Origin: Streptomyces sp. GS7
GTDB taxonomy: Bacteria > Actinomycetota > Actinomycetes > Streptomycetales > Streptomycetaceae
Length of the DNA: 64,000 bases
Assembly (NCBI RefSeq): GCF_009834125.1
Contig: NZ_CP047146.1
Span: forward strand, 9,003,184 to 9,067,183
Direction: 5' to 3'
Positions 1 to 64,000 of this stretch are shown here, in pieces; the stretch's first letter is position 1; every line of letters begins with the position of its first letter. Under the pieces are notes generated by a model. It did not search any database. It was not told the origin of the DNA and was given only the letters and a program-made list of their open reading frames with translations. A program made the position numbers and the translations under genes.

Positions 1-121
1 GGCTGACCAGGAAGCCGAGAGCGGTGGCGAGCAGCCCGCCGAAGACCACGATCAGGATGACGGGCACCACGACCCAGGTGACCCACCACGGAAGCCCTGC
101 GAATATCCCCTTACCAGCCAC
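1..121 (-). CDS. Partial small membrane protein, DUF5326-like (runs off left edge)
   Basis: The first 40 residues of a minus-strand gene are visible. They start at the GTG at 121 with MAGKGIFAGLPWWV and continue into one long hydrophobic segment from about residue 10 to the edge. The PWWV motif followed by a Val/Ile-rich helix resembles the small DUF5326 membrane proteins of streptomycetes, whose function is unknown. An in-frame GTG at 163 is an alternative start that would add 14 polar residues. The C-terminus is outside the window, so length and family cannot be confirmed. Confidence 0.55.
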   Translation of the reverse strand, partial: MAGKGIFAGLPWWVTWVVVPVILIVVFGGLLATALGFLVS

Positions 122-316
122 TGCTCTGCCCTGCTTTCTGTCTGTCTCGCTGATGTCGGTCACTGCCTGCCGCGCCGATGGCACCGTCCGCGCCCTGCGC
201 GTCTGCCGGTCTTCCGGCCTTACACCAACGATGCTAGGGCGCCGGGGGCCGCCGCGGGGGCCTGACAGCCCCGGCTCATCCCTGACCCGACCCCTACGGG
301 TTCCGGGGTCCGCCCC

Positions 317-634
317 TCAGCTCTCGGGCGGAGAGAAGACCACCATGACCCGGAGGTCCTCGCTGATGTGATGGAACTTGTGGGGTACCCCGGCCGGGAC
401 ATAGACCACACTGCCGCGCGCCACCGGTTCCGTCTCCGTGCCCACGGTGATCGCCCCACGGCCGCTGACCACGAGGTACACCTCGTCCTGCGCATGCGGC
501 TGCTGCGGATCGGTACTGCCGGCATCCAGCGCGTACAGGCCGACCGACATGTTGCGTTCCCGGAGGAACTGCAGATATGCGCCGTCGTTCGCGACCCGCT
601 CTGCTTCGAGTTCATCCAGTCGGAAAGCCTTCAT
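317..634 (-). CDS. Cupin domain-containing protein
   Basis: A 105-residue protein made of one small double-stranded beta-helix. The cupin metal-site pattern is visible in the run PHAQDEVYLVVSG (His and Glu of motif 1, about residues 47-59) and in PAGVPHKFHHISED (His residues of motif 2, about 80-93). Single-domain cupins bind a metal or a small ligand, and the substrate cannot be read from sequence. The start is ATG at 634. A much longer open frame upstream runs antisense across the next two genes and is a high-GC artefact. It is divergent from the membrane protein at 683, with under 50 bp between the starts, so the two may share a promoter region. Confidence 0.8.
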   Translation of the reverse strand: MKAFRLDELEAERVANDGAYLQFLRERNMSVGLYALDAGSTDPQQPHAQDEVYLVVSGRGAITVGTETEPVARGSVVYVPAGVPHKFHHISEDLRVMVVFSPPES

Positions 635-682
635 GCCGTTCGCACCCCTCGCTGATTCAGAGTCGTCTGCGACGATCTCACC

Positions 683-1060
683 ATGAAGCATTTTCTGGTC
701 AAGACGATCGCCAACGCCGCGGCACTGGCCGTGGCCATCTGGCTGCTCAAGGGCATCACGCTCACCGGTGAGAACACCGGCCGCAAGGTGCTGACACTCG
801 TCCTCGTCGCGCTGATCTTCGGGCTGGTCAACTTCCTGGTCAAGCCCGTGGTGAAGCTGCTGTCCTTCCCCCTGTTCATCCTCACCCTCGGCCTGATCAC
901 GCTCGTCGTGAACGCGCTGATGCTGCTGCTGACCTCCTGGCTCGCAGGCAAGGCGCACCTGGCCTTCCATGTCGACGGATTCTGGACGGCCCTGGTCGGC
1001 GGCGTGATCGTCTCCATCGTCGCCTGGGCGATGCACGTGATCCTCCCCGACAAGGACTGA
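683..1060 (+). CDS. Phage holin family 4 (YvlD-like) membrane protein
   Basis: A 125-residue integral membrane protein with four predicted transmembrane segments, roughly residues 9-25, 34-55, 60-85 and 100-120. The pattern GLVNFLVKPVVKLLSFPL followed by LTLGLITLVVNALML is typical of the Phage_holin_4_2 (YvlD) family. Despite the family name, these are widespread bacterial membrane proteins of unknown function, not lysis proteins. The ATG at 683 follows a short leader. The phosphatase gene starts 3 bp after its stop, so the two are probably cotranscribed with the lyase that follows. Confidence 0.8.
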   Translation: MKHFLVKTIANAAALAVAIWLLKGITLTGENTGRKVLTLVLVALIFGLVNFLVKPVVKLLSFPLFILTLGLITLVVNALMLLLTSWLAGKAHLAFHVDGFWTALVGGVIVSIVAWAMHVILPDKD

Positions 1061-1063
1061 CAC

Positions 1064-1618
1064 TTGTCCACCCCCTATCGCGTCTGTTTCGTCTGCACCG
1101 GCAACATCTGCCGCTCGCCGATGGCCGAGTCGGTCTTCCGCGCCCGGATCGGGGAGGACGGGCTCGACGCCCTGGTAGAGATCGACAGCGCCGGTACCGG
1201 CGGCTGGCACGAAGGCCACGGAGCCGACCCGCGCACGGTCGCCGTACTGCGCGCGGGCGGCTATCCGTACGCCCACACCGCCCGGCAGTTCCGCGCCTCC
1301 TGGTTCGCCCGCCTCGACCTGGTGATCGCGCTCGACTCGGGCCATCTGCGCGAACTGCGCCGGCTGGCCCCCACCGCCCGGGACGCCGCGAAGATCCGCC
1401 TGCTGCGCTCGTACGGCACCAGCTCGGGGCCCGGCGCCGACCTCGACGTACCCGACCCGTACTACGGCGGCTCCGAGGACTTCGAGGAGTGCCTGGACAT
1501 GATCGAAACGGCCTGCGACGGGCTCCTGGAGGCGGTCCGCGCCGAGGTCACCTCCGGCGCGCCCGGCCCCGCCGAGCCCCGGCCGCACCCGCCCCACCAC
1601 CAGAAGGAGAGCGCATGA
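1064..1618 (+). CDS. Low-molecular-weight protein-tyrosine-phosphatase
   Basis: A 184-residue cytoplasmic phosphatase. The P-loop CTGNICRS places the nucleophile at Cys11 and the phosphate-binding Arg at Arg17 (C-x5-R). The general-acid Asp is Asp131 in DPYYGG, the normal arrangement for LMW-PTPs, which dephosphorylate protein tyrosines through a cysteinyl-phosphate. The start is a TTG at 1064, right after the holin-like gene and just before the P-loop at the expected distance. The last 25 or so residues are a Pro/His-rich tail. Its TGA overlaps the ATG of the next gene (ATGA), indicating translational coupling. Confidence 0.92.
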   Translation: MSTPYRVCFVCTGNICRSPMAESVFRARIGEDGLDALVEIDSAGTGGWHEGHGADPRTVAVLRAGGYPYAHTARQFRASWFARLDLVIALDSGHLRELRRLAPTARDAAKIRLLRSYGTSSGPGADLDVPDPYYGGSEDFEECLDMIETACDGLLEAVRAEVTSGAPGPAEPRPHPPHHQKESA

Positions 1619-2763
1619 CGGGCGACGGCACCCGCGCCGTACGGGCCGGGCTCCCCGAGTCGGCAGCCTACGAACCGCCCCTCCCCGGGCCGGTCTTCGC
1701 GGCGCACTACCACCTCCCCGGCGACGCCGCCGGCCCCTACACCTACGGCCGCGACGCCAACCCGACCTGGACCCGGCTGGAAGCCGCCATCGGCGAACTG
1801 GAATCGCCGGACCGGCCCGCGCACACCGTCGCCTTCGCCTCCGGCATGGCCGCGATCACCGCCGTCCTCTTCTCCCAACTGCGTTCCGGCGACGCGGTGG
1901 TGCTGCCCAGCGACGGCTATCAGCTGCTGCCGGCCGTCCGCACCCGTCTGGAGAGCTACGGCATCGAGGTGCGCACGGCCCCCACCGCGGACGACGCCCA
2001 GCTCGGCCTCCTCGACGGCGCCCGCCTGCTGTGGATCGAATCCCCCTCCAACCCCGGTCTCGACGTCTGCGACATCCGGCGGCTGGCCGACGCGGCGCAC
2101 GCCCGCGGCGCCCTGGTCGCCGTCGACAACACCCTCGCCACTCCGCTCGGCCAGCGCCCGCTGGACCTCGGCGCCGACTTCTCGGTCGCCAGCGGCACCA
2201 AGGCACTGACCGGACACGGCGATGTCCTGCTGGGGTACGCCAGCACCCACGACGCCGCACTGGCCGACAGCGTACGGCTGTGGCGCAAGACCGTCGGCGC
2301 GATCCCCGGCCCCATGGAGAGCTGGCTCGCACACCGCTCGCTGGCCACCCTGGCACTGCGCGTCCGCCAGCAGGCGACCGGCGCGCTGGCGCTCGCCATG
2401 GCGCTGGCCGAGCGCCCCGAGGTCACCGGCCTACGGCACCCCGGACTGCCCTCCGACCCGTCCCATCCGCTCGCCATCCGGCAGATGCACTCCGGCCGCT
2501 TCGGCTGCGTGGTCTCCTTCACGCTGCCGGACCAGGCGTATGCGGAGCGGTTCCTGGCCGCGCTGACGCTGGTGGACGACGCGACGAGCTTCGGCGGCGT
2601 ACGGTCCACCGCCGAGCGGCGCGGGCGCTGGGGCGGCGATGACGTGCCGGAGGGCTTCATCCGCTTCTCGGTCGGCGTCGAGGAGCCGGAGGATCTGGTC
2701 GCGGACGTCCTCCGGGCGCTGGACGCGGCCAATCCGGATCACCATGTCCGGCCGGTCGCCTGA
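1615..2763 (+). CDS. Cystathionine gamma-lyase
   Basis: A 382-residue PLP enzyme of the Cys/Met metabolism family, splitting cystathionine to cysteine, 2-oxobutyrate and ammonia in transsulfuration. Visible family features are the YTYGRDANPTW segment near residue 42, ASGMAAI near 76, the cofactor-pocket Asp in VAVDNTLATP (about 168-177) and the Schiff-base lysine in SGTKALTGH (Lys196). The ATG at 1615 overlaps the phosphatase stop and lies in the same frame as a longer upstream frame that must be ignored. Substrate specificity (gamma-lyase versus gamma-synthase or methionine gamma-lyase) is inferred from overall resemblance. Confidence 0.85.
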   Translation: MTGDGTRAVRAGLPESAAYEPPLPGPVFAAHYHLPGDAAGPYTYGRDANPTWTRLEAAIGELESPDRPAHTVAFASGMAAITAVLFSQLRSGDAVVLPSDGYQLLPAVRTRLESYGIEVRTAPTADDAQLGLLDGARLLWIESPSNPGLDVCDIRRLADAAHARGALVAVDNTLATPLGQRPLDLGADFSVASGTKALTGHGDVLLGYASTHDAALADSVRLWRKTVGAIPGPMESWLAHRSLATLALRVRQQATGALALAMALAERPEVTGLRHPGLPSDPSHPLAIRQMHSGRFGCVVSFTLPDQAYAERFLAALTLVDDATSFGGVRSTAERRGRWGGDDVPEGFIRFSVGVEEPEDLVADVLRALDAANPDHHVRPVA

Positions 2764-2807
2764 GACCGCGACCGGCGACGCCCCGGCAGGGGCAGCGGCG
2801 CACGAAG

Positions 2808-2844
2808 GGCCGGCAGGGTATCCCCCCTCGTCACCCTGCCGGCC
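2808..2844. terminator. Intrinsic terminator-type hairpin after the lyase
   Basis: A 12-bp perfect stem (2808-2819 with 2833-2844) separated by a 13-nt loop, about 45 bp after the cystathionine lyase stop. No U-tract follows, as is common in streptomycetes. Confidence 0.6.
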
Positions 2845-2886
2845 GGCGGTCCGCCTACACCGGCCCGGATGTTGCACGGACCCGTT

Positions 2887-2900
2887 GTTTCACGTGAAAC
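2887..2900. promoter_or_regulatory. parS (ParB-binding site)
   Basis: Perfect 14-bp palindrome GTTTCACGTGAAAC in the intergenic space upstream of the LysR gene. It is the parS copy furthest from the origin in this window. Confidence 0.93.
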
Positions 2901-3022
2901 GAACCGCTTCAACAAGGCTAGTTGACTGAGCGTCAGTGTCCAATCACGCTAGCGACACATCCCTATCGACAAATTTATAGTTGGCGCGCGACCAGGCTTC
3001 CTAGGGGCACAGGAGGTACGCG

Positions 3023-3919
3023 ATGGATCTGGCGCTGCTGCGTACCTTCGTCACCGTGCACCGGGCCGGCTCGTTCACCCGTGCCGCGGCGCTGCTCGGC
3101 CTGTCCCAGCCCGCCGTGACCAGCCAAATACGGACGCTGGAACGCCAGTTGGGCCGCCCGCTCTTCCGCCGCTACGCCCGCGGGGTCACCCCCACCACCG
3201 TCGGCGACGAACTCGCCCACAAGGTCGCACCCCACCTCGACGCACTGACCGAGATCACCGAAGCCGGACTGGACCAGGACTCCGCCACCCGCACCCTGCA
3301 TCTCGGCGGCCCCCCGGAGTTCACCGCCGAGCGCGCACTGCCCGCACTGACCCCGCTCATCGCCCAGGGTCTGTCCATACGCACCGCCTTCGGGGCCGCC
3401 GACGAGCTGCTCAACGGCCTGGCCGCCGGCCACCACGACCTGACCGTCACCACCACCCGGCCGCGCGGCGGGCTGCTCACCGCCACCCCGCTGTGCGACG
3501 AGGAACATGTGCTGGTCGCCGCGCCCCGTTGGGCGGCCCAGGTCGGCGGCCCCGGCGTGCTCCAGGACCGCGGCGTACGCGTGCTGGATCCCGTACCGCT
3601 CGTCGAGGTCCACGAGAGCCTGCCGCTGATCGCCCGCTACTGGTCCGCGGTCTTCGACGCCAGGCCCGCCGCCTCGGCAGCGGTCATCGCCGCCGATCTG
3701 CGAGCCGTGCTGACCTGCGTCGCGGCGGGCGCGGGGCTGGCCGTGCTGCCCCGCTACCTGTGCACCGAGGCGCTGGACAGCGGTGCCGTGGTCGCTCTCC
3801 TCGAACCGCCGGTGCCCCCGCTGCGCACGTACTTTCTCGCCGTACGGACCGGGACGCTGGGGCTGCCGCACATCGCGCGGGCACACGAGTGGCTGCTGCG
3901 CACGGCGGTCGACTGGTGA
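3023..3919 (+). CDS. LysR family transcriptional regulator
   Basis: A 298-residue LysR-type regulator. The N-terminal winged helix is clear: DLALLRTFVTVHRAGSFTRA then GLSQPAVTSQIRTLERQLG (about residues 2-46), followed by the linker helix and a substrate-binding domain from about residue 90. ATG at 3023 is preceded by an AGGAGG ribosome-binding site 7 nt away. It is not divergent from a neighbour, so the usual LysR rule does not give a target; the lyase upstream and the NUDIX gene downstream lie on the same strand. The effector is unknown. Confidence 0.93.
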   Translation: MDLALLRTFVTVHRAGSFTRAAALLGLSQPAVTSQIRTLERQLGRPLFRRYARGVTPTTVGDELAHKVAPHLDALTEITEAGLDQDSATRTLHLGGPPEFTAERALPALTPLIAQGLSIRTAFGAADELLNGLAAGHHDLTVTTTRPRGGLLTATPLCDEEHVLVAAPRWAAQVGGPGVLQDRGVRVLDPVPLVEVHESLPLIARYWSAVFDARPAASAAVIAADLRAVLTCVAAGAGLAVLPRYLCTEALDSGAVVALLEPPVPPLRTYFLAVRTGTLGLPHIARAHEWLLRTAVDW

Positions 3920-3973
3920 CGTGCGTGGTGGGGCACGGGTTTCACCAGGCGGCGACTGCGGCATCTGTCCCCT

Positions 3974-4453
3974 ATGACCGTACGGCCAGTCGTCAAACGC
4001 ACCGCCCGCGCGATTCTGCTCGACGGAGCGGATCTCGTACTGATCAAACGCACCAAGCCGGGCCGGGCCCCGTACTGGATCACTCCCGGCGGCGGTGTGG
4101 AGCCCGAGGACGCCACCGTCATCGACGCCCTCCACCGCGAACTGGACGAGGAACTGGGCGCCAAGATCACGGATGTGGTGCCGGTCTTCGTCGACACCGT
4201 CGAGCACTTCAGCGACGGCGGTGTCGACGGCGTCAAGGTGCAGCACTTCTTCGTCTGCCGGCTCGACTCGATGGACCTCTCGCGCCGGCACGGCCCCGAG
4301 GTCGAGGAGCCGTGCGGGGAGTACGAGATCGTGCGGGTGCCCTTCACCCGCGTCGGGATCGCGTCCGTCGAGGTCGTACCGCTCTCGCTGCGGCACTACC
4401 TCGACGGCAACATCGAGGGCGTGCGCGCGATGCACGCCCCTGATCTGGGCTGA
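3974..4453 (+). CDS. NUDIX hydrolase
   Basis: A 159-residue single-domain NUDIX protein. The Nudix box is intact between about residues 40 and 62, beginning GGGVEPEDAT and ending RELDEELGA, which supplies the Gly, Glu, Arg-Glu and Glu-Glu residues that bind the divalent metal. Such enzymes cleave a nucleoside diphosphate linked to another moiety; the substrate is not evident. ATG at 3974 sits 54 bp after the LysR stop. It converges on the PNPOx-like gene. Confidence 0.9.
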   Translation: MTVRPVVKRTARAILLDGADLVLIKRTKPGRAPYWITPGGGVEPEDATVIDALHRELDEELGAKITDVVPVFVDTVEHFSDGGVDGVKVQHFFVCRLDSMDLSRRHGPEVEEPCGEYEIVRVPFTRVGIASVEVVPLSLRHYLDGNIEGVRAMHAPDLG

Positions 4454-4476
4454 GCGGCCACCGGGCGCGGCCGCTC
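4452..4476. terminator. Possible shared terminator between convergent genes
   Basis: An 8-bp GC-rich stem (4452-4459 with 4469-4476) and 9-nt loop overlapping the NUDIX stop codon, just upstream of the convergent gene's end. Short, so only moderately supported. Confidence 0.35.
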
Positions 4477-4486
4477 GCGCCCCGGC

Positions 4487-5428
4487 TCAGACGTCGCGCG
4501 GGTCGAACCAGCCGCGGAACTCCGCGGAATCCTCGGCGGGACGGCGCGGCTGGGCACGTGCCAGCACCCGCGCGACCCGGTCGACGAACTCCCCGGTCAG
4601 CGCCGCCGCCACGCTGTCCCGGGCGATCGGGGAAGCGGTGCGGGGCACGATACCCAGGCGTCGGTACACCGGGGCGTCCCTGGGCTCCGGCTCCGCCAGG
4701 TCCTCGTGCAGGCCGCCCCGCAGCTGCTCGTGCTTGTGCTTCGGGCGCCGGAACGGCGGGCGTTCTGCCGCCTCGGCGGCGGCACCGAAGAAGTCACCGC
4801 CCTTGCGCCTGACGTCGTCGGTGCCCCAGGCCCGCGCGCCGCGCGCCTGCGCCGGGACCTTCTGCAGATGGGGAATGTGCTTGGCGCAGTGGATGTACGC
4901 CTCTTCGACCTCGACCGCGACCCACAGCTGCGCCCGCCGGCCGGGAACCGGGTCGACCGGCAGCTCGGGGTGGGCGGCCCGCATCTCCTCGTCCAGCACC
5001 ACCCGCGCCCGGCCGTTGACGTGCAGCCCTATGCGGTCCCGGGTGAAGTCGATCATCAGGATGCCCAGGCGCGGGTTCTCGGAGATGTTGCCGACGGACG
5101 CCATGACGCCGTTGCCGCGGTACTCCGGGTACGCCAGCAGCCGCTGGTCCAGCACCTGCACGAAGCCGGGCGGACCGGCCCGGAAGGTCGCGTCGCATTC
5201 GCCGTGGCGGTCGGCGGTGGCGAGGAAGAACATCTCCTGTCTCGCGACGAACTCCCGCATACGGCCGTTGAGATGGTCGAGAACCTGGTCGTTGTAGAAC
5301 CGGTCGGCACGCTCGGTCGTGCCGAGTCTCTGCTGCACCAGGTGCTCGCCATCGCTTCCGGGGCGCCCCTCCTGCCCGAGGGCGCCCCGTCCCTCCCCTG
5401 CCCGGCCGTATTCACCGTCTACTGCCAA
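4487..5428 (-). CDS. Pyridoxamine 5'-phosphate oxidase family (flavin-binding split barrel) protein
   Basis: About 313 residues. The central part (REFVARQEMFFLATADRHGECDATFRAGPPGF and the following YRGNGVMASVGNI) is a PNPOx-like split-barrel that normally binds FMN or another flavin. The C-terminal third is basic and of unclear function. I chose the TTG at 5428 because AGGAG lies about 10 nt upstream and it begins 4 nt after the stop of the globin-reductase; the longer frame to 5521 would overlap that gene. The tight spacing suggests one operon of two redox proteins. True PdxH activity is unlikely to be its role, but this is not decided by the sequence. Confidence 0.75.
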   Translation of the reverse strand: MAVDGEYGRAGEGRGALGQEGRPGSDGEHLVQQRLGTTERADRFYNDQVLDHLNGRMREFVARQEMFFLATADRHGECDATFRAGPPGFVQVLDQRLLAYPEYRGNGVMASVGNISENPRLGILMIDFTRDRIGLHVNGRARVVLDEEMRAAHPELPVDPVPGRRAQLWVAVEVEEAYIHCAKHIPHLQKVPAQARGARAWGTDDVRRKGGDFFGAAAEAAERPPFRRPKHKHEQLRGGLHEDLAEPEPRDAPVYRRLGIVPRTASPIARDSVAAALTGEFVDRVARVLARAQPRRPAEDSAEFRGWFDPRDV

Positions 5429-5432
5429 GACC

Positions 5433-7277
5433 TCAGTCTCCTGTCGATACCAGCTCTTCGATGGAGTCGTGCCGTATGCGGTCGGACGGAACACCGACCC
5501 CCACCAGAGCGTCCACCCCACTACGTATCAGCCCCGGCGGACCGGACAGATACGCGTCATATTCCCGGTACGGCCCGTATCGCCGTACGGCATCCGGGAG
5601 TTGCCCCGTAATGGTGCCGGGCCCGCCCCGCGTCCCGGGCCCGATGGCGACGACCGGGCGGACCGACAACCACGGGTGGGTCTCCGCCAGCCGCAGCATG
5701 GTGTCGATGTCGTAGAGGTCGTGGTCGCTGCGGGCGCCGTAGAAGACGTCCACGGGGCGCCGGACGCCGTGTTCCGCGACATCCTCGACCAGTGCCTTGA
5801 TGGGCGCGATGCCGGTGCCGCCACCGACGCACAGCAGGCCGTTGCGGTGGGTGTGGTCGACGGTCATCGAACCGGCCGGGGCGCCGAGCCGGAGCACGTC
5901 GCCGGGCCGGGCGCGGTGCACCATCGCGTTGGAGACCCAGCCGGCCGGCACCGCCTTCACATGGAACGACAGCAGCCCGTCCGAACGCGGCGCGGAGGCG
6001 AAGGAGTAGTGCCGCCAGACCCGCGGCCACCACGGCGTCTCCAGGCTGGTGTACTGACCGGCCCGGAAGGGGTACGGCTGGTCCGGCCGCACCGTCACCA
6101 CCGCGGTGTCGGGCGTGCGCAGCTCGTGCGAGACGACCTCGGCCTGCCACCAGGCGGGCGCGACGGCCTCGTTCTCGGCCGCCGCGTCGATCATGATCTG
6201 CGAGATCGCGGTGTACGCCCGCACCCACGCGGCCTGGGCCTCCGGGCTCCAACTGGACGTCGCGTAACGGGAGAGCGCGGCCAGCAGGCATTCACCGACC
6301 GCCGGGTAGTGGTCGGGCACGGTCCCGTATTTGCGGTGCCCGCGGCCGAGGTGGGAGAGGTAGTCGGTGAGCACCGCGGCGTCGTCGACGTGCTGGGCCG
6401 CGGTGAGCAGCGCCTTGAAGAGCCGGTCGCGCTGGGTGTCCATCGCGGCGGGGAACAGCGCCCGCGTATCGGGGTGCTGGACGAACAGCAGCGCGTAGAA
6501 GTACGAGGTGACCTTGTCGGCGACCGGCTCGATCTCGGCCATGGTGCGGCGGATGAGGATCGCGTCGGGAGAGGCCGGCGCCTTGCTGGAGGCGGAGGCT
6601 GTCACGGCGCTGAGGGTGGGCTCCGGAGCGGGCGGGGCCGGAGGGGCCGTGGGGGTCAGCGGGGTGGCAGGAGCCGGAGGGACGGCGGCAGCCGGAGGGA
6701 CGGCGGCAGCCGGCGGGGCAGCGGAGGGCGGCGGGGCGGCTGCCGGGGGCGGCGGGGCCGACGCCGTCCGAGCGGCGCGGGGATCGGTGGCGCCGAACCC
6801 GTCGAAGGGGTTCCGCACCGGCTCGTGCACGGGCTCCGGCTCGGCCTCGCGGCGCGGAGCGGCATACGCGGACGCGGGGGAGGAGGCGGGGGCGGCCTGC
6901 TCGGCATGCGGAACGGCGGACCGCTCGGCGTACGCGGGGGAGCCGGCCTGACGGCCCGTTTCCCGCTGCGGTGCCGGTCCCTGCTGTGGCACCCGTTGCG
7001 GCTCCGGCTCACGCACCCGCTCCGCGGCGGTACCTACCGGGCGTATCGGATTGACCGGACGCGCGGGCATCCGTTCCGCTTGGGAGCGTTCGCCCCGGTC
7101 ATCCTGCTCGTCCCCGTCATTCCGCTTGCCCTGGGCCGATTGCTGCCCGTCCCAGGCGTTTTGTCGCGGCGGCTTCTCCGCGGCGGATTTCCTCGACGCC
7201 GGAGTGAACCAACCCCAATCGCCACTGCTCCCGCCAGAAGAGCCGCTATCGGCCGACGTGGTGGTCGGAGCGTCCAT
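5433..7277 (-). CDS. Globin / FAD-NAD(P) reductase fusion with long disordered N-terminus (flavohemoprotein-like)
   Basis: A 614-residue protein. Residues 1 to about 230 are low-complexity, rich in Pro, Ala, Glu and Arg. Residues about 236-370 form a globin domain with a likely proximal haem ligand His314 in GRGHRKYG. The rest is a ferredoxin-reductase module with the FAD motif RHYSFAS and the NAD(P) motif GGGTGIAPIKAL. This is the domain order of flavohaemoglobins, which oxidise nitric oxide to nitrate, so NO detoxification is the best guess. ATG at 7277 is chosen for the AGGCGAGG upstream; ATG at 7301 is possible. Ordinary flavohaemoglobins are about 400 residues, so the N-terminal extension is notable. 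Confidence 0.85.
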   Translation of the reverse strand: MDAPTTTSADSGSSGGSSGDWGWFTPASRKSAAEKPPRQNAWDGQQSAQGKRNDGDEQDDRGERSQAERMPARPVNPIRPVGTAAERVREPEPQRVPQQGPAPQRETGRQAGSPAYAERSAVPHAEQAAPASSPASAYAAPRREAEPEPVHEPVRNPFDGFGATDPRAARTASAPPPPAAAPPPSAAPPAAAVPPAAAVPPAPATPLTPTAPPAPPAPEPTLSAVTASASSKAPASPDAILIRRTMAEIEPVADKVTSYFYALLFVQHPDTRALFPAAMDTQRDRLFKALLTAAQHVDDAAVLTDYLSHLGRGHRKYGTVPDHYPAVGECLLAALSRYATSSWSPEAQAAWVRAYTAISQIMIDAAAENEAVAPAWWQAEVVSHELRTPDTAVVTVRPDQPYPFRAGQYTSLETPWWPRVWRHYSFASAPRSDGLLSFHVKAVPAGWVSNAMVHRARPGDVLRLGAPAGSMTVDHTHRNGLLCVGGGTGIAPIKALVEDVAEHGVRRPVDVFYGARSDHDLYDIDTMLRLAETHPWLSVRPVVAIGPGTRGGPGTITGQLPDAVRRYGPYREYDAYLSGPPGLIRSGVDALVGVGVPSDRIRHDSIEELVSTGD

Positions 7278-7725
7278 GGTCTGCCTCGCCTCGAACGTCA
7301 TTCGGTGGTGTTTGCAGTTCCGTTGATCGGAACTGTCGGAATTCCCCCGCCCTGCCCCGGAATTCTTAATCGACTCAAGCGATCCCGGCAAAATCCTCCA
7401 AAGCGGACAAATCTCACTTCCCTATGGCAAGTAGCGCAGATGCCGTCCCGTCAGGATGCCACCCTGGTCGACCGCATCGGACAAATAGTCGGAAGTCCGG
7501 GTGTCACGGACCGCGGAGCCGCTAGGCTGACGAGCTTTGCCTGCCGTTCGCGCGGCCACGGAGAACCTCACCCCGCCAAGCCGGACTCGACCATACCGGC
7601 AGTAGTTGAATCCACAAGCCCTGATCTGGGAACACTCCGTGCGGCTCCACCAATAACAGTGATCCTCCCCACAGACAGCATTTTCCGCGTACCAAGCGGA
7701 CGAATCCGTCGCGGAAAGCAGTGAA
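7278..7725. other. Intergenic region upstream of the globin-reductase gene
   Basis: 448 bp without a convincing gene. It separates the stop of the HAD phosphatase gene from the start of the globin-reductase gene, both on the minus strand, so it should hold the promoter of the latter. GGAATTC occurs twice about 20 bp apart near 7338-7365. I see no clear inverted repeat of an NO-responsive regulator. Confidence 0.4.
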
Positions 7726-8361
7726 TTACTCGCGAGTACGCACCAGTTCGTATGCCTCCCGAAGATCACGTCCCGTGTACGCATACGACGCCAGGCCGCT
7801 GACATGGTGATCCGCATTCACCGCGACCGACTCCGGTACCACCGCGAAGAGTTCGGCATCCGACATGGAGTCGCCGTACGCCACGCAGTCGGCCCGGCTC
7901 AGCCCGTACCGCACACACAGTTCGTCAGCGATCCGTACCTTCGCGGACGGCGAGAGGATGCCGGCCGGTTCCAGCGGCTGCCGGATCGGCACGGAGGGCC
8001 AGCGGGAGCCGTGTGCGGTGTCCGCGCCCCATGCCAGCAGCCGTTCCACGAAGAATCCCGGCGAGAGGGAAATCACGGCGCACCGTTCGCCGCGTGCCCG
8101 GATATCCGCCCAGACCTCCCGGATTCCGGTCAGCCACGGCGCGCCCTCGAAGGCCGCCGCCACCTGAGCCTCGGTCAGCTCGGCGGCCCAGAGATCGCAT
8201 GCCAGCTGCGCGAAGCGCGCCGGCGTCAGCTCACCCGCGGCGAACCGGCGCTCCAGCTCGGCGATCTCCCGGTCCAGCCCCAGCTGGCCGGAGATCTCCA
8301 CGGCCGCCGCGGACCCGTGGAGCAGGGTCCCGTCCATGTCGAACAGATGCAGCTTGCTCAT
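7726..8361 (-). CDS. HAD-superfamily (IB-like) phosphatase
   Basis: A 211-residue HAD hydrolase of the phosphoserine-phosphatase-like group. Motif I is FDMDGTLL (nucleophile Asp8, acid Asp10), motif II is the Ser in VISLSPGFF, and motif IV is YGDSMSDAELF. A helical cap lies between motifs I and II (about residues 25-90). ATG at 8361 begins directly before motif I, as usual for the family. Such enzymes dephosphorylate small metabolites; the substrate is not evident. It stands alone with long intergenic spaces on both sides. Confidence 0.85.
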   Translation of the reverse strand: MSKLHLFDMDGTLLHGSAAAVEISGQLGLDREIAELERRFAAGELTPARFAQLACDLWAAELTEAQVAAAFEGAPWLTGIREVWADIRARGERCAVISLSPGFFVERLLAWGADTAHGSRWPSVPIRQPLEPAGILSPSAKVRIADELCVRYGLSRADCVAYGDSMSDAELFAVVPESVAVNADHHVSGLASYAYTGRDLREAYELVRTRE

Positions 8362-8798
8362 GGGGCGGAGCCTAGGCTCTGCCCCATGGGTCAGGGGACG
8401 GCAAGGCCCTGGGGTCTGCACGGGCACCGGCGGGGTGGTACGGCGGCCGCGGTTCTCCCCCTGGTGCGCCGGCGACGCGGCGAGGTGCCGCGCTGCGCCG
8501 TGCGGGAGAGAGCACCGCCCGGAGTCCCCCAAAATTGCCGGAATTTGCCAGAAGTTGCCCTGATTTTAAATAGGTTGCTCAGACCTCCCCTGAGTCGTCC
8601 GAATTCATCCCGGGCGAGCGTCGTGTGCCCGGTCGGGCTGCGGACCAGCGCCAGGGGCGGGCCGATGGGACGCCCGCACGGCGCAGACGCCGGGAACGGG
8701 GCGGTGCCGCCGCCGTCTGCCCGTACTCAAGCCCGCGTACGGGCGGATACTCCCGCCGTCAGATGTCCGGCCGGGCACCGACCGCCACCGTGGGCGGT
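8362..8798. other. Divergent intergenic region with three 10-bp direct repeats
   Basis: 437 bp between the divergent HAD and DUF2269 genes, with no gene I can support. It contains three head-to-tail 10-bp units at 8531-8560 sharing AA-N-TTGCC, exactly one helical turn apart, next to an AT-rich stretch unusual for the window. This may be a regulator or promoter site. Confidence 0.45.
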
Positions 8799-9350
8799 AT
8801 GCAGCTCAGCCGCCCTGCCCGCCGGGCCCTCCTCGTCGTCCACGTCGCCGTGTCCGTCAGCTGGCTGGGGCTGACCGCCGGACTCCTCGCACTCAGCCTC
8901 ACCGGCTTCACGACCGGCTCCCCGGAAACAGCCGCGGTCGCCTACCGCGCGATGAAGATCTTCGCGGACTGGCTCATCGTCCCCGTGGCCCTGCTCTCGC
9001 TGGTCAGCGGACTGGTGCTGTCGCTGGGCACCCACTGGGGGCTGATCCGCCACCGCTGGGTCGCCGTCAAGTTCTGGCTCACCGTGCTGACCACAGGGCT
9101 GTCGGTCTTCGCGCTCCGCCCCGGTATCGACCACCTCGCGGCCCAGGCCGCCGCCGGCCACCCGGCGCCCGACGTCAACCTCCTCGTGGCGCCGGCGGTC
9201 GCCACCGCCGCATACCTCTTCATGACCGCGATCTCCGTCCTCAAGCCGTGGGGGCCGACCCAACGGGGCCGCCGGCTGCGCGCGGCGCAGTCGGCCGCGG
9301 CCCGGGAACGCCACGGGCGCCCGGACCGGGTGAGCGCCTCGGGCGGGTGA
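8799..9350 (+). CDS. DUF2269-like integral membrane protein
   Basis: A 183-residue protein with four hydrophobic segments (about residues 9-31, 51-73, 83-105 and 125-148) and a basic C-terminal tail. The opening RRALLVVHVAVSVSWLGLT and the later HRWVAVKFWLTVLTTGLSVF resemble the DUF2269 membrane family, in which conserved His/Trp residues lie in the helices. Function unknown. I placed the start at ATG 8799, directly before the basic N-terminus; ATG 8763 would add 12 residues. Neither has a strong ribosome-binding site. Confidence 0.7.
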   Translation: MQLSRPARRALLVVHVAVSVSWLGLTAGLLALSLTGFTTGSPETAAVAYRAMKIFADWLIVPVALLSLVSGLVLSLGTHWGLIRHRWVAVKFWLTVLTTGLSVFALRPGIDHLAAQAAAGHPAPDVNLLVAPAVATAAYLFMTAISVLKPWGPTQRGRRLRAAQSAAARERHGRPDRVSASGG

Positions 9351-9432
9351 GCCCCCATGCCAGGACGGGTGAGCACCACCCGGTGCCGGGGCGAGCGAGC
9401 GCCATACGGTGCGGCAGCCCCCCCCACCTCAC

Positions 9433-9462
9433 GGGGCCGCCGTTCTCCCGGGCGGCGGCCCC
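9433..9462. terminator. Hairpin between convergent DUF2269 and MFS genes
   Basis: A 10-bp perfect GC stem (9433-9442 with 9453-9462) with a 10-nt loop, immediately before the end of the convergent MFS gene. It can serve both genes. Confidence 0.55.
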
Positions 9463-9469
9463 AGGGGGC

Positions 9470-10687
9470 TCAGCTCCGCACCGCCGGTATCGCCTCGTCG
9501 GAGACCGCGGCCGGACCGCCCGCCACCACCTGGCCGCGGCCCGTCTGCCGGCGCTCCAGGACCGAGGCCAGCACCGCCACACCGAGCGCCGCGACGGCCA
9601 TCAGCGCGCCGACCCAGTTGACCGAGGTGAAGCCGAGCCCGGCCGAGAGGACCAGCCCGCCGAGCCAAGCGGCCAGCGCGTTACCGAAGTTGAAGGCCGC
9701 GATATTGCCGGCCGAGGCAAGCGTGGGCGCGGCAGCCGCCTGGTCCAGCACCCGCTTCTGCAGCGGCGGTACGGTCGCGAAGCCGAAGAAACCTATGAGC
9801 GCGACGGTGGCGGTGGCGGCGACCTTGTTGTGCGCGGTGAACGTGAACGCGGCCAGGACCAGCGCCAGACCGGTCAGCGACGCGTACAGCATCGGCATCA
9901 TGGCGCGGTCGGTGAACCGTCCGGAGAACAGGTTTCCACCGACCATGCCGAGGCCGAAGACGGCGGTCAGCCAGACGACGGAGGACGCCGCGAAGCCGGT
10001 GACCTCCGTCATCATCGAGGCGAGGTAGGTGACCGCCGCGAAGACGCCGCCGAAGCCCAGGATCGTCATCAGCATGGCCAGCCCGACCTGCGGATTGCGG
10101 AAGGCCGCGAGTTCGCTGCCTATCCGGGCCGCCGCCTTCGCCCGCTGTGCCGGGACGAGCCTGACGATGCCGAGCAGCGCGAGCACGCCGAACGCGGCGA
10201 TCGCGTAGAAGGTGGTGCGCCAGCCGAACTGCTGGCTGAGCAGGGTGCCGACCGGCACGCCCACGACAGTGGCGACGGTCAGACCGCTGAACATCAGCGA
10301 GATCGCGGTGGCCCGCTTGTCCGGCGCGACGAGATCGGCGGCCACGAGAGCACCGATACCGAAGAACGCGCCATGGGCGAACGCGGAGACGACCCGCCCG
10401 GCGAGCACCAGCTCGAAGGTGGGCGCGAGGCCGGTGAGCGCGTTGCCCACGATGAAGAGGCCCATCAGCAGCATCAGCATCTGCTTGCGGGTGAAGCGGG
10501 TGCCGAGGACGGTCATCAGCGGCGCGCCGGCCACCACCCCGAGGGCATAGACCGTGGTCGCGTAACCGGCGAGCGGGATGGAGACACCGAACCCGGCTGC
10601 CATGTCGGGCAGCAGTCCCATGACCGCGAACTCGGTCGTCCCGATCCCGAAGGCTCCGATGGCGAGTGCCAGGAGAGCGAGAGGCAT
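9470..10687 (-). CDS. MFS transporter, AraJ/arabinose-efflux-type
   Basis: A 405-residue polytopic protein with 12 predicted transmembrane helices. Helix 1 contains GAFGIGTTEFAVMGLLP, the usual opening of the DHA1 efflux permeases related to AraJ. The cytoplasmic loop 2-3 carries GTRFTRKQ, a degenerate form of the MFS signature. Such proteins export sugars or drugs; the substrate is unknown. ATG at 10687 has a GGAGGGATCC-type ribosome-binding site. It is divergent from a MarR regulator across about 150 bp, a classic efflux pump and repressor arrangement. Confidence 0.88.
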   Translation of the reverse strand: MPLALLALAIGAFGIGTTEFAVMGLLPDMAAGFGVSIPLAGYATTVYALGVVAGAPLMTVLGTRFTRKQMLMLLMGLFIVGNALTGLAPTFELVLAGRVVSAFAHGAFFGIGALVAADLVAPDKRATAISLMFSGLTVATVVGVPVGTLLSQQFGWRTTFYAIAAFGVLALLGIVRLVPAQRAKAAARIGSELAAFRNPQVGLAMLMTILGFGGVFAAVTYLASMMTEVTGFAASSVVWLTAVFGLGMVGGNLFSGRFTDRAMMPMLYASLTGLALVLAAFTFTAHNKVAATATVALIGFFGFATVPPLQKRVLDQAAAAPTLASAGNIAAFNFGNALAAWLGGLVLSAGLGFTSVNWVGALMAVAALGVAVLASVLERRQTGRGQVVAGGPAAVSDEAIPAVRS

Positions 10688-10751
10688 GGCGGATCCCTCC
10701 GACTGGTGCGTACGTCTGTTGATTGCGTCCGTCCTTTACAAGCGTCCACAA

Positions 10752-10783
10752 TAATTGCAGACGCGGACTAATTGCAAGCGCGG
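10752..10783. promoter_or_regulatory. Direct-repeat operator candidate between MFS and MarR genes
   Basis: Two direct copies of TAATTGCA-RR-CGCGG (10752-10766 and 10769-10783), 17 bp apart, in the AT-richest part of the divergent spacer. This is a plausible binding site for the adjacent MarR protein and overlaps likely promoters of both genes. Confidence 0.55.
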
Positions 10784-10836
10784 TATATTTCAGGTGTGCC
10801 CTATCCTGGTTCGTACGACGCACGAGGAGGTCTTCG

Positions 10837-11319
10837 ATGACGCAGCGGACGCGGGAGACGGCACAGGCCCGGGCGACTGCTGCCGGGAGCCTCGCTCAGG
10901 GCTGGTGCGCGCTCTCCGCCCTGCACGGCCGTATCGAGACGCACATAGAGCGCGCCCTCCAGGCCCAGTACCACCTCAGCGTCCGGGAGTTCTCGGTCCT
11001 CAACGTGCTCAGCGAGCAGCACGACGGGCCGGGCGGCCACCTCCGGATGCACCAGGTCGCCGACTCGGTCGTCCTCAGCCAGAGCGCCACCACCCGCCTG
11101 GTGACCCGGCTCGAAGAGCGCGGGCTGCTCTCCCGCTATCTGTGCCCGGACGACCGGCGCGGCATCTACACCGACGTCACCCCCGACGGCCTGCGCCTCC
11201 TCACGGAGGCCCGGCCCGCGCACGACACCGCGCTGCGCGAGGCCCTCAAGGACGCCGCCAAGCGGCCCGAGCTGGCACCGCTGGTGACCGCCGTCGAGGA
11301 GCTGGCACCGCCGGCGTGA
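10837..11319 (+). CDS. MarR family transcriptional regulator
   Basis: A 160-residue winged-helix regulator. The MarR core is recognisable: LSVREFSVLNVLSEQHDGPGG, then VADSVVLSQSATTRLVTRLEERGLLSR as the recognition helix and wing start, and DDRRGIYTDVTPDG as the wing. The ATG at 10837 follows GAGGAGG by 6 nt; a longer in-frame extension upstream crosses the operator and is not used. It very likely represses the divergent MFS exporter and itself through the repeats at 10752-10783. Confidence 0.9.
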   Translation: MTQRTRETAQARATAAGSLAQGWCALSALHGRIETHIERALQAQYHLSVREFSVLNVLSEQHDGPGGHLRMHQVADSVVLSQSATTRLVTRLEERGLLSRYLCPDDRRGIYTDVTPDGLRLLTEARPAHDTALREALKDAAKRPELAPLVTAVEELAPPA

Positions 11320-11374
11320 CGCCCGGCGGGCCCGGCCCTCGGCCGTGACGCGGGCTCGGCATAAGGTCGCGCCC

Positions 11375-11827
11375 ATGAGCGATATCGAGATACGCCGGGC
11401 CACCGAGGCCGACCTGCCCGCCATCGTCGCCATGCTCGCCGACGACCCCCTGGGCGCCGGCCGCGAATCACCGGACGACATGGCCCCGTACCGCGCCGCG
11501 TTCGCGACGGTGGCCGCCGACCCGCATCAGCACCTGGTCGTCGCGGTCCGGGACGGCCGTACGATCGGCACCCTGCAGCTCACGGTGATCCCCGGCATCT
11601 CCCGGCGCGGCGCCACCCGCTCGATCATCGAGGCGGTACGGATCCACGCCGACGAGCGCGGCAGCGGCCTCGGCACCCAGCTCATCGAGTGGGCGATCGC
11701 CGAATCCCGCTCCCTCGGCTGCCTGCTCGTCCAGCTCACCTCCGACGCCACACGCGTCGACGCCCACCGCTTCTACGAGCGCCTCGGCTTCGAGGCGTCC
11801 CACCTGGGCTTCAAGCTCCAGCTCTGA
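11375..11827 (+). CDS. GNAT family N-acetyltransferase
   Basis: A 150-residue GNAT protein. The acetyl-CoA-binding motif A is HADERGSGLGTQLIEWAI (about residues 90-107), preceded by motif B strand IEAVRI and followed by ARRFYERLGF-like DAHRFYERLGF near the C-terminus. The substrate is not evident; the small size and motif layout fit the general Rim/ElaA-like group. ATG at 11375. It converges on the TetR gene. Confidence 0.87.
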   Translation: MSDIEIRRATEADLPAIVAMLADDPLGAGRESPDDMAPYRAAFATVAADPHQHLVVAVRDGRTIGTLQLTVIPGISRRGATRSIIEAVRIHADERGSGLGTQLIEWAIAESRSLGCLLVQLTSDATRVDAHRFYERLGFEASHLGFKLQL

Positions 11828-11903
11828 CCCGGGCCGGGCACCGCGCGGGAGCGGGGCCGGCGCAGCGGGAACGGGCCGGCTCGGCCGTTGTGCGGTGCTC
11901 CTC

Positions 11904-12770
11904 CTACGAGGTACCGCCCCGCGCCCGCCCACGCGCACGGTGGGCCTTCTGCCGGCAGGCACCTCCGCAGTACCGCGCAGGCCGGCCGGTACGCGCTGCC
12001 GCGATCGCCTCGCCGCACACCTGACACCGAGCCGTACCCCGGGAGGCGTTCCGCGCTTTGTCCCTGTCCCCGTTCCCTCTCCCCGTCGCGCTCCCGGCCC
12101 CGCCTCCGGTTTCGTTACGCACCGTCGGCGCAGGCGGCAGTTCCGTTACGGTCGGGACGGCGCGCAGGCCGTCGAGCACCAGCGCCGTCATCCGGCCCGC
12201 CGACGCCGCTCCCGAACCCGCTCCGCCGTCCGCCGGGCCCCTCACCCCGGCCCGCCGTCGCTCCATCGCCGTACACCCGACCAGCAAGACGCGGACGTCC
12301 TCCAGCTGCACATCGGCCCTTACGGCGCCCGCCTCTTGGGCCCTGACCAGCAGGACGCCCAGCGCCGCCACGAAGTCCCGCTCGGGCCCCCGCGACGCCT
12401 CGCCCAACGGCTCCGGCCCGTCCTCGCCGGCCGCCTCCAGCGCATCGCACAGCGCCCGGTTGCGGGCCGCCAGCCGGACGACCGACGCCAGGAAGCGGAA
12501 GAACACCCCGCCGGGATCGTCGACCTCGGCCAAGTCCGTTGCGGTATCGGCAAAAAGCCGCATCCGGTCCCTGACCGACGCCCTGAACAGGGCTTCCTTG
12601 GACGGGAAATGGCGGTACACGGTCCCCGCTCCGACTCCGGCACGACGCGCGATCTCCCCCAGCGGAACCCGCAACCCCCGCTCCTCGAACGCCGATCGCG
12701 CCGCCTGAAGGACCAGCGCCCGATTGCGCCGGGCATCCGCACGCGAGGGCACCGCCCCGCCGTCCGACAT
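11904..12770 (-). CDS. TetR family regulator with a C-terminal Cys4 zinc-finger-like motif
   Basis: A 288-residue protein. Residues 12-60 form a TetR DNA-binding domain (LVLQAARSAFEERG, then IARRAGVGAGTVYRHFPSKEALF). Residues 65-205 form the ligand-binding domain. Beyond the normal end there is a low-complexity linker (210-245) and a basic tail containing C249-x2-C252 and C268-x3-C272 with ARYCGGACRQKAHRAR, which resembles the short Cys4 motif appended to some actinobacterial proteins. I chose ATG 12770 over GTG 12776 because GGGAG is better spaced from it. The target is unknown; the divergent side is a 600-bp non-coding stretch. Confidence 0.85.
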   Translation of the reverse strand: MSDGGAVPSRADARRNRALVLQAARSAFEERGLRVPLGEIARRAGVGAGTVYRHFPSKEALFRASVRDRMRLFADTATDLAEVDDPGGVFFRFLASVVRLAARNRALCDALEAAGEDGPEPLGEASRGPERDFVAALGVLLVRAQEAGAVRADVQLEDVRVLLVGCTAMERRRAGVRGPADGGAGSGAASAGRMTALVLDGLRAVPTVTELPPAPTVRNETGGGAGSATGRGNGDRDKARNASRGTARCQVCGEAIAAARTGRPARYCGGACRQKAHRARGRARGGTS

Positions 12771-13251
12771 CCGCACGTCTCCCGAAACCGTCCGACTCCA
12801 CCGCGTTCCAGACCCGGTATTTAACCGGGCTGATCGTTCCGATTCTACGAGAGCCTTAAAACATGCGTGCGCATCGCCACACTTGCGGGTGTGGCCGATG
12901 CCGGCGGCGCGGAGGGTGGAGACCGTGACTCACGAGCCGGAACGCGACGCGGAGACGCATCGGGCTAGATGAGGCGGCGTCGGATATGCCGGAGCAGTGG
13001 TGGCCTTGAGGAGCCGGCGTCGAATCCGGCGCGCGTACAGCGCGATACGAAGACGGCTGCGGCGTGGCGCATGGGGCCGTCCGGCGCCTCACGAGAACAG
13101 TCCGCGACAGGACGCGAAGCACGTCCGGCAGACGGCGGGTGCTCCACCCCCTCCCCCCTCGCCAACACCAACACCAACAGGCAGCCAGAATAGGGAAGTT
13201 GAGGCCCGAATGGGTGACGAATCCAAGGCCGGAGAAAAGCGCTACGGCAAA

Positions 13252-13291
13252 GGGGTGGGGTCGTGTTTCACGTGAAACACGACCCCACCCC
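13252..13291. repeat. Perfect 40-bp palindrome centred on parS
   Basis: All 20 base pairs of each arm match, from 13252 to 13291, and the central 14 bp (13265-13278) are parS. It lies 84 bp past the end of the minus-strand aminotransferase gene, so as RNA it would fold into a strong hairpin that could end that transcript. Confidence 0.85.
13265..13278. promoter_or_regulatory. parS (ParB-binding site)
   Basis: Perfect GTTTCACGTGAAAC at the centre of a 40-bp palindrome. Confidence 0.95.
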
Positions 13292-13375
13292 GAGCCTTGT
13301 GAAATGAGCTCTGTGGTGTGGCTCCTGCGCTCCCGGCTCATGCGCTCTCCAGGCCGGCCGCCTGGCGGGCGCGTA

Positions 13376-14515
13376 TCAGGACGCTACGAGGGCCTCATCC
13401 CACGCCGCACCGGCCGCAGCATCAGCCGCGTGCTCGTCGACGTCGACACCCAGCGCGCGCAGACCGGTGGCCAGCGCCGACAGCGAGGCGAGCACCACCG
13501 CGCGGTCCGCGGCACGGCCGTAGTGGTTCACCCGGATCATCTCTTCGGCCAGTGCACCCGCTGCGGCCTGCACCGGAACCGAGCCGTCGGCGGCAAGCGC
13601 CGCGGACACCACCTCACGGGCGTCCACACCCGCCGGCGCGCGGAGCGTCGTGGCGGCCGGCGCCGCGTCCTCGTGCCGGATCACATACGGCACCGGACCA
13701 CCCAGCACCGCCACACCCGCACGGACCGCCGCCGCTGCCGCACGGTGCCGGGTGATGACTGCGTCCAGCCCCTCGGCCTCGATACGGTCCACGGCCTGTT
13801 CCAGCGCGAGCATCTCCAGCTGCGCCGGGGCATGTGGAAGGGCGGTGCGCCCGCCGTCGATCCAACGCTCCTTCCAGTCCAGCAGGGAGAGATACGAACG
13901 CCGGGGGGCCTGCTCATTGGCCGCGATGCGCTCCCAGGCACGGGCGCTGACCGACACCACCGAGACACCGGCCGGACCGGCGAGCGCCTTCTGCCCACCG
14001 ATGACACACAGATCCACACCCCACTCGTCGGTGAGCAGCGGCTCGGCGCCCACCGACGCAACCGCATCGAGCATCAGCAGCGCCCCGTGCTCCCGCACCA
14101 CCGCACCGATCTCGGCAACGGGGTTGGTGTTGCCGGTCGCCGCCTCGGCGTGCACCAGGCTCACAAAGTCGATCTCGGGGTGCGCCCGCAGCGCCTCCGC
14201 CACCTGCTCAGGCGCTACCGCACCGCTGAAGGGCGCGGTGATGGTGACCACCTCGGCGCCGCAGGAGCGCAGCCAACCTCCGAACGTCTCGCCGTAGGGG
14301 CCGGTGATGATGTTGAGCGCGGTGCTGCCGGGCCGGACCGCCGAGCGGATGCATGCCTCCAGGGGCAGCAGCGCCTCGCCCTGCGTCGCCACGACATCGC
14401 AGCGGGTTCGCATCAGCGCGGCAACCTTGTCCTCGATCCGCGCGAAGCGGGCCGCATCGAGCGGCGGCAGGTCGAGCAGAACCGGTGCGTCGGAGGTGGC
14501 AGTCACGGCAGTCAC
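13376..14515 (-). CDS. Class V aminotransferase (alanine-glyoxylate / serine-pyruvate type)
   Basis: A 379-residue PLP enzyme of the class V group. The cofactor lysine is Lys176 in VIGGQKALAGPAG, preceded by the pocket Asp in LLMLDAVASVGAEPL (Asp150). SLVHAEAATGNTNPV (about 119-133) matches the conserved HxETSTG-like segment of alanine-glyoxylate and serine-pyruvate aminotransferases. The exact substrate pair is inferred. The start is GTG at 14515; a GTG three codons in is an alternative. It stands alone, with a parS hairpin downstream. Confidence 0.82.
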   Translation of the reverse strand: MTAVTATSDAPVLLDLPPLDAARFARIEDKVAALMRTRCDVVATQGEALLPLEACIRSAVRPGSTALNIITGPYGETFGGWLRSCGAEVVTITAPFSGAVAPEQVAEALRAHPEIDFVSLVHAEAATGNTNPVAEIGAVVREHGALLMLDAVASVGAEPLLTDEWGVDLCVIGGQKALAGPAGVSVVSVSARAWERIAANEQAPRRSYLSLLDWKERWIDGGRTALPHAPAQLEMLALEQAVDRIEAEGLDAVITRHRAAAAAVRAGVAVLGGPVPYVIRHEDAAPAATTLRAPAGVDAREVVSAALAADGSVPVQAAAGALAEEMIRVNHYGRAADRAVVLASLSALATGLRALGVDVDEHAADAAAGAAWDEALVAS

Positions 14516-14694
14516 AGTGGCCTTCCAGCGGTAGCGAGCCGCGCGGTGCCGCGACTCCTGGCATCTCGCTCGACTGTACGTCCGGCCCGGACGACCCCGC
14601 CGTACGGGCCCCGGGCGCCCCCCGTTGGTCTACGGACCTGCGTCGGCCCGCGGGCCGACGCACCGCAGCGCCCGCCCCGCTCGTCCCCGGCCGC

Positions 14695-16224
14695 TCAGAG
14701 CCCTCGCCAGCCCTCCGGGTCCACCCCACCCGGAACCGGTTCCGCAGGCGCGTACGGACCTCGGGTGAAGACGAAGGTCCCCAGATCGAGATGGCTGACC
14801 GAACCGTCCTCCGCGCGCACCACCCGCAGCGTCTCGCCCGCGTAGTAGCCATCCAGGCCAGTCCAGGTTCCGTCCGGCTCCGGCCGGAAGCGCGACGTGC
14901 GCCCGGCCCCGGACAGCGTCACCAGCTCCAGTCCGCGCCCTTCCCTCAGCCGCAGGGCGAACGGGTTCGCGCCCCAGTACCAGGGGCCGGTCACCGCCAG
15001 CAGCTCCTCGTCCACCGGGCCGGACAGCGGGCGCCATGGCTCCGGGATCCGCGGCTCGTGCTCCGCCGTGATCTCCATAAGGTCGGCCGCTACCGCACTG
15101 ATCGCGACCCCCGAGGTGCAGTTCGCCAGGACGATCCCCGCCACGTCCTCCTCGGGGTCGATCCACAGCGCCGCCAGGAACCCCGGCATCGACCCGGTGT
15201 GCCCGGCCAGTCGGCGTCCGCCTCCCGTCGGCTGCCCGCTCACCCGCACCAGTTGCAGCCCCAGACCGTAGCCCGCCTCCCAGCCCGCCCCCTCCGGCGG
15301 CACCGCCGGGATCCGCATCTCGGCGACACCGGACTCACTCAGCACCCGGTCGTCGCCCCGCAGCAGGAAGGCCGCCCATCGGCACAGATCCTCCATGGTG
15401 GACCACAACTGCCCTGCCGGCCCCATCAGTCCCGTCTCCTCCGCGGGCTCCGGCAGCATCACATCGGCCCACGGATGCACCGCCCAGCCGCCCGCATGCG
15501 GCGTCTCCGGCCGTAGCGTCGTACGGGCCATGCCCAGCGGCTCCAGCACCTCGCGCCGTAGCACCTCGCCCCATGACCGCCCGTCCCGCAGCTGCTCGAC
15601 AAGCGCGCCGAGCAGCGCATAGCCGAGGTTGGAGTAGTGGTGCCGCCGCCCGGCGACCAGCCGCTGCGGTCGTTCACCGAAGAGATCGGCCCGTTCGGGC
15701 CGCAGCTCCCCCGAGGTCCGCTCCCACCACGGGCCACGCGCCTCCGCCGCCAACCCCGAGCTGTGCGCGAGCAGTTGGGCGATCGTCACCTCCGGCACGG
15801 GGACGTCCGACAAGTACGTACCGATCGGGTCCTCCAGTCGGAGCAGGCCCTCGTCCCGTAGCCGGAGGACCATCACAGCCACAAAGGTCTTGGTCAGCGA
15901 ACCGATCCGGTACTGCACATCGCCGTGCGGCACCTCACCGTCCACCGAGCTCCGGGCCCCCACCCATACCGCTCGCCCGCCCCGCACTACCGCGCCCATC
16001 ATCGACGGCGCCCGCCCCTCGGCCTGCGCCACCGCCAGCCTGCGCACCAACGCCCGTCGGGTCTGCGGCATCAACTCCCCATACGCATCGGCCGAATCGA
16101 CGGACAGCGCCGCACGCGGCACCGCCTCCCGCACCCCGTCCTCACCCGCCTCGGGCTCCTTGGGCTCCTTGGGCTCCTTGGGCTCCTTGGGCTCCTTGGG
16201 CTCCGCGGACTCCACGACGGTCAT
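14695..16224 (-). CDS. Serine hydrolase, beta-lactamase / PBP4*-like, with EPK repeats
   Basis: A 509-residue protein of the AmpC/class C-like serine hydrolase group. The catalytic motifs are all present: S109-L-T-K112, Y197-S-N199 and H342-T-G. About 110 residues follow the last motif, forming a C-terminal lipocalin-like extension often seen in these esterase/peptidase homologues. The N-terminus holds five EPK units and one EPE, encoded by a 9-nt tandem repeat. I use ATG 16224, which follows GAGGAG by 4 nt. No clear signal peptide is visible, so it may be cytoplasmic. The substrate is unknown. Confidence 0.85.
   Translation of the reverse strand: MTVVESAEPKEPKEPKEPKEPKEPEAGEDGVREAVPRAALSVDSADAYGELMPQTRRALVRRLAVAQAEGRAPSMMGAVVRGGRAVWVGARSSVDGEVPHGDVQYRIGSLTKTFVAVMVLRLRDEGLLRLEDPIGTYLSDVPVPEVTIAQLLAHSSGLAAEARGPWWERTSGELRPERADLFGERPQRLVAGRRHHYSNLGYALLGALVEQLRDGRSWGEVLRREVLEPLGMARTTLRPETPHAGGWAVHPWADVMLPEPAEETGLMGPAGQLWSTMEDLCRWAAFLLRGDDRVLSESGVAEMRIPAVPPEGAGWEAGYGLGLQLVRVSGQPTGGGRRLAGHTGSMPGFLAALWIDPEEDVAGIVLANCTSGVAISAVAADLMEITAEHEPRIPEPWRPLSGPVDEELLAVTGPWYWGANPFALRLREGRGLELVTLSGAGRTSRFRPEPDGTWTGLDGYYAGETLRVVRAEDGSVSHLDLGTFVFTRGPYAPAEPVPGGVDPEGWRGL
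16153..16204. repeat. 9-nt minisatellite inside the serine hydrolase gene
   Basis: Five full copies and one 7-nt partial copy of GGGCTCCTT (plus strand), which on the coding strand give the EPK repeats. The unit length keeps the frame, so copy-number change would only lengthen or shorten the protein. Confidence 0.9.
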
Positions 16225-16340
16225 GACGCTCCTCAACGAGACGATCCACCTGCCGAACCGGCTAGTCGGCCCTGTTCACCGGTGAGCCACTGCTCACCGC
16301 GCGGCCATCCTGCCCCGACCACCAGGCCCCGCGCCTCCGG

Positions 16341-16354
16341 GTTTCGCGTGAAAC
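16341..16354. promoter_or_regulatory. parS variant (one mismatch)
   Basis: GTTTCGCGTGAAAC, one base off the perfect palindrome, 62 bp from the next perfect copy. Confidence 0.6.
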
Positions 16355-16415
16355 GAAGGCCCAGCCACTGGCGCCTGTGTGTCACATGAAGCGCCACCTC
16401 AGCCGGCGCTCCCAT

Positions 16416-16429
16416 GTTTCACGTGAAAC
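16416..16429. promoter_or_regulatory. parS (ParB-binding site)
   Basis: Perfect GTTTCACGTGAAAC in the intergenic region upstream of the serine hydrolase gene. Confidence 0.95.
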
Positions 16430-16452
16430 CGCGGGTTGGCGGAACAGCCGCC

Positions 16453-16466
16453 GTTTCACGTGAAAC
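16453..16466. promoter_or_regulatory. parS (ParB-binding site)
   Basis: Perfect GTTTCACGTGAAAC, 37 bp from the previous copy. A much-degraded version encoding the same pattern lies at 16490-16503. Confidence 0.95.
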
Positions 16467-16516
16467 CGGAGCCTGATCACCACGTGACTGTGTCACGCGA
16501 GACAGTCGCCCCGGTC

Positions 16517-17212
16517 TCAACACCCCAGCGCGACCGCCCCGATCACCTCTCCAAGCGCGGTCTGTTCCTCCTCGGGGAGCCAGCGTGCCGCATGCACCAT
16601 GTGCAGCGCGCTCCGCAGTCGCACCCGGTCCTCGTCGGTCCCGAGATAGCCCAGGTACGCCGGGAGCGTCAGCCCCAGTGCCTTGAGATCGCCGCGCGCA
16701 CACCACCGTGAGAACAGCTCCCGGACCGGCTCCTCGACGCCGTCGTCGAGGCCCCACCGCCCTGCGGCCTCCCGGTCCCCGTCGGCTGCCGCCGCAGCCG
16801 ACGTCTCCCGCAAGCCGTCCGCGATCGCGAATCGGTTCCAGTCGCCGTACTCCCCCTGCGGCGCATCGGCCACCCGCTCCGCGGCACGGGCGAAATACGC
16901 ATGAGCCGAGGCCAGTTGACCGAGTTCTCGGTGCGCCTCCCCCATGTTCACGTACAGCGACGGGTAGAAGCCCCGCACCCGCTCGTCCCCCACCAGATCG
17001 GCGCGGTCCAGACACTCCTGGTTCCAGCGGAGCGTCTCCTCGGGCGAGTTCTGATGCCGCGCGAGATAGTGCGCCGCGATGCACGCCTCATAGTCGTCGC
17101 GGGCGCTGCCCCAGGCTCGCTGGAACAGTCCGAGCGCCGCCTCGGGACGCCCCTCCGCCTCGGCCTGCATACCCGCTACGCACAACCGCACCACCTGCAG
17201 CTCCGGATCCAT
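16517..17212 (-). CDS. Tetratricopeptide-like protein of unknown function
   Basis: A 231-residue, acidic, helix-rich protein. It has TPR-type spacing of small and aromatic residues in EGRPEAALGLFQRAWGSARDDYEACIAAHYLARH and VNMGEAHRELGQLASAHAYFARAAERV, so it is probably an alpha-solenoid adaptor. I choose ATG 17212, which follows AGGGGAGT closely; in-frame starts further up would run into the spacer. It begins 64 bp after the MerR-clamp gene on the same strand and is probably cotranscribed with it. No enzymatic motif is seen. Confidence 0.7.
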   Translation of the reverse strand: MDPELQVVRLCVAGMQAEAEGRPEAALGLFQRAWGSARDDYEACIAAHYLARHQNSPEETLRWNQECLDRADLVGDERVRGFYPSLYVNMGEAHRELGQLASAHAYFARAAERVADAPQGEYGDWNRFAIADGLRETSAAAAADGDREAAGRWGLDDGVEEPVRELFSRWCARGDLKALGLTLPAYLGYLGTDEDRVRLRSALHMVHAARWLPEEEQTALGEVIGAVALGC

Positions 17213-17275
17213 GCGCCCACTCCCCTCATCGCCCATCAGCCATCCCGCCCCGCCTGCCGCCGTTCCCACCGGCCA

Positions 17276-18454
17276 TCAGCCACGGGTACCTGCACGTACC
17301 GGCATCACCAACGTCGTGAAACTCCCCTGATCCGCGGAACGGACCACGACGGGCCGGTCCGCCGCAGCGATCTCCAGCAGCACATCGGGCCCCACTCCGG
17401 CCTCCAGGACCGGCACGAACATCGCCGAATCGAAGGCAATCCGCATCCCCGGCCCCGTGCGGACCACTCGCAGCCGCACGGGCTCCCGGTCGCCGCCCGC
17501 CACCTCCAGCACCTGTGCCCCCTCGGACTGCACGCCAACGTCGGTGTCCGCCGCGCCCATGCCGGATGTCAGCGACACCACTCCGCTCCGACCGGCCACC
17601 GCGTCCCGCAGCCCGGCCCGGTCCACGACGAGCCGGTGCCGTCCGGCCTCAAGTCCTGCCACCATCAGCCGGTAGTCCGGAAACTCCCCGGGATCCGCCA
17701 CCCCGTTCGTCCCGCAGCCATGGGCCCACTGCGCGATGTCCCCGCGCTCCCCGCCGCTCCGCATCCGGAGCGACACCGCAGCCCGCGTGTCCGCCCCGGG
17801 GCCGCACTCCATCTCGACGGCCACCTGACGCACGGCCCACTCGGCCAGCCTCTGTGCCGCCTCCGCGGTGATCAGTACCCGCCGCGCGCCCCCTTCGAAG
17901 ACCTCCGGCCGCAGCACCCGCACCGCCATCCGGTAGCGATCCGTGGCCACCAACCGCGCCTCACCATCGGCGAGTTCGAGCAGCAGGCAGCCCAGCACCG
18001 GGAACTGCTCCCGCGCTGCGCCGGCCGCCGCCGCGGGCACCACCTGCCGCACCGCACTGGCGAGTTCGGGACCGCCGACCCGGGCCCGCACCCGGTCACC
18101 GCGATCCACCGGCTCCCCGGGCGCCTCCTGGAGGAACCTCTCGACCACCGCCCGCGCCTCGTCCGCCGCCCGCCGGGTGCGCTCCAGGTGAGCCCACAGT
18201 ACGCCCCGGGCCGCATCGTCGGGTCCGTCCAGCACGACCTCGACGTCCGTCAACGGCAGCCCCGCCGCACGCAGTTGCCGCAGCCGCACCGCCCGGGCGA
18301 TCTGCCCGCCGGCGTAGCGCCGGTACCCCGTCGCCGCATCCACTCGTGCCGGGCGCAGCACCCCGCAGTCGTCGTAGAACCGCAGCGCGCTCGGCGCCAG
18401 CCCCACCCGCCGGCCGAACGCGCCGATGCTCAACAGTTCCCCGGTGTCATCCAT
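17276..18454 (-). CDS. MerR-type DNA-binding domain fused to a DnaN-like sliding-clamp domain
   Basis: A 392-residue protein. Residues 7-75 are a MerR winged helix (LSIGAFGRRVGLAPSALRFYDDCG, then GYRRYAGGQIARAVRLRQLRAAG). From about residue 125 on, the sequence follows the DNA polymerase III beta clamp: LLLEL then RLVATDRYRMAVR, FPDYRLMV, a third-domain strand IAFDSAMFVPVLEA and the closing LVMPVRAG, which corresponds to the clamp C-terminus YLLMPVRL. It may use the clamp-like fold as a sensor domain or to contact replication proteins. A MerR-type promoter with 19-bp spacer lies directly upstream, suggesting autoregulation. Confidence 0.85.
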   Translation of the reverse strand: MDDTGELLSIGAFGRRVGLAPSALRFYDDCGVLRPARVDAATGYRRYAGGQIARAVRLRQLRAAGLPLTDVEVVLDGPDDAARGVLWAHLERTRRAADEARAVVERFLQEAPGEPVDRGDRVRARVGGPELASAVRQVVPAAAAGAAREQFPVLGCLLLELADGEARLVATDRYRMAVRVLRPEVFEGGARRVLITAEAAQRLAEWAVRQVAVEMECGPGADTRAAVSLRMRSGGERGDIAQWAHGCGTNGVADPGEFPDYRLMVAGLEAGRHRLVVDRAGLRDAVAGRSGVVSLTSGMGAADTDVGVQSEGAQVLEVAGGDREPVRLRVVRTGPGMRIAFDSAMFVPVLEAGVGPDVLLEIAAADRPVVVRSADQGSFTTLVMPVRAGTRG

Positions 18455-18461
18455 GACCGCG

Positions 18462-18492
18462 ATTGTCGAGCTTCAGGCAACATGAAGGTCAA
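18462..18492 (-). promoter_or_regulatory. MerR-type promoter and operator of the MerR-clamp gene
   Basis: On the minus strand, TTGACC (18492-18487) and GACAAT (18467-18462) are separated by exactly 19 bp. An inverted repeat GACCTTCA / TGAAGCTC (18468-18490, 7 of 8 positions paired) fills the spacer. The 19-bp spacing with a central dyad is the hallmark of MerR-regulated promoters. The start codon at 18454 is 7 nt past the -10, so the transcript would be leaderless. Confidence 0.7.
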
Positions 18493-18967
18493 ACCGCATG
18501 CCGCCCCGGCCCGGCGCCGGTCACAGCCACCCGGGACCCGCCTCGCCTCTCTCCTGTCCCGCAGGCCGGTAGCGGGCCGGCGTCCCCAGCGCGCCAGTGC
18601 GCTGCCCGAGGAACAACCGATATCAGGGGATCGTGCACCGCGGAGAGTCCGGGAGGAGACGTCCGCCGGTGGTCTCACCGGCCCCCACGGGTCACCGCTG
18701 GCGGCGGTCCGGATCCATCCTCCTGAAGCGGGCCGACGGCGGCCGTATTCGTCAACCTCCCTGTTCCGTGAGCACACGCATCCCGCGCGGTGTGACGGTA
18801 GCGGCGTGACGCCAACAACCCGCCACGGCGGGGGCAATGGGTTTTCCGTACGGAACGGACGCGGAAACAGCCAGAAGGGCAGAGCGCACGAGAGGAGACC
18901 CGAGAGGGCCTGTAGGATCTCGCGATTCGCGTCATAGAGCATCGCTATGACCTGCGGCTCTTGAAGC
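18493..18967. other. Intergenic region between the MerR-clamp promoter and the transposon end
   Basis: About 475 bp with no supportable gene; frames on both strands lack recognisable products. A 12-bp palindrome TTCCGTACGGAA lies at 18844-18855. The stretch may be partly remnant sequence from the transposon insertion. Confidence 0.4.
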
Positions 18968-18968
18968 T

Positions 18969-19012
18969 GTCTCACGTCATGTCATGGCGAGTTCGTCTCA
19001 GGAAACGTGTCA
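18969..19012 (+). repeat. Left-end transposase-site repeats
   Basis: Two direct copies of the same pattern: GTCTCA-CGTC-ATGTCA (18969-18984) and GTCTCA-GGAAAC-GTGTCA (18995-19012), 26 bp apart. Repeated short sites at the ends are where TnsB-type transposases bind. Confidence 0.55.
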
Positions 19013-19019
19013 TTTCCTC

Positions 19020-19050
19020 GGGTGCAGGCCGAGGTCTTTGGCCTGCACCC
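19020..19050. terminator. Hairpin terminator after the VanX-like gene
   Basis: An 11-bp perfect stem (19020-19030 with 19040-19050) with a 9-nt loop, just past the stop of the minus-strand peptidase gene. Confidence 0.6.
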
Positions 19051-19092
19051 AGGGCGACTACTTATGGTTCGGGGCCTTCGTGAGGTCTGCGG

Positions 19093-19749
19093 TCAGTCGA
19101 GTTCCCTGGGTCCGTAGTGGGCGACTGCCGCTCCTGTCTGCAAGGCCCAGTAGCGGTCTCCGTATGACCAGTGCCACCACTCTGTGGGGTAGTTGACCAG
19201 GCCAGCAGCGGTTAGCGCAGTACTCAGGATGTCCCGATAGGAGCGAGCCTCGTCGCTGATGTTGTCGGCCTGCGTGTAACAAGCGCCCGCGCTCTCCTCC
19301 GGGGAGGCGTTCATGCGAGTGCCCATGTCAAGCTCGCGCCCATCGTCGTCAGCGAGCGTCAGGTCGACAGCTGCCCCGGCGCTGTGCGGTGCAATCTCGG
19401 GCGGGGACACGTAGCGGCTGGCTGCTGACCGGACTTGCTCAGCAGCCCACTCCGGGTGCCCGGCTCGCAGTTGGGCTGCGTACTCGTCGAAGTAGTGACG
19501 TTGAAGGGACGGCGGGCGATACCCCTCGACGAACAGCAACCGCATCCCTTGAGGCAGCTGTGCCTGTGCTTTGAGGAGCCGATCGAGCACTCCTTCCCGC
19601 AGGTGTGCGAAGGCGCCAGCGGAGTCCTGCCACTTGCGCTCGTCGACCAGCAGGGGGCTGCCTCGTCGCACATCCACGAGCCGTTCACCGCACTCCTGGA
19701 CAGGCACGGCTGCGACCTTCGGGTCGGACATCAGAACGATCTCAGTCAT
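19093..19749 (-). CDS. D-Ala-D-Ala dipeptidase (VanX-like, peptidase M15D)
   Basis: A 218-residue zinc dipeptidase-like protein. The M15D signature is complete: His122 and Asp129 in PHSAGAAVDLTL, the catalytic Glu190 and third zinc ligand His193 in TEWWHWSYGD, and the FVEGYRPP strand with the transition-state Arg78. Family members cleave D-alanyl-D-alanine; VanX does so in glycopeptide resistance, others recycle it. No vanH or vanA ligase is beside it, so resistance cannot be claimed. It sits between the transposon's left end and tniQ, 8 bp after tniQ's stop, so it looks like cargo read from the same operon. ATG at 19749. Confidence 0.85.
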   Translation of the reverse strand: MTEIVLMSDPKVAAVPVQECGERLVDVRRGSPLLVDERKWQDSAGAFAHLREGVLDRLLKAQAQLPQGMRLLFVEGYRPPSLQRHYFDEYAAQLRAGHPEWAAEQVRSAASRYVSPPEIAPHSAGAAVDLTLADDDGRELDMGTRMNASPEESAGACYTQADNISDEARSYRDILSTALTAAGLVNYPTEWWHWSYGDRYWALQTGAAVAHYGPRELD

Positions 19750-19756
19750 GAAGCGA

Positions 19757-22423
19757 TCATCTCCTGGCCCTGCGCTTGCCTTCAGCCGGGATCTTCTGGG
19801 CGGCTGCGGCAACGCGTTTCCCGAATCGGGTCAGTTTCATGGCCGTGCCGCGTTCGGCTCGTCCGAAGAGGGGTTGTCCGAGGTCCGCTTCGAGGCGGTT
19901 GATCTGGATCACTAGGGTGGATTGGTGGATGCCGAGGTCTCGGGCTGCTTCGGTGAGGGTGGGATAGGACCGGGCTGCCAGGAACCGCGAAAGCCGCTGC
20001 CGTGCGAATGAACCGGTGAGGGCTTTGCGGAGGATGGCGGGGAGAGCGTCGGCTTCGTCGGCGGTGCGGAGGGCGGTGTGGTGGCTGGCTCCGCCGCGTG
20101 GCCGGAGGGGGATGTTGTGGGTGTGGGCCCAGCGGGCCATGTTCGCGGTGCTCATGCCGGTTTCGCGGGCGAGGTCAGGCAGAGTTCGGCGGCGGTGGAC
20201 GTACTGCTCGATGAGCCAGTGCCGTTCGATGGCGCCGCGACGCTTGTAGTCCTGCGGGCCGTCGCAGAGCGGGATGCCGTACTCATGGACGAGATCGGTC
20301 AGCACTCTGCGAGAAAAGCCCGTGAGGCTGGTGATCTGCTGGAGGGACCGGTGTTCGTCGAGGTAGAGCTGAGTGAAGCGCTCTGCCGGGACGGCTTGCC
20401 GGGCTTGCTGCCGGATGCGGCCAGTGGCTCTGGCGGTGTTCTTCGTCAGCGGGGATGCGGGGGCTGGGTGTTCGTCGAGGACATGCCGGATGGCCTCGAC
20501 GGTCGTGCCCAGGGCCTGGGCGGCGTGCTGAACGGGGTGCTTGCGTCCTCGGACGATCTGGTGCAGGCGGGGTAGGTCGACGTGCGCCGGGTCGGGTCCG
20601 GGAAGGGAGAGTCCGGCCAACAGGGCGGTGGGAGGTTGCCAGGTCACGGGCTCGTCGTGGATGTGGTGTGAAGCCAGGAAGTTGAGGGCTTCCTGCTGGA
20701 GGGCGTGTGCGAGTTCGGGGGTCTGAAGCGCGGTGAAGCACAAGGACGTCGCCCGGAACTCTGCGCTGTCGAGTCCGCCCAGATCGTCGGGGACGGACTC
20801 AGCGGGCAAGCCGCTGAGGCGCCGGGAGAGTTGGCTGCGGGCGATGCGTTCGCGTCGGCCTGTCCCCGGCGGTGTTCCGGTGCGGCGGCAGATCTCCAGC
20901 CAGCGGTCGCGGGGAAACAGGCCGGTGTAGTCCAGGAGTCGGCGCCGGCCGTAGTCGATGGGTGTGTCGTCGGCGTCGAGGTGGTCGGCGAGCCGGTCCA
21001 GGGCGGTAACGATGTCCGGCCATTGCGGAAGGTCGTCGAGTTCCTGGAGGAGGCGTGAGATCTCAATGCCGTCGACGACGTCGCCAACCAGCCCGGGGGC
21101 CTGGTCCAGGGAGGTGCGGCTGTCGGGGATCAGCAGCAGGGCGGCGAGGACGGGGGTCAGGGTCCGTGCATGGATTCCTTCGGGCGGTGTGAGCCGGACC
21201 GTCCAGGACGGCCAGAACATCGTGGGGATCTTCCTGGCTCTCTGCTCGATGTCCCGGGTGGTCCTTGCCGGTCGGCGGGGAGTCTCGGTCGTGGTGCGGT
21301 AGCGGAGGTGCTCGCTGGGGCGGAGGGAAGCGGCGAGGGCGGCCAGGTGCATGGACTGCAGCACTGGGCTGATGCCGCGGCCCCAGTCGTCGATGCTGGT
21401 CGCCGAGACCTGCCTTAGTTCCTCGCGTACTTCTTCCAGAAGACCGCGCAGGGCCTCACCGGCCGGATGGATTCCTGGCTGTTCCAAGATGCCCAGGGCC
21501 ATAGTGACCGCGACGGCGGCATCCGCGGCTCGGGGTGGGGCCATGAACCCCGGACGGTCCGCCGCCTGTTCGGTGTTCGGAGAGACCTGCTCGGTGGCGA
21601 GGTGCGCTTCTGCGATGTCGGCCGGTATCTGTTCCCGCAGGACGGCGGCGGGAAGGTCGCTCAGGACACGGATGCCCAGGGCCCGGATGTCGGCCAGCAC
21701 CGCCATTGCCGGCTGAGGATCGGCCCGGTAGGGACCGAAGGCAGCCGCTTCCATTTCGATGATCTCCATCACCCGGTCTTGCGCTGCGAGAACCGGATGG
21801 CCAAGAGGCAGGAGAAGCGTCGACGCGCGGGGCAGATCGGCGCCGCAGCCCGCCGAAACCGGACCGCCGGGGCGGATCGGCGGATTGCCGCAGAGTTCAG
21901 GTCGGGGGACAGACCGGCCGGAGCAGGGCCGCTGCCGTGGAACCCGCCCGCAGTGCGGGCAACGGTCCCCCAGCAGTCGGCGGTGCCGGGTGCAGGCGAA
22001 GGAAAAACCGAGCCTCCAGGACAATTGCCAGCGTCCACCGCTGGAGTGGAGGCAGTCGGGGCAGAACCGGGATCCCCGTCCGCGTCCCCATAGGACATGC
22101 CGTGACACGGCCCGGCCTCCGGGACTCAGCTGCAGGGCTCGTCCGTCATAGTGCGCCAGAGTCAGGGCAGTGATCGCCTCCGGGGCCGTGCCGGTGGCGT
22201 GCGCGACGGCAGCGGTCAACCGCTCGTCGAGGGTGATCGTCCAGTCCGTCGGGATGCCCCGGAACTGGTTTCCGGCGCGTTGCCGGACCGGGAAACCGAA
22301 GTGCAGCAGGACATCACCGAGCATGGTGTCCATCCGTCTGGCCATCGCTTCCAGCCAGGAGTCCAGGGCCTCGCCGGGCAGTGGCGGCATCCGGATCGGC
22401 AGGGTGCGGGCCGGCGCTCTCAT
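19757..22423 (-). CDS. tniQ: TniQ-family transposon target-site protein with C-terminal LysR-type winged helix
   Basis: An 888-residue protein, apparently intact. The N-terminal TniQ domain starts LPIRMPPLPGEALDSWLEAMARR and carries zinc-binding cysteines in FCPDCLHS, FACTRHRRLL and DRCPHCGRV (about residues 120-160). Middle regions hold repeated helix-turn-helix segments (TSLTGFSRRVLTDLVHEYGIP and ETGMSTANMARWAHTHNIP). The last 70 residues, LTEAARDLGIHQSTLVIQINRLEADLGQPLFGR, are a LysR-type winged helix. TniQ/TnsD proteins select the target DNA for Tn7-like elements. Its ATG overlaps the tniB stop (ATGA). Confidence 0.88.
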   Translation of the reverse strand: MRAPARTLPIRMPPLPGEALDSWLEAMARRMDTMLGDVLLHFGFPVRQRAGNQFRGIPTDWTITLDERLTAAVAHATGTAPEAITALTLAHYDGRALQLSPGGRAVSRHVLWGRGRGSRFCPDCLHSSGGRWQLSWRLGFSFACTRHRRLLGDRCPHCGRVPRQRPCSGRSVPRPELCGNPPIRPGGPVSAGCGADLPRASTLLLPLGHPVLAAQDRVMEIIEMEAAAFGPYRADPQPAMAVLADIRALGIRVLSDLPAAVLREQIPADIAEAHLATEQVSPNTEQAADRPGFMAPPRAADAAVAVTMALGILEQPGIHPAGEALRGLLEEVREELRQVSATSIDDWGRGISPVLQSMHLAALAASLRPSEHLRYRTTTETPRRPARTTRDIEQRARKIPTMFWPSWTVRLTPPEGIHARTLTPVLAALLLIPDSRTSLDQAPGLVGDVVDGIEISRLLQELDDLPQWPDIVTALDRLADHLDADDTPIDYGRRRLLDYTGLFPRDRWLEICRRTGTPPGTGRRERIARSQLSRRLSGLPAESVPDDLGGLDSAEFRATSLCFTALQTPELAHALQQEALNFLASHHIHDEPVTWQPPTALLAGLSLPGPDPAHVDLPRLHQIVRGRKHPVQHAAQALGTTVEAIRHVLDEHPAPASPLTKNTARATGRIRQQARQAVPAERFTQLYLDEHRSLQQITSLTGFSRRVLTDLVHEYGIPLCDGPQDYKRRGAIERHWLIEQYVHRRRTLPDLARETGMSTANMARWAHTHNIPLRPRGGASHHTALRTADEADALPAILRKALTGSFARQRLSRFLAARSYPTLTEAARDLGIHQSTLVIQINRLEADLGQPLFGRAERGTAMKLTRFGKRVAAAAQKIPAEGKRRARR

Positions 22424-23543
22424 GCGGCTCGTCGGCCCCGGGACCGCGGACGGCTGGTCAGCCGCTTCTTCTCCAGCGCGGCCTGAAGTTCGAGGCGGGC
22501 CGCCTCGGACGCCTCATCGTTCTTCACCCGGTCCATCAGCTCCTGGTCCAGCCGTTCAGCGCCGGTGCGGACCGCCCGCTGACAACCGCGGTTGATCAGC
22601 GTCATCAGCGAGCCGATGTGCCCGGTGCTGCGGGCGAAGAGGTAGTCCGACAGGTCGTCCGCGATCATTCCCGGGTGCTTGTCGGTGAGCACGACACGTT
22701 GTTCCAGGGCCAGCAGCATCTGCCGCCATTCCCGTCGCCCGGCCTCCGTATCAATGGTGAACGGGCGAAGCCCGAGGCGGGTGGTGCGGCGGCCGGTCTG
22801 GGCCAGAGCGGTGTCACGCCCGTTCGTTCCCTCGCCGAACAGGCCCTTCTCCGCGAGCTCGACCCCCACCAACAGCAACGTCACCGGGAACTCGTTGGCG
22901 ATCCACTTCAGGTGATTACTCACCTCGATGCCGCTCTTCTGTCCCCATTTCATTTCAGGAAGTGCAGATCGTCCAGAACAACCAGTTGGACATCGCAGGA
23001 CAACACGCAGTCCAGCACCCGCCGTCCGAACTGAGCAGTGGTGCCCCGCCCCTGTCCAGGGTGGCCGAAGAACTCCAGCATGGCCCGGTTGAGGTCCTTC
23101 ATCCCGGTGTTCCCGGTCAGCCCGACCCGGCAGACGGGAATCCGCTCGTGCCCCTGGCTCGTGAACGGACCCGACTCCGCGATCTGCCGCTGATGGAAGT
23201 CACGGGCGAAGGCCAGCACCGAGGTCGTCCTGCCCAGCCCCGGGAACGCGTCGACGGCCACCGCCCCCTTGGCCTTGTCACCGTCCTGCTCGTTGCTGTC
23301 GACGATGTCCCACAAGTCCTCGTGGAGCTCGGCCAGTTGCGGTGTCTTGACCGGGCCGATGTTCGCGTGCCACTTCCGGCGCTGCCGGTCGTAGTCCGCC
23401 CGTGCCTGCGTGGCCAGGGACTTCAGCTGCTTGTAGGTCAGCAGATCGGGCCGACTGCGGCGAGGGCTCTCAGCGAACGCCTTGAAGTCCTCCTTCCGCG
23501 ACAGGGCGAGATTGTCCGGCTCCGGAACACTGTCCTCGCTCAC
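22420..23543 (-). pseudogene. tniB: tniB (TnsC-like AAA ATPase) broken by a 5-bp duplication
   Basis: Two frames make up one protein. The first (GTG 23543 to TGA 22950, 197 codons) runs through Walker A and Walker B (VQLVVLDDLHFLK) and stops. The second (22953 to 22420, 177 codons) continues at once with KWGQKSGIEVSNHLKWIANEFPVTLLLVG. At the junction the coding strand reads CTGAAATGAAATGGGG; deleting one of the two TGAAA copies restores a continuous reading LHFLKWGQKSG. Walker A is also altered, FPGLGRTTS, with Arg where Lys is normal. The second frame has an ATG at the junction, so split translation is possible but the ATPase is probably dead. Confidence 0.82.
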
Positions 23544-25668
23544 ACGTCCTCCAGAGCATCGGCGTAGAAGTCGTTCTCCTCGGCGAGGTCATCGAGGTCG
23601 GCCTCGTCGTCATCCCCCGTCTCCGTCGCTGCCTCGGGCTCCTGCGGTTCTGCGGTCTGCTCGTCCTGGCCGAGGGCCTTGCGTACGGACGGAAGCGAGA
23701 CGACCGTCTCCGCCTCCTCCTCTGGGAGTTCGATAGCGGCCTGCTCGCGCGAGAGCCGCAGTGCCATGCGCCGCTCGGCGATCGTGGTGCCCAGTCCGAG
23801 GTTCCACCGCTGAAGGAGATCGGCGACGGCGAGCCGGTCATCGGGGAAGCGATACTTCGAGGCCGCCAGCTGCCGGGCGAACGTCAACGCGTCCTCGCTC
23901 AGTGGCATCTCGGCCGACGGTGCGTGCTCCCAGGTCAGGGTGTGCCATTCGCGGGTTGTGGGGTCGCGGAAGTAGATCTTGGTGATGTCGTCGGGGTCCA
24001 CTTGGAACGGCCAGCCGTTCTTGACGGGACTGTCGTAGGGGCTGCGGATGCCCGGCTCGGGCAGACCAGAACCGCTGTAGCGGCGCCGCCCGATCTCGAC
24101 CCCGTAGTGCTGGACCGTGCGCCACTGCGTCTGCAGGAACTCAAAGGCCAGGTCCCGGTCGCGGGGTGCTTCGATGTAGCCCGCCCGCGCCACGCCGTGC
24201 TCGAACATCTTCGCCGGGGACATTCGCAGACCCGGCAGGCCCGGATCGACCAGGCTGGCGTGCGGCCTGCAGTGATAGACCGTCGCGGTCCACTCCCGAA
24301 TGATCGCCTCAAGCTCGTCGAGGAAGAAGAACGCGTCGTCCTCCGGGCTCTCGCCCCGCGAGTGGATGTCGGGCCCCTTGTAGCCGGGCAGCACCTGCAG
24401 CAGCCCCTCCCGCAGGGTCCGGAAATAGCGCTCAACCGGCCCCTTGTCGCGGCCCGTCCGGAGCCGGGCCGGCTGGATGGAGATGCCCATCCGGCGGCAG
24501 ACGCTGGTCAGATGCTCCGAGACGTAGACCTTGCCGTGGTCGACCACCAGCGCCTCGGGGACCAGAGGAGGCGAGGCCAGCCCCGGTCCGCTGGCGCCCT
24601 CGACGTCGACCAGGACAGTGCGGGGGATGCCGTGCTCTGGCCAGACCGCGTTTCGCGGCCAGTCCCGCCCCGCCGGCCTCGGCCGGAACGACTGGAAGAG
24701 CACCGCGCTGACATCCACCGCCTTCGTCGAGACCGGCGTGAGCCGGATCCCCGTGATGCAGCGGGTGTACCAGTCCATCCCGACACTCAACTCGGCCTGC
24801 ACCCACTTGAGCGTCAGCGGGTCGAACGCGAAGACGTCCAGCCGGGTGGAGTCCATCAGCAGGTACTCACCCGGCCGCGTCGGCCGCAGCTTCCCGTACG
24901 GGCCCTCCGGCCGACCGGCGATATCCCGGTTGCGCTTCGTACTCAGGCGGAACAGCGGATGGCGTCGCTCCAACTCTCCAGCAGCCGAAACGCCGTCGCC
25001 CGACTCGGCTGCCGCACCACTCCCTCGCCGAACCGCGCGATCACCCGAGCCCGGGTCCGCTCGATCACCATCGTCCTCGACGGCCGCGACTGGTCGGCGT
25101 GCTCGACCATCACCTCCACCGCGGTCTCCACCCACCGCTCATCGACCGCGATCTGCGACTTCCGGGTCGATCCCTGGCTCGGCGCAAGCCCCGCTTCGCC
25201 CTGTTCCCGAAACGCGGTGACCCATCTCCTCACCGAACGCGAGGAGACCCCCAGCTCCGCAGCCTTCGCCGCGTATCTGGCTTCCAGCGATGTCGGCGGT
25301 GCGTACTCATCACGGGGGTCGCCTTCGCGCGCAAGTTCCGGACTCCCGGAGCGATACCCCGTCAGAAGTTCACGGACATGCTCAGCCCGTTCCAGAATCT
25401 CCCGTCTCTCCGCCTCGTCAAGCTGCCCCAGCACCACGGAGGCGATCTCGCCCTCGTCACCTGCCGACGGTCCCGGATCATCAGGATTGATGGCAGCCCG
25501 GTCGGAGAACAGCAACTCCTTGAGCGACAGCCGCAGGAGACGCCCTCGCCCGTCCTTCAAGACCACTTCGTTGCCCGCAGTGGTCGCGGCCATCTCCACC
25601 ACTTCGACGGTCTCCCCGTCGTAGTGGAAGGACGTACCGACTCCGACTCGGACTCCCGCCCTGCTCAT
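23540..25668 (-). pseudogene. tniA: tniA (TnsB/Mu-type DDE transposase) broken by a frameshift
   Basis: The N-terminal part (ATG 25668 to TGA 24943) carries helix-turn-helix domains (SSRSVRRWVTAFREQGEAGL) and ends RATAFRLLES before leaving frame. The remainder continues in the other frame from about 24975 with LERRHPLFRLSTKRNRDIAG and contains the integrase core: Asp in LLMDSTRLDVFAF, Asp in LVVDHGKVYVS and Glu in DKGPVERYFR. One missing base near 24975 would explain it (Glu-Ser-Leu-Glu-Arg-Arg in an intact copy). No slippery heptamer of programmed frameshifting is seen. The catalytic DDE residues themselves survive. Confidence 0.82.
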
Positions 25669-26384
25669 GCCGCCCGCCTCAACACGTGCGAAGGGCCGAG
25701 CGGTCGGTCAAGATCAGTGACGAAAGTCTGCGTCCAGAGCAAATGATGGACAGCGGAACGAACTTGGGGCTCCGAACGGCCCGGCAGGCAGCCCGCAACC
25801 TGCCCCAGGACGACCCCGTCGAGGTCCACCTCCCGGAGCTCCTCCAAGACTTCAGGGCTGAACAGCCAGTCCCTGCGGTAACCCGCCAGGAACCGGATGT
25901 TCTCCAGTTCCACGGCCGGAGGCTCGCTCCAGACCTCGTACTTCCATCCCCGCGACTCCACCGTCTGCCGGGTCCAGTCGAAGGTGAACTCCACCTCTGG
26001 CTTGGACAACCGGGGCAACGGCTTGACGTCGACAACCACCGGAACCTGCCCGGTGAGCAGGAGATAGTCCGGGATGTGACGGCGTACCTTCCCCTCCAGC
26101 ACCGTCTTCAGCAGGAGGGGCTGGGCCACGATGCCGCGTACGGACGGATCGAAGTCGGCGAAGTGTAAACAGGACAGTTCCAGGCGCGACTCGTAGATCA
26201 CGTGGTCGCGCGTCGTCGCCGACCAGTAGGTCCCCGAGTAGTGCTTCTGGCCCTTTTACCAACGGAACGTCCGCCACGGACAAGCCGACCGCAGAAGATC
26301 AACGGGTGCCGTACCCCAATCCCGATCTTCGACAACAGCGCCGCGTTGCCGCCGAACGCTCACCGTCGCGGCGATCTCCCCCAC
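25665..26384 (-). pseudogene. tnsA: tnsA-like endonuclease with an internal stop codon
   Basis: The frame reads from a likely GTG at 26384 to 25665 (240 codons) with one TAA at 26258-26256. Before it: DLLRSACPWRTFRW; after it: KGQKHYSGTYWSATTRDHVIYESRLEL, continuous with TnsA-type proteins, where a Tyr codon is expected at the stop. The nuclease motifs are intact: Glu in YESRLEL, Asp in HIPDYLLL and VDVKP with the catalytic Lys. TnsA cuts the 5' ends so that Tn7 leaves cleanly. A GTG at 26201 could restart translation of the nuclease core, but without the N-terminal region. Its stop overlaps the tniA start. Confidence 0.78.
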
Positions 26385-26501
26385 CGCACACCCCCAAGCC
26401 CACGAGCGATGCCCCGTGAGCACACAGTGTCAGCGAGCTTCCACCAGGGGCACCAGCATCAGAGCCCAACCACCCATACGAGTGAGCGGCTTGGCCTGCC
26501 A

Positions 26502-26577
26502 GTCTCAGATTCATGTCAGATATGCCATCGTTTGGCCATCGCTCGCGAGATTTGGCCACGAAATCTGAGACCCTACA
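26502..26577. repeat. Right-end transposase-site repeats
   Basis: One plus-strand copy GTCTCA-GATTC-ATGTCA (26502-26518) and one inverted copy with GTCTCAG (26571-26553, ending GTGGCCA). Together with the left pair they mark the element's ends; ACA at 26575-26577 would be the last three bases. Confidence 0.5.
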
Positions 26578-26585
26578 GCCTCACC

Positions 26586-29054
26586 TCACGTCTGCGCCAT
26601 ATCCACAAACCGCGAATAGTGCCCCTGGAAAGCGACCGTAATCGTCGCCGTAGGACCATTACGGTGCTTCGCGACAATCAGGTCGGCCTCGCCCGCACGC
26701 GGCGACTCCTTCTCGTACGCGTCCTCGCGGTGCAGCAGGATGACCATGTCCGCGTCCTGCTCGATCGAGCCGGACTCTCGCAGGTCGGAGACCATCGGCT
26801 TCTTGTCCGTACGCTGCTCGGGGCCACGGTTGAGCTGGGAGAGCGCGATAACCGGGAGTTCCAGTTCCTTGGCCAGCAGCTTGAGGTTTCGGGACATGTC
26901 CGAGACCTCCTGCTGACGGCTCTCGGCGCGCTTGGAGCCACCGGACTGCATCAGCTGCAGATAGTCGATGACGACCAGCTTCAGCTCGTTGCGCTGTTTC
27001 AACCGGCGGCATTTGGCGCGGATTTCCATCATCGAGAGGTTCGGCGAATCGTCGATATAGAGCGGCGCGGCCGAGACATCCGGCATCCGGCGCGCCAGCC
27101 GCGTCCAGTCCTCGTCCGTCATGCTGCCGGACCGCATGTGGTGCAGCGCCACCCGGGCCTCGGCGGACAGCAGACGCATCGCGATTTCGTTGCGCCCCAT
27201 TTCGAGCGAGAAGATCACGCTCGGCAGATTGCTCTTGATCGAGCAGGCTCGCGCGAAATCCAGCGCGAGCGTCGAGTTGTGCGTGGGGACCATCGACCGC
27301 GTGGCCAGATACAGGTGCTCGGGATTGTCCACCTGGACACAGCGGACCGGGACGCTCGCCAGTTCCCGGACGTCGGTGATGAAGCGCTGCGCCGACTCCG
27401 GGCCGTCGGGGCGCCGGCGCTCTTCGTGCAGGCGCCGCTTCCGCTCGATGCCGAAGACGTCGTCGGTCGTGGTGAAGGTGATCAGGTGGCCGGCGGAGGA
27501 TTCCCCGGAGCGCTCCGCGACCTGCTCGGCGCGCAGCGCGCAGCAGTGGCCGAGGCTCACCACCAGCTCGCGGAATCCTTCGGACAGCGCCGTGCCGGCG
27601 GCCGTGAACTGCACCGAGCCGGTCTCGGTGACCGTTCCGTGTGCGTCGAGAAGCCCGGCGAGGAGCTCCCTCCGCTGGGCAACGGAAGCCCGCAGATACT
27701 CCTGAGGGAGATGGCCGTTGCCCAGGAGACCCAGAGTGCGCAGCAACGGAAGCAGGTCATCGCCCGGGGTCCGGCAGCCCTCGGCCTCCAGGCGCCGCAC
27801 GATCTCCGGGTCGGCCGGGGCGAACTCCGAGGCGTCGTGCTGCCCGGCGCCCAGCCACGCACCGAGGACGTAGGGCGGAACCGGCAGATCACGGTGGGGG
27901 AGGTCGAGCGCGCCCGCGTTCCGCACGCTGTGGTGCGGACGCCGGCCGGCCGCGATGTCGTGCAGCGTCGCAGCGATCTCCTTGGTCGTCCGGACCGCGG
28001 CGGGGGCCCGCCCGTCGCCGGAACCGCTGTCACCGGCCACCGCACGGGAGTCGCGGGTGTGGGTGAGCCACTGGTGATCGGCGTCGGCGATCACGGAGGT
28101 GCCGTCGTCGAACGAGATCTCGTAGCAGGGGCGCCCCGTCATGACCTCGGTGGCGGCCACCACACGCGTGGGCTTCCCCGTCGCGTCGAGCAGATCGTCA
28201 CCGGGCTGGACCTCGCCCATGGTGGTCCACCCGCCAGGAGTGGGCAGCGGCGTGTCCAGCGCGAGGGCCTTACCCATCGCCGGACGAGCCGCGATCACGA
28301 TCATCTGGCCCGGATGCAGACCGTTCGTCAGCGCGTCCAGGTCGGTGAAGCCCGTCGGCACACCGGTCATCTGGCCCTGACGGGAGCCGATCGCCTCGAT
28401 CTCGTCGAGCGCGCCCTCCATGATGTCGCCGAGCGGGAGGTAGTCCTCGCTGGTCCGCTGCTCGGTGACGGCGTAGATCTCCGCCTGGGCGCTGTTGACG
28501 ATCTCGTCGACATCGCCGTCGGCCGCGTATCCCATCTGCGTGATCCGGGTGCCCGCCTCGACGAGGCGGCGCAGCACGGCCCGCTCATGGACGATCTCGG
28601 CGTAGTACTCGGCGTTGGCGGCCGTCGGGACGGACTGGACGAGGGTGTGCAGATACGAGGCGCCGCCGACGCGCCCGATCTCGCCGCGCTTGGTCAGCTC
28701 CGCCGCGATGGTGATCGGGTCGGCCGGCTCGCCCTTGGCGTACAGGTCGAGGATCGCCTGGAAGACCAGTTCATGAGCGGGGCGGTAGAAGTCCTCGCCC
28801 TTCAGGACCTCGACGACATCCGCGATGGCGTCCTTGGAGAGCAGCATGCCACCGAGCACGGACTGCTCGGCGTCCAGATCCTGCGGGGGGACGCGCTCGA
28901 AGCCGCCGGACCAGCCGCCTCCGTCATCGTCACGGTCCTGGCGCTCGCCTCGGCCGCGGCCCTTTCCGTCGCCCCGGCGGGAGCGGGCGGCCGGCAGCAG
29001 GTCACTGGGACCGGAGTCCGCCCAGGGATCGTCCATGGGCTCGGGAATGCTCAC
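26586..29054 (-). CDS. dnaB: Replicative DNA helicase DnaB, precursor containing an intein
   Basis: An 822-residue precursor; the mature helicase would be 491 residues. It unwinds DNA ahead of the replisome as a hexamer. The N-terminal domain begins PPQDLDAEQSVLGGMLLSKD (about residue 56). The RecA-like domain is interrupted inside Walker A: ARPAMGK (residues 256-262), then the intein (263-593), then STLALDFARAC. After splicing, GKST is restored. Walker B region LVVIDYLQLM and the SQLNRGPEQR motif (H4-type) are intact. The first 50 residues are polar and Gly/Arg-rich. Start ATG 29054. Four DnaA-box-like sites lie upstream, and the Tn7-like element ends 8 bp past the stop. Confidence 0.96.
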   Translation of the reverse strand: MSIPEPMDDPWADSGPSDLLPAARSRRGDGKGRGRGERQDRDDDGGGWSGGFERVPPQDLDAEQSVLGGMLLSKDAIADVVEVLKGEDFYRPAHELVFQAILDLYAKGEPADPITIAAELTKRGEIGRVGGASYLHTLVQSVPTAANAEYYAEIVHERAVLRRLVEAGTRITQMGYAADGDVDEIVNSAQAEIYAVTEQRTSEDYLPLGDIMEGALDEIEAIGSRQGQMTGVPTGFTDLDALTNGLHPGQMIVIAARPAMGKALALDTPLPTPGGWTTMGEVQPGDDLLDATGKPTRVVAATEVMTGRPCYEISFDDGTSVIADADHQWLTHTRDSRAVAGDSGSGDGRAPAAVRTTKEIAATLHDIAAGRRPHHSVRNAGALDLPHRDLPVPPYVLGAWLGAGQHDASEFAPADPEIVRRLEAEGCRTPGDDLLPLLRTLGLLGNGHLPQEYLRASVAQRRELLAGLLDAHGTVTETGSVQFTAAGTALSEGFRELVVSLGHCCALRAEQVAERSGESSAGHLITFTTTDDVFGIERKRRLHEERRRPDGPESAQRFITDVRELASVPVRCVQVDNPEHLYLATRSMVPTHNSTLALDFARACSIKSNLPSVIFSLEMGRNEIAMRLLSAEARVALHHMRSGSMTDEDWTRLARRMPDVSAAPLYIDDSPNLSMMEIRAKCRRLKQRNELKLVVIDYLQLMQSGGSKRAESRQQEVSDMSRNLKLLAKELELPVIALSQLNRGPEQRTDKKPMVSDLRESGSIEQDADMVILLHREDAYEKESPRAGEADLIVAKHRNGPTATITVAFQGHYSRFVDMAQT
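27276..28268 (-). other. DnaB intein, class 3 type, with degenerate LAGLIDADG endonuclease
   Basis: 331 residues inserted after Lys262 of Walker A. The first residue is Ala (ALALDTPLPTPGGW) in place of the usual Cys or Ser, and the end is PTHN followed by Ser594. The features of class 3 inteins are present: Trp329 in block B (DADHQW), Cys572 in block F (VRCVQVD) and Thr591 in block G. In that class the block F Cys makes the first branched intermediate. The endonuclease part has LAGLIDADG-like motifs VLGAWLGAG (396-404) and LLAGLLDAHG (464-473); the first has Ala403 where an acidic residue is expected, so cutting activity is probably lost. Confidence 0.85.
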
Positions 29055-29513
29055 CCCGGCACCTCCTCCCGTCCGCGACGCGGACCTTGCTGTGCTGTTC
29101 TTTCTTACGGCACAGCTCTGACATTCGAGACGCCCGACTCCGGTTACGGCGCGTCGAGTTCGGACGAGGTCTCAGGCCGGAACAGGCGGCGGGTGCCGGA
29201 CCACGGTAGGCCCGCGCGCACCGTCCGCCAATCTGGTTATCCACAGGCCATGTGGATGACTGCCCTACAGCTGTGGAGAAGTCCCCGGATCCTGTGCACG
29301 GCACGGGGGAAACTTCTGTGGACAAGCACACAATCACGCCAGCAACGAGCCTCTGACCTGCACATTTCTCATCCATAGGCTGTGGGGGAGAAAAACTTCG
29401 GCAACCTGTTCATGATCGTCGCAAACGGCACACAGAAGGCACCTCCACGCAGCGGAAAGTAAGGACCACTAGCCAGTTGCATCTCTTACCTGTGGAAGAT
29501 TAGATTGCCCCTC
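29055..29513. other. dnaB upstream region
   Basis: 459 bp between the divergent dnaB and MATE genes. No gene is seen. It holds the dnaB promoter, a cluster of DnaA-box-like nonamers at 29237-29325 and the promoter of the MATE gene, where an AT-rich stretch precedes 29505. Confidence 0.6.
29237..29325. promoter_or_regulatory. Cluster of four DnaA-box-like nonamers upstream of dnaB
   Basis: TTATCCACA (29237-29245, plus), TCATCCACA (29251-29259, minus), TTCTCCACA (29272-29280, minus) and TTGTCCACA (29317-29325, minus). The last matches the preferred Streptomyces DnaA box and the first the E. coli one. They lie about 180-270 bp upstream of the dnaB start. Confidence 0.6.
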
Positions 29514-30851
29514 ATGACACAGGCTCCCGCGACGCCACGGCGCGCCCATCGCCGCCATGACCGCGAGATCCTCGCACTGGCCCTGCCCGCCTTCGGCTCG
29601 CTGGTCGCGGAACCGCTCTTCGTCATGGTCGACAGCGCCGTCGTGGGCCACCTCGGCACCCGCCAGCTCGCCGGCCTCGGCATCGCCGCCGCCCTCCTGA
29701 CAACCGCCGTCTCCGCCTTCGTCTTCCTCGCCTACGCCACCACCGCCGCGGTCGCCCGCAGGGTCGGTGCCGGCGACCTCCCGGCCGCGATACGCCAGGG
29801 CATGGACGGCATCTGGCTCGCCCTGCTGCTCGGCGCGGCCGTCATCGCCGCCGTCCTGCCCACCGCCCCCTGGCTCGTCGAAGCCTTCGGCGCCTCGCCG
29901 ACCGCCGCCCCGTACGCCGCGACCTACCTGCGCATCAGCGCGCTCGGCATACCCGCGATGCTGGTCGTCCTGGCCGCCACCGGCGTCCTCCGCGGCCTCC
30001 AGGACACCAGGACCCCGCTCTACGTCGCCATCGGCGGATTCTCCGCCAACGCCGCCCTCAACGCCGCCCTGGTCTACGGCGCCGGGCTGGGCATCGCCGG
30101 CTCCGCCTGGGGCACCGTCATCGCCCAGTGCGGTATGGCCTTCCTCTACCTCACCGTCGTGATCCGCGGCGCCCGCCGCCACGGCGCCTCGCTCCGCCCG
30201 GACCCCGCCGGTATCCGCGCCTCCGCACAGGCCGGCGCCCCTCTGCTGGTCCGTACGCTCTCGCTGCGCGCGGTGCTGATGATCGCCACCGCGGTCGCCG
30301 CCCGGCTCGGGGACGCCGAGGTCGCCGCCCACCAGATCGTCCTGACCCTCTGGTCCCTGCTGGCCTTCGCGCTGGACGCCATCGCCATAGCCGGGCAGGC
30401 CATCATCGGACGGTACCTGGGCGCCGACGACCGCGCCGGCGCCCGCGACGCCTGCCGCCGCATGGTCCAGTGGGGCATCGCCTCCGGCGTCGTCCTCGGC
30501 GCGCTGGTGGTCCTCGCCCGCCCGCTGTTCATCCCCCTCTTCACCGCCGACCCCGCCGTCCAGGGCCCGCTGCACACCACGCTTCTGGTCGTAGCGGTCA
30601 CCCAGCCGGTGGCCGGCGTCGTCTTCATACTCGACGGGGTGCTGATGGGCGCCGGGGACGGCCCGTATCTCGCCGGCGCGATGGTCGTGGTACTCGCCGT
30701 ATTCGCCCCGGCGGCGCTCGCCGTACCGGCCCTGGGCGGCGGTCTGGTCGCCCTGTGGTGGGCAATGGCCCTCATGATGACCGCGCGGATGCTGACCCTG
30801 TGGCTGCGCGCCCGCTCCGGACGGTGGATTGTGACGGGAGCCTCCCGTTGA
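29514..30851 (+). CDS. MATE family efflux transporter (DinF-like)
   Basis: A 445-residue protein with 12 predicted transmembrane helices. The MATE signatures are seen in each half: FGSLVAEPLFVMVDSAVVGHLGTRQLAGLGIA in the first and LALDAIAIAGQAIIGRYLGADD in the second. Such proteins export drugs or metabolites using Na+ or H+ gradients; the DinF-like subgroup is suggested by the N-terminal motif. Start: ATG 29514 gives MTQAPATPRR; TTG 29505 is better spaced from GGAAG and is a real alternative. It lies divergent to dnaB. Confidence 0.85.
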   Translation: MTQAPATPRRAHRRHDREILALALPAFGSLVAEPLFVMVDSAVVGHLGTRQLAGLGIAAALLTTAVSAFVFLAYATTAAVARRVGAGDLPAAIRQGMDGIWLALLLGAAVIAAVLPTAPWLVEAFGASPTAAPYAATYLRISALGIPAMLVVLAATGVLRGLQDTRTPLYVAIGGFSANAALNAALVYGAGLGIAGSAWGTVIAQCGMAFLYLTVVIRGARRHGASLRPDPAGIRASAQAGAPLLVRTLSLRAVLMIATAVAARLGDAEVAAHQIVLTLWSLLAFALDAIAIAGQAIIGRYLGADDRAGARDACRRMVQWGIASGVVLGALVVLARPLFIPLFTADPAVQGPLHTTLLVVAVTQPVAGVVFILDGVLMGAGDGPYLAGAMVVVLAVFAPAALAVPALGGGLVALWWAMALMMTARMLTLWLRARSGRWIVTGASR

Positions 30852-30891
30852 ATCGGCTCCCGAATTTCCGGCCCGCATCGATAATGACCTT

Positions 30892-31761
30892 GTGCGCTCG
30901 CTTGCCAGAAAGTCCGTACTGCCCCTGACGCTGGTCATCGTGGGGGCAGCCGCAGTGGTGGGTTACGCCGCGGAGGAGACCCATACGAGCAGAGGCGGCG
31001 GTCGCAGCAGCTACGGCAAGTCCGGCGAGCCGGGCGAGGCTCCCCCGGACCAGGACCCCTCGGCGACCGCCCCCGCCCAGGACGGCACCGCGTATACCCC
31101 GCGCAGGACCGCGGAGAACGCCCGAATCGGCGCGGTCTTCGAGAAGGACGACCACGGCGCCCACTTCTGCACCGCGAGCGTGGTGCAGAGCCCGGGCCGG
31201 GACATGCTGATCACTGCGGCCCACTGCGCCTTCGACGCGGACGCCGGGAAGCCGGTGGACGACCTGGTCTTCGCCCCCGACTACCGCAACGGCGACGAAC
31301 CCACAGGCCTGTGGAAGGTCAGCAAGGTCGTCGTCGACGACCGCTGGGCCAAATCACAGGACGAGGACCTCGACGTCGCCTTCCTCACGGTCGACCCGAA
31401 GGACGGCAAGAACATCCAGGACGTCCTGGGCGGCAACAGCCTCGGCATAGACCGCGGCTTCAACAACGACGTCAAGATCACCGGCTACCCCACCAGCCGT
31501 GACACCCCGATCTCCTGCCAGAACCGCACCACGAAATTCAGCGACACCCAACTGCGCATCCAGTGCACCGACTTCGAGGGCGGCACGAGTGGCAGCCCCT
31601 GGCTCGCCGACTACGACCCCAAGAGCCACACCGGCACCGTCATCGGCGTTCTGGGCGGCCATGAAGGCGGCGGCGACGAGGACGACGTCTCCTACGCCGC
31701 GTACTTCGACGACGACATCGCCAAGCTCTACCAGCGCGCCCAGAACGAGGACGGAGACTGA
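30892..31761 (+). CDS. Secreted trypsin-like serine protease
   Basis: A 289-residue exported protease. The N-terminus has basic residues followed by a hydrophobic stretch (about 9-26) acting as signal peptide or anchor, then a Ser/Gly/Pro-rich linker to about residue 70. The S1 triad is His111 in ITAAHC, Asp161 in EDLDVAFL and Ser234 in GGTSGSPW, so it should be active. Cys93/Cys112 and Cys209/Cys225 are spaced for the usual disulfides. GTG at 30892 begins the basic region. Substrate unknown. It starts 40 bp after the MATE gene. Confidence 0.88.
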   Translation: MRSLARKSVLPLTLVIVGAAAVVGYAAEETHTSRGGGRSSYGKSGEPGEAPPDQDPSATAPAQDGTAYTPRRTAENARIGAVFEKDDHGAHFCTASVVQSPGRDMLITAAHCAFDADAGKPVDDLVFAPDYRNGDEPTGLWKVSKVVVDDRWAKSQDEDLDVAFLTVDPKDGKNIQDVLGGNSLGIDRGFNNDVKITGYPTSRDTPISCQNRTTKFSDTQLRIQCTDFEGGTSGSPWLADYDPKSHTGTVIGVLGGHEGGGDEDDVSYAAYFDDDIAKLYQRAQNEDGD

Positions 31762-31786
31762 CCCCGGCCTCCCGCGCCCCTCGCGC

Positions 31787-31831
31787 ATGCCGAAGGGCCG
31801 TACCCCGCGACGGGGTACGGCCCTTCGGCAT
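31787..31831. terminator. Bidirectional terminator between the protease and rplI
   Basis: A perfect 20-bp stem (31787-31806 with 31812-31831) and a 5-nt loop, placed between two convergent genes. Confidence 0.88.
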
Positions 31832-31841
31832 TGTGCTGCGA

Positions 31842-32288
31842 TTACGCGGCGACGACCTCGACGCCGAGCTTCGCGACGACCTCGGCGTGCAGACGCACGG
31901 AGACCTGGTGCGCGCCCAGGGTCTTGATCGGCGAACCGAGCTCAACACGGCGCTTGTCGACGTCCGGACCACCGGCAGCCTTGATCGCCGAGGCGACGTC
32001 AGCCGGGGTGACGGAGCCGAACAGGCGGCCCGCGTCGCCGGCACGAACGGCCAGCTTCACGTTGACGCCCTCAAGCTGGCCCTTGATCTCGTTGGCCTGC
32101 TCGATCGTGGCGATCTCGCGGATCTTGCGACCGCGGCGGATCTGCTCGACGTCCTTCTCGCCACCCTTGGTCCAGCGGATCGCGAAACCACGCGGAACCA
32201 GGTAGTTACGGGCGTACCCGTCCTTGACGTCCACGACGTCACCGGCGGTGCCGAGGCCGGAGACCTCGTGGGTGAGGATGATCTTCAT
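31842..32288 (-). CDS. rplI: 50S ribosomal protein L9
   Basis: 148 residues, the normal length. The N-terminal L9 signature [34 protein letters not shown] is complete, followed by the long connecting helix and a C-terminal RNA-binding domain. It binds 23S rRNA at the base of the L1 stalk. Last gene of the rpsF-ssb-rpsR-rplI operon, 18 bp after rpsR, and followed by a strong terminator. Confidence 0.97.
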
Positions 32289-32306
32289 TGGTCGGTCACC
32301 CTTCCC

Positions 32307-32543
32307 TTATCGCGCGGTGGACGTGTAGGGCAGCAGCGCCATCTCACGGCTGTTCTTCACGGCCGTGGCGACGTCACGCTGGTGCTGAGTGCAGTTACCG
32401 GTGACCCGGCGGGCACGGATCTTGCCGCGGTCGGAGATGAACTTCCGCAGCAGGTTCGTGTCCTTGTAGTCGACGTAGGAGATCTTCTCCTTGCAGAACA
32501 CGCAAACCTTCTTCTTAGGCTTGCGAGCAGGCGGCTTCGCCAT
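32307..32543 (-). CDS. rpsR: 30S ribosomal protein S18
   Basis: 78 residues. Contains [15 protein letters not shown] and the conserved core [22 protein letters not shown]. Two Cys in CVFC and one in GNC give it the look of a zinc-binding (C+) S18, in which case a second, zinc-free paralogue may exist elsewhere, as is known for streptomycetes. It pairs with S6 in the platform of the 30S subunit. The stop is 18 bp from rplI. Confidence 0.97.
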
Positions 32544-32610
32544 TGTCTCTCTCCAGTGAGTTCAAGAAGTGTGTGCTGACGCCCTCAAGGCCCCGGCCGC
32601 TCCGGTCGCC

Positions 32611-32624
32611 GTTTCACGTGAAAC
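32611..32624. promoter_or_regulatory. parS (ParB-binding site)
   Basis: Perfect GTTTCACGTGAAAC in the ssb-rpsR spacer, 19 bp from the next copy. Confidence 0.95.
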
Positions 32625-32629
32625 ACGCG

Positions 32630-32643
32630 GTTTCACGTGAAAC
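32630..32643. promoter_or_regulatory. parS (ParB-binding site)
   Basis: Perfect GTTTCACGTGAAAC, second of the close pair between rpsR and ssb and only 28 bp past the ssb stop. Confidence 0.95.
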
Positions 32644-32671
32644 ACCGCAGAACCGGATCGGCTGTACGGAC

Positions 32672-33256
32672 CTAGAAGGGCGGCTCGTCCGAGTAGCCAC
32701 CGCCGGAGCTACCGCCCCAGCTACCGCCACCCTGCTGGCCACCGCCGGCAGGACCACTGGTCGCCCACGGGTCGTCGGCGGGCGCACCGCCGCCGCCCTG
32801 CTGACCGCCACCGGGGCCGCCGCCCCAGCCGCCGCCACCCTGGCCACCGCCCTGCTGACCACCGCCGAAGCCGCCGCCCTGACCACCGCGACCGCCGGTC
32901 TTGGTGATCTTGGCCGTGGCGTTCTTCAGGCTCGCGCCCACTTCCTCGACGTCGAGCTCGTAGACCGTGCGCTTCACGCCCTCGCGGTCCTCGTACGACC
33001 GCTGCTTGAGGCGGCCCTGGACGACCACGCGGGTACCCCGCGTCAGGGATTCGGCGACGTTCTCCGCCGCCTGACGCCACACCGAGCAGGTCAGGAACAG
33101 GCTCTCGCCGTCCTTCCACTCGTTGGTCTGGCGGTCGAAGGTGCGGGGAGTGGACGCGACGCGGAACTTCGCGACCGCCGCACCGGACGGGGTGAAGCGC
33201 AGCTCGGGGTCGTCGACAAGATTGCCGACGACCGTGATGACGGTCTCGCCTGCCAT
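32672..33256 (-). CDS. ssb: Single-stranded DNA-binding protein
   Basis: 194 residues. The OB-fold occupies about residues 1-110 ([32 protein letters not shown] at the start and [19 protein letters not shown] within). A Gly/Gln-rich linker of about 70 residues leads to the acidic tip SDEPPF, which contacts repair and replication partners. It protects single-stranded DNA at forks. It lies in an operon with rpsF upstream and rpsR downstream; a parS pair sits just after its stop. Confidence 0.97.
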
Positions 33257-33338
33257 TAGGGGAACCTCTCGGCGGGTGTGCTGCTGGCTGCTGGTGTTGC
33301 TGCTACTCGAACCCGGTTACCGCTGGGCGCTGACGCGC

Positions 33339-33629
33339 TCAGTGGGTCTCGGGACGGAGGACCTTGGTCCGGAGGACCGACTCGTTCAGGTTCATCTGAC
33401 GGTCGAGCTCCTTGACGACCGCAGGCTCGGCCTGCAGGTCGATGACCGAGTAGATGCCCTCGGGCTTCTTGTTGATCTCGTACGAGAGACGACGACGGCC
33501 CCAGGTGTCGACCTTTTCGACCTTTCCGTTGCCCTCACGGACGACGGAGAGGAAGTTCTCGATCAGCGGGGAGACAGCGCGCTCCTCCAGATCGGGGTCG
33601 AGGATGACCATCACCTCGTAGTGACGCAT
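33339..33629 (-). CDS. rpsF: 30S ribosomal protein S6
   Basis: 96 residues, beginning [17 protein letters not shown], the standard S6 start, and including [19 protein letters not shown]. First gene of the rpsF-ssb-rpsR-rplI operon. ATG at 33629 follows AAAGGAGGT. S6 forms a heterodimer with S18, also encoded here. Confidence 0.97.
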
Positions 33630-33859
33630 GGTGAACCCACCTCCTTTGGACTCAGCGGCCACGGTCGTTCCGTGGCAGGAGGGTCGTAATGCGTTCCGCA
33701 CCGGCCTGCCGGAGTCTCCGGGCAGACATGGGCGCAGACCGTACAGAGTACCTGCATCCGAGCTTCCGGTTGAAATCCGGCCGCCGCACCCCGCAATCTG
33801 GAACACAACGGGTGTGAGCGGCGTTACAGTGCGCCGCCCTGTCCAGTCGGAGGTGCCGT

Positions 33860-34177
33860 ATGGCACAGGCAGCACGGACCCAGCGGAACCTGCTCGCGCT
33901 TCTCAACAGCGACGGCCAATCCCATCCCGTCGAGAACACCCTCGCGGTCACCACCCTCGTCCTGGGTGTGATCGCCGTTCTCACGGCTCTCTCTCCCAGC
34001 CTGCACCTGGTCAGCTCCTGGGTGGGCCTGATCGGAATCGGAACGGGCCTCTGGGGCCAGTTCATCTCGTCGACGACGGGTGAACGCTTCCTGTTGATCA
34101 TCGGGCTCGGGGGAGCCGCCCTGGGCTTCTACATCGGCCTGGCACACGGCGGCCTCTTCGGCGGCGTCATCGGTTAG
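33860..34177 (+). CDS. Small hydrophobic membrane protein
   Basis: 105 residues with three hydrophobic segments (about 29-48, 52-70 and 78-100). The N-terminus is polar and ends [22 protein letters not shown]. It is not assigned to a named family by me. ATG at 33860 has a GGAGGTG ribosome-binding site. It sits between the divergent rpsF operon and the FemX-like gene. Confidence 0.75.
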
Positions 34178-34309
34178 GCGCCGCCGCACTGCGGCATACG
34201 GAGCCCTGCCCCGTACGGCCCAGACGGGGTGCTCCCCGGTCACAGTAGGCTTCGGCGCGAGAGCCGGAGCCCCGACCAAGGGGGACACACCAGCCGAGGA
34301 GCACCCCGC

Positions 34310-35428
34310 ATGAGCCTGACCCTGAGGACCATCAGCCGAGAGCAGCACCTGGCATATATCCAGAGCCTGCCCGCGGCGAGCCACATGCAGGTCCCGGCCT
34401 GGGCGGACGTGAAGGCCGAGTGGCGGTCGGAGAGCCTGGGCTGGTTCGACGCCACCGGCGAGCTGGTCGGCGCCGGCCTGGTCCTCTACCGTCAGCTGCC
34501 CAAGATCAAGCGCTACCTGGCGTACCTCCCCGAGGGCCCGGTCATCAACTGGTTCGCGCCGAATCTGGAGGACTGGCTGCAGCCGATGCTCAGCCACCTC
34601 AAGCAGCAGGGCGCCTTCTCCGTGAAGATGGGCCCGCCGGTCATCATCCGCCGCTGGGACTCCGCCGCGATCAAGTCCGGCATCCAGAGCCCGGACGTCA
34701 AGCGCCTGCGGGACATCGAGGCCACCCACATCGAGCCGCGCGCCTTCGAGGTCGCCGACCGGCTGCGCCGCATGGGCTGGCAGCAGGGCGAGGACGGCGG
34801 CGCCGGCTTCGGAGATGTGCAGCCCCGCTACGTCTTCCAGGTACCGCTCGCCGACCGCTCGCTGGAGGACGTCCACAAGGGCTTCAACCAGCTGTGGCGC
34901 CGCAACATCAAGAAGGCCGAGAAGGCCGGCGTCGAGGTCGTCCCGGGCGGCTACGACGACCTCGCCGAATGGCAGCGGCTGTACGAGATCACCGCGGAGC
35001 GCGACCGCTTCCGGCCCCGCCCGCTCGGCTACTTCCAGCGGATGTGGACGGCCCTCAACTCCGAGGACCCCAACCGCATGCGGCTCTACTTCGCCCGTCA
35101 TGACGGCGTCAACCTGTCCGCCGCGACGATGCTCGTCGTCGGCGGGCACGTCTGGTACTCCTACGGCGCCTCGGACAACATCGGCCGTGAGGTCCGCCCC
35201 TCCAACGCCATGCAGTGGCGGATGCTGCAGGACGCCTATGCGCTCGGCGCCACCGTCTACGACCTCCGCGGCATCAGCGACTCGCTGGACGAGAACGACC
35301 ACCTCTTCGGCCTGATCCAGTTCAAGGTCGGCACGGGTGGGCAGGCGGCGGAGTACCTCGGCGAATGGGACTTCCCGCTCAACAAGCTGCTGCACAAGGC
35401 ACTCGACATCTACATGTCGCGGCGCTGA
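34310..35428 (+). CDS. Peptidoglycan bridge aminoacyltransferase (FemX/FemAB family)
   Basis: 372 residues with the Fem double-GNAT fold: SLTLRTISREQHLAYIQSLPAASHMQVPAWADVK in the first domain and LWRRNIKKAEKAGVEVVPG plus the coiled-coil-like segment in the second, ending YDLRGISDSLDENDHLFGLIQFKVGTGG. Family members add an amino acid from aminoacyl-tRNA to lipid II; FemX of S. coelicolor adds Gly to the stem peptide, so it is likely a Gly-tRNA-dependent enzyme acting at the membrane. ATG at 34310. An Alr-like gene starts 64 bp later. Confidence 0.88.
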   Translation: MSLTLRTISREQHLAYIQSLPAASHMQVPAWADVKAEWRSESLGWFDATGELVGAGLVLYRQLPKIKRYLAYLPEGPVINWFAPNLEDWLQPMLSHLKQQGAFSVKMGPPVIIRRWDSAAIKSGIQSPDVKRLRDIEATHIEPRAFEVADRLRRMGWQQGEDGGAGFGDVQPRYVFQVPLADRSLEDVHKGFNQLWRRNIKKAEKAGVEVVPGGYDDLAEWQRLYEITAERDRFRPRPLGYFQRMWTALNSEDPNRMRLYFARHDGVNLSAATMLVVGGHVWYSYGASDNIGREVRPSNAMQWRMLQDAYALGATVYDLRGISDSLDENDHLFGLIQFKVGTGGQAAEYLGEWDFPLNKLLHKALDIYMSRR

Positions 35429-35492
35429 CCGCTCCACCGCACCGTTCGTACCCCCGACACACCCCAGCCACGAGAAAGGTTCCGGGCCGGCC

Positions 35493-36524
35493 ATGGCGCT
35501 CACCCTCTACGTCGACACCGCGCGCTGGCGGGCGCATCAGCAGAGCGTTCTCCAGCAGTTCCCCGGGCTGGTCCCGGTCTGCAAAGGCAACGGCTACGGC
35601 TTCGGCCACGAGCGGCTCGCCGATGAGGCCACCCGGCTCGGATCCGACATCCTCGCGGTCGGCACGACCTACGAAGCGGCCCGTATCAAGGACTTCTTCA
35701 GCGGCGACCTGCTCGTTCTGACCCCGTTCCGGCACGGCGAGGAGCCGGTGCCGCTGCCCGACCGGGCGATCCGCTCGGTCTCCTCGGTCGAGGGCGTCGG
35801 CGGGCTGGTCGGCGCCCGGGTCGTCATCGAGGTCATGAGCAGCATGAAGCGGCACGGCGTCCTGCCGGAGGACCTGCCGAAGCTGGCCGCGGCCATCGAG
35901 GACGTCCGGCTGGAGGGCTTCGCGATCCATCTCCCGCTGGACCGCACCGACGGATCCGACTCGGTGGAAGAGGTCATCGGCTGGATGGACCGGCTGCGGG
36001 CCGCCCGCCTCCCGCTGCACACCATGTTCGTCAGCCACCTCAAGGCCGACGAACTCGCCCGTCTCCAGCAGCAGTTCCCGCAGACCCGCTTCCGCGCGCG
36101 GATCGGCACGCGGCTGTGGCTGGGCGACCACGAAGCCACCGAGTACCGCGGCTCTGTCCTCGACGTCACGCCCGTCAAGAAGGGCGACCGGTTCGGCTAC
36201 CGCCAGCAACGGGCGGCTTCGGACGGCTACTTGGTCGTCGTGGCGGGGGGCACCTCGCACGGCGTCGGCCTCGAGTCGCCCAAGGCACTGCACGGCGTGA
36301 TGCCGCGCGCCAAGGGCGTGGCCCGGGCCGGTCTGGCGACCGTCAACCGCAACCTCGCGCCGTACGTATGGGCCGGGAAGCAGCGCTGGTTCGCGGAGCC
36401 CCCGCACATGCAGGTGTCGATCCTGTTCGTCCCAGGGGACGCCCCCGAGCCGAAGGTCGGCGAGGAGCTGGTGGCCCATCTGCGGCACACCACCACGCAG
36501 TACGACCGCATGGTGGACCGCTGA
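35493..36524 (+). CDS. Alanine racemase-like PLP protein (Alr N-terminal domain fold)
   Basis: 343 residues. The PLP lysine is in PVCKGNGYGFGHERLADEA (Lys31), the fold-type III alanine racemase signature. Differences from true Alr are apparent: the fold continues as VVIEVMSSMKRHGVL and the C-terminal domain is unlike the standard Alr domain with its catalytic Tyr. It is therefore an Alr-related PLP protein; the exact reaction is unclear. It follows the FemX-like gene and is probably cotranscribed, hinting at a role in cell-wall amino-acid supply. Confidence 0.82.
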   Translation: MALTLYVDTARWRAHQQSVLQQFPGLVPVCKGNGYGFGHERLADEATRLGSDILAVGTTYEAARIKDFFSGDLLVLTPFRHGEEPVPLPDRAIRSVSSVEGVGGLVGARVVIEVMSSMKRHGVLPEDLPKLAAAIEDVRLEGFAIHLPLDRTDGSDSVEEVIGWMDRLRAARLPLHTMFVSHLKADELARLQQQFPQTRFRARIGTRLWLGDHEATEYRGSVLDVTPVKKGDRFGYRQQRAASDGYLVVVAGGTSHGVGLESPKALHGVMPRAKGVARAGLATVNRNLAPYVWAGKQRWFAEPPHMQVSILFVPGDAPEPKVGEELVAHLRHTTTQYDRMVDR

Positions 36525-36550
36525 TCCGGCCGGATCCCCCACACCCCCGC

Positions 36551-36597
36551 ACCAGGGCCCGGTGCCGCCGGTCATCTCCGCGGCACCGGGCCCTGGT
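36551..36597. terminator. Bidirectional terminator between the Alr-like and GT87-like genes
   Basis: An 18-bp perfect stem (36551-36568 with 36580-36597), loop 11 nt, between two convergent genes. Confidence 0.85.
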
Positions 36598-36615
36598 TGT
36601 GTGTCCGCCGGCGGA

Positions 36616-38097
36616 TCAGTCCCGTACGACGCCCCAGCGCACCCGCGGCGTCCCCGCGAAGTGCACCGCGTGGCGCGGCTCGTGATACGCCCGCCCGAGC
36701 ACGACCACATCCGGACTGCGGTCCAGGACGCCCCCCGACGGGTCGTCGTCACCGTCCCTGCGGACCACGTCCCGCTCCGGCATCAGGATGTCGCGGACGA
36801 CCACCGCGCAGAGGTAGAGGGTGGCCAACAGGTGTAGTGCGATGGCGAGTTGGTAGCCCTCCGGCGGCAGCCCCTGGTGCTTGTCGCCGCTGCCGGTGTA
36901 GGCGAGGTACATCCAGATCCCGAGGAAGTACATGACCTCGCCCGCCTGCCAGATCAGGAAGTCCCGCCAGCGCGGCCGGGCCAGCGCGGCGAGCGGGACC
37001 AGCCACAGCACGTACTGGGGCGAGTAGACCTTGTTGGTGAGGATGAACAGCGCGACGACGAGGAACGCGAGTTGGGCGAAGCGCGGCCGGCGCGGCGCGT
37101 AGAACGTCAGCAGCGCGATGCCGCCGCAGCCGAGGATCATCAGCACCGTCGCGTAGAGGTTGGCGTTCTCCAGTGGGTCCCCGGTGCGCTGCGAGATCAG
37201 CAGCCACACGGAACCGAAGTCGATGGGCCGCTCCTGGCTGAAGGTGTAGAACTTCGCCCAGCCCTCCCGGATATGGAATCCGGACGCGTCGTGCGTGATC
37301 ATCACCGGCAGGTTCACCACCAGCCAGGACGCCACCGCACCGGTGACGACCCTCCCGTACGCGCGCCAGGCCCCCGCGCGCCAGCACAGCAGCAGCAGCG
37401 GACCCAGCAGCAGGACGGGGTAGAGCTTCGCCGCCGTCGCCAGCCCGATCAGGACTCCGGACGCCAGCGGGCGGCTGCGTGACCACAACAGCATCCCGGC
37501 GGCGGTCAGGGCGACCGCCAGCAGGTCCCAGTTGATGGTGGCGGTGAGGGCGAAGGCGGGAGCCAGGGCCACCAGCAGACCGTCCCAAGGACGCCGCCGG
37601 TGAGTACGCGCCACACACACCGCGATGACGGCGGCGCAGACCATCAGCATCCCGGCGTTGACCAGCCAGTAGATCTGCTCGCGGTCCTGGATCGCCCCGC
37701 TGTGCGGCGTCATCCAGGAGGCGACCTCCATGAAGACGCCGGTCAGCACCGGGTACTCCAGATACTGCATATCGCCCGGCAGCCGGTCGAAGTACGGGAT
37801 CAGCCCGTCGGCGAAACCCCGCCCGGTGTAGAGATGGGGGATGTCGGAGTAGCAGGCGTGGACGTACTGGCTGGTGGCGCCGAAGAACCATCCGCCGTTG
37901 TAGCAGGGCAGCTTCTGCACCATGCCGAGCGCGAACACACCGATGGCGACGAGCACGATGACCCGCACCGGCGTCATCCAGTTCGCACCGAGAAGCACCC
38001 GCCGGCCGATCGGCCCTCCGATCAGCTCGCTGCCGGCCGCCGCCACCTCATCCCGTTGCGTCGGCCGTACCGGCTCGTCCTGTCGCAGGCTCGTCAT
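36616..38097 (-). CDS. GT87-like (DUF2029) membrane glycosyltransferase
   Basis: 493 residues with about 10-12 transmembrane helices (first at about 40-62). The long external loop holds IPHLYTGRGFADGLIPYFD and LEYPVLTG, the motif set of polyprenol-phosphate-mannose-dependent (GT-C) mannosyltransferases of the GT87/DUF2029 type. Family members extend actinobacterial lipoglycans. ATG 38097 is preceded by AGGATGGGG; the frame continues to 38121 but has no better site. The acceptor is unknown. Confidence 0.8.
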   Translation of the reverse strand: MTSLRQDEPVRPTQRDEVAAAGSELIGGPIGRRVLLGANWMTPVRVIVLVAIGVFALGMVQKLPCYNGGWFFGATSQYVHACYSDIPHLYTGRGFADGLIPYFDRLPGDMQYLEYPVLTGVFMEVASWMTPHSGAIQDREQIYWLVNAGMLMVCAAVIAVCVARTHRRRPWDGLLVALAPAFALTATINWDLLAVALTAAGMLLWSRSRPLASGVLIGLATAAKLYPVLLLGPLLLLCWRAGAWRAYGRVVTGAVASWLVVNLPVMITHDASGFHIREGWAKFYTFSQERPIDFGSVWLLISQRTGDPLENANLYATVLMILGCGGIALLTFYAPRRPRFAQLAFLVVALFILTNKVYSPQYVLWLVPLAALARPRWRDFLIWQAGEVMYFLGIWMYLAYTGSGDKHQGLPPEGYQLAIALHLLATLYLCAVVVRDILMPERDVVRRDGDDDPSGGVLDRSPDVVVLGRAYHEPRHAVHFAGTPRVRWGVVRD

Positions 38098-38181
38098 GGC
38101 CCCATCCTGCCGTACACGCATGGGACGAACACGACGAAGCCCCCGCCCGGTCGCACCGGGTCGGGGGCTTCGTGGAGCCGT

Positions 38182-38195
38182 GTTTCACGTGAAAC
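38182..38195. promoter_or_regulatory. parS (ParB-binding site)
   Basis: Perfect GTTTCACGTGAAAC between the GT87-like start and the PBP stop, 21 bp from the next copy. Confidence 0.95.
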
Positions 38196-38202
38196 GAGCG
38201 CC

Positions 38203-38216
38203 GTTTCACGTGAAAC
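38203..38216. promoter_or_regulatory. parS (ParB-binding site)
   Basis: Perfect GTTTCACGTGAAAC, 12 bp past the PBP stop codon. Confidence 0.95.
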
Positions 38217-38227
38217 GATCAGCGGTC

Positions 38228-40891
38228 CTAGCCGCCGGTGGGCCCGCCGAAGATTCCTCCTCCGCTGTTCCCGCCGCTCGTCGGGTCAGGCGTCGGACTC
38301 GTACCGCCGTTACCGCCATTACCGCCGCCCGGCCCGCCGCCGTTTGCCCCGCCGTTCCCGCCGTTGTGCTTGCAGTGGAAGTCCCACGGGGAGCACGACT
38401 TGGTCGGGGTGGCAGTCGGAGTATTCGACGGCGACGCGGACTGGCTGGGCGTACCGGACGGAGTCACCGTCGGCGCGGCACTCGGCGTCGGGGTCGGCGT
38501 GGGCGAGGGCATCCCCTGCTCGTTCTGCACCTGCCCGATGGGCGTGGCGGCCGGGAAGTCCTGCGGGGAAACACCCTCCATCGCCTGGAGCATGTACTGG
38601 GTCCACACCTCGGTCGGCAGCGCGCCACCGTGGATCGAGTCGAAGCCGCCTACGCCGTTCATGGACAGCTGACGGGGGTTCTGTGCATCCTCACGGAACA
38701 TGGTGATGGCCGTCGAGAGCTGCTTGGTGTAGCCGACGAACCACGCCGACTTGTTCTCGTCGGTGGTACCGGTCTTGCCGGCGGCCGGCATACCCAGCTT
38801 CTTGGCCGTCGTCGCGGTGCCGTTCTCGATCACGTTCTTCAGCACGTCGGTGACGTTGTTGGCGATGTTGGCGTCCATCGCCGTCTGCGGCTTGGGCTTG
38901 TCGAAGCCCTTCACCTCCTCGCCCTGGGACATCACCTTGGTCACCGAATACGGCTCCACGCTCGTACCGGAGGCGGCGAAGGTGCCGTAGGCATCGGCCA
39001 TGCGAATCGCGCTCGGCGTCGAGGTGCCCAACGCGAAGGACGGGTTGAGGTTCTTGTCGAAGCTGCCCGGCGCGATCCCCGCGGCCTGCGCCATCTCCTT
39101 CACCTTGTCCATGCCGACATCCATGCCGAGCTGGACGTACGGGGTGTTGACGGACTGCTCCATCGCCTTCCGCAAGGTGATGTAGCCCCAGGGGTAATTG
39201 CTCTCGTTGACCTGGTAGAAGGGCGAGTTGTCCTTCTTCAGCACAATCGAACCGTCCGGGTTCCTCACCTTGAGATGGTCATCGCCGTTGTACTTGCTGT
39301 CCGGCGAGACCGGCGTGCCGCTGTGCGCGATCGTCCCGTACTTCATCGCCGCGGCGAGCACGAACGGCTTCCAGGTCGAGCCGACCGGCACGCCGTAGGT
39401 GTCGGCGTTGTTGCTGAAGTGGCCCTTGTCGTAGCCGTCACCGCCGTACAGGGCGACGATCCTGCCGTCTCCCGGCACCACTGAGGCGCCACCGAACTGG
39501 ACGTACTTGTCCTTCTCCGGCCGCTTCTGCGGGTCGATGTAGTGCTTGTCGACCTTCTGCACCGCGGCTGCCAGCTCGTTGGTCTTCTTCTCGTCGAAGG
39601 TCGTCTGGACCGTGTAGCCGCCCTTGTCGAACAGTGCCTCGCTGATGTTCCCCTGCTTGAGCACGTACTTCTTGGCCACGTCGATCAAGTACCCGATCTG
39701 GCCACTCTTGCTGGCCACCGGCTTCGGCGCCTTGGGCATCGGGAACTTCGTGTAGGTGGCCCGCTCGTCCTTCGGCATGAGGTGATTGTCCACCTCACGG
39801 TCGAGGATCCAGGACCAACGAGCCTTGACGCGCTGGGTGTTCTGCTCGGGGGTGGCGCCGGGTCCGGTACCGCCCGCAGGGTCGTAGAGGTTCGCGCCCT
39901 TGAGCAGGGACGCCAGGAACGCGCCCTCGTCCGGCTTCAGCTGGGAGGCGTTCTTCCCGTAGTACGCCTGGGCCGCCGCCTGGATGCCGTAGGCACCACG
40001 ACCGAAGTAGCTGGTGTTCAGGTACCCCTGCAAGATACTGGGCTTGTCCATCAACGAGCCGACCTTGATGGAGATGAACAGCTCCTTGAACTTACGGGTG
40101 ATGGTCTGCTCCTGGCTCAGCATCGCGTTCTTCACGTACTGCTGAGTGATGGTCGACCCACCCTGGGTGTCACCCCCCTTGGCCATGTTGACCAGGGCGC
40201 GGAGGATGCCCATCGGGTCCACGCCGGAGTCCGTCCGGAACGAGGCGTTCTCCGCGGAGATCGCTGCGTTCTGCATGGACATCGGAATTTCGCTTATCTT
40301 GATGTTCTGCCGGTTTGTCTCACCATCGCGCGCCATGACCTTGCCATCGGCCCAGAGGTAGACGTTGTTCTGCGACGTGGCAGCCTTGTTCTCATCCGGC
40401 ACCTGCACCAGCGCGAGGCCGACACCGGCCGCGCCGACGATCAGGCCGATGACCGCGACGGACATGCCGGCCACCTGTTTCCAGGACGGCACAAACCGGC
40501 GCCAGCCGGTGCGATTGGTGCGCGGATAGTCAATGAAGCGCTTCTTGGCGGGATTTCCACCACCACGACCGCGCCCCCGGCCTCCATCAGCGCCGCCACC
40601 GCCGCCACCGCCACCGCCACCACGGCGGCCACCGCCGCCGTAATCGCCGGCGGACCCTCCGGAAGCCATCGCCGCGGAGTCGGACGCCCGCCGGCGTCCG
40701 CCGCGCTGCGCGGCCCGCCGGGCCTCGGCACGCCCTCCCGGCGGCCGGTCCTCGGGGGACTGGGGCATAGACCCCGTAACAGCGCCATGCGGAGGGGCCG
40801 CACGCCGCCCTGATGGCTGCTGTGCGGCACGTCTGGCCGCGGCACGTCCGCCACCTTGTGGCTGTGGCGGTTTGCGACGGTGCTCGCTCAT
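38228..40891 (-). CDS. Class A penicillin-binding protein (transglycosylase/transpeptidase)
   Basis: 887 residues. A 138-residue cytoplasmic tail rich in Gly, Arg and Ala, one transmembrane helix (about 140-162), a GT51 domain (about 190-370) and a penicillin-binding transpeptidase domain (about 460-780) with GSTWKPF (SxxK), SVN and KTGT, then a Pro/Thr-rich and Gly/Asn-rich extension of about 110 residues containing SCSPWDFHCKHN. It polymerises and cross-links peptidoglycan outside the membrane. GT51 motif 1 reads E214-N215-x2-F218-x2-D221, with Asn and Asp at two usually Asp and His positions. ATG 40891. Divergent from padR. Confidence 0.93.
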   Translation of the reverse strand: MSEHRRKPPQPQGGGRAAARRAAQQPSGRRAAPPHGAVTGSMPQSPEDRPPGGRAEARRAAQRGGRRRASDSAAMASGGSAGDYGGGGRRGGGGGGGGGGADGGRGRGRGGGNPAKKRFIDYPRTNRTGWRRFVPSWKQVAGMSVAVIGLIVGAAGVGLALVQVPDENKAATSQNNVYLWADGKVMARDGETNRQNIKISEIPMSMQNAAISAENASFRTDSGVDPMGILRALVNMAKGGDTQGGSTITQQYVKNAMLSQEQTITRKFKELFISIKVGSLMDKPSILQGYLNTSYFGRGAYGIQAAAQAYYGKNASQLKPDEGAFLASLLKGANLYDPAGGTGPGATPEQNTQRVKARWSWILDREVDNHLMPKDERATYTKFPMPKAPKPVASKSGQIGYLIDVAKKYVLKQGNISEALFDKGGYTVQTTFDEKKTNELAAAVQKVDKHYIDPQKRPEKDKYVQFGGASVVPGDGRIVALYGGDGYDKGHFSNNADTYGVPVGSTWKPFVLAAAMKYGTIAHSGTPVSPDSKYNGDDHLKVRNPDGSIVLKKDNSPFYQVNESNYPWGYITLRKAMEQSVNTPYVQLGMDVGMDKVKEMAQAAGIAPGSFDKNLNPSFALGTSTPSAIRMADAYGTFAASGTSVEPYSVTKVMSQGEEVKGFDKPKPQTAMDANIANNVTDVLKNVIENGTATTAKKLGMPAAGKTGTTDENKSAWFVGYTKQLSTAITMFREDAQNPRQLSMNGVGGFDSIHGGALPTEVWTQYMLQAMEGVSPQDFPAATPIGQVQNEQGMPSPTPTPTPSAAPTVTPSGTPSQSASPSNTPTATPTKSCSPWDFHCKHNGGNGGANGGGPGGGNGGNGGTSPTPDPTSGGNSGGGIFGGPTGG

Positions 40892-41252
40892 GGAACGAAT
40901 ACTCCTCGGGCAGGCGCGCTTTCTCGTCGCCTGAAGGCGGCAGTTGTCTTCAGGTCCCCCCGATGCACGACCCGCTCCTGACGCGCGGGCCGCACTACAC
41001 CGAGGTCAGGGACGCCACGTATCGGCCCACGGTTCCCGGCAGTCTGCATGCCGCACAGACTACGCACGGCCAAAACCTGCCCAGTGTTGAAATTCACTCC
41101 AAAACAGTCAGGTTACGTCGCACGAATAAGTGATGTGATGCCGTTCACCGTCCCCACCCTTGTTCCGCCCAGGGCGCCGTTCTATCGTCTGGATGTATCG
41201 AGTCGATACATCAGCACGAGATAAAGACCGCACAGGGCCAAGGAGGCGGAGG
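40892..41252. other. Divergent PBP / PadR intergenic region
   Basis: 361 bp. Near the padR end it holds the 21-bp palindromic operator at 41192-41212. The middle is AT-richer than average around 41100-41130 and probably holds promoters for both genes. No gene is seen. Confidence 0.5.
41192..41212. promoter_or_regulatory. 21-bp palindromic operator upstream of padR-ino1
   Basis: Two perfect 10-bp arms, GATGTATCGA and its complement, around a central G, 41 bp before the padR start. Likely the PadR autoregulatory site. Confidence 0.75.
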
Positions 41253-41921
41253 ATGAACAGGCGTTCCGGCGTCCTCGAATTCGCCGTCCTCGGCCTGCTC
41301 CGCGAATCCCCGATGCATGGTTACGAGTTGCGCAAGCGGCTCAACACCTCGCTCGGGGTCTTCCGTGCGTTCAGCTACGGCACCCTCTACCCCTGCCTCA
41401 AGGGGCTGGTCGCGAACGGCTGGCTCGTCGAGGAAACAGGCGGCGCCCCGGAGGGCGTTCCCGCCGCGGCGCTCACCGGGCGCCGGGCCAAAATCGTCTA
41501 CCGATTGACCGCAGCGGGCAAGGAGCACTTCGAGGAGCTGCTCACCCACTCCGGGCCGGATGCGTGGGAGGACGAGCACTTCGGCGTCCGTTTCGCGTTC
41601 TTCGGCCAGACATCGCGGGACGTACGGATGCGCGTGCTGGAAGGCCGCCGCAGCCGGCTGGAGGAGCGCCTCGAAAAGATGCGCACCTCCTTGGCCAGGA
41701 CCCGCGAGCGGCTGGACGACTACACCCTCGAACTGCAGCGGCACGGCATGGAATCCGTGGAGCGCGAGGTCCGTTGGTTGAACGAGCTCATCGAGAGTGA
41801 GCGCGCCGGGCGCGATCAGCGCGCCCCGGGTCCCACGGAGCGGGACAAGAACACCCCGTCAGGAGATGCGGACGGCCTGCCCCGGCACCGGGGTGGTTCC
41901 CGGCCGGATCCGTCCGAATGA
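41253..41921 (+). CDS. PadR family transcriptional regulator
   Basis: 222 residues. The PadR winged helix is complete: [42 protein letters not shown], then a wing and the C-terminal dimerisation helices with a coiled-coil region [27 protein letters not shown] longer-than-usual insertion [17 protein letters not shown] lies in the wing. ATG at 41253 is preceded by GGAGGCGGAGG. It lies 59 bp upstream of ino1 on the same strand, so it probably controls inositol synthesis through the operator at 41192-41212. Confidence 0.92.
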
Positions 41922-41980
41922 CACCACCACATGGGGCCCTGCCGTGCAGGTCCTCATCGAGAACACAGGGAGCAACCGGA

Positions 41981-43063
41981 ATGGGTTCGGTTCGCGTAGC
42001 CATCGTCGGCGTGGGCAACTGCGCCGCCTCGCTGGTACAGGGCGTCGAGTATTACAAGGACGCCGACCCCGACAGCCGCGTGCCCGGCCTCATGCACGTG
42101 CAGTTCGGCGACTACCACGTCCGCGACGTCGAGTTCGTGGCCGCCTTCGACGTGGACGCCAAGAAGGTCGGCCTCGACCTCTCGGACGCCATCGGCGCCA
42201 GCGAGAACAACACCGTCAAGATCTGCGACGTGCCGAACACCGGCGTGCAGGTCCAGCGCGGCCACACGCTCGACGGCCTGGGCAAGTACTACCGCATGAC
42301 GATCGAGGAGTCCGCGGAGGCCCCGGTCGACATCGTCCAGGTCCTCAAGGACAAGCAGGTCGACGTCCTGGTCTGCTACCTGCCCGTCGGCTCCGAGGAC
42401 GCGGCGAAGTACTACGCCCAGTGCGCCATCGACGCCAAGGTCGCGTTCGTCAACGCCCTCCCGGTCTTCATCGCCGGCACCAAGGAGTGGGCGGACAAGT
42501 TCACCGAGGCCGGTGTGCCGATCGTCGGTGACGACATCAAGTCGCAGGTCGGCGCCACGATCACGCACCGCGTGATGGCCAAGCTCTTCGAGGACCGGGG
42601 CGTCATCCTGGACCGCACGATGCAGCTGAACGTCGGCGGCAACATGGACTTCAAGAACATGCTGGAGCGCGACCGCCTGGAGTCCAAGAAGATCTCCAAG
42701 ACGCAGGCCGTCACCTCGCAGATCCCCGACCGCGAGCTGGGCGAGAAGAACGTCCACATCGGCCCGTCCGACTACGTCGCCTGGCTGGACGACCGCAAGT
42801 GGGCCTACGTCCGCCTTGAGGGCCGCGCCTTCGGCGATGTCCCGCTGAACCTTGAGTACAAGCTTGAGGTCTGGGACTCCCCGAACTCCGCGGGCGTCAT
42901 CATCGACGCGCTGCGCGCCGCGAAGATCGCCAAGGACCGGGGGATCGGTGGCCCGATCCTCTCCGCTTCCTCGTACTTCATGAAGTCGCCGCCGGTGCAG
43001 TACTTCGACGACGTGGCACGGGAGAACGTCGAGAAGTTCATCAGGGGCGACGTCGAGCGCTGA
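41981..43063 (+). CDS. ino1: Inositol-3-phosphate synthase
   Basis: 360 residues, the actinobacterial length. The NAD-binding motif [12 protein letters not shown] (residues 10-21) and the catalytic-core motifs [13 protein letters not shown] and [21 protein letters not shown] match the family. It makes 1L-myo-inositol 3-phosphate from glucose 6-phosphate, feeding phosphatidylinositol and mycothiol. ATG 41981 with GGGAGC upstream. Operon with padR. Confidence 0.95.
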
Positions 43064-43086
43064 GGCACTCGCCGCTCTCCCTGCTT

Positions 43087-43121
43087 CGCCGGCCTCCGGG
43101 TATTCCGCCCGGAGGCCGGCG
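43087..43121. terminator. Terminator after ino1
   Basis: A 14-bp perfect stem (43087-43100 with 43108-43121) with a 7-nt loop, 24 bp after the ino1 stop. Confidence 0.8.
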
Positions 43122-43142
43122 TGCTGTGTGAGGCTGTGCCTC

Positions 43143-44405
43143 ATGCATGCTGTGCGCGATCTCCGCGTATTACTGCGGCTGCGCGACTTCCGGACGCTCC
43201 TGGCCGCACGGCTCCTGTCCCAGGCCGCCGACGGGGTGTTCCAGGTCGCGCTCGCCGCGTTCGTCGTCTTCTCGCCCGAAAAGCAGGCGTCGCCCGAGGC
43301 GATCGCCTCCGCCATGGCGATTCTGCTGCTGCCGTACTCCCTTCTCGGGCCGTTCGCCGGAGTGCTGCTGGACCGCTGGCGCCGGCGTCAGGTCCTGCTG
43401 TACGGCAATCTGCTGCGGGCCCTGCTCGCGATGGCGACCGCCGTGCTGATCGCGGTGAAGGTCCCGGACTGGCTCTTCTACGCCTCGGCCCTCTCCGTCA
43501 CGGGCGTGAACCGCTTTGTCCTGGCGGGGCTTTCCGCGTCGCTTCCCCGCGTCGTCGGCGGTGAACAGCTGGTGATGGCCAACTCCCTTGCCCCGACGGC
43601 AGGAACGCTCGCCATGACGGTCGGCGGTGCGCTCGCCCTCGCCGTCCGACTGGCCGGCTCGGACGTGGATACGTTCGTCGTGCTGCTCGCCGCGTTCCTC
43701 TACTTCTGTTCCGCCCTCACCGCCCTGCGGATGCCCCCGCAGCTCCTCGGCCCCGACCCCTCGGTGCTCCAACCCCACCTCGGCGAGGCCCTGTTGAGCA
43801 CCGTCAAGGGGTTGGTGGACGGTCTGCGCCACCTCGCCGAGCGGCCCACCCCGACCCGCGCGCTGGCCGCGATGACGGTGATCCGCTTCTGCTACGGCGC
43901 GCTGACGGTCATGGTGCTGATGCTGTGCCGGTACGCCTGGGCCCGTACCGAATCCCAGGGTCTGGCGCTGCTCGGGATAACCGTCGCCGTGTCAGGAGCC
44001 GGCTTCTTCGCGGCTGCCGTGATCACCCCGTGGGCGGTCGGGCGCCTCTCGCCATTCGGCTGGATCGCCTTCTGCGCCGCGATGGGCGCGATCCTGGTGC
44101 CCGCACTCGGCCTCTTCTTCCACCCGGCACCCATGCTGGTCGCCGCGTTCGTCCTCGGCCTGGGCACACAGGGGACCAAGATCACCACAGACACGGTGGT
44201 CCAGTCGTCGGTCGACGATGCCTTCCGCGGCCGGGTCTTCTCCATCTACGACGTGCTGTTCAACATCGCCTTCGTCGGCGCCGCCGCGGTCGCCGCGCTG
44301 ATGCTGCCGCCCGGCGGGAAGTCAGCCGCACTCATCGCCATGGTGGCCGTTCTCTACGCCGCGGTCGCCGCGACGCTGGCCCGCAGGGGATTCGGACGAC
44401 CCTAG
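43143..44405 (+). CDS. MFS transporter
   Basis: 420 residues with 12 predicted transmembrane helices. The N-terminus RDLRVLLRLRDFRTLLAARLLSQAADGVFQVALAAFVVF and the loop 2-3 motif GVLLDRWRRRQVLLYGNLLRA identify an MFS protein of the group related to enterobactin exporter-type permeases (EntS-like). Substrate unknown. ATG 43143 is chosen; GTG 43128 adds five residues. It directly follows the ino1 terminator. Confidence 0.85.
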   Translation: MHAVRDLRVLLRLRDFRTLLAARLLSQAADGVFQVALAAFVVFSPEKQASPEAIASAMAILLLPYSLLGPFAGVLLDRWRRRQVLLYGNLLRALLAMATAVLIAVKVPDWLFYASALSVTGVNRFVLAGLSASLPRVVGGEQLVMANSLAPTAGTLAMTVGGALALAVRLAGSDVDTFVVLLAAFLYFCSALTALRMPPQLLGPDPSVLQPHLGEALLSTVKGLVDGLRHLAERPTPTRALAAMTVIRFCYGALTVMVLMLCRYAWARTESQGLALLGITVAVSGAGFFAAAVITPWAVGRLSPFGWIAFCAAMGAILVPALGLFFHPAPMLVAAFVLGLGTQGTKITTDTVVQSSVDDAFRGRVFSIYDVLFNIAFVGAAAVAALMLPPGGKSAALIAMVAVLYAAVAATLARRGFGRP

Positions 44406-45155
<750 letters not shown>

Positions 45156-45189
45156 CGACGAGTCCGCTCCCGGGACACCGCGGGGCGAT

Positions 45190-45203
45190 GTTTCACGTGA
45201 AAC
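45190..45203. promoter_or_regulatory. parS (ParB-binding site)
   Basis: Perfect GTTTCACGTGAAAC, first of three between the repeat-rich membrane protein and cca. Confidence 0.95.
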
Positions 45204-45223
45204 ACGGCGGTTCACGACCGGCC

Positions 45224-45237
45224 GTTTCACGTGAAAC
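45224..45237. promoter_or_regulatory. parS (ParB-binding site)
   Basis: Perfect GTTTCACGTGAAAC, second of three, 34 bp after the first. Confidence 0.95.
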
Positions 45238-45245
45238 ATCGCCCC

Positions 45246-45259
45246 GTTTCACGTGAAAC
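45246..45259. promoter_or_regulatory. parS (ParB-binding site)
   Basis: Perfect GTTTCACGTGAAAC, third of three, 22 bp after the second. A half-site follows at 45267. Confidence 0.95.
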
Positions 45260-45292
45260 ATCGACGGTTTCACGCGCGCGGCCTGAGCGGTC

Positions 45293-46768
45293 TCAGCCCT
45301 GGGCGGCCCACCACTCCTTGAGCGCGGCCACCGCGGCCTCCCGCTCCATGGGGCCGTGCTCCAGCCGCAGTTCCAGCATCTGCTTGTACGCCTTGCCGAC
45401 CTCAGGCCCCGGGCCGATGCCCAGGATCTGCATGATCTCGTTGCCGTCCAGGTCCGGGCGGATCGCGTCCAGCTCTTCCTGCTCCTGGAGTCGCGCGATG
45501 CGTTCCTCCAGCCCGTCATACGCACGTGACAGGGCCGCGGCCTTGCGCTTGTTGCGTGTGGTGCAGTCCGAGCGTGTCAGCTTGTGCAGGCGCTCCAGCT
45601 GCGGGCCGGCGTCGCGCACGTAGCGGCGGACCGCGGAGTCCGTCCACTCACCTGTTCCGTATCCGTGGAAGCGCAGATGCAGCTCCACCAGAAGCGAAAC
45701 GTCCTTGATCATGTCGTTCGAGTACTTCAGGGCGGACATACGCTTCTTGGTCATCTTCGCCCCCACCACCTCGTGGTGGTGGAACGAGACCCGGCCGTCG
45801 CTCTCGAAGCGCCGCGTCCTGGGCTTGCCGATGTCGTGCAGCAGCGCCGCCAGCCGCAGCACCAGATCAGGCCCGTTCTCCTCCAGGTCGATGGCCTGCT
45901 CCAGGACCGTCAGCGTGTGCTCGTAGACATCCTTGTGGCGGTGATGCTCGTCACTTTCCAGGCGCAGCGCCGGCAGCTCGGGCAGTACCCGGTCCGCCAG
46001 CCCGGACTCCACCAGCAGCCGCAGCCCCTTGCGCGGGTTCGCCGCCACGATCAGCTTGTTCAGCTCGTCGCGCACCCGCTCCGCGGACACAATCTCGATA
46101 CGGTCCGACATCGCCTTCATCGCGGCGATGACGTCCGGGGCGACCTCGAAGTCCAGCTGGGCGGCGAAGCGCGCCGCGCGCATCATCCGCAGCGGGTCGT
46201 CGGAGAACGACTCCTGCGGCGTCCCCGGGGTTCGCAGCACACGGGCCGCCAGGTCCTCCAGGCCGTCGTGCGGATCGACGAACTCCTTCTGCGGCAGCAG
46301 TACCGCCATGGCGTTCACCGTGAAGTCCCGGCGGACCAGATCGTCCTCGATGGAGTCACCGTAGGAGACCTCGGGCTTGCGTGAGGTGCGGTCGTACGCC
46401 TCGGAGCGGTACGTCGTGACCTCGATGTCGAACGATTCCTTCTTGCAGCCGACCGTGCCGAAGGCGATGCCGACCTCCCAGACCGCGTCCGCCCACGGCC
46501 GGACGATCTTCAGTACGTCCTCAGGCCGGGCATCCGTGGTGAAGTCGAGGTCGTTGCCGAGCCGGCCGAGCAGCGCGTCCCGGACCGATCCGCCGACCAG
46601 GGCAAGCGTGAACCCGGCCTCCTGGAAGCGACGGGCCAGGTCGTCCGCGACGGGGGACACCCGCAGCAGCTCGCTCACGGCACGGCGCTGCACGTGGTTG
46701 AGCGCGTTCGTCGACTGCGGAGCCCGCTCGGACCGCGGGGTGGGGAAGTCATTGTTGGCGTTCGGCAC
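45293..46768 (-). CDS. cca: CCA tRNA nucleotidyltransferase / poly(A)-polymerase family protein
   Basis: 491 residues. The class II nucleotidyltransferase core has LVGGSVRDALLGR (about 57-69), the metal-binding DLDFTTDARP and RRDFTVNAMAV. The C-terminal half has an HD domain with LAALLHDIGKPRTR. In actinomycetes this gene adds or repairs the tRNA CCA end; the related poly(A) polymerase role cannot be excluded from sequence. Start ATG 46768. The 184-bp spacer upstream is divergent to the DUF6049 gene. Confidence 0.93.
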   Translation of the reverse strand: MPNANNDFPTPRSERAPQSTNALNHVQRRAVSELLRVSPVADDLARRFQEAGFTLALVGGSVRDALLGRLGNDLDFTTDARPEDVLKIVRPWADAVWEVGIAFGTVGCKKESFDIEVTTYRSEAYDRTSRKPEVSYGDSIEDDLVRRDFTVNAMAVLLPQKEFVDPHDGLEDLAARVLRTPGTPQESFSDDPLRMMRAARFAAQLDFEVAPDVIAAMKAMSDRIEIVSAERVRDELNKLIVAANPRKGLRLLVESGLADRVLPELPALRLESDEHHRHKDVYEHTLTVLEQAIDLEENGPDLVLRLAALLHDIGKPRTRRFESDGRVSFHHHEVVGAKMTKKRMSALKYSNDMIKDVSLLVELHLRFHGYGTGEWTDSAVRRYVRDAGPQLERLHKLTRSDCTTRNKRKAAALSRAYDGLEERIARLQEQEELDAIRPDLDGNEIMQILGIGPGPEVGKAYKQMLELRLEHGPMEREAAVAALKEWWAAQG

Positions 46769-46952
46769 AACAGAAAAGGGTACGTGGCCGCGCAGCGGCC
46801 GGCGTCACGTCAATAAAAGGGGACAGGCATGAGCGGCCCCGCCTTGGCGATCATGTGGAGCAGTCCCCGGCACTACGGCGTGCCGGGCCTCGTTACCATT
46901 CGTGGACGCACATTCCGACGACCACTGACGACGACGAGGGACGGGCGAGCGC

Positions 46953-49274
46953 GTGGCCGATGCGGCAGGGTTCCAGGCGACTGAACGGCCGCGTGGTCGA
47001 TGGCTGCGCAGGACCGTGACACTGCTCACCGGAGTGCCCCTGTTCGTGGGAATGCTGCAGCTCCCGCACAGCCCGTCCGCCGAGGCGGCCCAGACTGGCT
47101 CCCACACGGTCAGCGTCACGATCAACGCGATGTCCCCGTCCGCCCCCGGGAAGGACGACACGGTCACCGTCTCCGGCACACTGGCCAACGACGGCAAGAC
47201 CCCGGTCACCGACGCACACGTCGGACTGCACCGCGGCGCCGCACTCAGCGACCGCAGCTCCATCGAAGCCGTGACCCAGCGCACCGGATATCTGCCGGGC
47301 GCCGACGGCAAGGAGATCGACGGGCACACCGAGAAGATCGACAAGCTGGATCCGGGCACCAGCAAGCCGTTCACCCTCAGCGTTCCGGTCAACGACCTCG
47401 GCCTCGGCGACGACGGTGTGTATCCGCTCGGCGTCACGCTGTCCGGGCTTACCCAGAGCTCCTCGTACGAGCAGGTCCTCGGCATCGACCGGACCTTCCT
47501 CCCCTGGCAGAACGCCGCACCGGCCAAGAAGACCCAGCTCACGTACCTGTGGCCGCTGATCTCGTCCACCCACCTCACCGCGGAGACCGGCGCCGACGCC
47601 CAGCAGACCCCGGTTTTCCGCAACGACGATCTCGCGGCGGAGATCGCGCCCGGCGGCCGGCTCCACCAGATGGTCACGCTCGGCAAGAACCTCCCGGTGA
47701 CCTTCGTCATCGATCCCGACCTGCTCGCGACCGCCGACGCGATGACCAAGCCGTACCGGGTCAACGGCCCGGACGGCCCGATGGGCAAGAACCAGGCCGT
47801 CGCCAAGCAGTGGCTGAACGACCTCGAAGACGCCGTGAAGGGGCACGAGGTCGTCGCCCTGCCGTTCGGCGACCCCGATCTCGCCTCGCTCGCACACCAC
47901 GGCAAGAGCGTGCCCAGCGCGCTCAGCCACCTCGGTCCGGCCACCGATCTCGCCTCGAAGACCGTGGACACCATCCTCGGCGTGAAGCCGCGCACCGACT
48001 TCACGTGGCCGGTGAACGGCGCGATCGACTCCTCGATCATCGACGTCGCCACGTCGGCCGGCGCCCACAACGTCATCACACGCAGCGACAGCCTGGGCGA
48101 CAGCGGCCTGCCCTACACCCCGACCGCGGCGCGGCCCATCGGCGGCGGCAACACCGCCATCGTCACCGACGAGCAGCTCTCCCGGGCCTTCGAGGGCGAG
48201 ATGTCGAAGTCGGGAAACGCCAGCCGCGCGATCCAGAAGTTCCTCGCCCAGGCTCAGATGATCGGCCTCCAGGACCCGGAGCAGCAACGCAGCATCGTCG
48301 TCGCGCCGCAGCGCATGCCGTCCGCGAGCCAGGCCGAGACGATGGCCGGCGCACTGCGGAATCTGGAGTCGGTGGGCTGGACCCAGACGCTGAAGCTCGG
48401 CGATGCGGCCAAGGCCAAGCCCGACCCCGCCGCCAGCCGCCAGATCCCGAGCCGCGCCACGTACCCGTCGTCGTTGCGCCGCCAGGAGCTCCCCACGGAC
48501 GCCTTCCGGCAGATCCAGGACACCCAGGCCGCGCTCGACGACTTCCAGGTGATCCTGGCCCAGCCCGAGCGCGTGGTCACCCCGTTCGGCAACGCCATAA
48601 TGCGCGAGATGTCGACGGAGTGGCGGGGTGACCCCAAGGGAGCCGCGAGCTTCCGCGACTCCGTGCGCAGCTACCTCGACGGTCTGACCAAGAAGGTGCA
48701 CCTGATCCAGAAGTCGGAGGCGACGCTCTCCGGGCGCAGCGCCACGATTCCGGTGACGGTCCAGAACAACCTGCTCCAGGGCGTCGAGGGCATGACGCTG
48801 CGGCTGACCTCGTCCCAGTCCAACCGCCTGGACGTGGGGCCGTCGCAGCAGATCAAGGTGGACGGCGGGCACAGCCAGTCCTTCAAGTTCGACACCACGG
48901 CGAACGCCAACGGTCGTGCCTGGGTGACGGCCCAGCTCTACACCGCGGACGGCAAGCCCTACGGTGACCCCATGACGTTCCAGGTGAACGTCACGGAGAT
49001 CACCGCCACTGTGATGCTCGTCATCGCGGGCGGTGTGCTGCTGCTCGTCCTCGCCGGCGTACGGATCTACCTCCAGCGCAAGCGAGCCGCCGCCGAGGAC
49101 TCCGAGGAAGGGCCCGACGACGAGGACAACGACGGTTCCGACGGCACAGCAGGCGCGAACGGCGACAACGGCGGAACGGGCGGCGACAAGCCCGAGCAGC
49201 CGGGTGACCGCTCGCCGGACACCGGATCGGAAAAGTCCGGCCCGTCCGGCACAGGTGAGAAAGTGGACCGTTGA
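46953..49274 (+). CDS. Exported DUF6049 family protein, membrane-anchored
   Basis: 773 residues. A twin-Arg-like basic start (RPRGRWLRRTVTLLTGVPLFVGMLQLP) forms a signal peptide ending near AEAAQ, residue 47. The exported part has beta-sandwich-like repeats (TVTVSGTLANDGKTPVTDAHVGLHRG and VTVQNNLLQGVEGMTLRLTS). A transmembrane helix near residue 685-708 (VMLVIAGGVLLLVLAGVRIYL) anchors it, and the last 65 residues are acidic and Gly/Asp-rich. It lies just upstream of murJ, 46 bp away, in the same operon, and may act in cell-wall synthesis. Start GTG 46953. Function unknown. Confidence 0.85.
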   Translation: MADAAGFQATERPRGRWLRRTVTLLTGVPLFVGMLQLPHSPSAEAAQTGSHTVSVTINAMSPSAPGKDDTVTVSGTLANDGKTPVTDAHVGLHRGAALSDRSSIEAVTQRTGYLPGADGKEIDGHTEKIDKLDPGTSKPFTLSVPVNDLGLGDDGVYPLGVTLSGLTQSSSYEQVLGIDRTFLPWQNAAPAKKTQLTYLWPLISSTHLTAETGADAQQTPVFRNDDLAAEIAPGGRLHQMVTLGKNLPVTFVIDPDLLATADAMTKPYRVNGPDGPMGKNQAVAKQWLNDLEDAVKGHEVVALPFGDPDLASLAHHGKSVPSALSHLGPATDLASKTVDTILGVKPRTDFTWPVNGAIDSSIIDVATSAGAHNVITRSDSLGDSGLPYTPTAARPIGGGNTAIVTDEQLSRAFEGEMSKSGNASRAIQKFLAQAQMIGLQDPEQQRSIVVAPQRMPSASQAETMAGALRNLESVGWTQTLKLGDAAKAKPDPAASRQIPSRATYPSSLRRQELPTDAFRQIQDTQAALDDFQVILAQPERVVTPFGNAIMREMSTEWRGDPKGAASFRDSVRSYLDGLTKKVHLIQKSEATLSGRSATIPVTVQNNLLQGVEGMTLRLTSSQSNRLDVGPSQQIKVDGGHSQSFKFDTTANANGRAWVTAQLYTADGKPYGDPMTFQVNVTEITATVMLVIAGGVLLLVLAGVRIYLQRKRAAAEDSEEGPDDEDNDGSDGTAGANGDNGGTGGDKPEQPGDRSPDTGSEKSGPSGTGEKVDR

Positions 49275-49320
49275 TATATGACGGGGCCGGATGGCCGGCG
49301 ACGGATGAGGTGGGGCAGCG

Positions 49321-51531
49321 ATGAATGCGCCGTATGACGGTGGCCGCGGCCGGGGCGCCCCTGGCGATCCCTCGGAGGCGGTCCCTCCGACGCCGCCGTT
49401 TCCCGCGGATCGGGACCCTTTTGTCCAGGATGCCTACCGCAGCGACCTCCAGCACACGCAGGACCCGACGGGCCAGGATCCGCCGGCTGACGCGTTCTAC
49501 GACCACGCCGCGCCTCCGCCGCCGGGACAGCCCGCGCACGCCCTCTACCAGCAGTCGCCCACCGCTCAGCCCACTCCCGGCCCGCAGCAGTGGTCCACGC
49601 CCCCGGCGCCCGCTCCCCAGGCCCCGGCCCACGATCTTTCGTACGGCGACGCCGCCGAGACGATGCAGTTCGCCGGTGGCGAGGAGCTGACCGCCCAGGG
49701 CGAGAGCGGGCGTCCCGAGCAGGACGCGTTCGCGCATCTCTTCCGTGATCAGCAGCAGCCCTACGAGGCACCGCGTCCGGCGACGTCCCCCGTGGCGCAG
49801 CCGGTGGCCGCCGCGCCGCCCGGCGCAGAGCCCGCACCGCAGCAGACCCCGGCGGAGCCCGAGCCCGCCCCCGTGGCGGCGGCCGGCAAGCAGTCCGGTG
49901 GCCGCGCCTCCGGGCTGCTGAAGTCCAGCGCGGTGATGGCCGCCGGCACCATGGTGTCCCGGCTCACCGGCTTCGTCCGCTCGGCGCTGATCGTCGCGGC
50001 GCTCGGCGGCGCGGTGCTCGGTGACTCCTGGCAGGTCGCCTACCAGCTGCCGACGATGATCTTCATCTTGACCATCGGCGGCGGCCTGAACTCCGTCTTC
50101 GTCCCGCAGCTGGTACGCGCGATGAAGGAGGACGAAGACGGCGGCGAGGCGTACGCCAACCGCCTGCTGACCCTCGTCATCGTGGTCCTCGGCGCGCTGA
50201 CGGTGCTGGCCGTGTTCGCGGCGCCGCTCCTGGTGAAGCTCGTCTCGTTCGACATCTCCCGTGATCCGGCGGCCAACGAGGTCGCCGTCGCCTTCACCCG
50301 CTACTGCGTACCCACGATCTTCTTCATGGGCCTGCACGTCGTGATGGGGCAGATCCTCAACGCCCGTGGCCGCTTCGGCGCGATGATGTGGACCCCGGTC
50401 CTCAACAACATCGTCATGATCGCCACCTTCGGCCTGTTCATCTGGGTCTACGGCACGGCGAAGACCTCACACATCGGCGTCACCACCATTCCCGCCGAAG
50501 GCATCCGGCTGCTCGGCATCGGCACCCTCCTGGGCCTCGTGGTCCAGGCGCTGGCGATGATCCCGTATCTGCGCGACGCCGACTTCAAGCTCCGGCTGCG
50601 CTTCGACTGGCGCGGCCACGGCCTGGGCAAGGCCGCCAAGCTCGCCAAGTGGACGGTCCTTTTCGTGCTCGCCAACCAGGCGGGCGTCCTGGTCGTCACC
50701 CAGCTCTCGACCTGGGCCGGCAACACCGCGGACCAACAGGGCCACCCGGGCACCGGCTTCATTTCGTACGCCAGCGCCCAGCTGATCTGGAACATGCCGC
50801 AGGCGATCATCACCGTCTCCGTGATGGCGGCACTGCTGCCGCGACTGGCACGGTCCGCGCACGACGGCGACACCGGCGCGGTCCGGGACGACATGTCCCA
50901 GGGGCTGCGCACCTCGGCCGTCGCCATCGTCCCGATCTCGTTCGGCTTCCTCTCCCTCGGCATCCCGCTGTGCACGCTGGTCTACGGCTCGTCCGGCGCC
51001 GGCATCCCGATGGGGTACATGCTGATGGCCTTCGGCGTGGGGCTGATCCCGTTCTCGGTGCAGTACGTCGTCCTGCGCGCCTTCTACGCGTACGAGGACA
51101 CCCGCACCCCCTTCTACAACACGGTGATCGTCGCTGCCGTCAACGCCGCCGCCTCCGCCCTCTGCTTCCTGGTCCTGCCCGCCCGCTGGGCCGTGATCGG
51201 CATGGCGGCCTCCTACGGTCTCGCCTACGTCATCGGCGTCGGCGTGGCCTGGCGCCGGCTGAGCAAGCGGATGGGCGGAGAGCTGGACACCGCGCACGTC
51301 GTGCGGACGTACGCGCGGCTGGCCGGCGCCAGCATCCCTGCCACGATCATCTCCGGGGCCGTGGTGTACGGCGTCATGCAGACCCTCGGCAGCGGATTCC
51401 TCGGCTCGCTGGCAGGTCTCATCGGCGGTGCCGCCGCACTTCTGGCCGTGTTCTACGTCGCCGCACGGAAAATGCGGATCGAAGAGCTGAATGCCCTGGT
51501 CGGCATGGTCCGGTCCAAGCTGGGGCGCTGA
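49321..51531 (+). CDS. murJ: Lipid II flippase MurJ (MviN)
   Basis: 736 residues. About 190 N-terminal residues are Pro/Gln/Ala-rich and cytoplasmic, followed by 14 transmembrane helices. The MurJ start is seen in SSAVMAAGTMVSRLTGFVRSALIVAALGG, with the conserved Arg of the flippase cavity in STWAGNTADQ and neighbouring helices. It moves lipid II across the membrane for peptidoglycan synthesis. ATG 49321. The next gene is a pseudokinase; mycobacterial MurJ carries a pseudokinase domain in the same chain. Confidence 0.93.
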   Translation: MNAPYDGGRGRGAPGDPSEAVPPTPPFPADRDPFVQDAYRSDLQHTQDPTGQDPPADAFYDHAAPPPPGQPAHALYQQSPTAQPTPGPQQWSTPPAPAPQAPAHDLSYGDAAETMQFAGGEELTAQGESGRPEQDAFAHLFRDQQQPYEAPRPATSPVAQPVAAAPPGAEPAPQQTPAEPEPAPVAAAGKQSGGRASGLLKSSAVMAAGTMVSRLTGFVRSALIVAALGGAVLGDSWQVAYQLPTMIFILTIGGGLNSVFVPQLVRAMKEDEDGGEAYANRLLTLVIVVLGALTVLAVFAAPLLVKLVSFDISRDPAANEVAVAFTRYCVPTIFFMGLHVVMGQILNARGRFGAMMWTPVLNNIVMIATFGLFIWVYGTAKTSHIGVTTIPAEGIRLLGIGTLLGLVVQALAMIPYLRDADFKLRLRFDWRGHGLGKAAKLAKWTVLFVLANQAGVLVVTQLSTWAGNTADQQGHPGTGFISYASAQLIWNMPQAIITVSVMAALLPRLARSAHDGDTGAVRDDMSQGLRTSAVAIVPISFGFLSLGIPLCTLVYGSSGAGIPMGYMLMAFGVGLIPFSVQYVVLRAFYAYEDTRTPFYNTVIVAAVNAAASALCFLVLPARWAVIGMAASYGLAYVIGVGVAWRRLSKRMGGELDTAHVVRTYARLAGASIPATIISGAVVYGVMQTLGSGFLGSLAGLIGGAAALLAVFYVAARKMRIEELNALVGMVRSKLGR

Positions 51532-51638
51532 CCGAGCACAACCATCGGCTGCCACCGTGTGTCGTGCATAGTGGCGGACTGTGGGCACAATTGTCTTGGC
51601 TCATTGAGCCTGCAACGGATGGGGAGGCAGGAACGACG

Positions 51639-53360
51639 GTGGCGGAACGGAGCACGGCTGCCGTCGACGTGGCCGACACGAGCGGCGAAGAGCCGCTGAC
51701 CGCCAAGGCGGGTCAGGCCACGAGCGACGGCGCGGAGGCCGAGAAGGTATCCGGCAAGGAACAGCACGCCGCACGCACCGATGAAAAGGGTGCCGAGGCG
51801 GCCGATTCCAAGCCACCGGAACTGCACAGCGGCCACAAGCTCGCCAGACGCTACCGCCTTGAGGAGTGCGTCACCCGTCTGGACGGATTCAGCAGCTGGC
51901 GCGCCGTCGACGAGAAGCTGCGCCGGGCCGTCGGCGTGCACATCCTGCCCGCCGACCATCCACGGGCCCGCCCGGTGCTCTCTGCGGCCCGGTCCTCCGC
52001 ACTCCTCGGCGACCCCCGGTTCGTCCACGTTCTCGACGCCGTCGAGGAGAACGACCTCGTCTACGTCGTCCATGAGTGGCTGCCGGACGCCACCGAGCTG
52101 ACGACCGTGCTCGCCTCCGGCCCGCTGGAGCCGCACGACGCCTACCAGCTCGTCAGCCAGGTCTCCCAGGCCATGGCCGCCGCGCACCGCGAGGGCTTGG
52201 CCCATCTGCGGCTCACTCCCGGCTCGGTGCTGCGCACGGAGTCCGGGCAGTACCGCATCCGCGGCCTCGCGGTCATGGCGGCGCTCCGCGGCATCACGTG
52301 CGAGCACCCGCAGCGCACGGACACCGAGGCGATCGGCGCCCTGCTGTACGCCGCGCTGACCCAGCGCTGGCCGTACGAGAACGACGCCTACGGCCTCACC
52401 GGCCTCCCGAAGGGCGTCGGGCTGATCGCACCCGACCAGGTGCGGGCAGGGGTCCACCGCGGGCTGTCCGAGCTCGCCATGCGCGCGGTGAACAACGACG
52501 GCGCCACCGCCTCGCGCCAGGAGCAGCCGTGCACCACCCCGGAGGAGCTGGCCAAGGCCGTGGCCGCGATGCCCCGCATCCGGCCTCCGGAGACGGCGTT
52601 CTCCACCCCGCCGCCGTACCCGCGCAACGGCCACCAGCAGGGCTCGTACGGCCAGTCGTCGGCCCGCAACGGCCAGTCCGGCCGGCCGACGCAGGCCATC
52701 ACCACGCCGCCGCCCCCGCTCCAGAGCCGTACCGGCCGAGCGCTGAAGTGGTCCGTCTCCGCGCTACTCATCGCGGCGCTGGGCCTGGGCAGTTGGCAGC
52801 TGGCGGACACCCTGCTGAAGCGGGAGGGCGACCAGGAGGGCTCGGGCAACTCGCAGACCAGCGGCGGCCCGGCCAAGAAGCCGACCGGCAAGCCGATCAA
52901 GATCGTGGACGCCTCGGAGTACTACCCCGACGGCAAACCGCAGCACCCCGAGCAGGCGAAGAACACCTACGACGGAAACCCCAGCACCTACTGGCGCACC
53001 ATGAGCTACCTGGAAGGCCCCGACCTGAACCCGGCCTTCAAGCAGGGCGTCGGCCTGGTCTACGACCTCGGGTCGAAGCAGCAGATAAGCAGCGCCTCGA
53101 TCGGGCTGCACTACGGCGGCGCTCACACGACGGTGACGCTCTACGCGGCCAATTCCCTCTCACCGTCCGAGCCCCTGAGTTCCATGCACAAGCTCGGTAC
53201 GGCCCAGACCTCGGGAACCACCGCAAAGGTCGGTCTCAAGACGCCGGCGATGGCCCGTTATGTCGTTGTGTGGTTCACCGCGCTGCCCAACTCACCGGCC
53301 GACCAGTTCAGCGAGGCAGGCTACAAGCAGGGCGTGACGGAGGTTTCCTTCACCAGCTGA
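51639..53360 (+). CDS. Pseudokinase with transmembrane helix and exported discoidin-like domain
   Basis: 573 residues. Residues about 65-330 resemble a Ser/Thr kinase but have lost the catalytic residues: the HRD loop reads HREGLAHLRLTPGSVL and the DFG position is IRGLA, so it is a pseudokinase. A transmembrane helix lies at about 366-390. The exported part (430-573) has a discoidin-like carbohydrate-binding fold, YDGNPSTYWRTMSYLEGPDLNP and VGLVYDLGSKQQISSASIGLHYGG. GTG 51639 follows GGGGAGGCAG. It corresponds to the C-terminal part of mycobacterial MviN, where the pseudokinase recruits FhaA when phosphorylated. Confidence 0.85.
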   Translation: MAERSTAAVDVADTSGEEPLTAKAGQATSDGAEAEKVSGKEQHAARTDEKGAEAADSKPPELHSGHKLARRYRLEECVTRLDGFSSWRAVDEKLRRAVGVHILPADHPRARPVLSAARSSALLGDPRFVHVLDAVEENDLVYVVHEWLPDATELTTVLASGPLEPHDAYQLVSQVSQAMAAAHREGLAHLRLTPGSVLRTESGQYRIRGLAVMAALRGITCEHPQRTDTEAIGALLYAALTQRWPYENDAYGLTGLPKGVGLIAPDQVRAGVHRGLSELAMRAVNNDGATASRQEQPCTTPEELAKAVAAMPRIRPPETAFSTPPPYPRNGHQQGSYGQSSARNGQSGRPTQAITTPPPPLQSRTGRALKWSVSALLIAALGLGSWQLADTLLKREGDQEGSGNSQTSGGPAKKPTGKPIKIVDASEYYPDGKPQHPEQAKNTYDGNPSTYWRTMSYLEGPDLNPAFKQGVGLVYDLGSKQQISSASIGLHYGGAHTTVTLYAANSLSPSEPLSSMHKLGTAQTSGTTAKVGLKTPAMARYVVVWFTALPNSPADQFSEAGYKQGVTEVSFTS

Positions 53361-53393
53361 GGACACGGTGCGGGGGCACTGTCCGCAAGCAGC

Positions 53394-53427
53394 CGGGGTT
53401 CCGGCCGGTCAGCCGGCCGGAACCCCG
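53394..53427. terminator. Terminator after the pseudokinase gene
   Basis: A 15-bp perfect stem (53394-53408 with 53413-53427) with a 4-nt loop, between the pseudokinase gene and sigM. Confidence 0.85.
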
Positions 53428-53552
53428 CCTTCACGCCCACTGGCAGACAACCGGCCCGCAGCGGTCGGAGCGCCGCATTTCGACGGCATTTACATTCCTG
53501 ACCCGGCGGGCTTCAATGGGACCGAGATCAGGCAGCTACGGCCGGGGGGCCC

Positions 53553-54248
53553 GTGTCCACCGACAGCGACGAGGCTTCGACACCAACCGACGCCGATCTC
53601 CTTGCGCTGCACGTAAAGGGCGACCCCGACGCCTTCGGGGAAATCGTGCGACGCCACCGCGACCGACTCTGGGCGGTGGCCTTACGGACACTCGGCGATC
53701 GCGAAGAAGCCGCCGACGCCGTACAGGACGCCCTGGTCTCCGCCTATCGCGCCGCTCATACGTTCCGCGGCCAGTCAGCCGTGACGACCTGGCTGCACCG
53801 CATCACGGTCAACGCCTGTCTGGACCGGGCCCGCAAAGCTGCTTCCCGGCGCACCTCGCCCGTCGCCGAGACCGAGCGGCTGGAGCAGCTTCTCGAACCC
53901 GAGGAATCCGCGGCGCTCCCCGCCGAACGCCAAGACCTGCACCGCGAACTGCTCGTCGCGCTGCGCACACTCCCCGAAGAACAGCGTGCCGCTCTCGTCC
54001 TCGTCGATATGCAGGGCTACCCCGTCGCGGAGGCCGCCACGATCCTCGACGTCCCGACCGGAACCGTGAAAAGCCGCTGCGCACGGGGCCGTGCACGACT
54101 CCTGCCATTGGTCACCCATCTGCGCGCCGATGGCGGGGATAGCAATCCCGCAAGCGGGGGAAGGAACCGGGCGCAGGGGACATCCGTCCCACCGACGGCA
54201 GGACCGAAGGGAACAGGTGCCGTGAAGGGCGGAGGTGGGCGAGCGTGA
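53553..54248 (+). CDS. sigM: ECF sigma factor SigM
   Basis: 231 residues. Sigma region 2 is FGEIVRRHRDRLWAVALRTLGDREEAADAVQDALVSAYRA with the -10 region residues, and region 4 is RTLPEEQRAALVLVDMQGYPVAEAATILDVPTGTVKSRCARGRARLLP. A 40-residue C-terminal tail follows. It initiates transcription at envelope or redox stress genes. GTG 53553. Its stop overlaps the anti-sigma start (GTGA), so the two are coupled. The name rests on its place between murJ and trxBA and on likeness to actinobacterial SigM. Confidence 0.88.
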   Translation: MSTDSDEASTPTDADLLALHVKGDPDAFGEIVRRHRDRLWAVALRTLGDREEAADAVQDALVSAYRAAHTFRGQSAVTTWLHRITVNACLDRARKAASRRTSPVAETERLEQLLEPEESAALPAERQDLHRELLVALRTLPEEQRAALVLVDMQGYPVAEAATILDVPTGTVKSRCARGRARLLPLVTHLRADGGDSNPASGGRNRAQGTSVPPTAGPKGTGAVKGGGGRA

Positions 54249-55186
54249 CGTCGACGACCGGCACAGGTGAGCACCCGGAGGTCTCCGAGATCTCCGATCT
54301 CACGGATGGACTGCTGTCCCCCTCTCGCACTGCGGATCTACGCGATCACTTCGCGACCTGCGCGCTGTGCGAAGACGTCTACGCCTCTTTGGAGGAAATC
54401 CGAGGGCTGCTCGGCACACTTCCGGGGCCTATGCGGATGCCAGCCGATGTCGCCGGCCGCATCGATGCGGCCCTCGCAGCCGAAGCACTGCTGAACTCCA
54501 CCGCTGCTGGGTCCGAGTCGCTCGTTTCACGTGAAACTTCGACGGTTTCACGTGAAACACCGAACGCCGCCGTCGCCGTTTCACGTGAAACGAACACGGA
54601 AGCTCCCCGACGCGAAGCCCCGCCCGCCCGACCCGCCGTGCGGCCCCGTGGTGCCTCCGGGCCGGGCCGTCAGACGCCGCGGCGCCCGGGGCGCTCACGG
54701 CTCTGGTCCCGGGTTCTGCTCGGCACCGCTGCGGCGGCAGCGGTGCTCGGCATCGGCGGCCTCCTCATCCAGAGCGCCACCACCAGCAGCACCCAGGCCG
54801 GAAACCAGAACAGCGTGTCCCCGGCCGGCGCGGGTGGTTCGGGCGGGCTAACTGCCGCATCGCTCGGGACACATGTCCACGAGCTGCTCACCTCCGCGCA
54901 GTCGCAGAAGGTGCCCGAGATCGGGACCCGCAGCTCTCCCCAGACACCGCTGCGTGGCGAGGCCGACACCGTCCCGTCCTGTGTGCGCCAGGGCATCGGA
55001 CGTCCCGAGACCCCGCTGGCATCGAGCCGCAGCACGTACGACGGCAAGGACGCCTTCTTGGTGGTGCTGCCGCATCCGTCCGACCCGAAGAGTGTCTCCG
55101 CCTATATCGTCACTGCCTCGTGTGTCTCAGCCACGCCGCCGGCACCCGGGAAGGTCCTGCTGACCCACTCGTATCGGCGAGACTGA
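54245..55186 (+). CDS. Anti-sigma factor of the ZAS type with three in-frame parS sites
   Basis: 313 residues. The N-terminal anti-sigma domain has the zinc pattern His35-x3-Cys39-x2-Cys42 (DHFATCALCED), which holds SigM inactive. Residues 93-115 encode three VSRET units because three parS sites lie in frame at 54524, 54545 and 54578. A basic linker leads to one transmembrane helix (about 152-176) and an exported domain of about 135 residues. GTG 54245 overlaps the sigM stop. The site-bearing linker is unstructured, so it can tolerate the constraint. Confidence 0.87.
   Translation: MTSTTGTGEHPEVSEISDLTDGLLSPSRTADLRDHFATCALCEDVYASLEEIRGLLGTLPGPMRMPADVAGRIDAALAAEALLNSTAAGSESLVSRETSTVSRETPNAAVAVSRETNTEAPRREAPPARPAVRPRGASGPGRQTPRRPGRSRLWSRVLLGTAAAAAVLGIGGLLIQSATTSSTQAGNQNSVSPAGAGGSGGLTAASLGTHVHELLTSAQSQKVPEIGTRSSPQTPLRGEADTVPSCVRQGIGRPETPLASSRSTYDGKDAFLVVLPHPSDPKSVSAYIVTASCVSATPPAPGKVLLTHSYRRD
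54524..54537. promoter_or_regulatory. parS inside the anti-sigma gene
   Basis: Perfect GTTTCACGTGAAAC, codon phase 0, encoding VSRET. Confidence 0.95.
54545..54558. promoter_or_regulatory. parS inside the anti-sigma gene
   Basis: Perfect GTTTCACGTGAAAC, 21 bp from the previous copy, same codon phase. Confidence 0.95.
54578..54591. promoter_or_regulatory. parS inside the anti-sigma gene
   Basis: Perfect GTTTCACGTGAAAC, 33 bp from the previous copy, same codon phase. Confidence 0.95.
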
Positions 55187-55213
55187 GATACGGGATGTGC
55201 GCTGTGGCACTCC

Positions 55214-55240
55214 GGGAATGCTCGCCCCTTAGGATCCGTT
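55214..55240 (+). promoter_or_regulatory. Sigma-R-type promoter of trxBA
   Basis: GGGAAT (55214-55219) and GTT (55238-55240) are separated by exactly 18 bp, matching the consensus GGGAAT-N18-GTT of the oxidative-stress sigma factor SigR. It lies 60 bp before the trxB start. Confidence 0.8.
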
Positions 55241-55299
55241 GGGTGGGGTGAGAGTTCCGAGACCCCAGCAAGCCGTCGGCAGAGACAAGGAAGACACCC

Positions 55300-56274
55300 G
55301 TGAGCGACGTCCGCAACGTGATCATCATCGGCTCCGGGCCCGCGGGATATACCGCAGCGCTCTACACCGCCCGCGCGTCCCTGAACCCTCTGGTCTTCGA
55401 AGGCGCCGTCACCGCCGGCGGTGCGCTGATGAACACCACCGACGTGGAGAACTTCCCCGGCTTCCGCGACGGCATCATGGGGCCGGACCTGATGGACAAC
55501 ATGCGCGCCCAGGCCGAGCGCTTCGGCGCCGAGCTTGTGCCGGACGACATCGTCTCGGTCGACCTCTCCGAGGAGATCAAGACCGTCACCGACACTGCGG
55601 GCACGGTCCACCACGCCAAGGCGGTCATCGTCGCCACGGGCTCCCAGCACCGCAAGCTCGGTCTGCCCCGTGAGGACGAGCTGTCCGGCCGTGGCGTCTC
55701 CTGGTGCGCGACCTGCGACGGGTTCTTCTTCAAGGACCAGGACATCGCCGTCATCGGCGGCGGCGACACCGCGATGGAGGAGGCCACCTTCCTCTCGCGC
55801 TTCGCCAAGTCCGTCACGGTCGTCCACCGCCGCGACGCTCTGCGGGCCAGCAAGGCGATGCAGGACCGTGCCTTCGCCGACCCGAAGATCAAGTTCGTGT
55901 GGGACAGCGAGGTTGCCGAGATCCACGGCGAGAACAAGCTCTCCGGTCTGACCCTGCGCAACGTCAAGACCGGTGAGACGTCCGAGCTTCCGGTCACCGG
56001 GCTCTTCATCGCGATCGGCCACGACCCGCGGACCGAGCTGTTCAAGGGCCAGCTGAACCTGGATGACGACGGCTACCTCAAGGTCGAGGCACCCAGCACC
56101 CGGACGAACCTGCCGGGTGTCTTCGCCGCCGGCGACGTGGTCGACCACACCTACCGCCAGGCGATCACCGCGGCCGGCACCGGCTGCTCCGCGGCTCTCG
56201 ACGCCGAGCGGTTCCTCGCGGCTCTCTCGGATGGCGAGGCCACGGCCGAGACGGAGAAGACCCCCTCCGCCTGA
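55300..56274 (+). CDS. trxB: Thioredoxin reductase
   Basis: 324 residues, standard for the low-molecular-weight enzyme. The FAD motif is [18 protein letters not shown], the redox-active disulfide is C136-A-T-C139 in [10 protein letters not shown], the NADPH motif is [18 protein letters not shown], and the second FAD motif is [27 protein letters not shown]. It reduces thioredoxin with NADPH. GTG 55300. Operon with trxA; SigR-type promoter upstream. Confidence 0.97.
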
Positions 56275-56323
56275 CCCGCCCACCCCCAGCTTTCCCACCA
56301 CCCACCCCATGAAGGAGATAGCC

Positions 56324-56650
56324 ATGGCCGGCGCCACGGTGACCGTGACGGACGACAACTTCGAAGAGGTCGTCCTCAAGAGCGACAAGCCCGTCCTCGT
56401 GGACTTCTGGGCCACCTGGTGCGGTCCGTGCCGCCAGGTCGCCCCCTCCCTGGAGGCCATTGCCGCCGAGCATGACGAGATCGTCATCGCGAAGCTGAAC
56501 ACCGACGAGAACCCGGCGACCACCGCCAAGTACGGCGTCATGTCCATCCCGACCATGAACGTCTACAAGGGCGGCGAGGTCGTCAAGACCATCGTCGGCG
56601 CCAAGCCGAAGGCCGCCATCGAGCGCGACCTTGAGGACTACCTCGCCTGA
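56324..56650 (+). CDS. trxA: Thioredoxin
   Basis: 108 residues. The active site WCGPC has Cys33 and Cys36, the cis-proline is in SIPTMNVYKGG, and the usual buried Asp is in VLVDFWATW. It reduces protein disulfides in the cytoplasm. ATG 56324 follows AAGGAGATAGCC. It ends 7 bp before a very stable hairpin containing two parS sites. Confidence 0.97.
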   Translation: MAGATVTVTDDNFEEVVLKSDKPVLVDFWATWCGPCRQVAPSLEAIAAEHDEIVIAKLNTDENPATTAKYGVMSIPTMNVYKGGEVVKTIVGAKPKAAIERDLEDYLA

Positions 56651-56663
56651 GGTACGCCGTCGC

Positions 56664-56677
56664 GTTTCACGTGAAAC
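56664..56677. promoter_or_regulatory. parS in the left arm of the trxA hairpin
   Basis: Perfect GTTTCACGTGAAAC. Confidence 0.95.
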
Positions 56678-56706
56678 AGGCCCGCCCCCTCCGTGGGGGC
56701 GGGCCT

Positions 56707-56720
56707 GTTTCACGTGAAAC
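56707..56720. promoter_or_regulatory. parS in the right arm of the trxA hairpin
   Basis: Perfect GTTTCACGTGAAAC, 43 bp from its partner. Confidence 0.95.
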
Positions 56721-56737
56721 GCGACGCTCAGAGCGAC

Positions 56738-57355
56738 TTAGAGCGGCCGGAGGACAGGCTCCTTCTGGACCGCTCCGAGCAGCCGGTCCAACGCAAGCTC
56801 CACATCTTCCTTCCACGAGATTGTGGTCCGCAGTTCGAGCCGCAGCCGCGGAAAGCGAGGATGGGGGCGGACCGTCTTGAAGCCCACCGCGAGAAGATGA
56901 TCGGCGGGCAGCACACATGCCGGTTCGGTCCAGCGAGCATCGCCGAACGCCTCAATGGCCTTGAAGCCGCGCTGGATCAGATCCTTGGCAACCGTCTGCA
57001 CCATCACCCGGCCCAGCCCCTGCCCCTGGTAACCAGGCGTCAGCCACGCCGTCAGCAACTGCACGGCATCCGGCGACACCGGACTGGTGGGGAAGGCCAG
57101 AGAGCGCGGCACATAGGCCGGCGGAGCGTACATGACGAACCCGGCCGGCACCTCATCGACATACACGACGCGCCCGCAGGATCCCCATTCCAGCAGTACC
57201 GCTGAGATCCAGGCTTCCTTCTCCAGCTCCGGCCGGCCCGTCCTTACCGCGGCTTCGCCGCTGACGGGGTCGAGCTCCCAGAAGACGCAGGAGCGGCAGC
57301 GCTTGGGGAGATCCGGAAGGTTGTCCAGCGTAAGCGGTACGAGCCGACGGCCCAT
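56738..57355 (-). CDS. GNAT family N-acetyltransferase
   Basis: 205 residues. The acetyl-CoA motif is LTAWLTPGYQGQGLGRVMVQTVAKDLIQRG (about residues 105-134), preceded by the strand VVYVDEVPAGFVMYAPPAYV. The N-terminus VPLTLDNLPDLPKRCRSCVFWE holds a CxxC pair unusual for GNAT proteins. Substrate unknown. It is a standing neighbour of the parAB locus in streptomycetes. ATG 57355. Confidence 0.87.
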   Translation of the reverse strand: MGRRLVPLTLDNLPDLPKRCRSCVFWELDPVSGEAAVRTGRPELEKEAWISAVLLEWGSCGRVVYVDEVPAGFVMYAPPAYVPRSLAFPTSPVSPDAVQLLTAWLTPGYQGQGLGRVMVQTVAKDLIQRGFKAIEAFGDARWTEPACVLPADHLLAVGFKTVRPHPRFPRLRLELRTTISWKEDVELALDRLLGAVQKEPVLRPL

Positions 57356-57501
57356 GGAACCAGGTCCTCGCTTCCCTCGCCTGCCGCACCACGCAGCGCA
57401 GTCAGCGCCGCCTGCTCCCTGAGCAGACCACCCACGAACCCTCCGATGGTTGCAAGGCCGAAGCCCGCCGCCAGCAGTCCGGTGCGGCTCACTGATCGCA
57501 T
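57244..57501 (-). CDS. Possible small membrane-associated ORF overlapping the GNAT start
   Basis: An 85-codon frame from ATG 57501, which follows GAGGAGAGGGCC closely, a strong ribosome-binding site. The first 40 residues (RTGLLAAGFGLATIGGFVGGLLREQAAL) form one hydrophobic helix. The last 37 codons overlap the GNAT gene in another frame and are low in information, so the true gene may be shorter, or the frame may not be used at all. Confidence 0.3.
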   Translation of the reverse strand: MRSVSRTGLLAAGFGLATIGGFVGGLLREQAALTALRGAAGEGSEDLVPWAVGSYRLRWTTFRISPSAAAPASSGSSTPSAAKPR

Positions 57502-57600
57502 GGCCCTCTCCTCAGTGTGAGGTCTCTCCACGTGGATGCGTGCCATACCCGATCGCATCGTATCCACCCTTTACGGGCACGGGTACTGCCGGAAAGCAAA

Positions 57601-57644
57601 GGGCGGGCCGTGTTCCGGTATCCACTCCGGAACACGGCCCGCCC
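57601..57644. terminator. Terminator of the parAB operon
   Basis: An 18-bp perfect stem (57601-57618 with 57627-57644) and 8-nt loop, 20 bp past the minus-strand parB stop. Confidence 0.88.
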
Positions 57645-57663
57645 TGGGGCCGAATGGATCAGC

Positions 57664-58764
57664 TCACTCTTCTTCGCCGCTCTCCTCGGACAGCGACTTT
57701 CCCAGCACCGATCCCTCGCCGGGAGCGAGGGTGCCGAGGATCCGCTCCAGATCGTCCATGGAGGCAAACTCGACGACGATCTTTCCCTTCTTCTGGCCGA
57801 GGTCGACCTTCACCCGGGTCTCGAAGCGGTCAGACAACCGAGAGGCAAGACCGGTGAGCGCGGGGGACACCCGGGCACCGGCTCGCGGCCCCTTCGCCTT
57901 GCTCGCGCTCTTGGGGTTCGAGCCCATGAGCGTGACGATCTCCTCGACCGAGCGGACCGACAGTCCCTCCGCCACGATCCGGCGCGCAAGCTGGTCCTGC
58001 TCTTCCGAGTCCTCCAGGGACAGCAGGGCACGGGCATGTCCGGCGGAGAGCACCCCGGCCGCTAGCCGCTTCTGCACGGCCGGCGACAGCTTCAGGAGCC
58101 GCAGCGTGTTGGAGACCTGCGGACGCGAACGCCCGATCCGGTCGGCCAGCTCGTCATGCGTGCACTTGAAGTCCTGCAGCAGTTGGTCGTAGGCGGCAGC
58201 CTCTTCCAACGGGTTGAGCTGAGCCCGGTGCAGATTCTCCAGCAGCGCATCGAGCAGCAGCCGCTCGTCTTCCGTGGCCCGCACAATGGCGGGGATCTTC
58301 TCCAGCCCGGCCTCACGGGATGCCCGCCAGCGCCGCTCGCCCATGATGAGTTCGTAGCTGCCGGGCGCGGTCTGACGGACCACCACCGGCTGGAGCAGCC
58401 CCACCTCCTTGATGGAGGTGATCAGTTCCGCGAGGGCATCCTCGTCGAAAACGTCACGCGGCTGCCGCGGGTTCGGCCGGATCGCGTCCAGCGGCACCTC
58501 GGCGAAGTGGGCACCCGCTACCTCTGACACGGCTTCCGCGGTCTTCTCCGCTTCGGCCGGTGCCTCTGTTTCACGTGAAACACCGGGCGTCGGCAGCGAA
58601 GCGACCTTGGCAGCCGCTACTCCTCGATCCGGGGCCAGAACCGGCACGGACGACGGTGACGTCGCTCCCCGTCCCACCGTGGGCCCGGCAGGGTCCGTGT
58701 TCTGCGGTGCCGCGGGGATCAGCGCACCGAGCCCACGGCCCAGCCCTCTACGTCGTTCGCTCAC
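57664..58764 (-). CDS. parB: Chromosome partition protein ParB
   Basis: 366 residues. The N-terminal [14 protein letters not shown] is the ParA-contacting end. The ParB/Srx CTPase domain follows with [40 protein letters not shown] and [17 protein letters not shown] (GERR motif). The HTH that reads parS is [27 protein letters not shown], and the C-terminus dimerises. It loads on parS and spreads to organise sister origins before sporulation septation. A parS site in its own gene gives VSRET at residue 62. GTG 58764 overlaps the parA stop by 4 bp. Confidence 0.97.
58568..58581. promoter_or_regulatory. parS inside parB
   Basis: Perfect GTTTCACGTGAAAC, encoding VSRET in ParB. Confidence 0.95.
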
Positions 58765-59831
58765 TGAGTCCCCTCCGAGATGCTGTGCTGTGCTTCATAG
58801 TTCACACTCAGGCCCTGGCCCCCCGTCTGCGGAGCGCCACGCAACGCGATCTCTCTGGCCGCTTCGAGGTACGAAAGCGCGCCACTGGATCCCGGGTCGT
58901 AGGTGAGCACCGTCTGCCCGTAGCTGGGTGCCTCGGAGATGCGCACCGAGCGCGGGATGCTCGTACGGAGCACCTCGCTACCGAAGTGGCTACGCACCTC
59001 ATCGGCGACCTGTGACGCGAGCCGGGTACGCCCGTCGTACATCGTGAGCAGAATCGTCGAGACATGGAGCTTGGGGTTGAGATGCCCCCGCACCAGGTCG
59101 ACGTTCCGGAGCAGCTGCCCCAGGCCCTCCAGCGCGTAGTACTCACACTGAATTGGAATCAGGACCTCGGCGCCGGCGACCAGGGCGTTCACGGTCAGCA
59201 GCCCGAGCGAGGGCGGACAGTCGATGAGGATGTAATCCAGCGGCTGCTCATATGCCTTGATGGCTCTGTCCAGCCGGCTCTCGCGCGCGACCAGTGAGAC
59301 CAACTCGATCTCGGCCCCGGCCAGATCGATCGTGGCGGGGGCGCAGAAAAGGCCCTCCACTTCCACCACCGGCTGCACCACGTCGGAGAGTGGCTTGCTC
59401 TCGACCAGCACGTCGTAGATGGACGGCACTTCGGCGTGGTGGTCGATACCCAGAGCCGTCGACGCGTTGCCCTGGGGGTCAAGGTCTATGACCAGAACCC
59501 GGGCTCCGTGCAGCGCCAGTGAGGCCGCCAGGTTCACCGTGGTGGTGGTCTTGCCGACCCCGCCCTTCTGGTTAGCGACCACCATGACCCGGGTCTGTTC
59601 AGGTCGGGGCAGCGCCTCACCCCCGCGGCCGATTGCCTCTACCGCCAGCTGAGCTGCACGACCGATCGGGGTGTTGTCCATCGGGGGCGGCGTTTCACGT
59701 GAAACGTCGTCCCCGAACGACTCGCTACGGGGACCGGGGACCGGATCGGTCATCGGTCCCGCGATGTTGGCGTCGGACCGCAAGGATTCACTCTCCTCGA
59801 CATCAGGCTCGCAATGGTCAGAGCCTGCCAT
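58761..59831 (-). CDS. parA: Chromosome partition ATPase ParA
   Basis: 356 residues. The deviant Walker A is [22 protein letters not shown], Walker A' is [17 protein letters not shown] and Walker B is [18 protein letters not shown]. It is preceded by a polar N-terminal extension of about 85 residues typical of streptomycete ParA. I chose ATG 59831; ATG 59753 is also possible. The longer frame to 60098 runs through a parS palindrome in a different phase from the coding sites, which argues against it. ParA binds DNA non-specifically and moves ParB-parS complexes. Confidence 0.92.
59692..59705. promoter_or_regulatory. parS inside parA
   Basis: Perfect GTTTCACGTGAAAC, encoding VSRET in the N-terminal extension. 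Confidence 0.95.
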
Positions 59832-59867
59832 GCTTTCGGCACCGTGAACCAGTGAGGTCCGTTCTCC

Positions 59868-59895
59868 TGTGGATGAATCCACATCTGTGGATACT
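59868..59895. promoter_or_regulatory. DnaA-box-like cluster upstream of parA
   Basis: TCATCCACA on the minus strand (59868-59876) and GTATCCACA on the minus strand (59887-59895), with ATCCACA-TC-TGTGGAT (59877-59892) as a 16-bp inverted repeat between, just before the chosen parA start. Confidence 0.45.
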
Positions 59896-59977
59896 TTCGT
59901 GACCCTTGCGGGTTTCCGGTCGCGCGGCGCGGCAGCCGCACGACCACGGCCGATGATCCCTTGCAGCAGAGAACGAC

Positions 59978-59991
59978 GTTTCACGTGAAAC
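59978..59991. promoter_or_regulatory. parS upstream of parA
   Basis: Perfect GTTTCACGTGAAAC between rsmG and the parA start; the parS copy nearest the origin in this window. Confidence 0.95.
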
Positions 59992-60137
59992 ACGATGCCA
60001 GCGCCGCGTCCGATTAAGTCGCGACACTCCGTCTTGTGGCTTTTTATGGCGCTTGCGGAATTCGCCCTATCCGCTATTTCGCGGATAGCTACGCCCACCG
60101 CATTGCAGCCGACCGGGACGTCTCCGGCGTCAGGGCA

Positions 60138-60863
60138 TCAACGCCGGCGGCCCCTCGCCGCCCGGCTGACACGCGCAGCCTTCGCCCTCTTCGCAGCGAA
60201 GCGCACCCCGCCCGGGCTCTCGCCCACCTCGACCCGCACCACGGTCGACGGCGGATCCACCACGCCCGCGCCCACCTGCACGACCGAGGTCTCGACCACA
60301 CCGAGCTTGCTCAGCGCCGCACGGGCCGCCTTGAGCTCCTCCTCCGCCGTGTCGCCCTTGAGCGCCAGCATCTCGCCGTACGGACGCAGCAGCGGTACAC
60401 CCCAGCCGGCCAGCCGGTCCAGCGGCGCGACCGCCCGCGCAGTCACCACATGCACCTGCGGAAGCTTGCCCATGACCTCTTCAGCCCGGCCCCGGACAAC
60501 CGTGACATGGTCCAGCCCGAGCAGCTCGACCACTTCCTGAAGGAAGTTCGTCCGCCGCAGCAGCGGCTCCAGGAGCGTGATCTTCAGGTCCGGGCGCACC
60601 AGCGCCAGCGGGATACCGGGCAGCCCTGCCCCTGAACCCACATCACAGACCGAGACGCCCTCCGGAACGACCTCGGAGAGCACCGCGCAGTTCAGCAGGT
60701 GCCGCTCCCACAACCTCGGAACCTCGCGTGGACCGATCAGCCCGCGCTTCACACCGGCGTCGGCGAGCAGTTCGCCGTACCGTACGGCCTCGGGAAAGCG
60801 CTCGCCGAATACCTCCTGCGCCGCTTTCGGCGCGGGAGGGAGCTCCGCTGCTGCCTCCGTCAC
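60138..60863 (-). CDS. rsmG: 16S rRNA (guanine527-N7)-methyltransferase RsmG (GidB)
   Basis: 241 residues. The SAM-binding motif is VCDVGSGAGLPGIPLAL (about residues 71-87), followed by LLEPLLRRTNFLQEV, VTARAVAPLDRL and LLRPYGEMLALKG, as in GidB. It methylates G527 of 16S rRNA; loss of it gives low-level streptomycin resistance in other bacteria. GTG 60863 begins VTEAAAELPP; the longer frame to 61013 crosses the jag terminator and is not used. The last 30 residues are basic. Confidence 0.93.
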   Translation of the reverse strand: MTEAAAELPPAPKAAQEVFGERFPEAVRYGELLADAGVKRGLIGPREVPRLWERHLLNCAVLSEVVPEGVSVCDVGSGAGLPGIPLALVRPDLKITLLEPLLRRTNFLQEVVELLGLDHVTVVRGRAEEVMGKLPQVHVVTARAVAPLDRLAGWGVPLLRPYGEMLALKGDTAEEELKAARAALSKLGVVETSVVQVGAGVVDPPSTVVRVEVGESPGGVRFAAKRAKAARVSRAARGRRR

Positions 60864-60943
60864 GGGAACCGCCCTTCCTCTGGACTGCTTTTCCTGCCGG
60901 GGCCCCGGGCTGTTCCCGGGGGTATCACAGAAGGCTGACAACT

Positions 60944-60975
60944 TTTGGCCCCGCCTGCGAGCAGACGGGGCCAAA
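60944..60975. terminator. Hairpin between jag and rsmG
   Basis: A 10-bp stem (60944-60953 with 60966-60975) extended by inner pairing CTGC/GCAG, in the spacer just past the jag stop. Confidence 0.7.
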
Positions 60976-60996
60976 GAAAGACTGAGCGCTGAGCGA

Positions 60997-61503
60997 TCAG
61001 GCCGGGAGGACAACCACGCAGCGCTGCGGCTCCTCGCCCTCGGACTCGCTCTGCAGCCCGGCCGCGGCCACCGCGTCGTGCACGACCTTGCGCTCGAACG
61101 GCGTCATCGGGTCCAGCTTCACCGGCTGCCCGGTGCTCTTGGCCTCCGCCGCCGCATTCGCGCCGATCTTGGTGAGCTCCTCGCGCTTACGCGCCCGGAA
61201 GCCGGCGATGTCCAGCATCAGACGGCTGCGGTCACCGGTCTCGCGGTGCACGGCCAGCCGCGTCAGCTCCTGCAGCGCCTCCAGCACCTCGCCGTCCCGC
61301 CCCACCAGCTTCTGGAGGTCGCGGCTGGTCGAGTCGCTGATGATCGACACCGCGGCGCGGTCGGCCTCGACATCCATGTCGATGTCACCGTCGAGGTCCG
61401 CGATGTCCAGCAGACCTTCCAGGTAGTCGGCCGCGATCTCGCCTTCCTGCTCCAGGCGGGTCAGGGTGTCGGTGCCCTTGGTGGCAGGGGTCGTGTCCGT
61501 CAC
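60997..61503 (-). CDS. jag: Jag (SpoIIIJ-associated) RNA-binding protein, KH-R3H type
   Basis: 168 residues. The KH domain contains SDSTSRDLQKLVGRDGEVLEALQELTRLAVHR, and the R3H domain contains MTPFERKVVHDAVAAAGLQSESEGEEPQR with the R-x3-H. The protein is acidic at its start. It binds RNA and is encoded with yidC in most bacteria; the exact role is unclear. GTG 61503 follows GGAGTCC, 14 bp after the yidC stop. Confidence 0.93.
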   Translation of the reverse strand: MTDTTPATKGTDTLTRLEQEGEIAADYLEGLLDIADLDGDIDMDVEADRAAVSIISDSTSRDLQKLVGRDGEVLEALQELTRLAVHRETGDRSRLMLDIAGFRARKREELTKIGANAAAEAKSTGQPVKLDPMTPFERKVVHDAVAAAGLQSESEGEEPQRCVVVLPA

Positions 61504-61517
61504 GTCAGGACTCCTTC

Positions 61518-62657
61518 TTACTTCTTGGACGGGTGCTTGGGGCGCTGCTGGCCCTTGCGCTGCCCGGACTTGGTGGTACGAGATCCGGAGGCGGAGCCGC
61601 CCTTGTCGGACGTGTCGCCGGTCCCCTCGCTGTCCTGCGCGGACGCCTTCGAGGACCCGGCTGCCGTATCACCCGACGCCGAGCCGGCACGCGTACGGTT
61701 CTGCGCGCCGCCCGTCGGGGCACCCGTACCGGACTGCCGCTTGGCCTTCGTCTGGCGCTTGGGCTGCTGGCGGTTCTGGCGGGCCTCGTCGGCGGCCTTC
61801 TTCGCCTCGATCTCGGCGGGGCTCTCCACGATCTTGCCCTTGGCGCGCAGCCGCTCCTGACGCTCGGTGAACGCCTTGCTGCCCGGGGTGGGGTTGCGGC
61901 GGATGACGAACATCTGCTGGCCCATGGTCCACACGTTGGTGGTCAGCCAGTAGACGAGAACACCGACGGGGAAGTTGATACCGAAGACGGCGAACATGAC
62001 CGGGAAGACGTACATCAGCATCTTCTGCTGCTGCATGAACGGCGTCTTCACCGTGAGGTCGACGTTCTTGGTCATCAGCTGACGCTGGGTGTAGAACTGC
62101 GACGCCGACATCAGGACGATCATGATGATCGTGACGACGCGGACGTCGGTCACCGATGCGCCGAGGCTCTGGATCTTCGCCGCGCTGTCCATGAACTTCG
62201 CCGCGAGCGGGGCACCGAAGATGTGCGCCTTCTGCGCGCTCGCCAGCAGCGACGGGTCGATGAAGCCGACCGTCTTGTTCTGGGCGATGTGGCTGAGGAC
62301 CTGGTACAGCGAGATGAAGAACGGCGACTGGGCCAGAATCGGGAGACAGCTGGAGAGCGGGTTGGTGCCGGTCTCCTTGTAGAGCTTCATCATCTCTTCG
62401 GACTGGCGCTGCTTGTCGCTCTTGTAGCGCTCCTGGATCGCCTTCATCTTCGGCTGGAGCGCCTGCATGTTCCGCGTCGACTTGATCTGCTTCACGAAGA
62501 GCGGGATCAGGCAGACACGGATCAGCACCACCAGCGAAACGATGGACAGACCCCACGCAGCTCCACTGTCCCGGTCGAAGACGAGGCTGTAGAACGAGTG
62601 GAACTGGACGATGATCCAGGAAACTGCGTAATAGAGAGGACCGAGGATCGTGTCCAC
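61518..62657 (-). CDS. yidC: Membrane protein insertase YidC (Oxa1 family)
   Basis: 379 residues with five or six transmembrane helices. The Oxa1 core is seen in [41 protein letters not shown], whose Arg is the hydrophilic-groove residue, and in [23 protein letters not shown]. The last 115 residues are basic and polar, for ribosome contact. It inserts membrane proteins alone or with Sec. ATG 62657 begins [15 protein letters not shown]. Operon with yidD, rnpA and rpmH upstream and jag downstream. Confidence 0.96.
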
Positions 62658-62660
62658 GAA

Positions 62661-62978
62661 TCAGGCTCCTTGGGCGTTGGGCTGAGTCTCGGGCTGGGCG
62701 ACAGGCTCAGGGACGGTGGGCCCGCCCAGGCGGCTCCTCAGCCGCTGATGCCAAACCGGACGCTTCCGGGGAGGGACGTGGTCGACGCCACCGAGCGACC
62801 ACGGGTTGCACCGCAGGATGCGCCAGGCTGTGAGCGCAGTCCCTTTCACCGCGCCGTGCCGGTCGATGGCCGTATAGCCATAGTGCGAGCACGACGGGTA
62901 GTACTTGCAGACCGGCCCCAGCAGAGGGCTGATGGTCCACTGGTAAATCTTGATCAAAAGCAGCAGCGGGTACTTCAC
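62661..62978 (-). CDS. yidD: Membrane protein insertion efficiency factor YidD
   Basis: 105 residues. The YidD signature is complete: [42 protein letters not shown] then [16 protein letters not shown]. The amphipathic N-terminus lies on the membrane; three Cys are conserved. It assists YidC-dependent insertion. ATG 62978 overlaps the rnpA stop. Confidence 0.96.
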
Positions 62979-63433
62979 TGTGCGCTCCCTCCCGGGTCCC
63001 GTCCGGGGTTCCGGGGGCCCGCGGCGGAGCCGCCGTCGGTCACAGCCCCTGGGGGATTGCAGCCTTTCGACACCTCACCCAGCAGCCGCGCGAGCGCGGC
63101 GTCCAGGTCGCGGGCCAGCTGGTCGTGATCTGCGTCACCCGCGCCGGGCAGGGCCCGTACGACAACCAGGCTACCGGCGGGCAGCCGGTCCAGCCGATCG
63201 CGCATGAGGTGGCGAAGCCTCCGCTTGACCTTGTTGCGAACGACGGCGATGCCAACAGCCTTGCTGACGACGAAACCCGCACGCGCCGGGGGAACACATT
63301 CCCCCGCTGCGTGCGGGTCCGTTGCACCGCTACGAAAATGAACGACAAGGAGCGGGCGCCCGGCCCTGCGTCCCCGGCGTACCGCGGTCGCAAAGTCCTC
63401 GCGCCGCCTCAGCCGATGTTCGGTAGGCAGCAC
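62975..63433 (-). CDS. rnpA: Ribonuclease P protein component
   Basis: 152 residues. Core motifs [42 protein letters not shown] and the RNR-type basic patch are present. About 30 extra C-terminal residues ([19 protein letters not shown]) extend past the usual length of near 120. It binds the RNase P RNA to mature tRNA 5' ends. GTG 63433. 24 bp after rpmH. Confidence 0.94.
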
Positions 63434-63457
63434 GTCATGGACCTAGGTTCAGGCTGC

Positions 63458-63595
63458 TCAGGCCGACAGGCGGGCGCGACCCTTGCCACGGCGGGACGCG
63501 AGGATCGCGCGGCCGGCACGGGTCCGCATGCGCAGACGGAAGCCGTGGGTCTTCGCACGACGGCGGTTGTTCGGCTGGAAGGTGCGCTTGCTCAC
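63458..63595 (-). CDS. rpmH: 50S ribosomal protein L34
   Basis: 45 residues from GTG 63595: begins [19 protein letters not shown] and ends KGRARLSA. This is the whole L34 and includes the [17 protein letters not shown] core. Placed in the standard rpmH-rnpA order next to dnaA. Too short for most gene finders but certain from its sequence. Confidence 0.97.
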
Positions 63596-63970
63596 TCGGG
63601 GGCTCCAGGAATCCTTGTTGTCTCTACGAGACAGATGTGGGGCGTCGACTGGCTGTCACCGTGCGCCCACGAGTAGCTCGCAACGCCTGAGTGCACCGCT
63701 ACACGATCACTATGAGCGCGATCTTTGCCCATCGGAGGCAGGCGGCAGCAGCCATCGACAACTCGACCTGGTCACGGTACGCGCGGCTACGCCATCCGGT
63801 CAAACCGGCTCTATGGCAGCGCGGACGCCCCTCGCCAGGACACACTATGCACAGCCTGTGGACAACAACTTGAATCCCCAGGCCCGCCCTGACTACCGTG
63901 ACTGAACTCCGATTCCTTCCCGCCCGTCCTGAGAATCACACATTCGTGGGACTGTGAGAGAGCGTGCCCT
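63596..63970. promoter_or_regulatory. rpmH-dnaA divergent promoter region
   Basis: 375 bp. It contains one good DnaA box, TTGTCCACA on the minus strand (TGTGGACAA at 63857-63865), expected for autoregulation of dnaA, and an AT-rich part near 63760 and 63820. It drives rpmH to the left and dnaA to the right. No gene is seen. Confidence 0.75.
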
Positions 63971-64000
63971 GTGGCTGATGTACCTGCCGATCTCGCCGCA
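63971..64000 (+). CDS. dnaA: Chromosomal replication initiator DnaA (first codons only)
   Basis: Ten codons before the right edge, GTG 63971, read VADVPADLAA, matching the N-terminus of streptomycete DnaA (MADVPADLAAVW...). The position, divergent from rpmH-rnpA-yidD-yidC, is the standard one. The rest lies outside the window, as does oriC, expected between dnaA and dnaN. Confidence 0.88.
   Translation, partial: MADVPADLAA

Follow-up and report, generated by a model that had tools for sequence, protein, structure and literature searches.

A decayed Tn7-like element behind dnaB in Streptomyces sp. GS7 and the dnaB 3′ end as a probable attachment site of its lineage

Gene content and ends of the window element

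The stretch of DNA analysed here, a 64-kb window, is the terminal part of a 9.07-Mb single-contig genome that begins at dnaA. Within it, behind the replicative helicase gene dnaB, lies a mobile element of 7667 bp (18911–26577), its outer ends matched to those of relatives. The features are as follows (window coordinates, with strand in parentheses).

18906–18910 (no strand): left flank, 5 bp, GGGCC, which differs from the right flank
18911–19060 (+): left transposon end, terminus TGTAGGATCTCGCG..., an end type also seen in relatives L008, L020 and L026; inner boundary approximate
19093–19812 (−): cargo gene for an M15-type peptidase of the D-Ala-D-Ala dipeptidase family (Pfam PF01427, E 2e-19; NCBIfam matches below cut-off)
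19757–22423 (−): tniQ, 888 aa, open, with a TniQ core, a long helical C-terminal part and a LysR-type helix-turn-helix (HTH) tail (Pfam PF06527, PF00126)
22420–23543 (−): tniB (TnsC-like AAA+ ATPase), broken (ORFs, Pfam, relatives)
23540–25668 (−): tniA (TnsB-like transposase), broken (ORFs, relatives)
25665–26255 (−): tnsA (TnsA-like endonuclease), remaining open part; the original start is further up, beyond an in-frame stop
26470–26577 (−): right, tnsA-side transposon end, TGTAGGGTCTCAGATTT... read downwards from 26577; inner boundary approximate
26578–26585 (no strand): 8-bp spacer separating the element from the dnaB stop codon
26586–29054 (−): dnaB, replicative helicase (Pfam DnaB and DnaB_C), with an intein-like insertion at about residues 267–593
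26596–26621 (−): proposed attachment motif, dnaB codons HYSRFVDMA, with its ATG codon at 26598–26600, 23 bp from the element end

An earlier note on this DNA described tnsA-, tniA-, tniB- and tniQ-like genes in order with 4-bp overlaps, and the open reading frames and Pfam bear this out. On the minus strand, frames overlap by 4 bp at 25665–25668, 23540–23543, 22950–22953 and 22420–22423. TniQ (PF06527, E 1e-19) and AAA_22 score above the Pfam cut-off among the window proteins, TniB and a TnsA-like N-terminal domain fall just under it, and the tniA fragment contains helix-turn-helix domains. Comparison with relatives also upholds the claim that three of the four genes are disabled: tnsA has an in-frame stop, its open frame beginning only near 26255; tniA has a 1-bp deletion near 24977; tniB has a 5-bp insertion near 22957; and tniQ is open. 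Relatives L004, L005, L008, L009, L012 and L129 retain each of the four genes as a long open frame; L008 comes from S. acidicola. The genes are likewise open in a plasmid-borne relative, L026, whose TnsB matches solved TnsB (E 3e-16) and whose TnsA passes the NCBIfam family NF033179 TnsA_like_Actin with 248 bits, the cut-off being 110; a PDB sequence search with this TnsA gave a single irrelevant match. For the window TniQ, the AlphaFold model has a mean pLDDT of 84, and the core is supported by Pfam and by structure comparison; a PDB sequence search with the protein matches the LysR-type tail only. The length of TniQ among near relatives is about 790–890 aa.

End repeats had also been reported, and both ends, of the TGT...ACA type that characterizes Tn7, can be located in the window. 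The right terminus stands: it is at 26577, with 8 bp separating it from the dnaB stop. The left end had been placed at 18968, a position now ruled out in favor of 18911, which is where the terminus of relatives matches. Hence the original observation holds for the gene set, the lesions and the right end, and fails for the left coordinate. By itself, the end motif TGTRGGNTCTC is not significant, because it occurs 10 times in the genome versus 8 times for a reversed control. No target duplication is visible at the window copy, since the flanking 5 bp, GAGGC and GGCCC in the sense of dnaB, do not match. In dnaB itself, residues 267–593 are absent from the alignment in most relatives.

Occurrence and geometry of related insertions at dnaB

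Related elements adjoin dnaB in Streptomyces and several other families, in one orientation and mostly 22–27 bp from the motif ATG. A TniQ search, with one genome per species, yielded 18 loci in named genomes. In 13 of these, the dnaB 3′ end lies directly before the element. An unclassified actinomycete and a Mycobacterium are represented among the 13, and three loci (L016, L019, L020) have lost internal parts and survive as remnants. The remaining five could not be scored: four are on contigs that start at or inside the element, and the fifth (L017) is a tniQ remnant, the upstream 1.48 kb of which matches neither dnaB nor other elements and could count against a dnaB site. These data support the suggestion, made in the earlier note, that the lineage uses the dnaB 3′ end for attachment, and they do not show the opposing pattern of relatives scattered elsewhere with none beside dnaB.

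Sampling of related genomes gives a similar picture. All 61 (the window's included) contain dnaB, and 20 contain a TniQ match. The match lies beside dnaB in nine (G000, G003, G009, G028, G030, G033, G040, G044, G049), beside a dnaB paralogue in one (G017) and elsewhere in six (G011, G019, G034, G041, G050, G051); four weak matches (G012, G013, G022, G023; best E 1e-18 or worse) were left unplaced, as were further matches of G033 and G040 on other contigs. In G050 and G051, the element sits within another gene, with a 5-bp duplication. Among 30 dnaB loci fetched from the related genomes, an element end follows the stop by 8–11 bp in nine (the window's included) and is mutated in one; 20 show no end that can be recognized. 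The TniQ family is uncommon overall, as only 5 of 149 genomes in a phylum-wide draw matched.

A DNA pattern joining dnaB codons to the element end was found in 41 of 392 genomes of the genus, compared with about 0.2–0.3 expected from base composition. The genus-wide counts rest on one serine codon family, and sites with other codons would be missed. A reversed-pattern control gave 0 matches; this control is weak, since the dnaB sequence is missing from it. Class-wide, 16 of 394 genomes matched, one of them falsely: at L139 (G576), the TGTAG is dnaB's own stop region. At another locus, L124 (G131), TniQ is about 3 kb from dnaB and no element end was found.

The dnaB-side junctions of 13 relatives share one terminus type, 5′-TGTRGGNTCTC or a close variant. 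With gaps of 5–40 bp allowed, the end lies 22–27 bp beyond the ATG of the RFVDM-type motif in 58 of 60 distinct sites, some of which were identified by the short end motif alone; the two outliers, L107 (34 bp) and L145 (30 bp), were kept in the count. The genus pattern yields 42 distinct matches, 41 at 22–26 bp and one at 34, and the class-wide pattern 17 places, 15 at 22–26 bp, one at 30 and one false. L136 (G786), which the regular expression behind the 60-site count did not capture, lies 1 bp from the stop, at a distance of 25 bp from the motif ATG, and differs from the others in its inner sequence. Eleven sites have a longer or shorter dnaB tail. Ten of them keep 23–26 bp from the ATG, with the stop 5–14 bp away; the spread is 1.95 to the ATG versus 2.85 to the stop or, when the 30-bp site is set aside, 1.1 versus 3.0. 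Because the distance from the ATG is mostly kept despite these variant tails, the coding motif, rather than the stop codon, sets the position. The first transposition gene behind dnaB is co-directional with dnaB in all 50 records, which amounts to 34 distinct sites after removal of repeats and the unclear L124. Spacing is fixed across seven genus labels (g1, g3, g4, g5, g8, g179, g196), and so is orientation wherever it is visible.

The same pattern of occupation is seen at certain dnaB paralogues, with the element end at 23–25 bp. These include one on a 29-kb contig of G023 (contig 3; 73% identical in the C-terminal part) and others in G513 (67%), G296 (both arms, about 65%) and G017 (42%). 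It is conceivable that insertion is nearly random and that copies behind dnaB simply survive in a harmless intergenic spot, a scenario in keeping with the presence of relatives at other sites and with the 5 bp at the insertion point, which vary from site to site. We consider this very unlikely, given the narrow spacing to the coding motif, the single orientation across the 34 sites, and the targeting of dnaB paralogues in other places.

Exact 5-bp duplications flank six of ten dnaB-site elements inspected (L007, L008, L012, L018, L129, L132), and none was found in the other four (L013, L016, L020, L133). They also flank the plasmid copies L026 and L027 as well as L117, none of which is at dnaB. 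As for the comparison with empty sites proposed in the earlier note, empty sites exist in relatives; the duplication is lacking at the window copy. In the empty sites L035, L038, L047 and L056, a gene start is reached within about 60–110 bp behind dnaB, and the right flank of L008, L012, L016, L129 and L132 leads into this gene start too. In the window, about 2.7 kb of extra DNA precedes the gene that follows the empty sites. Elements are stacked 4–5 bp apart in L005, L006 and L011, and seven short elements, three of them 201–232 bp in length, are found at dnaB ends, two of the seven with exact duplications. Stacking and short elements are consistent with repeated insertion at one site, and the short elements may have been mobilized in trans. 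The shared position might instead reflect descent, from one ancient insertion behind dnaB that was passed on vertically, and some copies are indeed nearly identical (compare TniQ of L007 and L009). This scenario has very little to recommend it, less still than survival at a harmless spot, in view of the stacked elements, the mini-elements and unlike elements at a common position, the varying 5-bp flanks, the 20 of 30 dnaB loci without a recognizable end and the occupied paralogues. Equally improbable is that only the window copy arose by chance insertion near dnaB, unrelated to the site-specific family: its three broken genes and missing target duplication would fit, but its TniQ is 82–86% identical to the dnaB-site TniQs of L005, L007, L008, L009 and L011, and the distance from its end to the motif ATG is 23 bp.

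Target recognition

We conclude that the window copy is very probably a decayed actinobacterial Tn7-like element whose lineage has the dnaB 3′ end as its main attachment site, presumably chosen through TniQ. The most likely mechanism, because the geometry is the same as that of Tn7 at glmS, is that TniQ acts on the dnaB 3′ coding end as TnsD of Tn7 acts on its target. The C-terminal part of TniQ would bind the conserved dnaB codons, and the core would recruit the TnsC-like TniB. Cut-and-paste insertion of the TnsA/TnsB type would then be directed to the spot immediately behind the gene, so that dnaB stays intact. The HTH tail of TniQ was considered as the dnaB reader, as the plasmid copy L026 lacks it; this is ruled out, with both dnaB-site copies of L131 also lacking the tail.

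A broader reading is that one TniQ-type reader of the dnaB 3′ end serves both chromosomal homing and plasmid spread, with no TnsE-like second selector. Many actinobacterial plasmids carry dnaB with the same 3′ motif, and the element could therefore ride plasmids by means of TniQ. The RFVDM sequence is kept in 12 of 14 plasmid dnaB loci, drawn from 60 of 1198 matching records, and the occupied paralogues (the 29-kb contig of G023, G017, G513 and G296) lend support. None of the 14 loci has an element end, which counts against plasmid riding being frequent. By eye, the plasmid sites into which L026 and L027 are inserted show nothing resembling the dnaB motif. On balance, we regard this broader reading as doubtful.

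Comparison with known systems

The elements described here are Tn7-like in having four tns/tni genes, TGT...ACA ends, a 5-bp duplication (in relatives), and a fixed site and orientation. They differ from Tn7 proper, which inserts downstream of glmS, in lying behind dnaB. No Cas effector genes, as would mark a CAST, are present in the window element, which is filled by the tns/tni genes and the M15 peptidase gene. Elements of the Tn5053/Tn402 group are not known to carry tnsA, which is present here. The TnsA of L026 belongs to NF033179 TnsA_like_Actin, a family name that says nothing of target.

Benler et al. 2021 (PMC8649781) described a TnsB clade dominated by Actinobacteria, with no experimentally characterized member. 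Judging by that description, the window element probably belongs to the same broad clade; no dnaB site was found in the text consulted. Tn7706 of Rhodococcus erythropolis, found on plasmids and genomic islands (PMC12915292), is similar by description, as an actinobacterial element with tnsA, tnsB, tniB and tniQ, and differs in that no link to dnaB was found in its description. More generally, the literature searched, with supplements and most subscription papers outside its scope, yielded no dnaB attachment site for Tn7-like elements; an earlier report is possible.

This actinobacterial group gains a testable target rule, which combines a coding motif with a fixed distance and an orientation. 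If TniQ is the reader, then the dnaB end would offer a natural insertion point that spares genes, in Streptomyces as well as related genera. A further question that arises is why a mobile element should key on the replication helicase, whose gene is plasmid-borne as well.

Like Tn7, the dnaB-site family has TnsA, TnsB, TnsC and TniQ-type proteins. It shares with Tn7 the TGT...ACA ends, and the 5-bp duplication and controlled orientation described for that element (PMC11406308). In Tn7, the insertion point is about 25 bp away from its TnsD site, which is located in the coding end of glmS (PMC2918618); here too, insertion lies at about that distance from a presumably recognized 3′ coding end. 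Unlike Tn7, the family targets dnaB instead of glmS, inserts mostly 5–14 bp behind the stop codon rather than about 20, and, in the window copy, has a TniQ that measures about 890 aa and carries a LysR-type tail. With respect to the literature covered (PMC11406308 among the sources), dnaB, as the gene for the replicative helicase, joins glmS, parE, comM and tRNA genes among the attachment sites of Tn7-like elements.

Arrangements at the dnaB end

Besides the full-length relatives, seven short elements lie at dnaB ends, three of them measuring 201–232 bp. Exact 5-bp duplications of the target flank two of the seven (L041 and L087). Examples of these short elements are:

L125, 11273–11739: short dnaB-end element
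L005, 5616–5847: short dnaB-end element
L041: short dnaB-end element
L087: short dnaB-end element

At locus L145 (genome G592), the TniQ gene immediately follows dnaB and the element end is 30 bp from the RFVDM-type motif; this is a different arrangement at the same dnaB site.

The dnaB gene and left flank in the window

Alignment to relatives reveals an intein-like insertion in the dnaB gene of the window, missing from most of them:

Window, 26586–29054: dnaB with an intein-like insertion of ~326 aa

The alignment spans this insertion in L020 and, in part, in L021 and L143. On the other side of the element, ~2.7 kb (window 16062–18910) separates the left end from the gene found after dnaB in several relatives. 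This DNA contains one gene judged MerR-like by eye and one more ORF.

Cargo and a second terminus

Copies of housekeeping genes are found among the cargo of relatives, encoding SecA in a Mycobacterium element and peptide deformylase in two others:

L018, 18481–21012: SecA
L133, 2296–2964: peptide deformylase
L005, 12657–13475: peptide deformylase

At locus L002 (G000:C1:4506171), a second terminus resembles the right end of the element over 31 bp (94%) and is perhaps the remnant of another insertion. By eye, this terminus lies a few bp past another ORF, and a transposase-like ORF follows it within ~100 bp.

Possible other targets and selectors

In a distant relative whose TniQ is ~30% identical, the element end (L121, 4963) lies 14 bp past a gene that appears by eye to be NlpC/P60-like, perhaps another attachment site. 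For the plasmid element L027, the TnsB and TnsC DNA is 78% identical to that of the window, whereas its TniQ is much more distant (390 bits); here, the target selector may have been exchanged.
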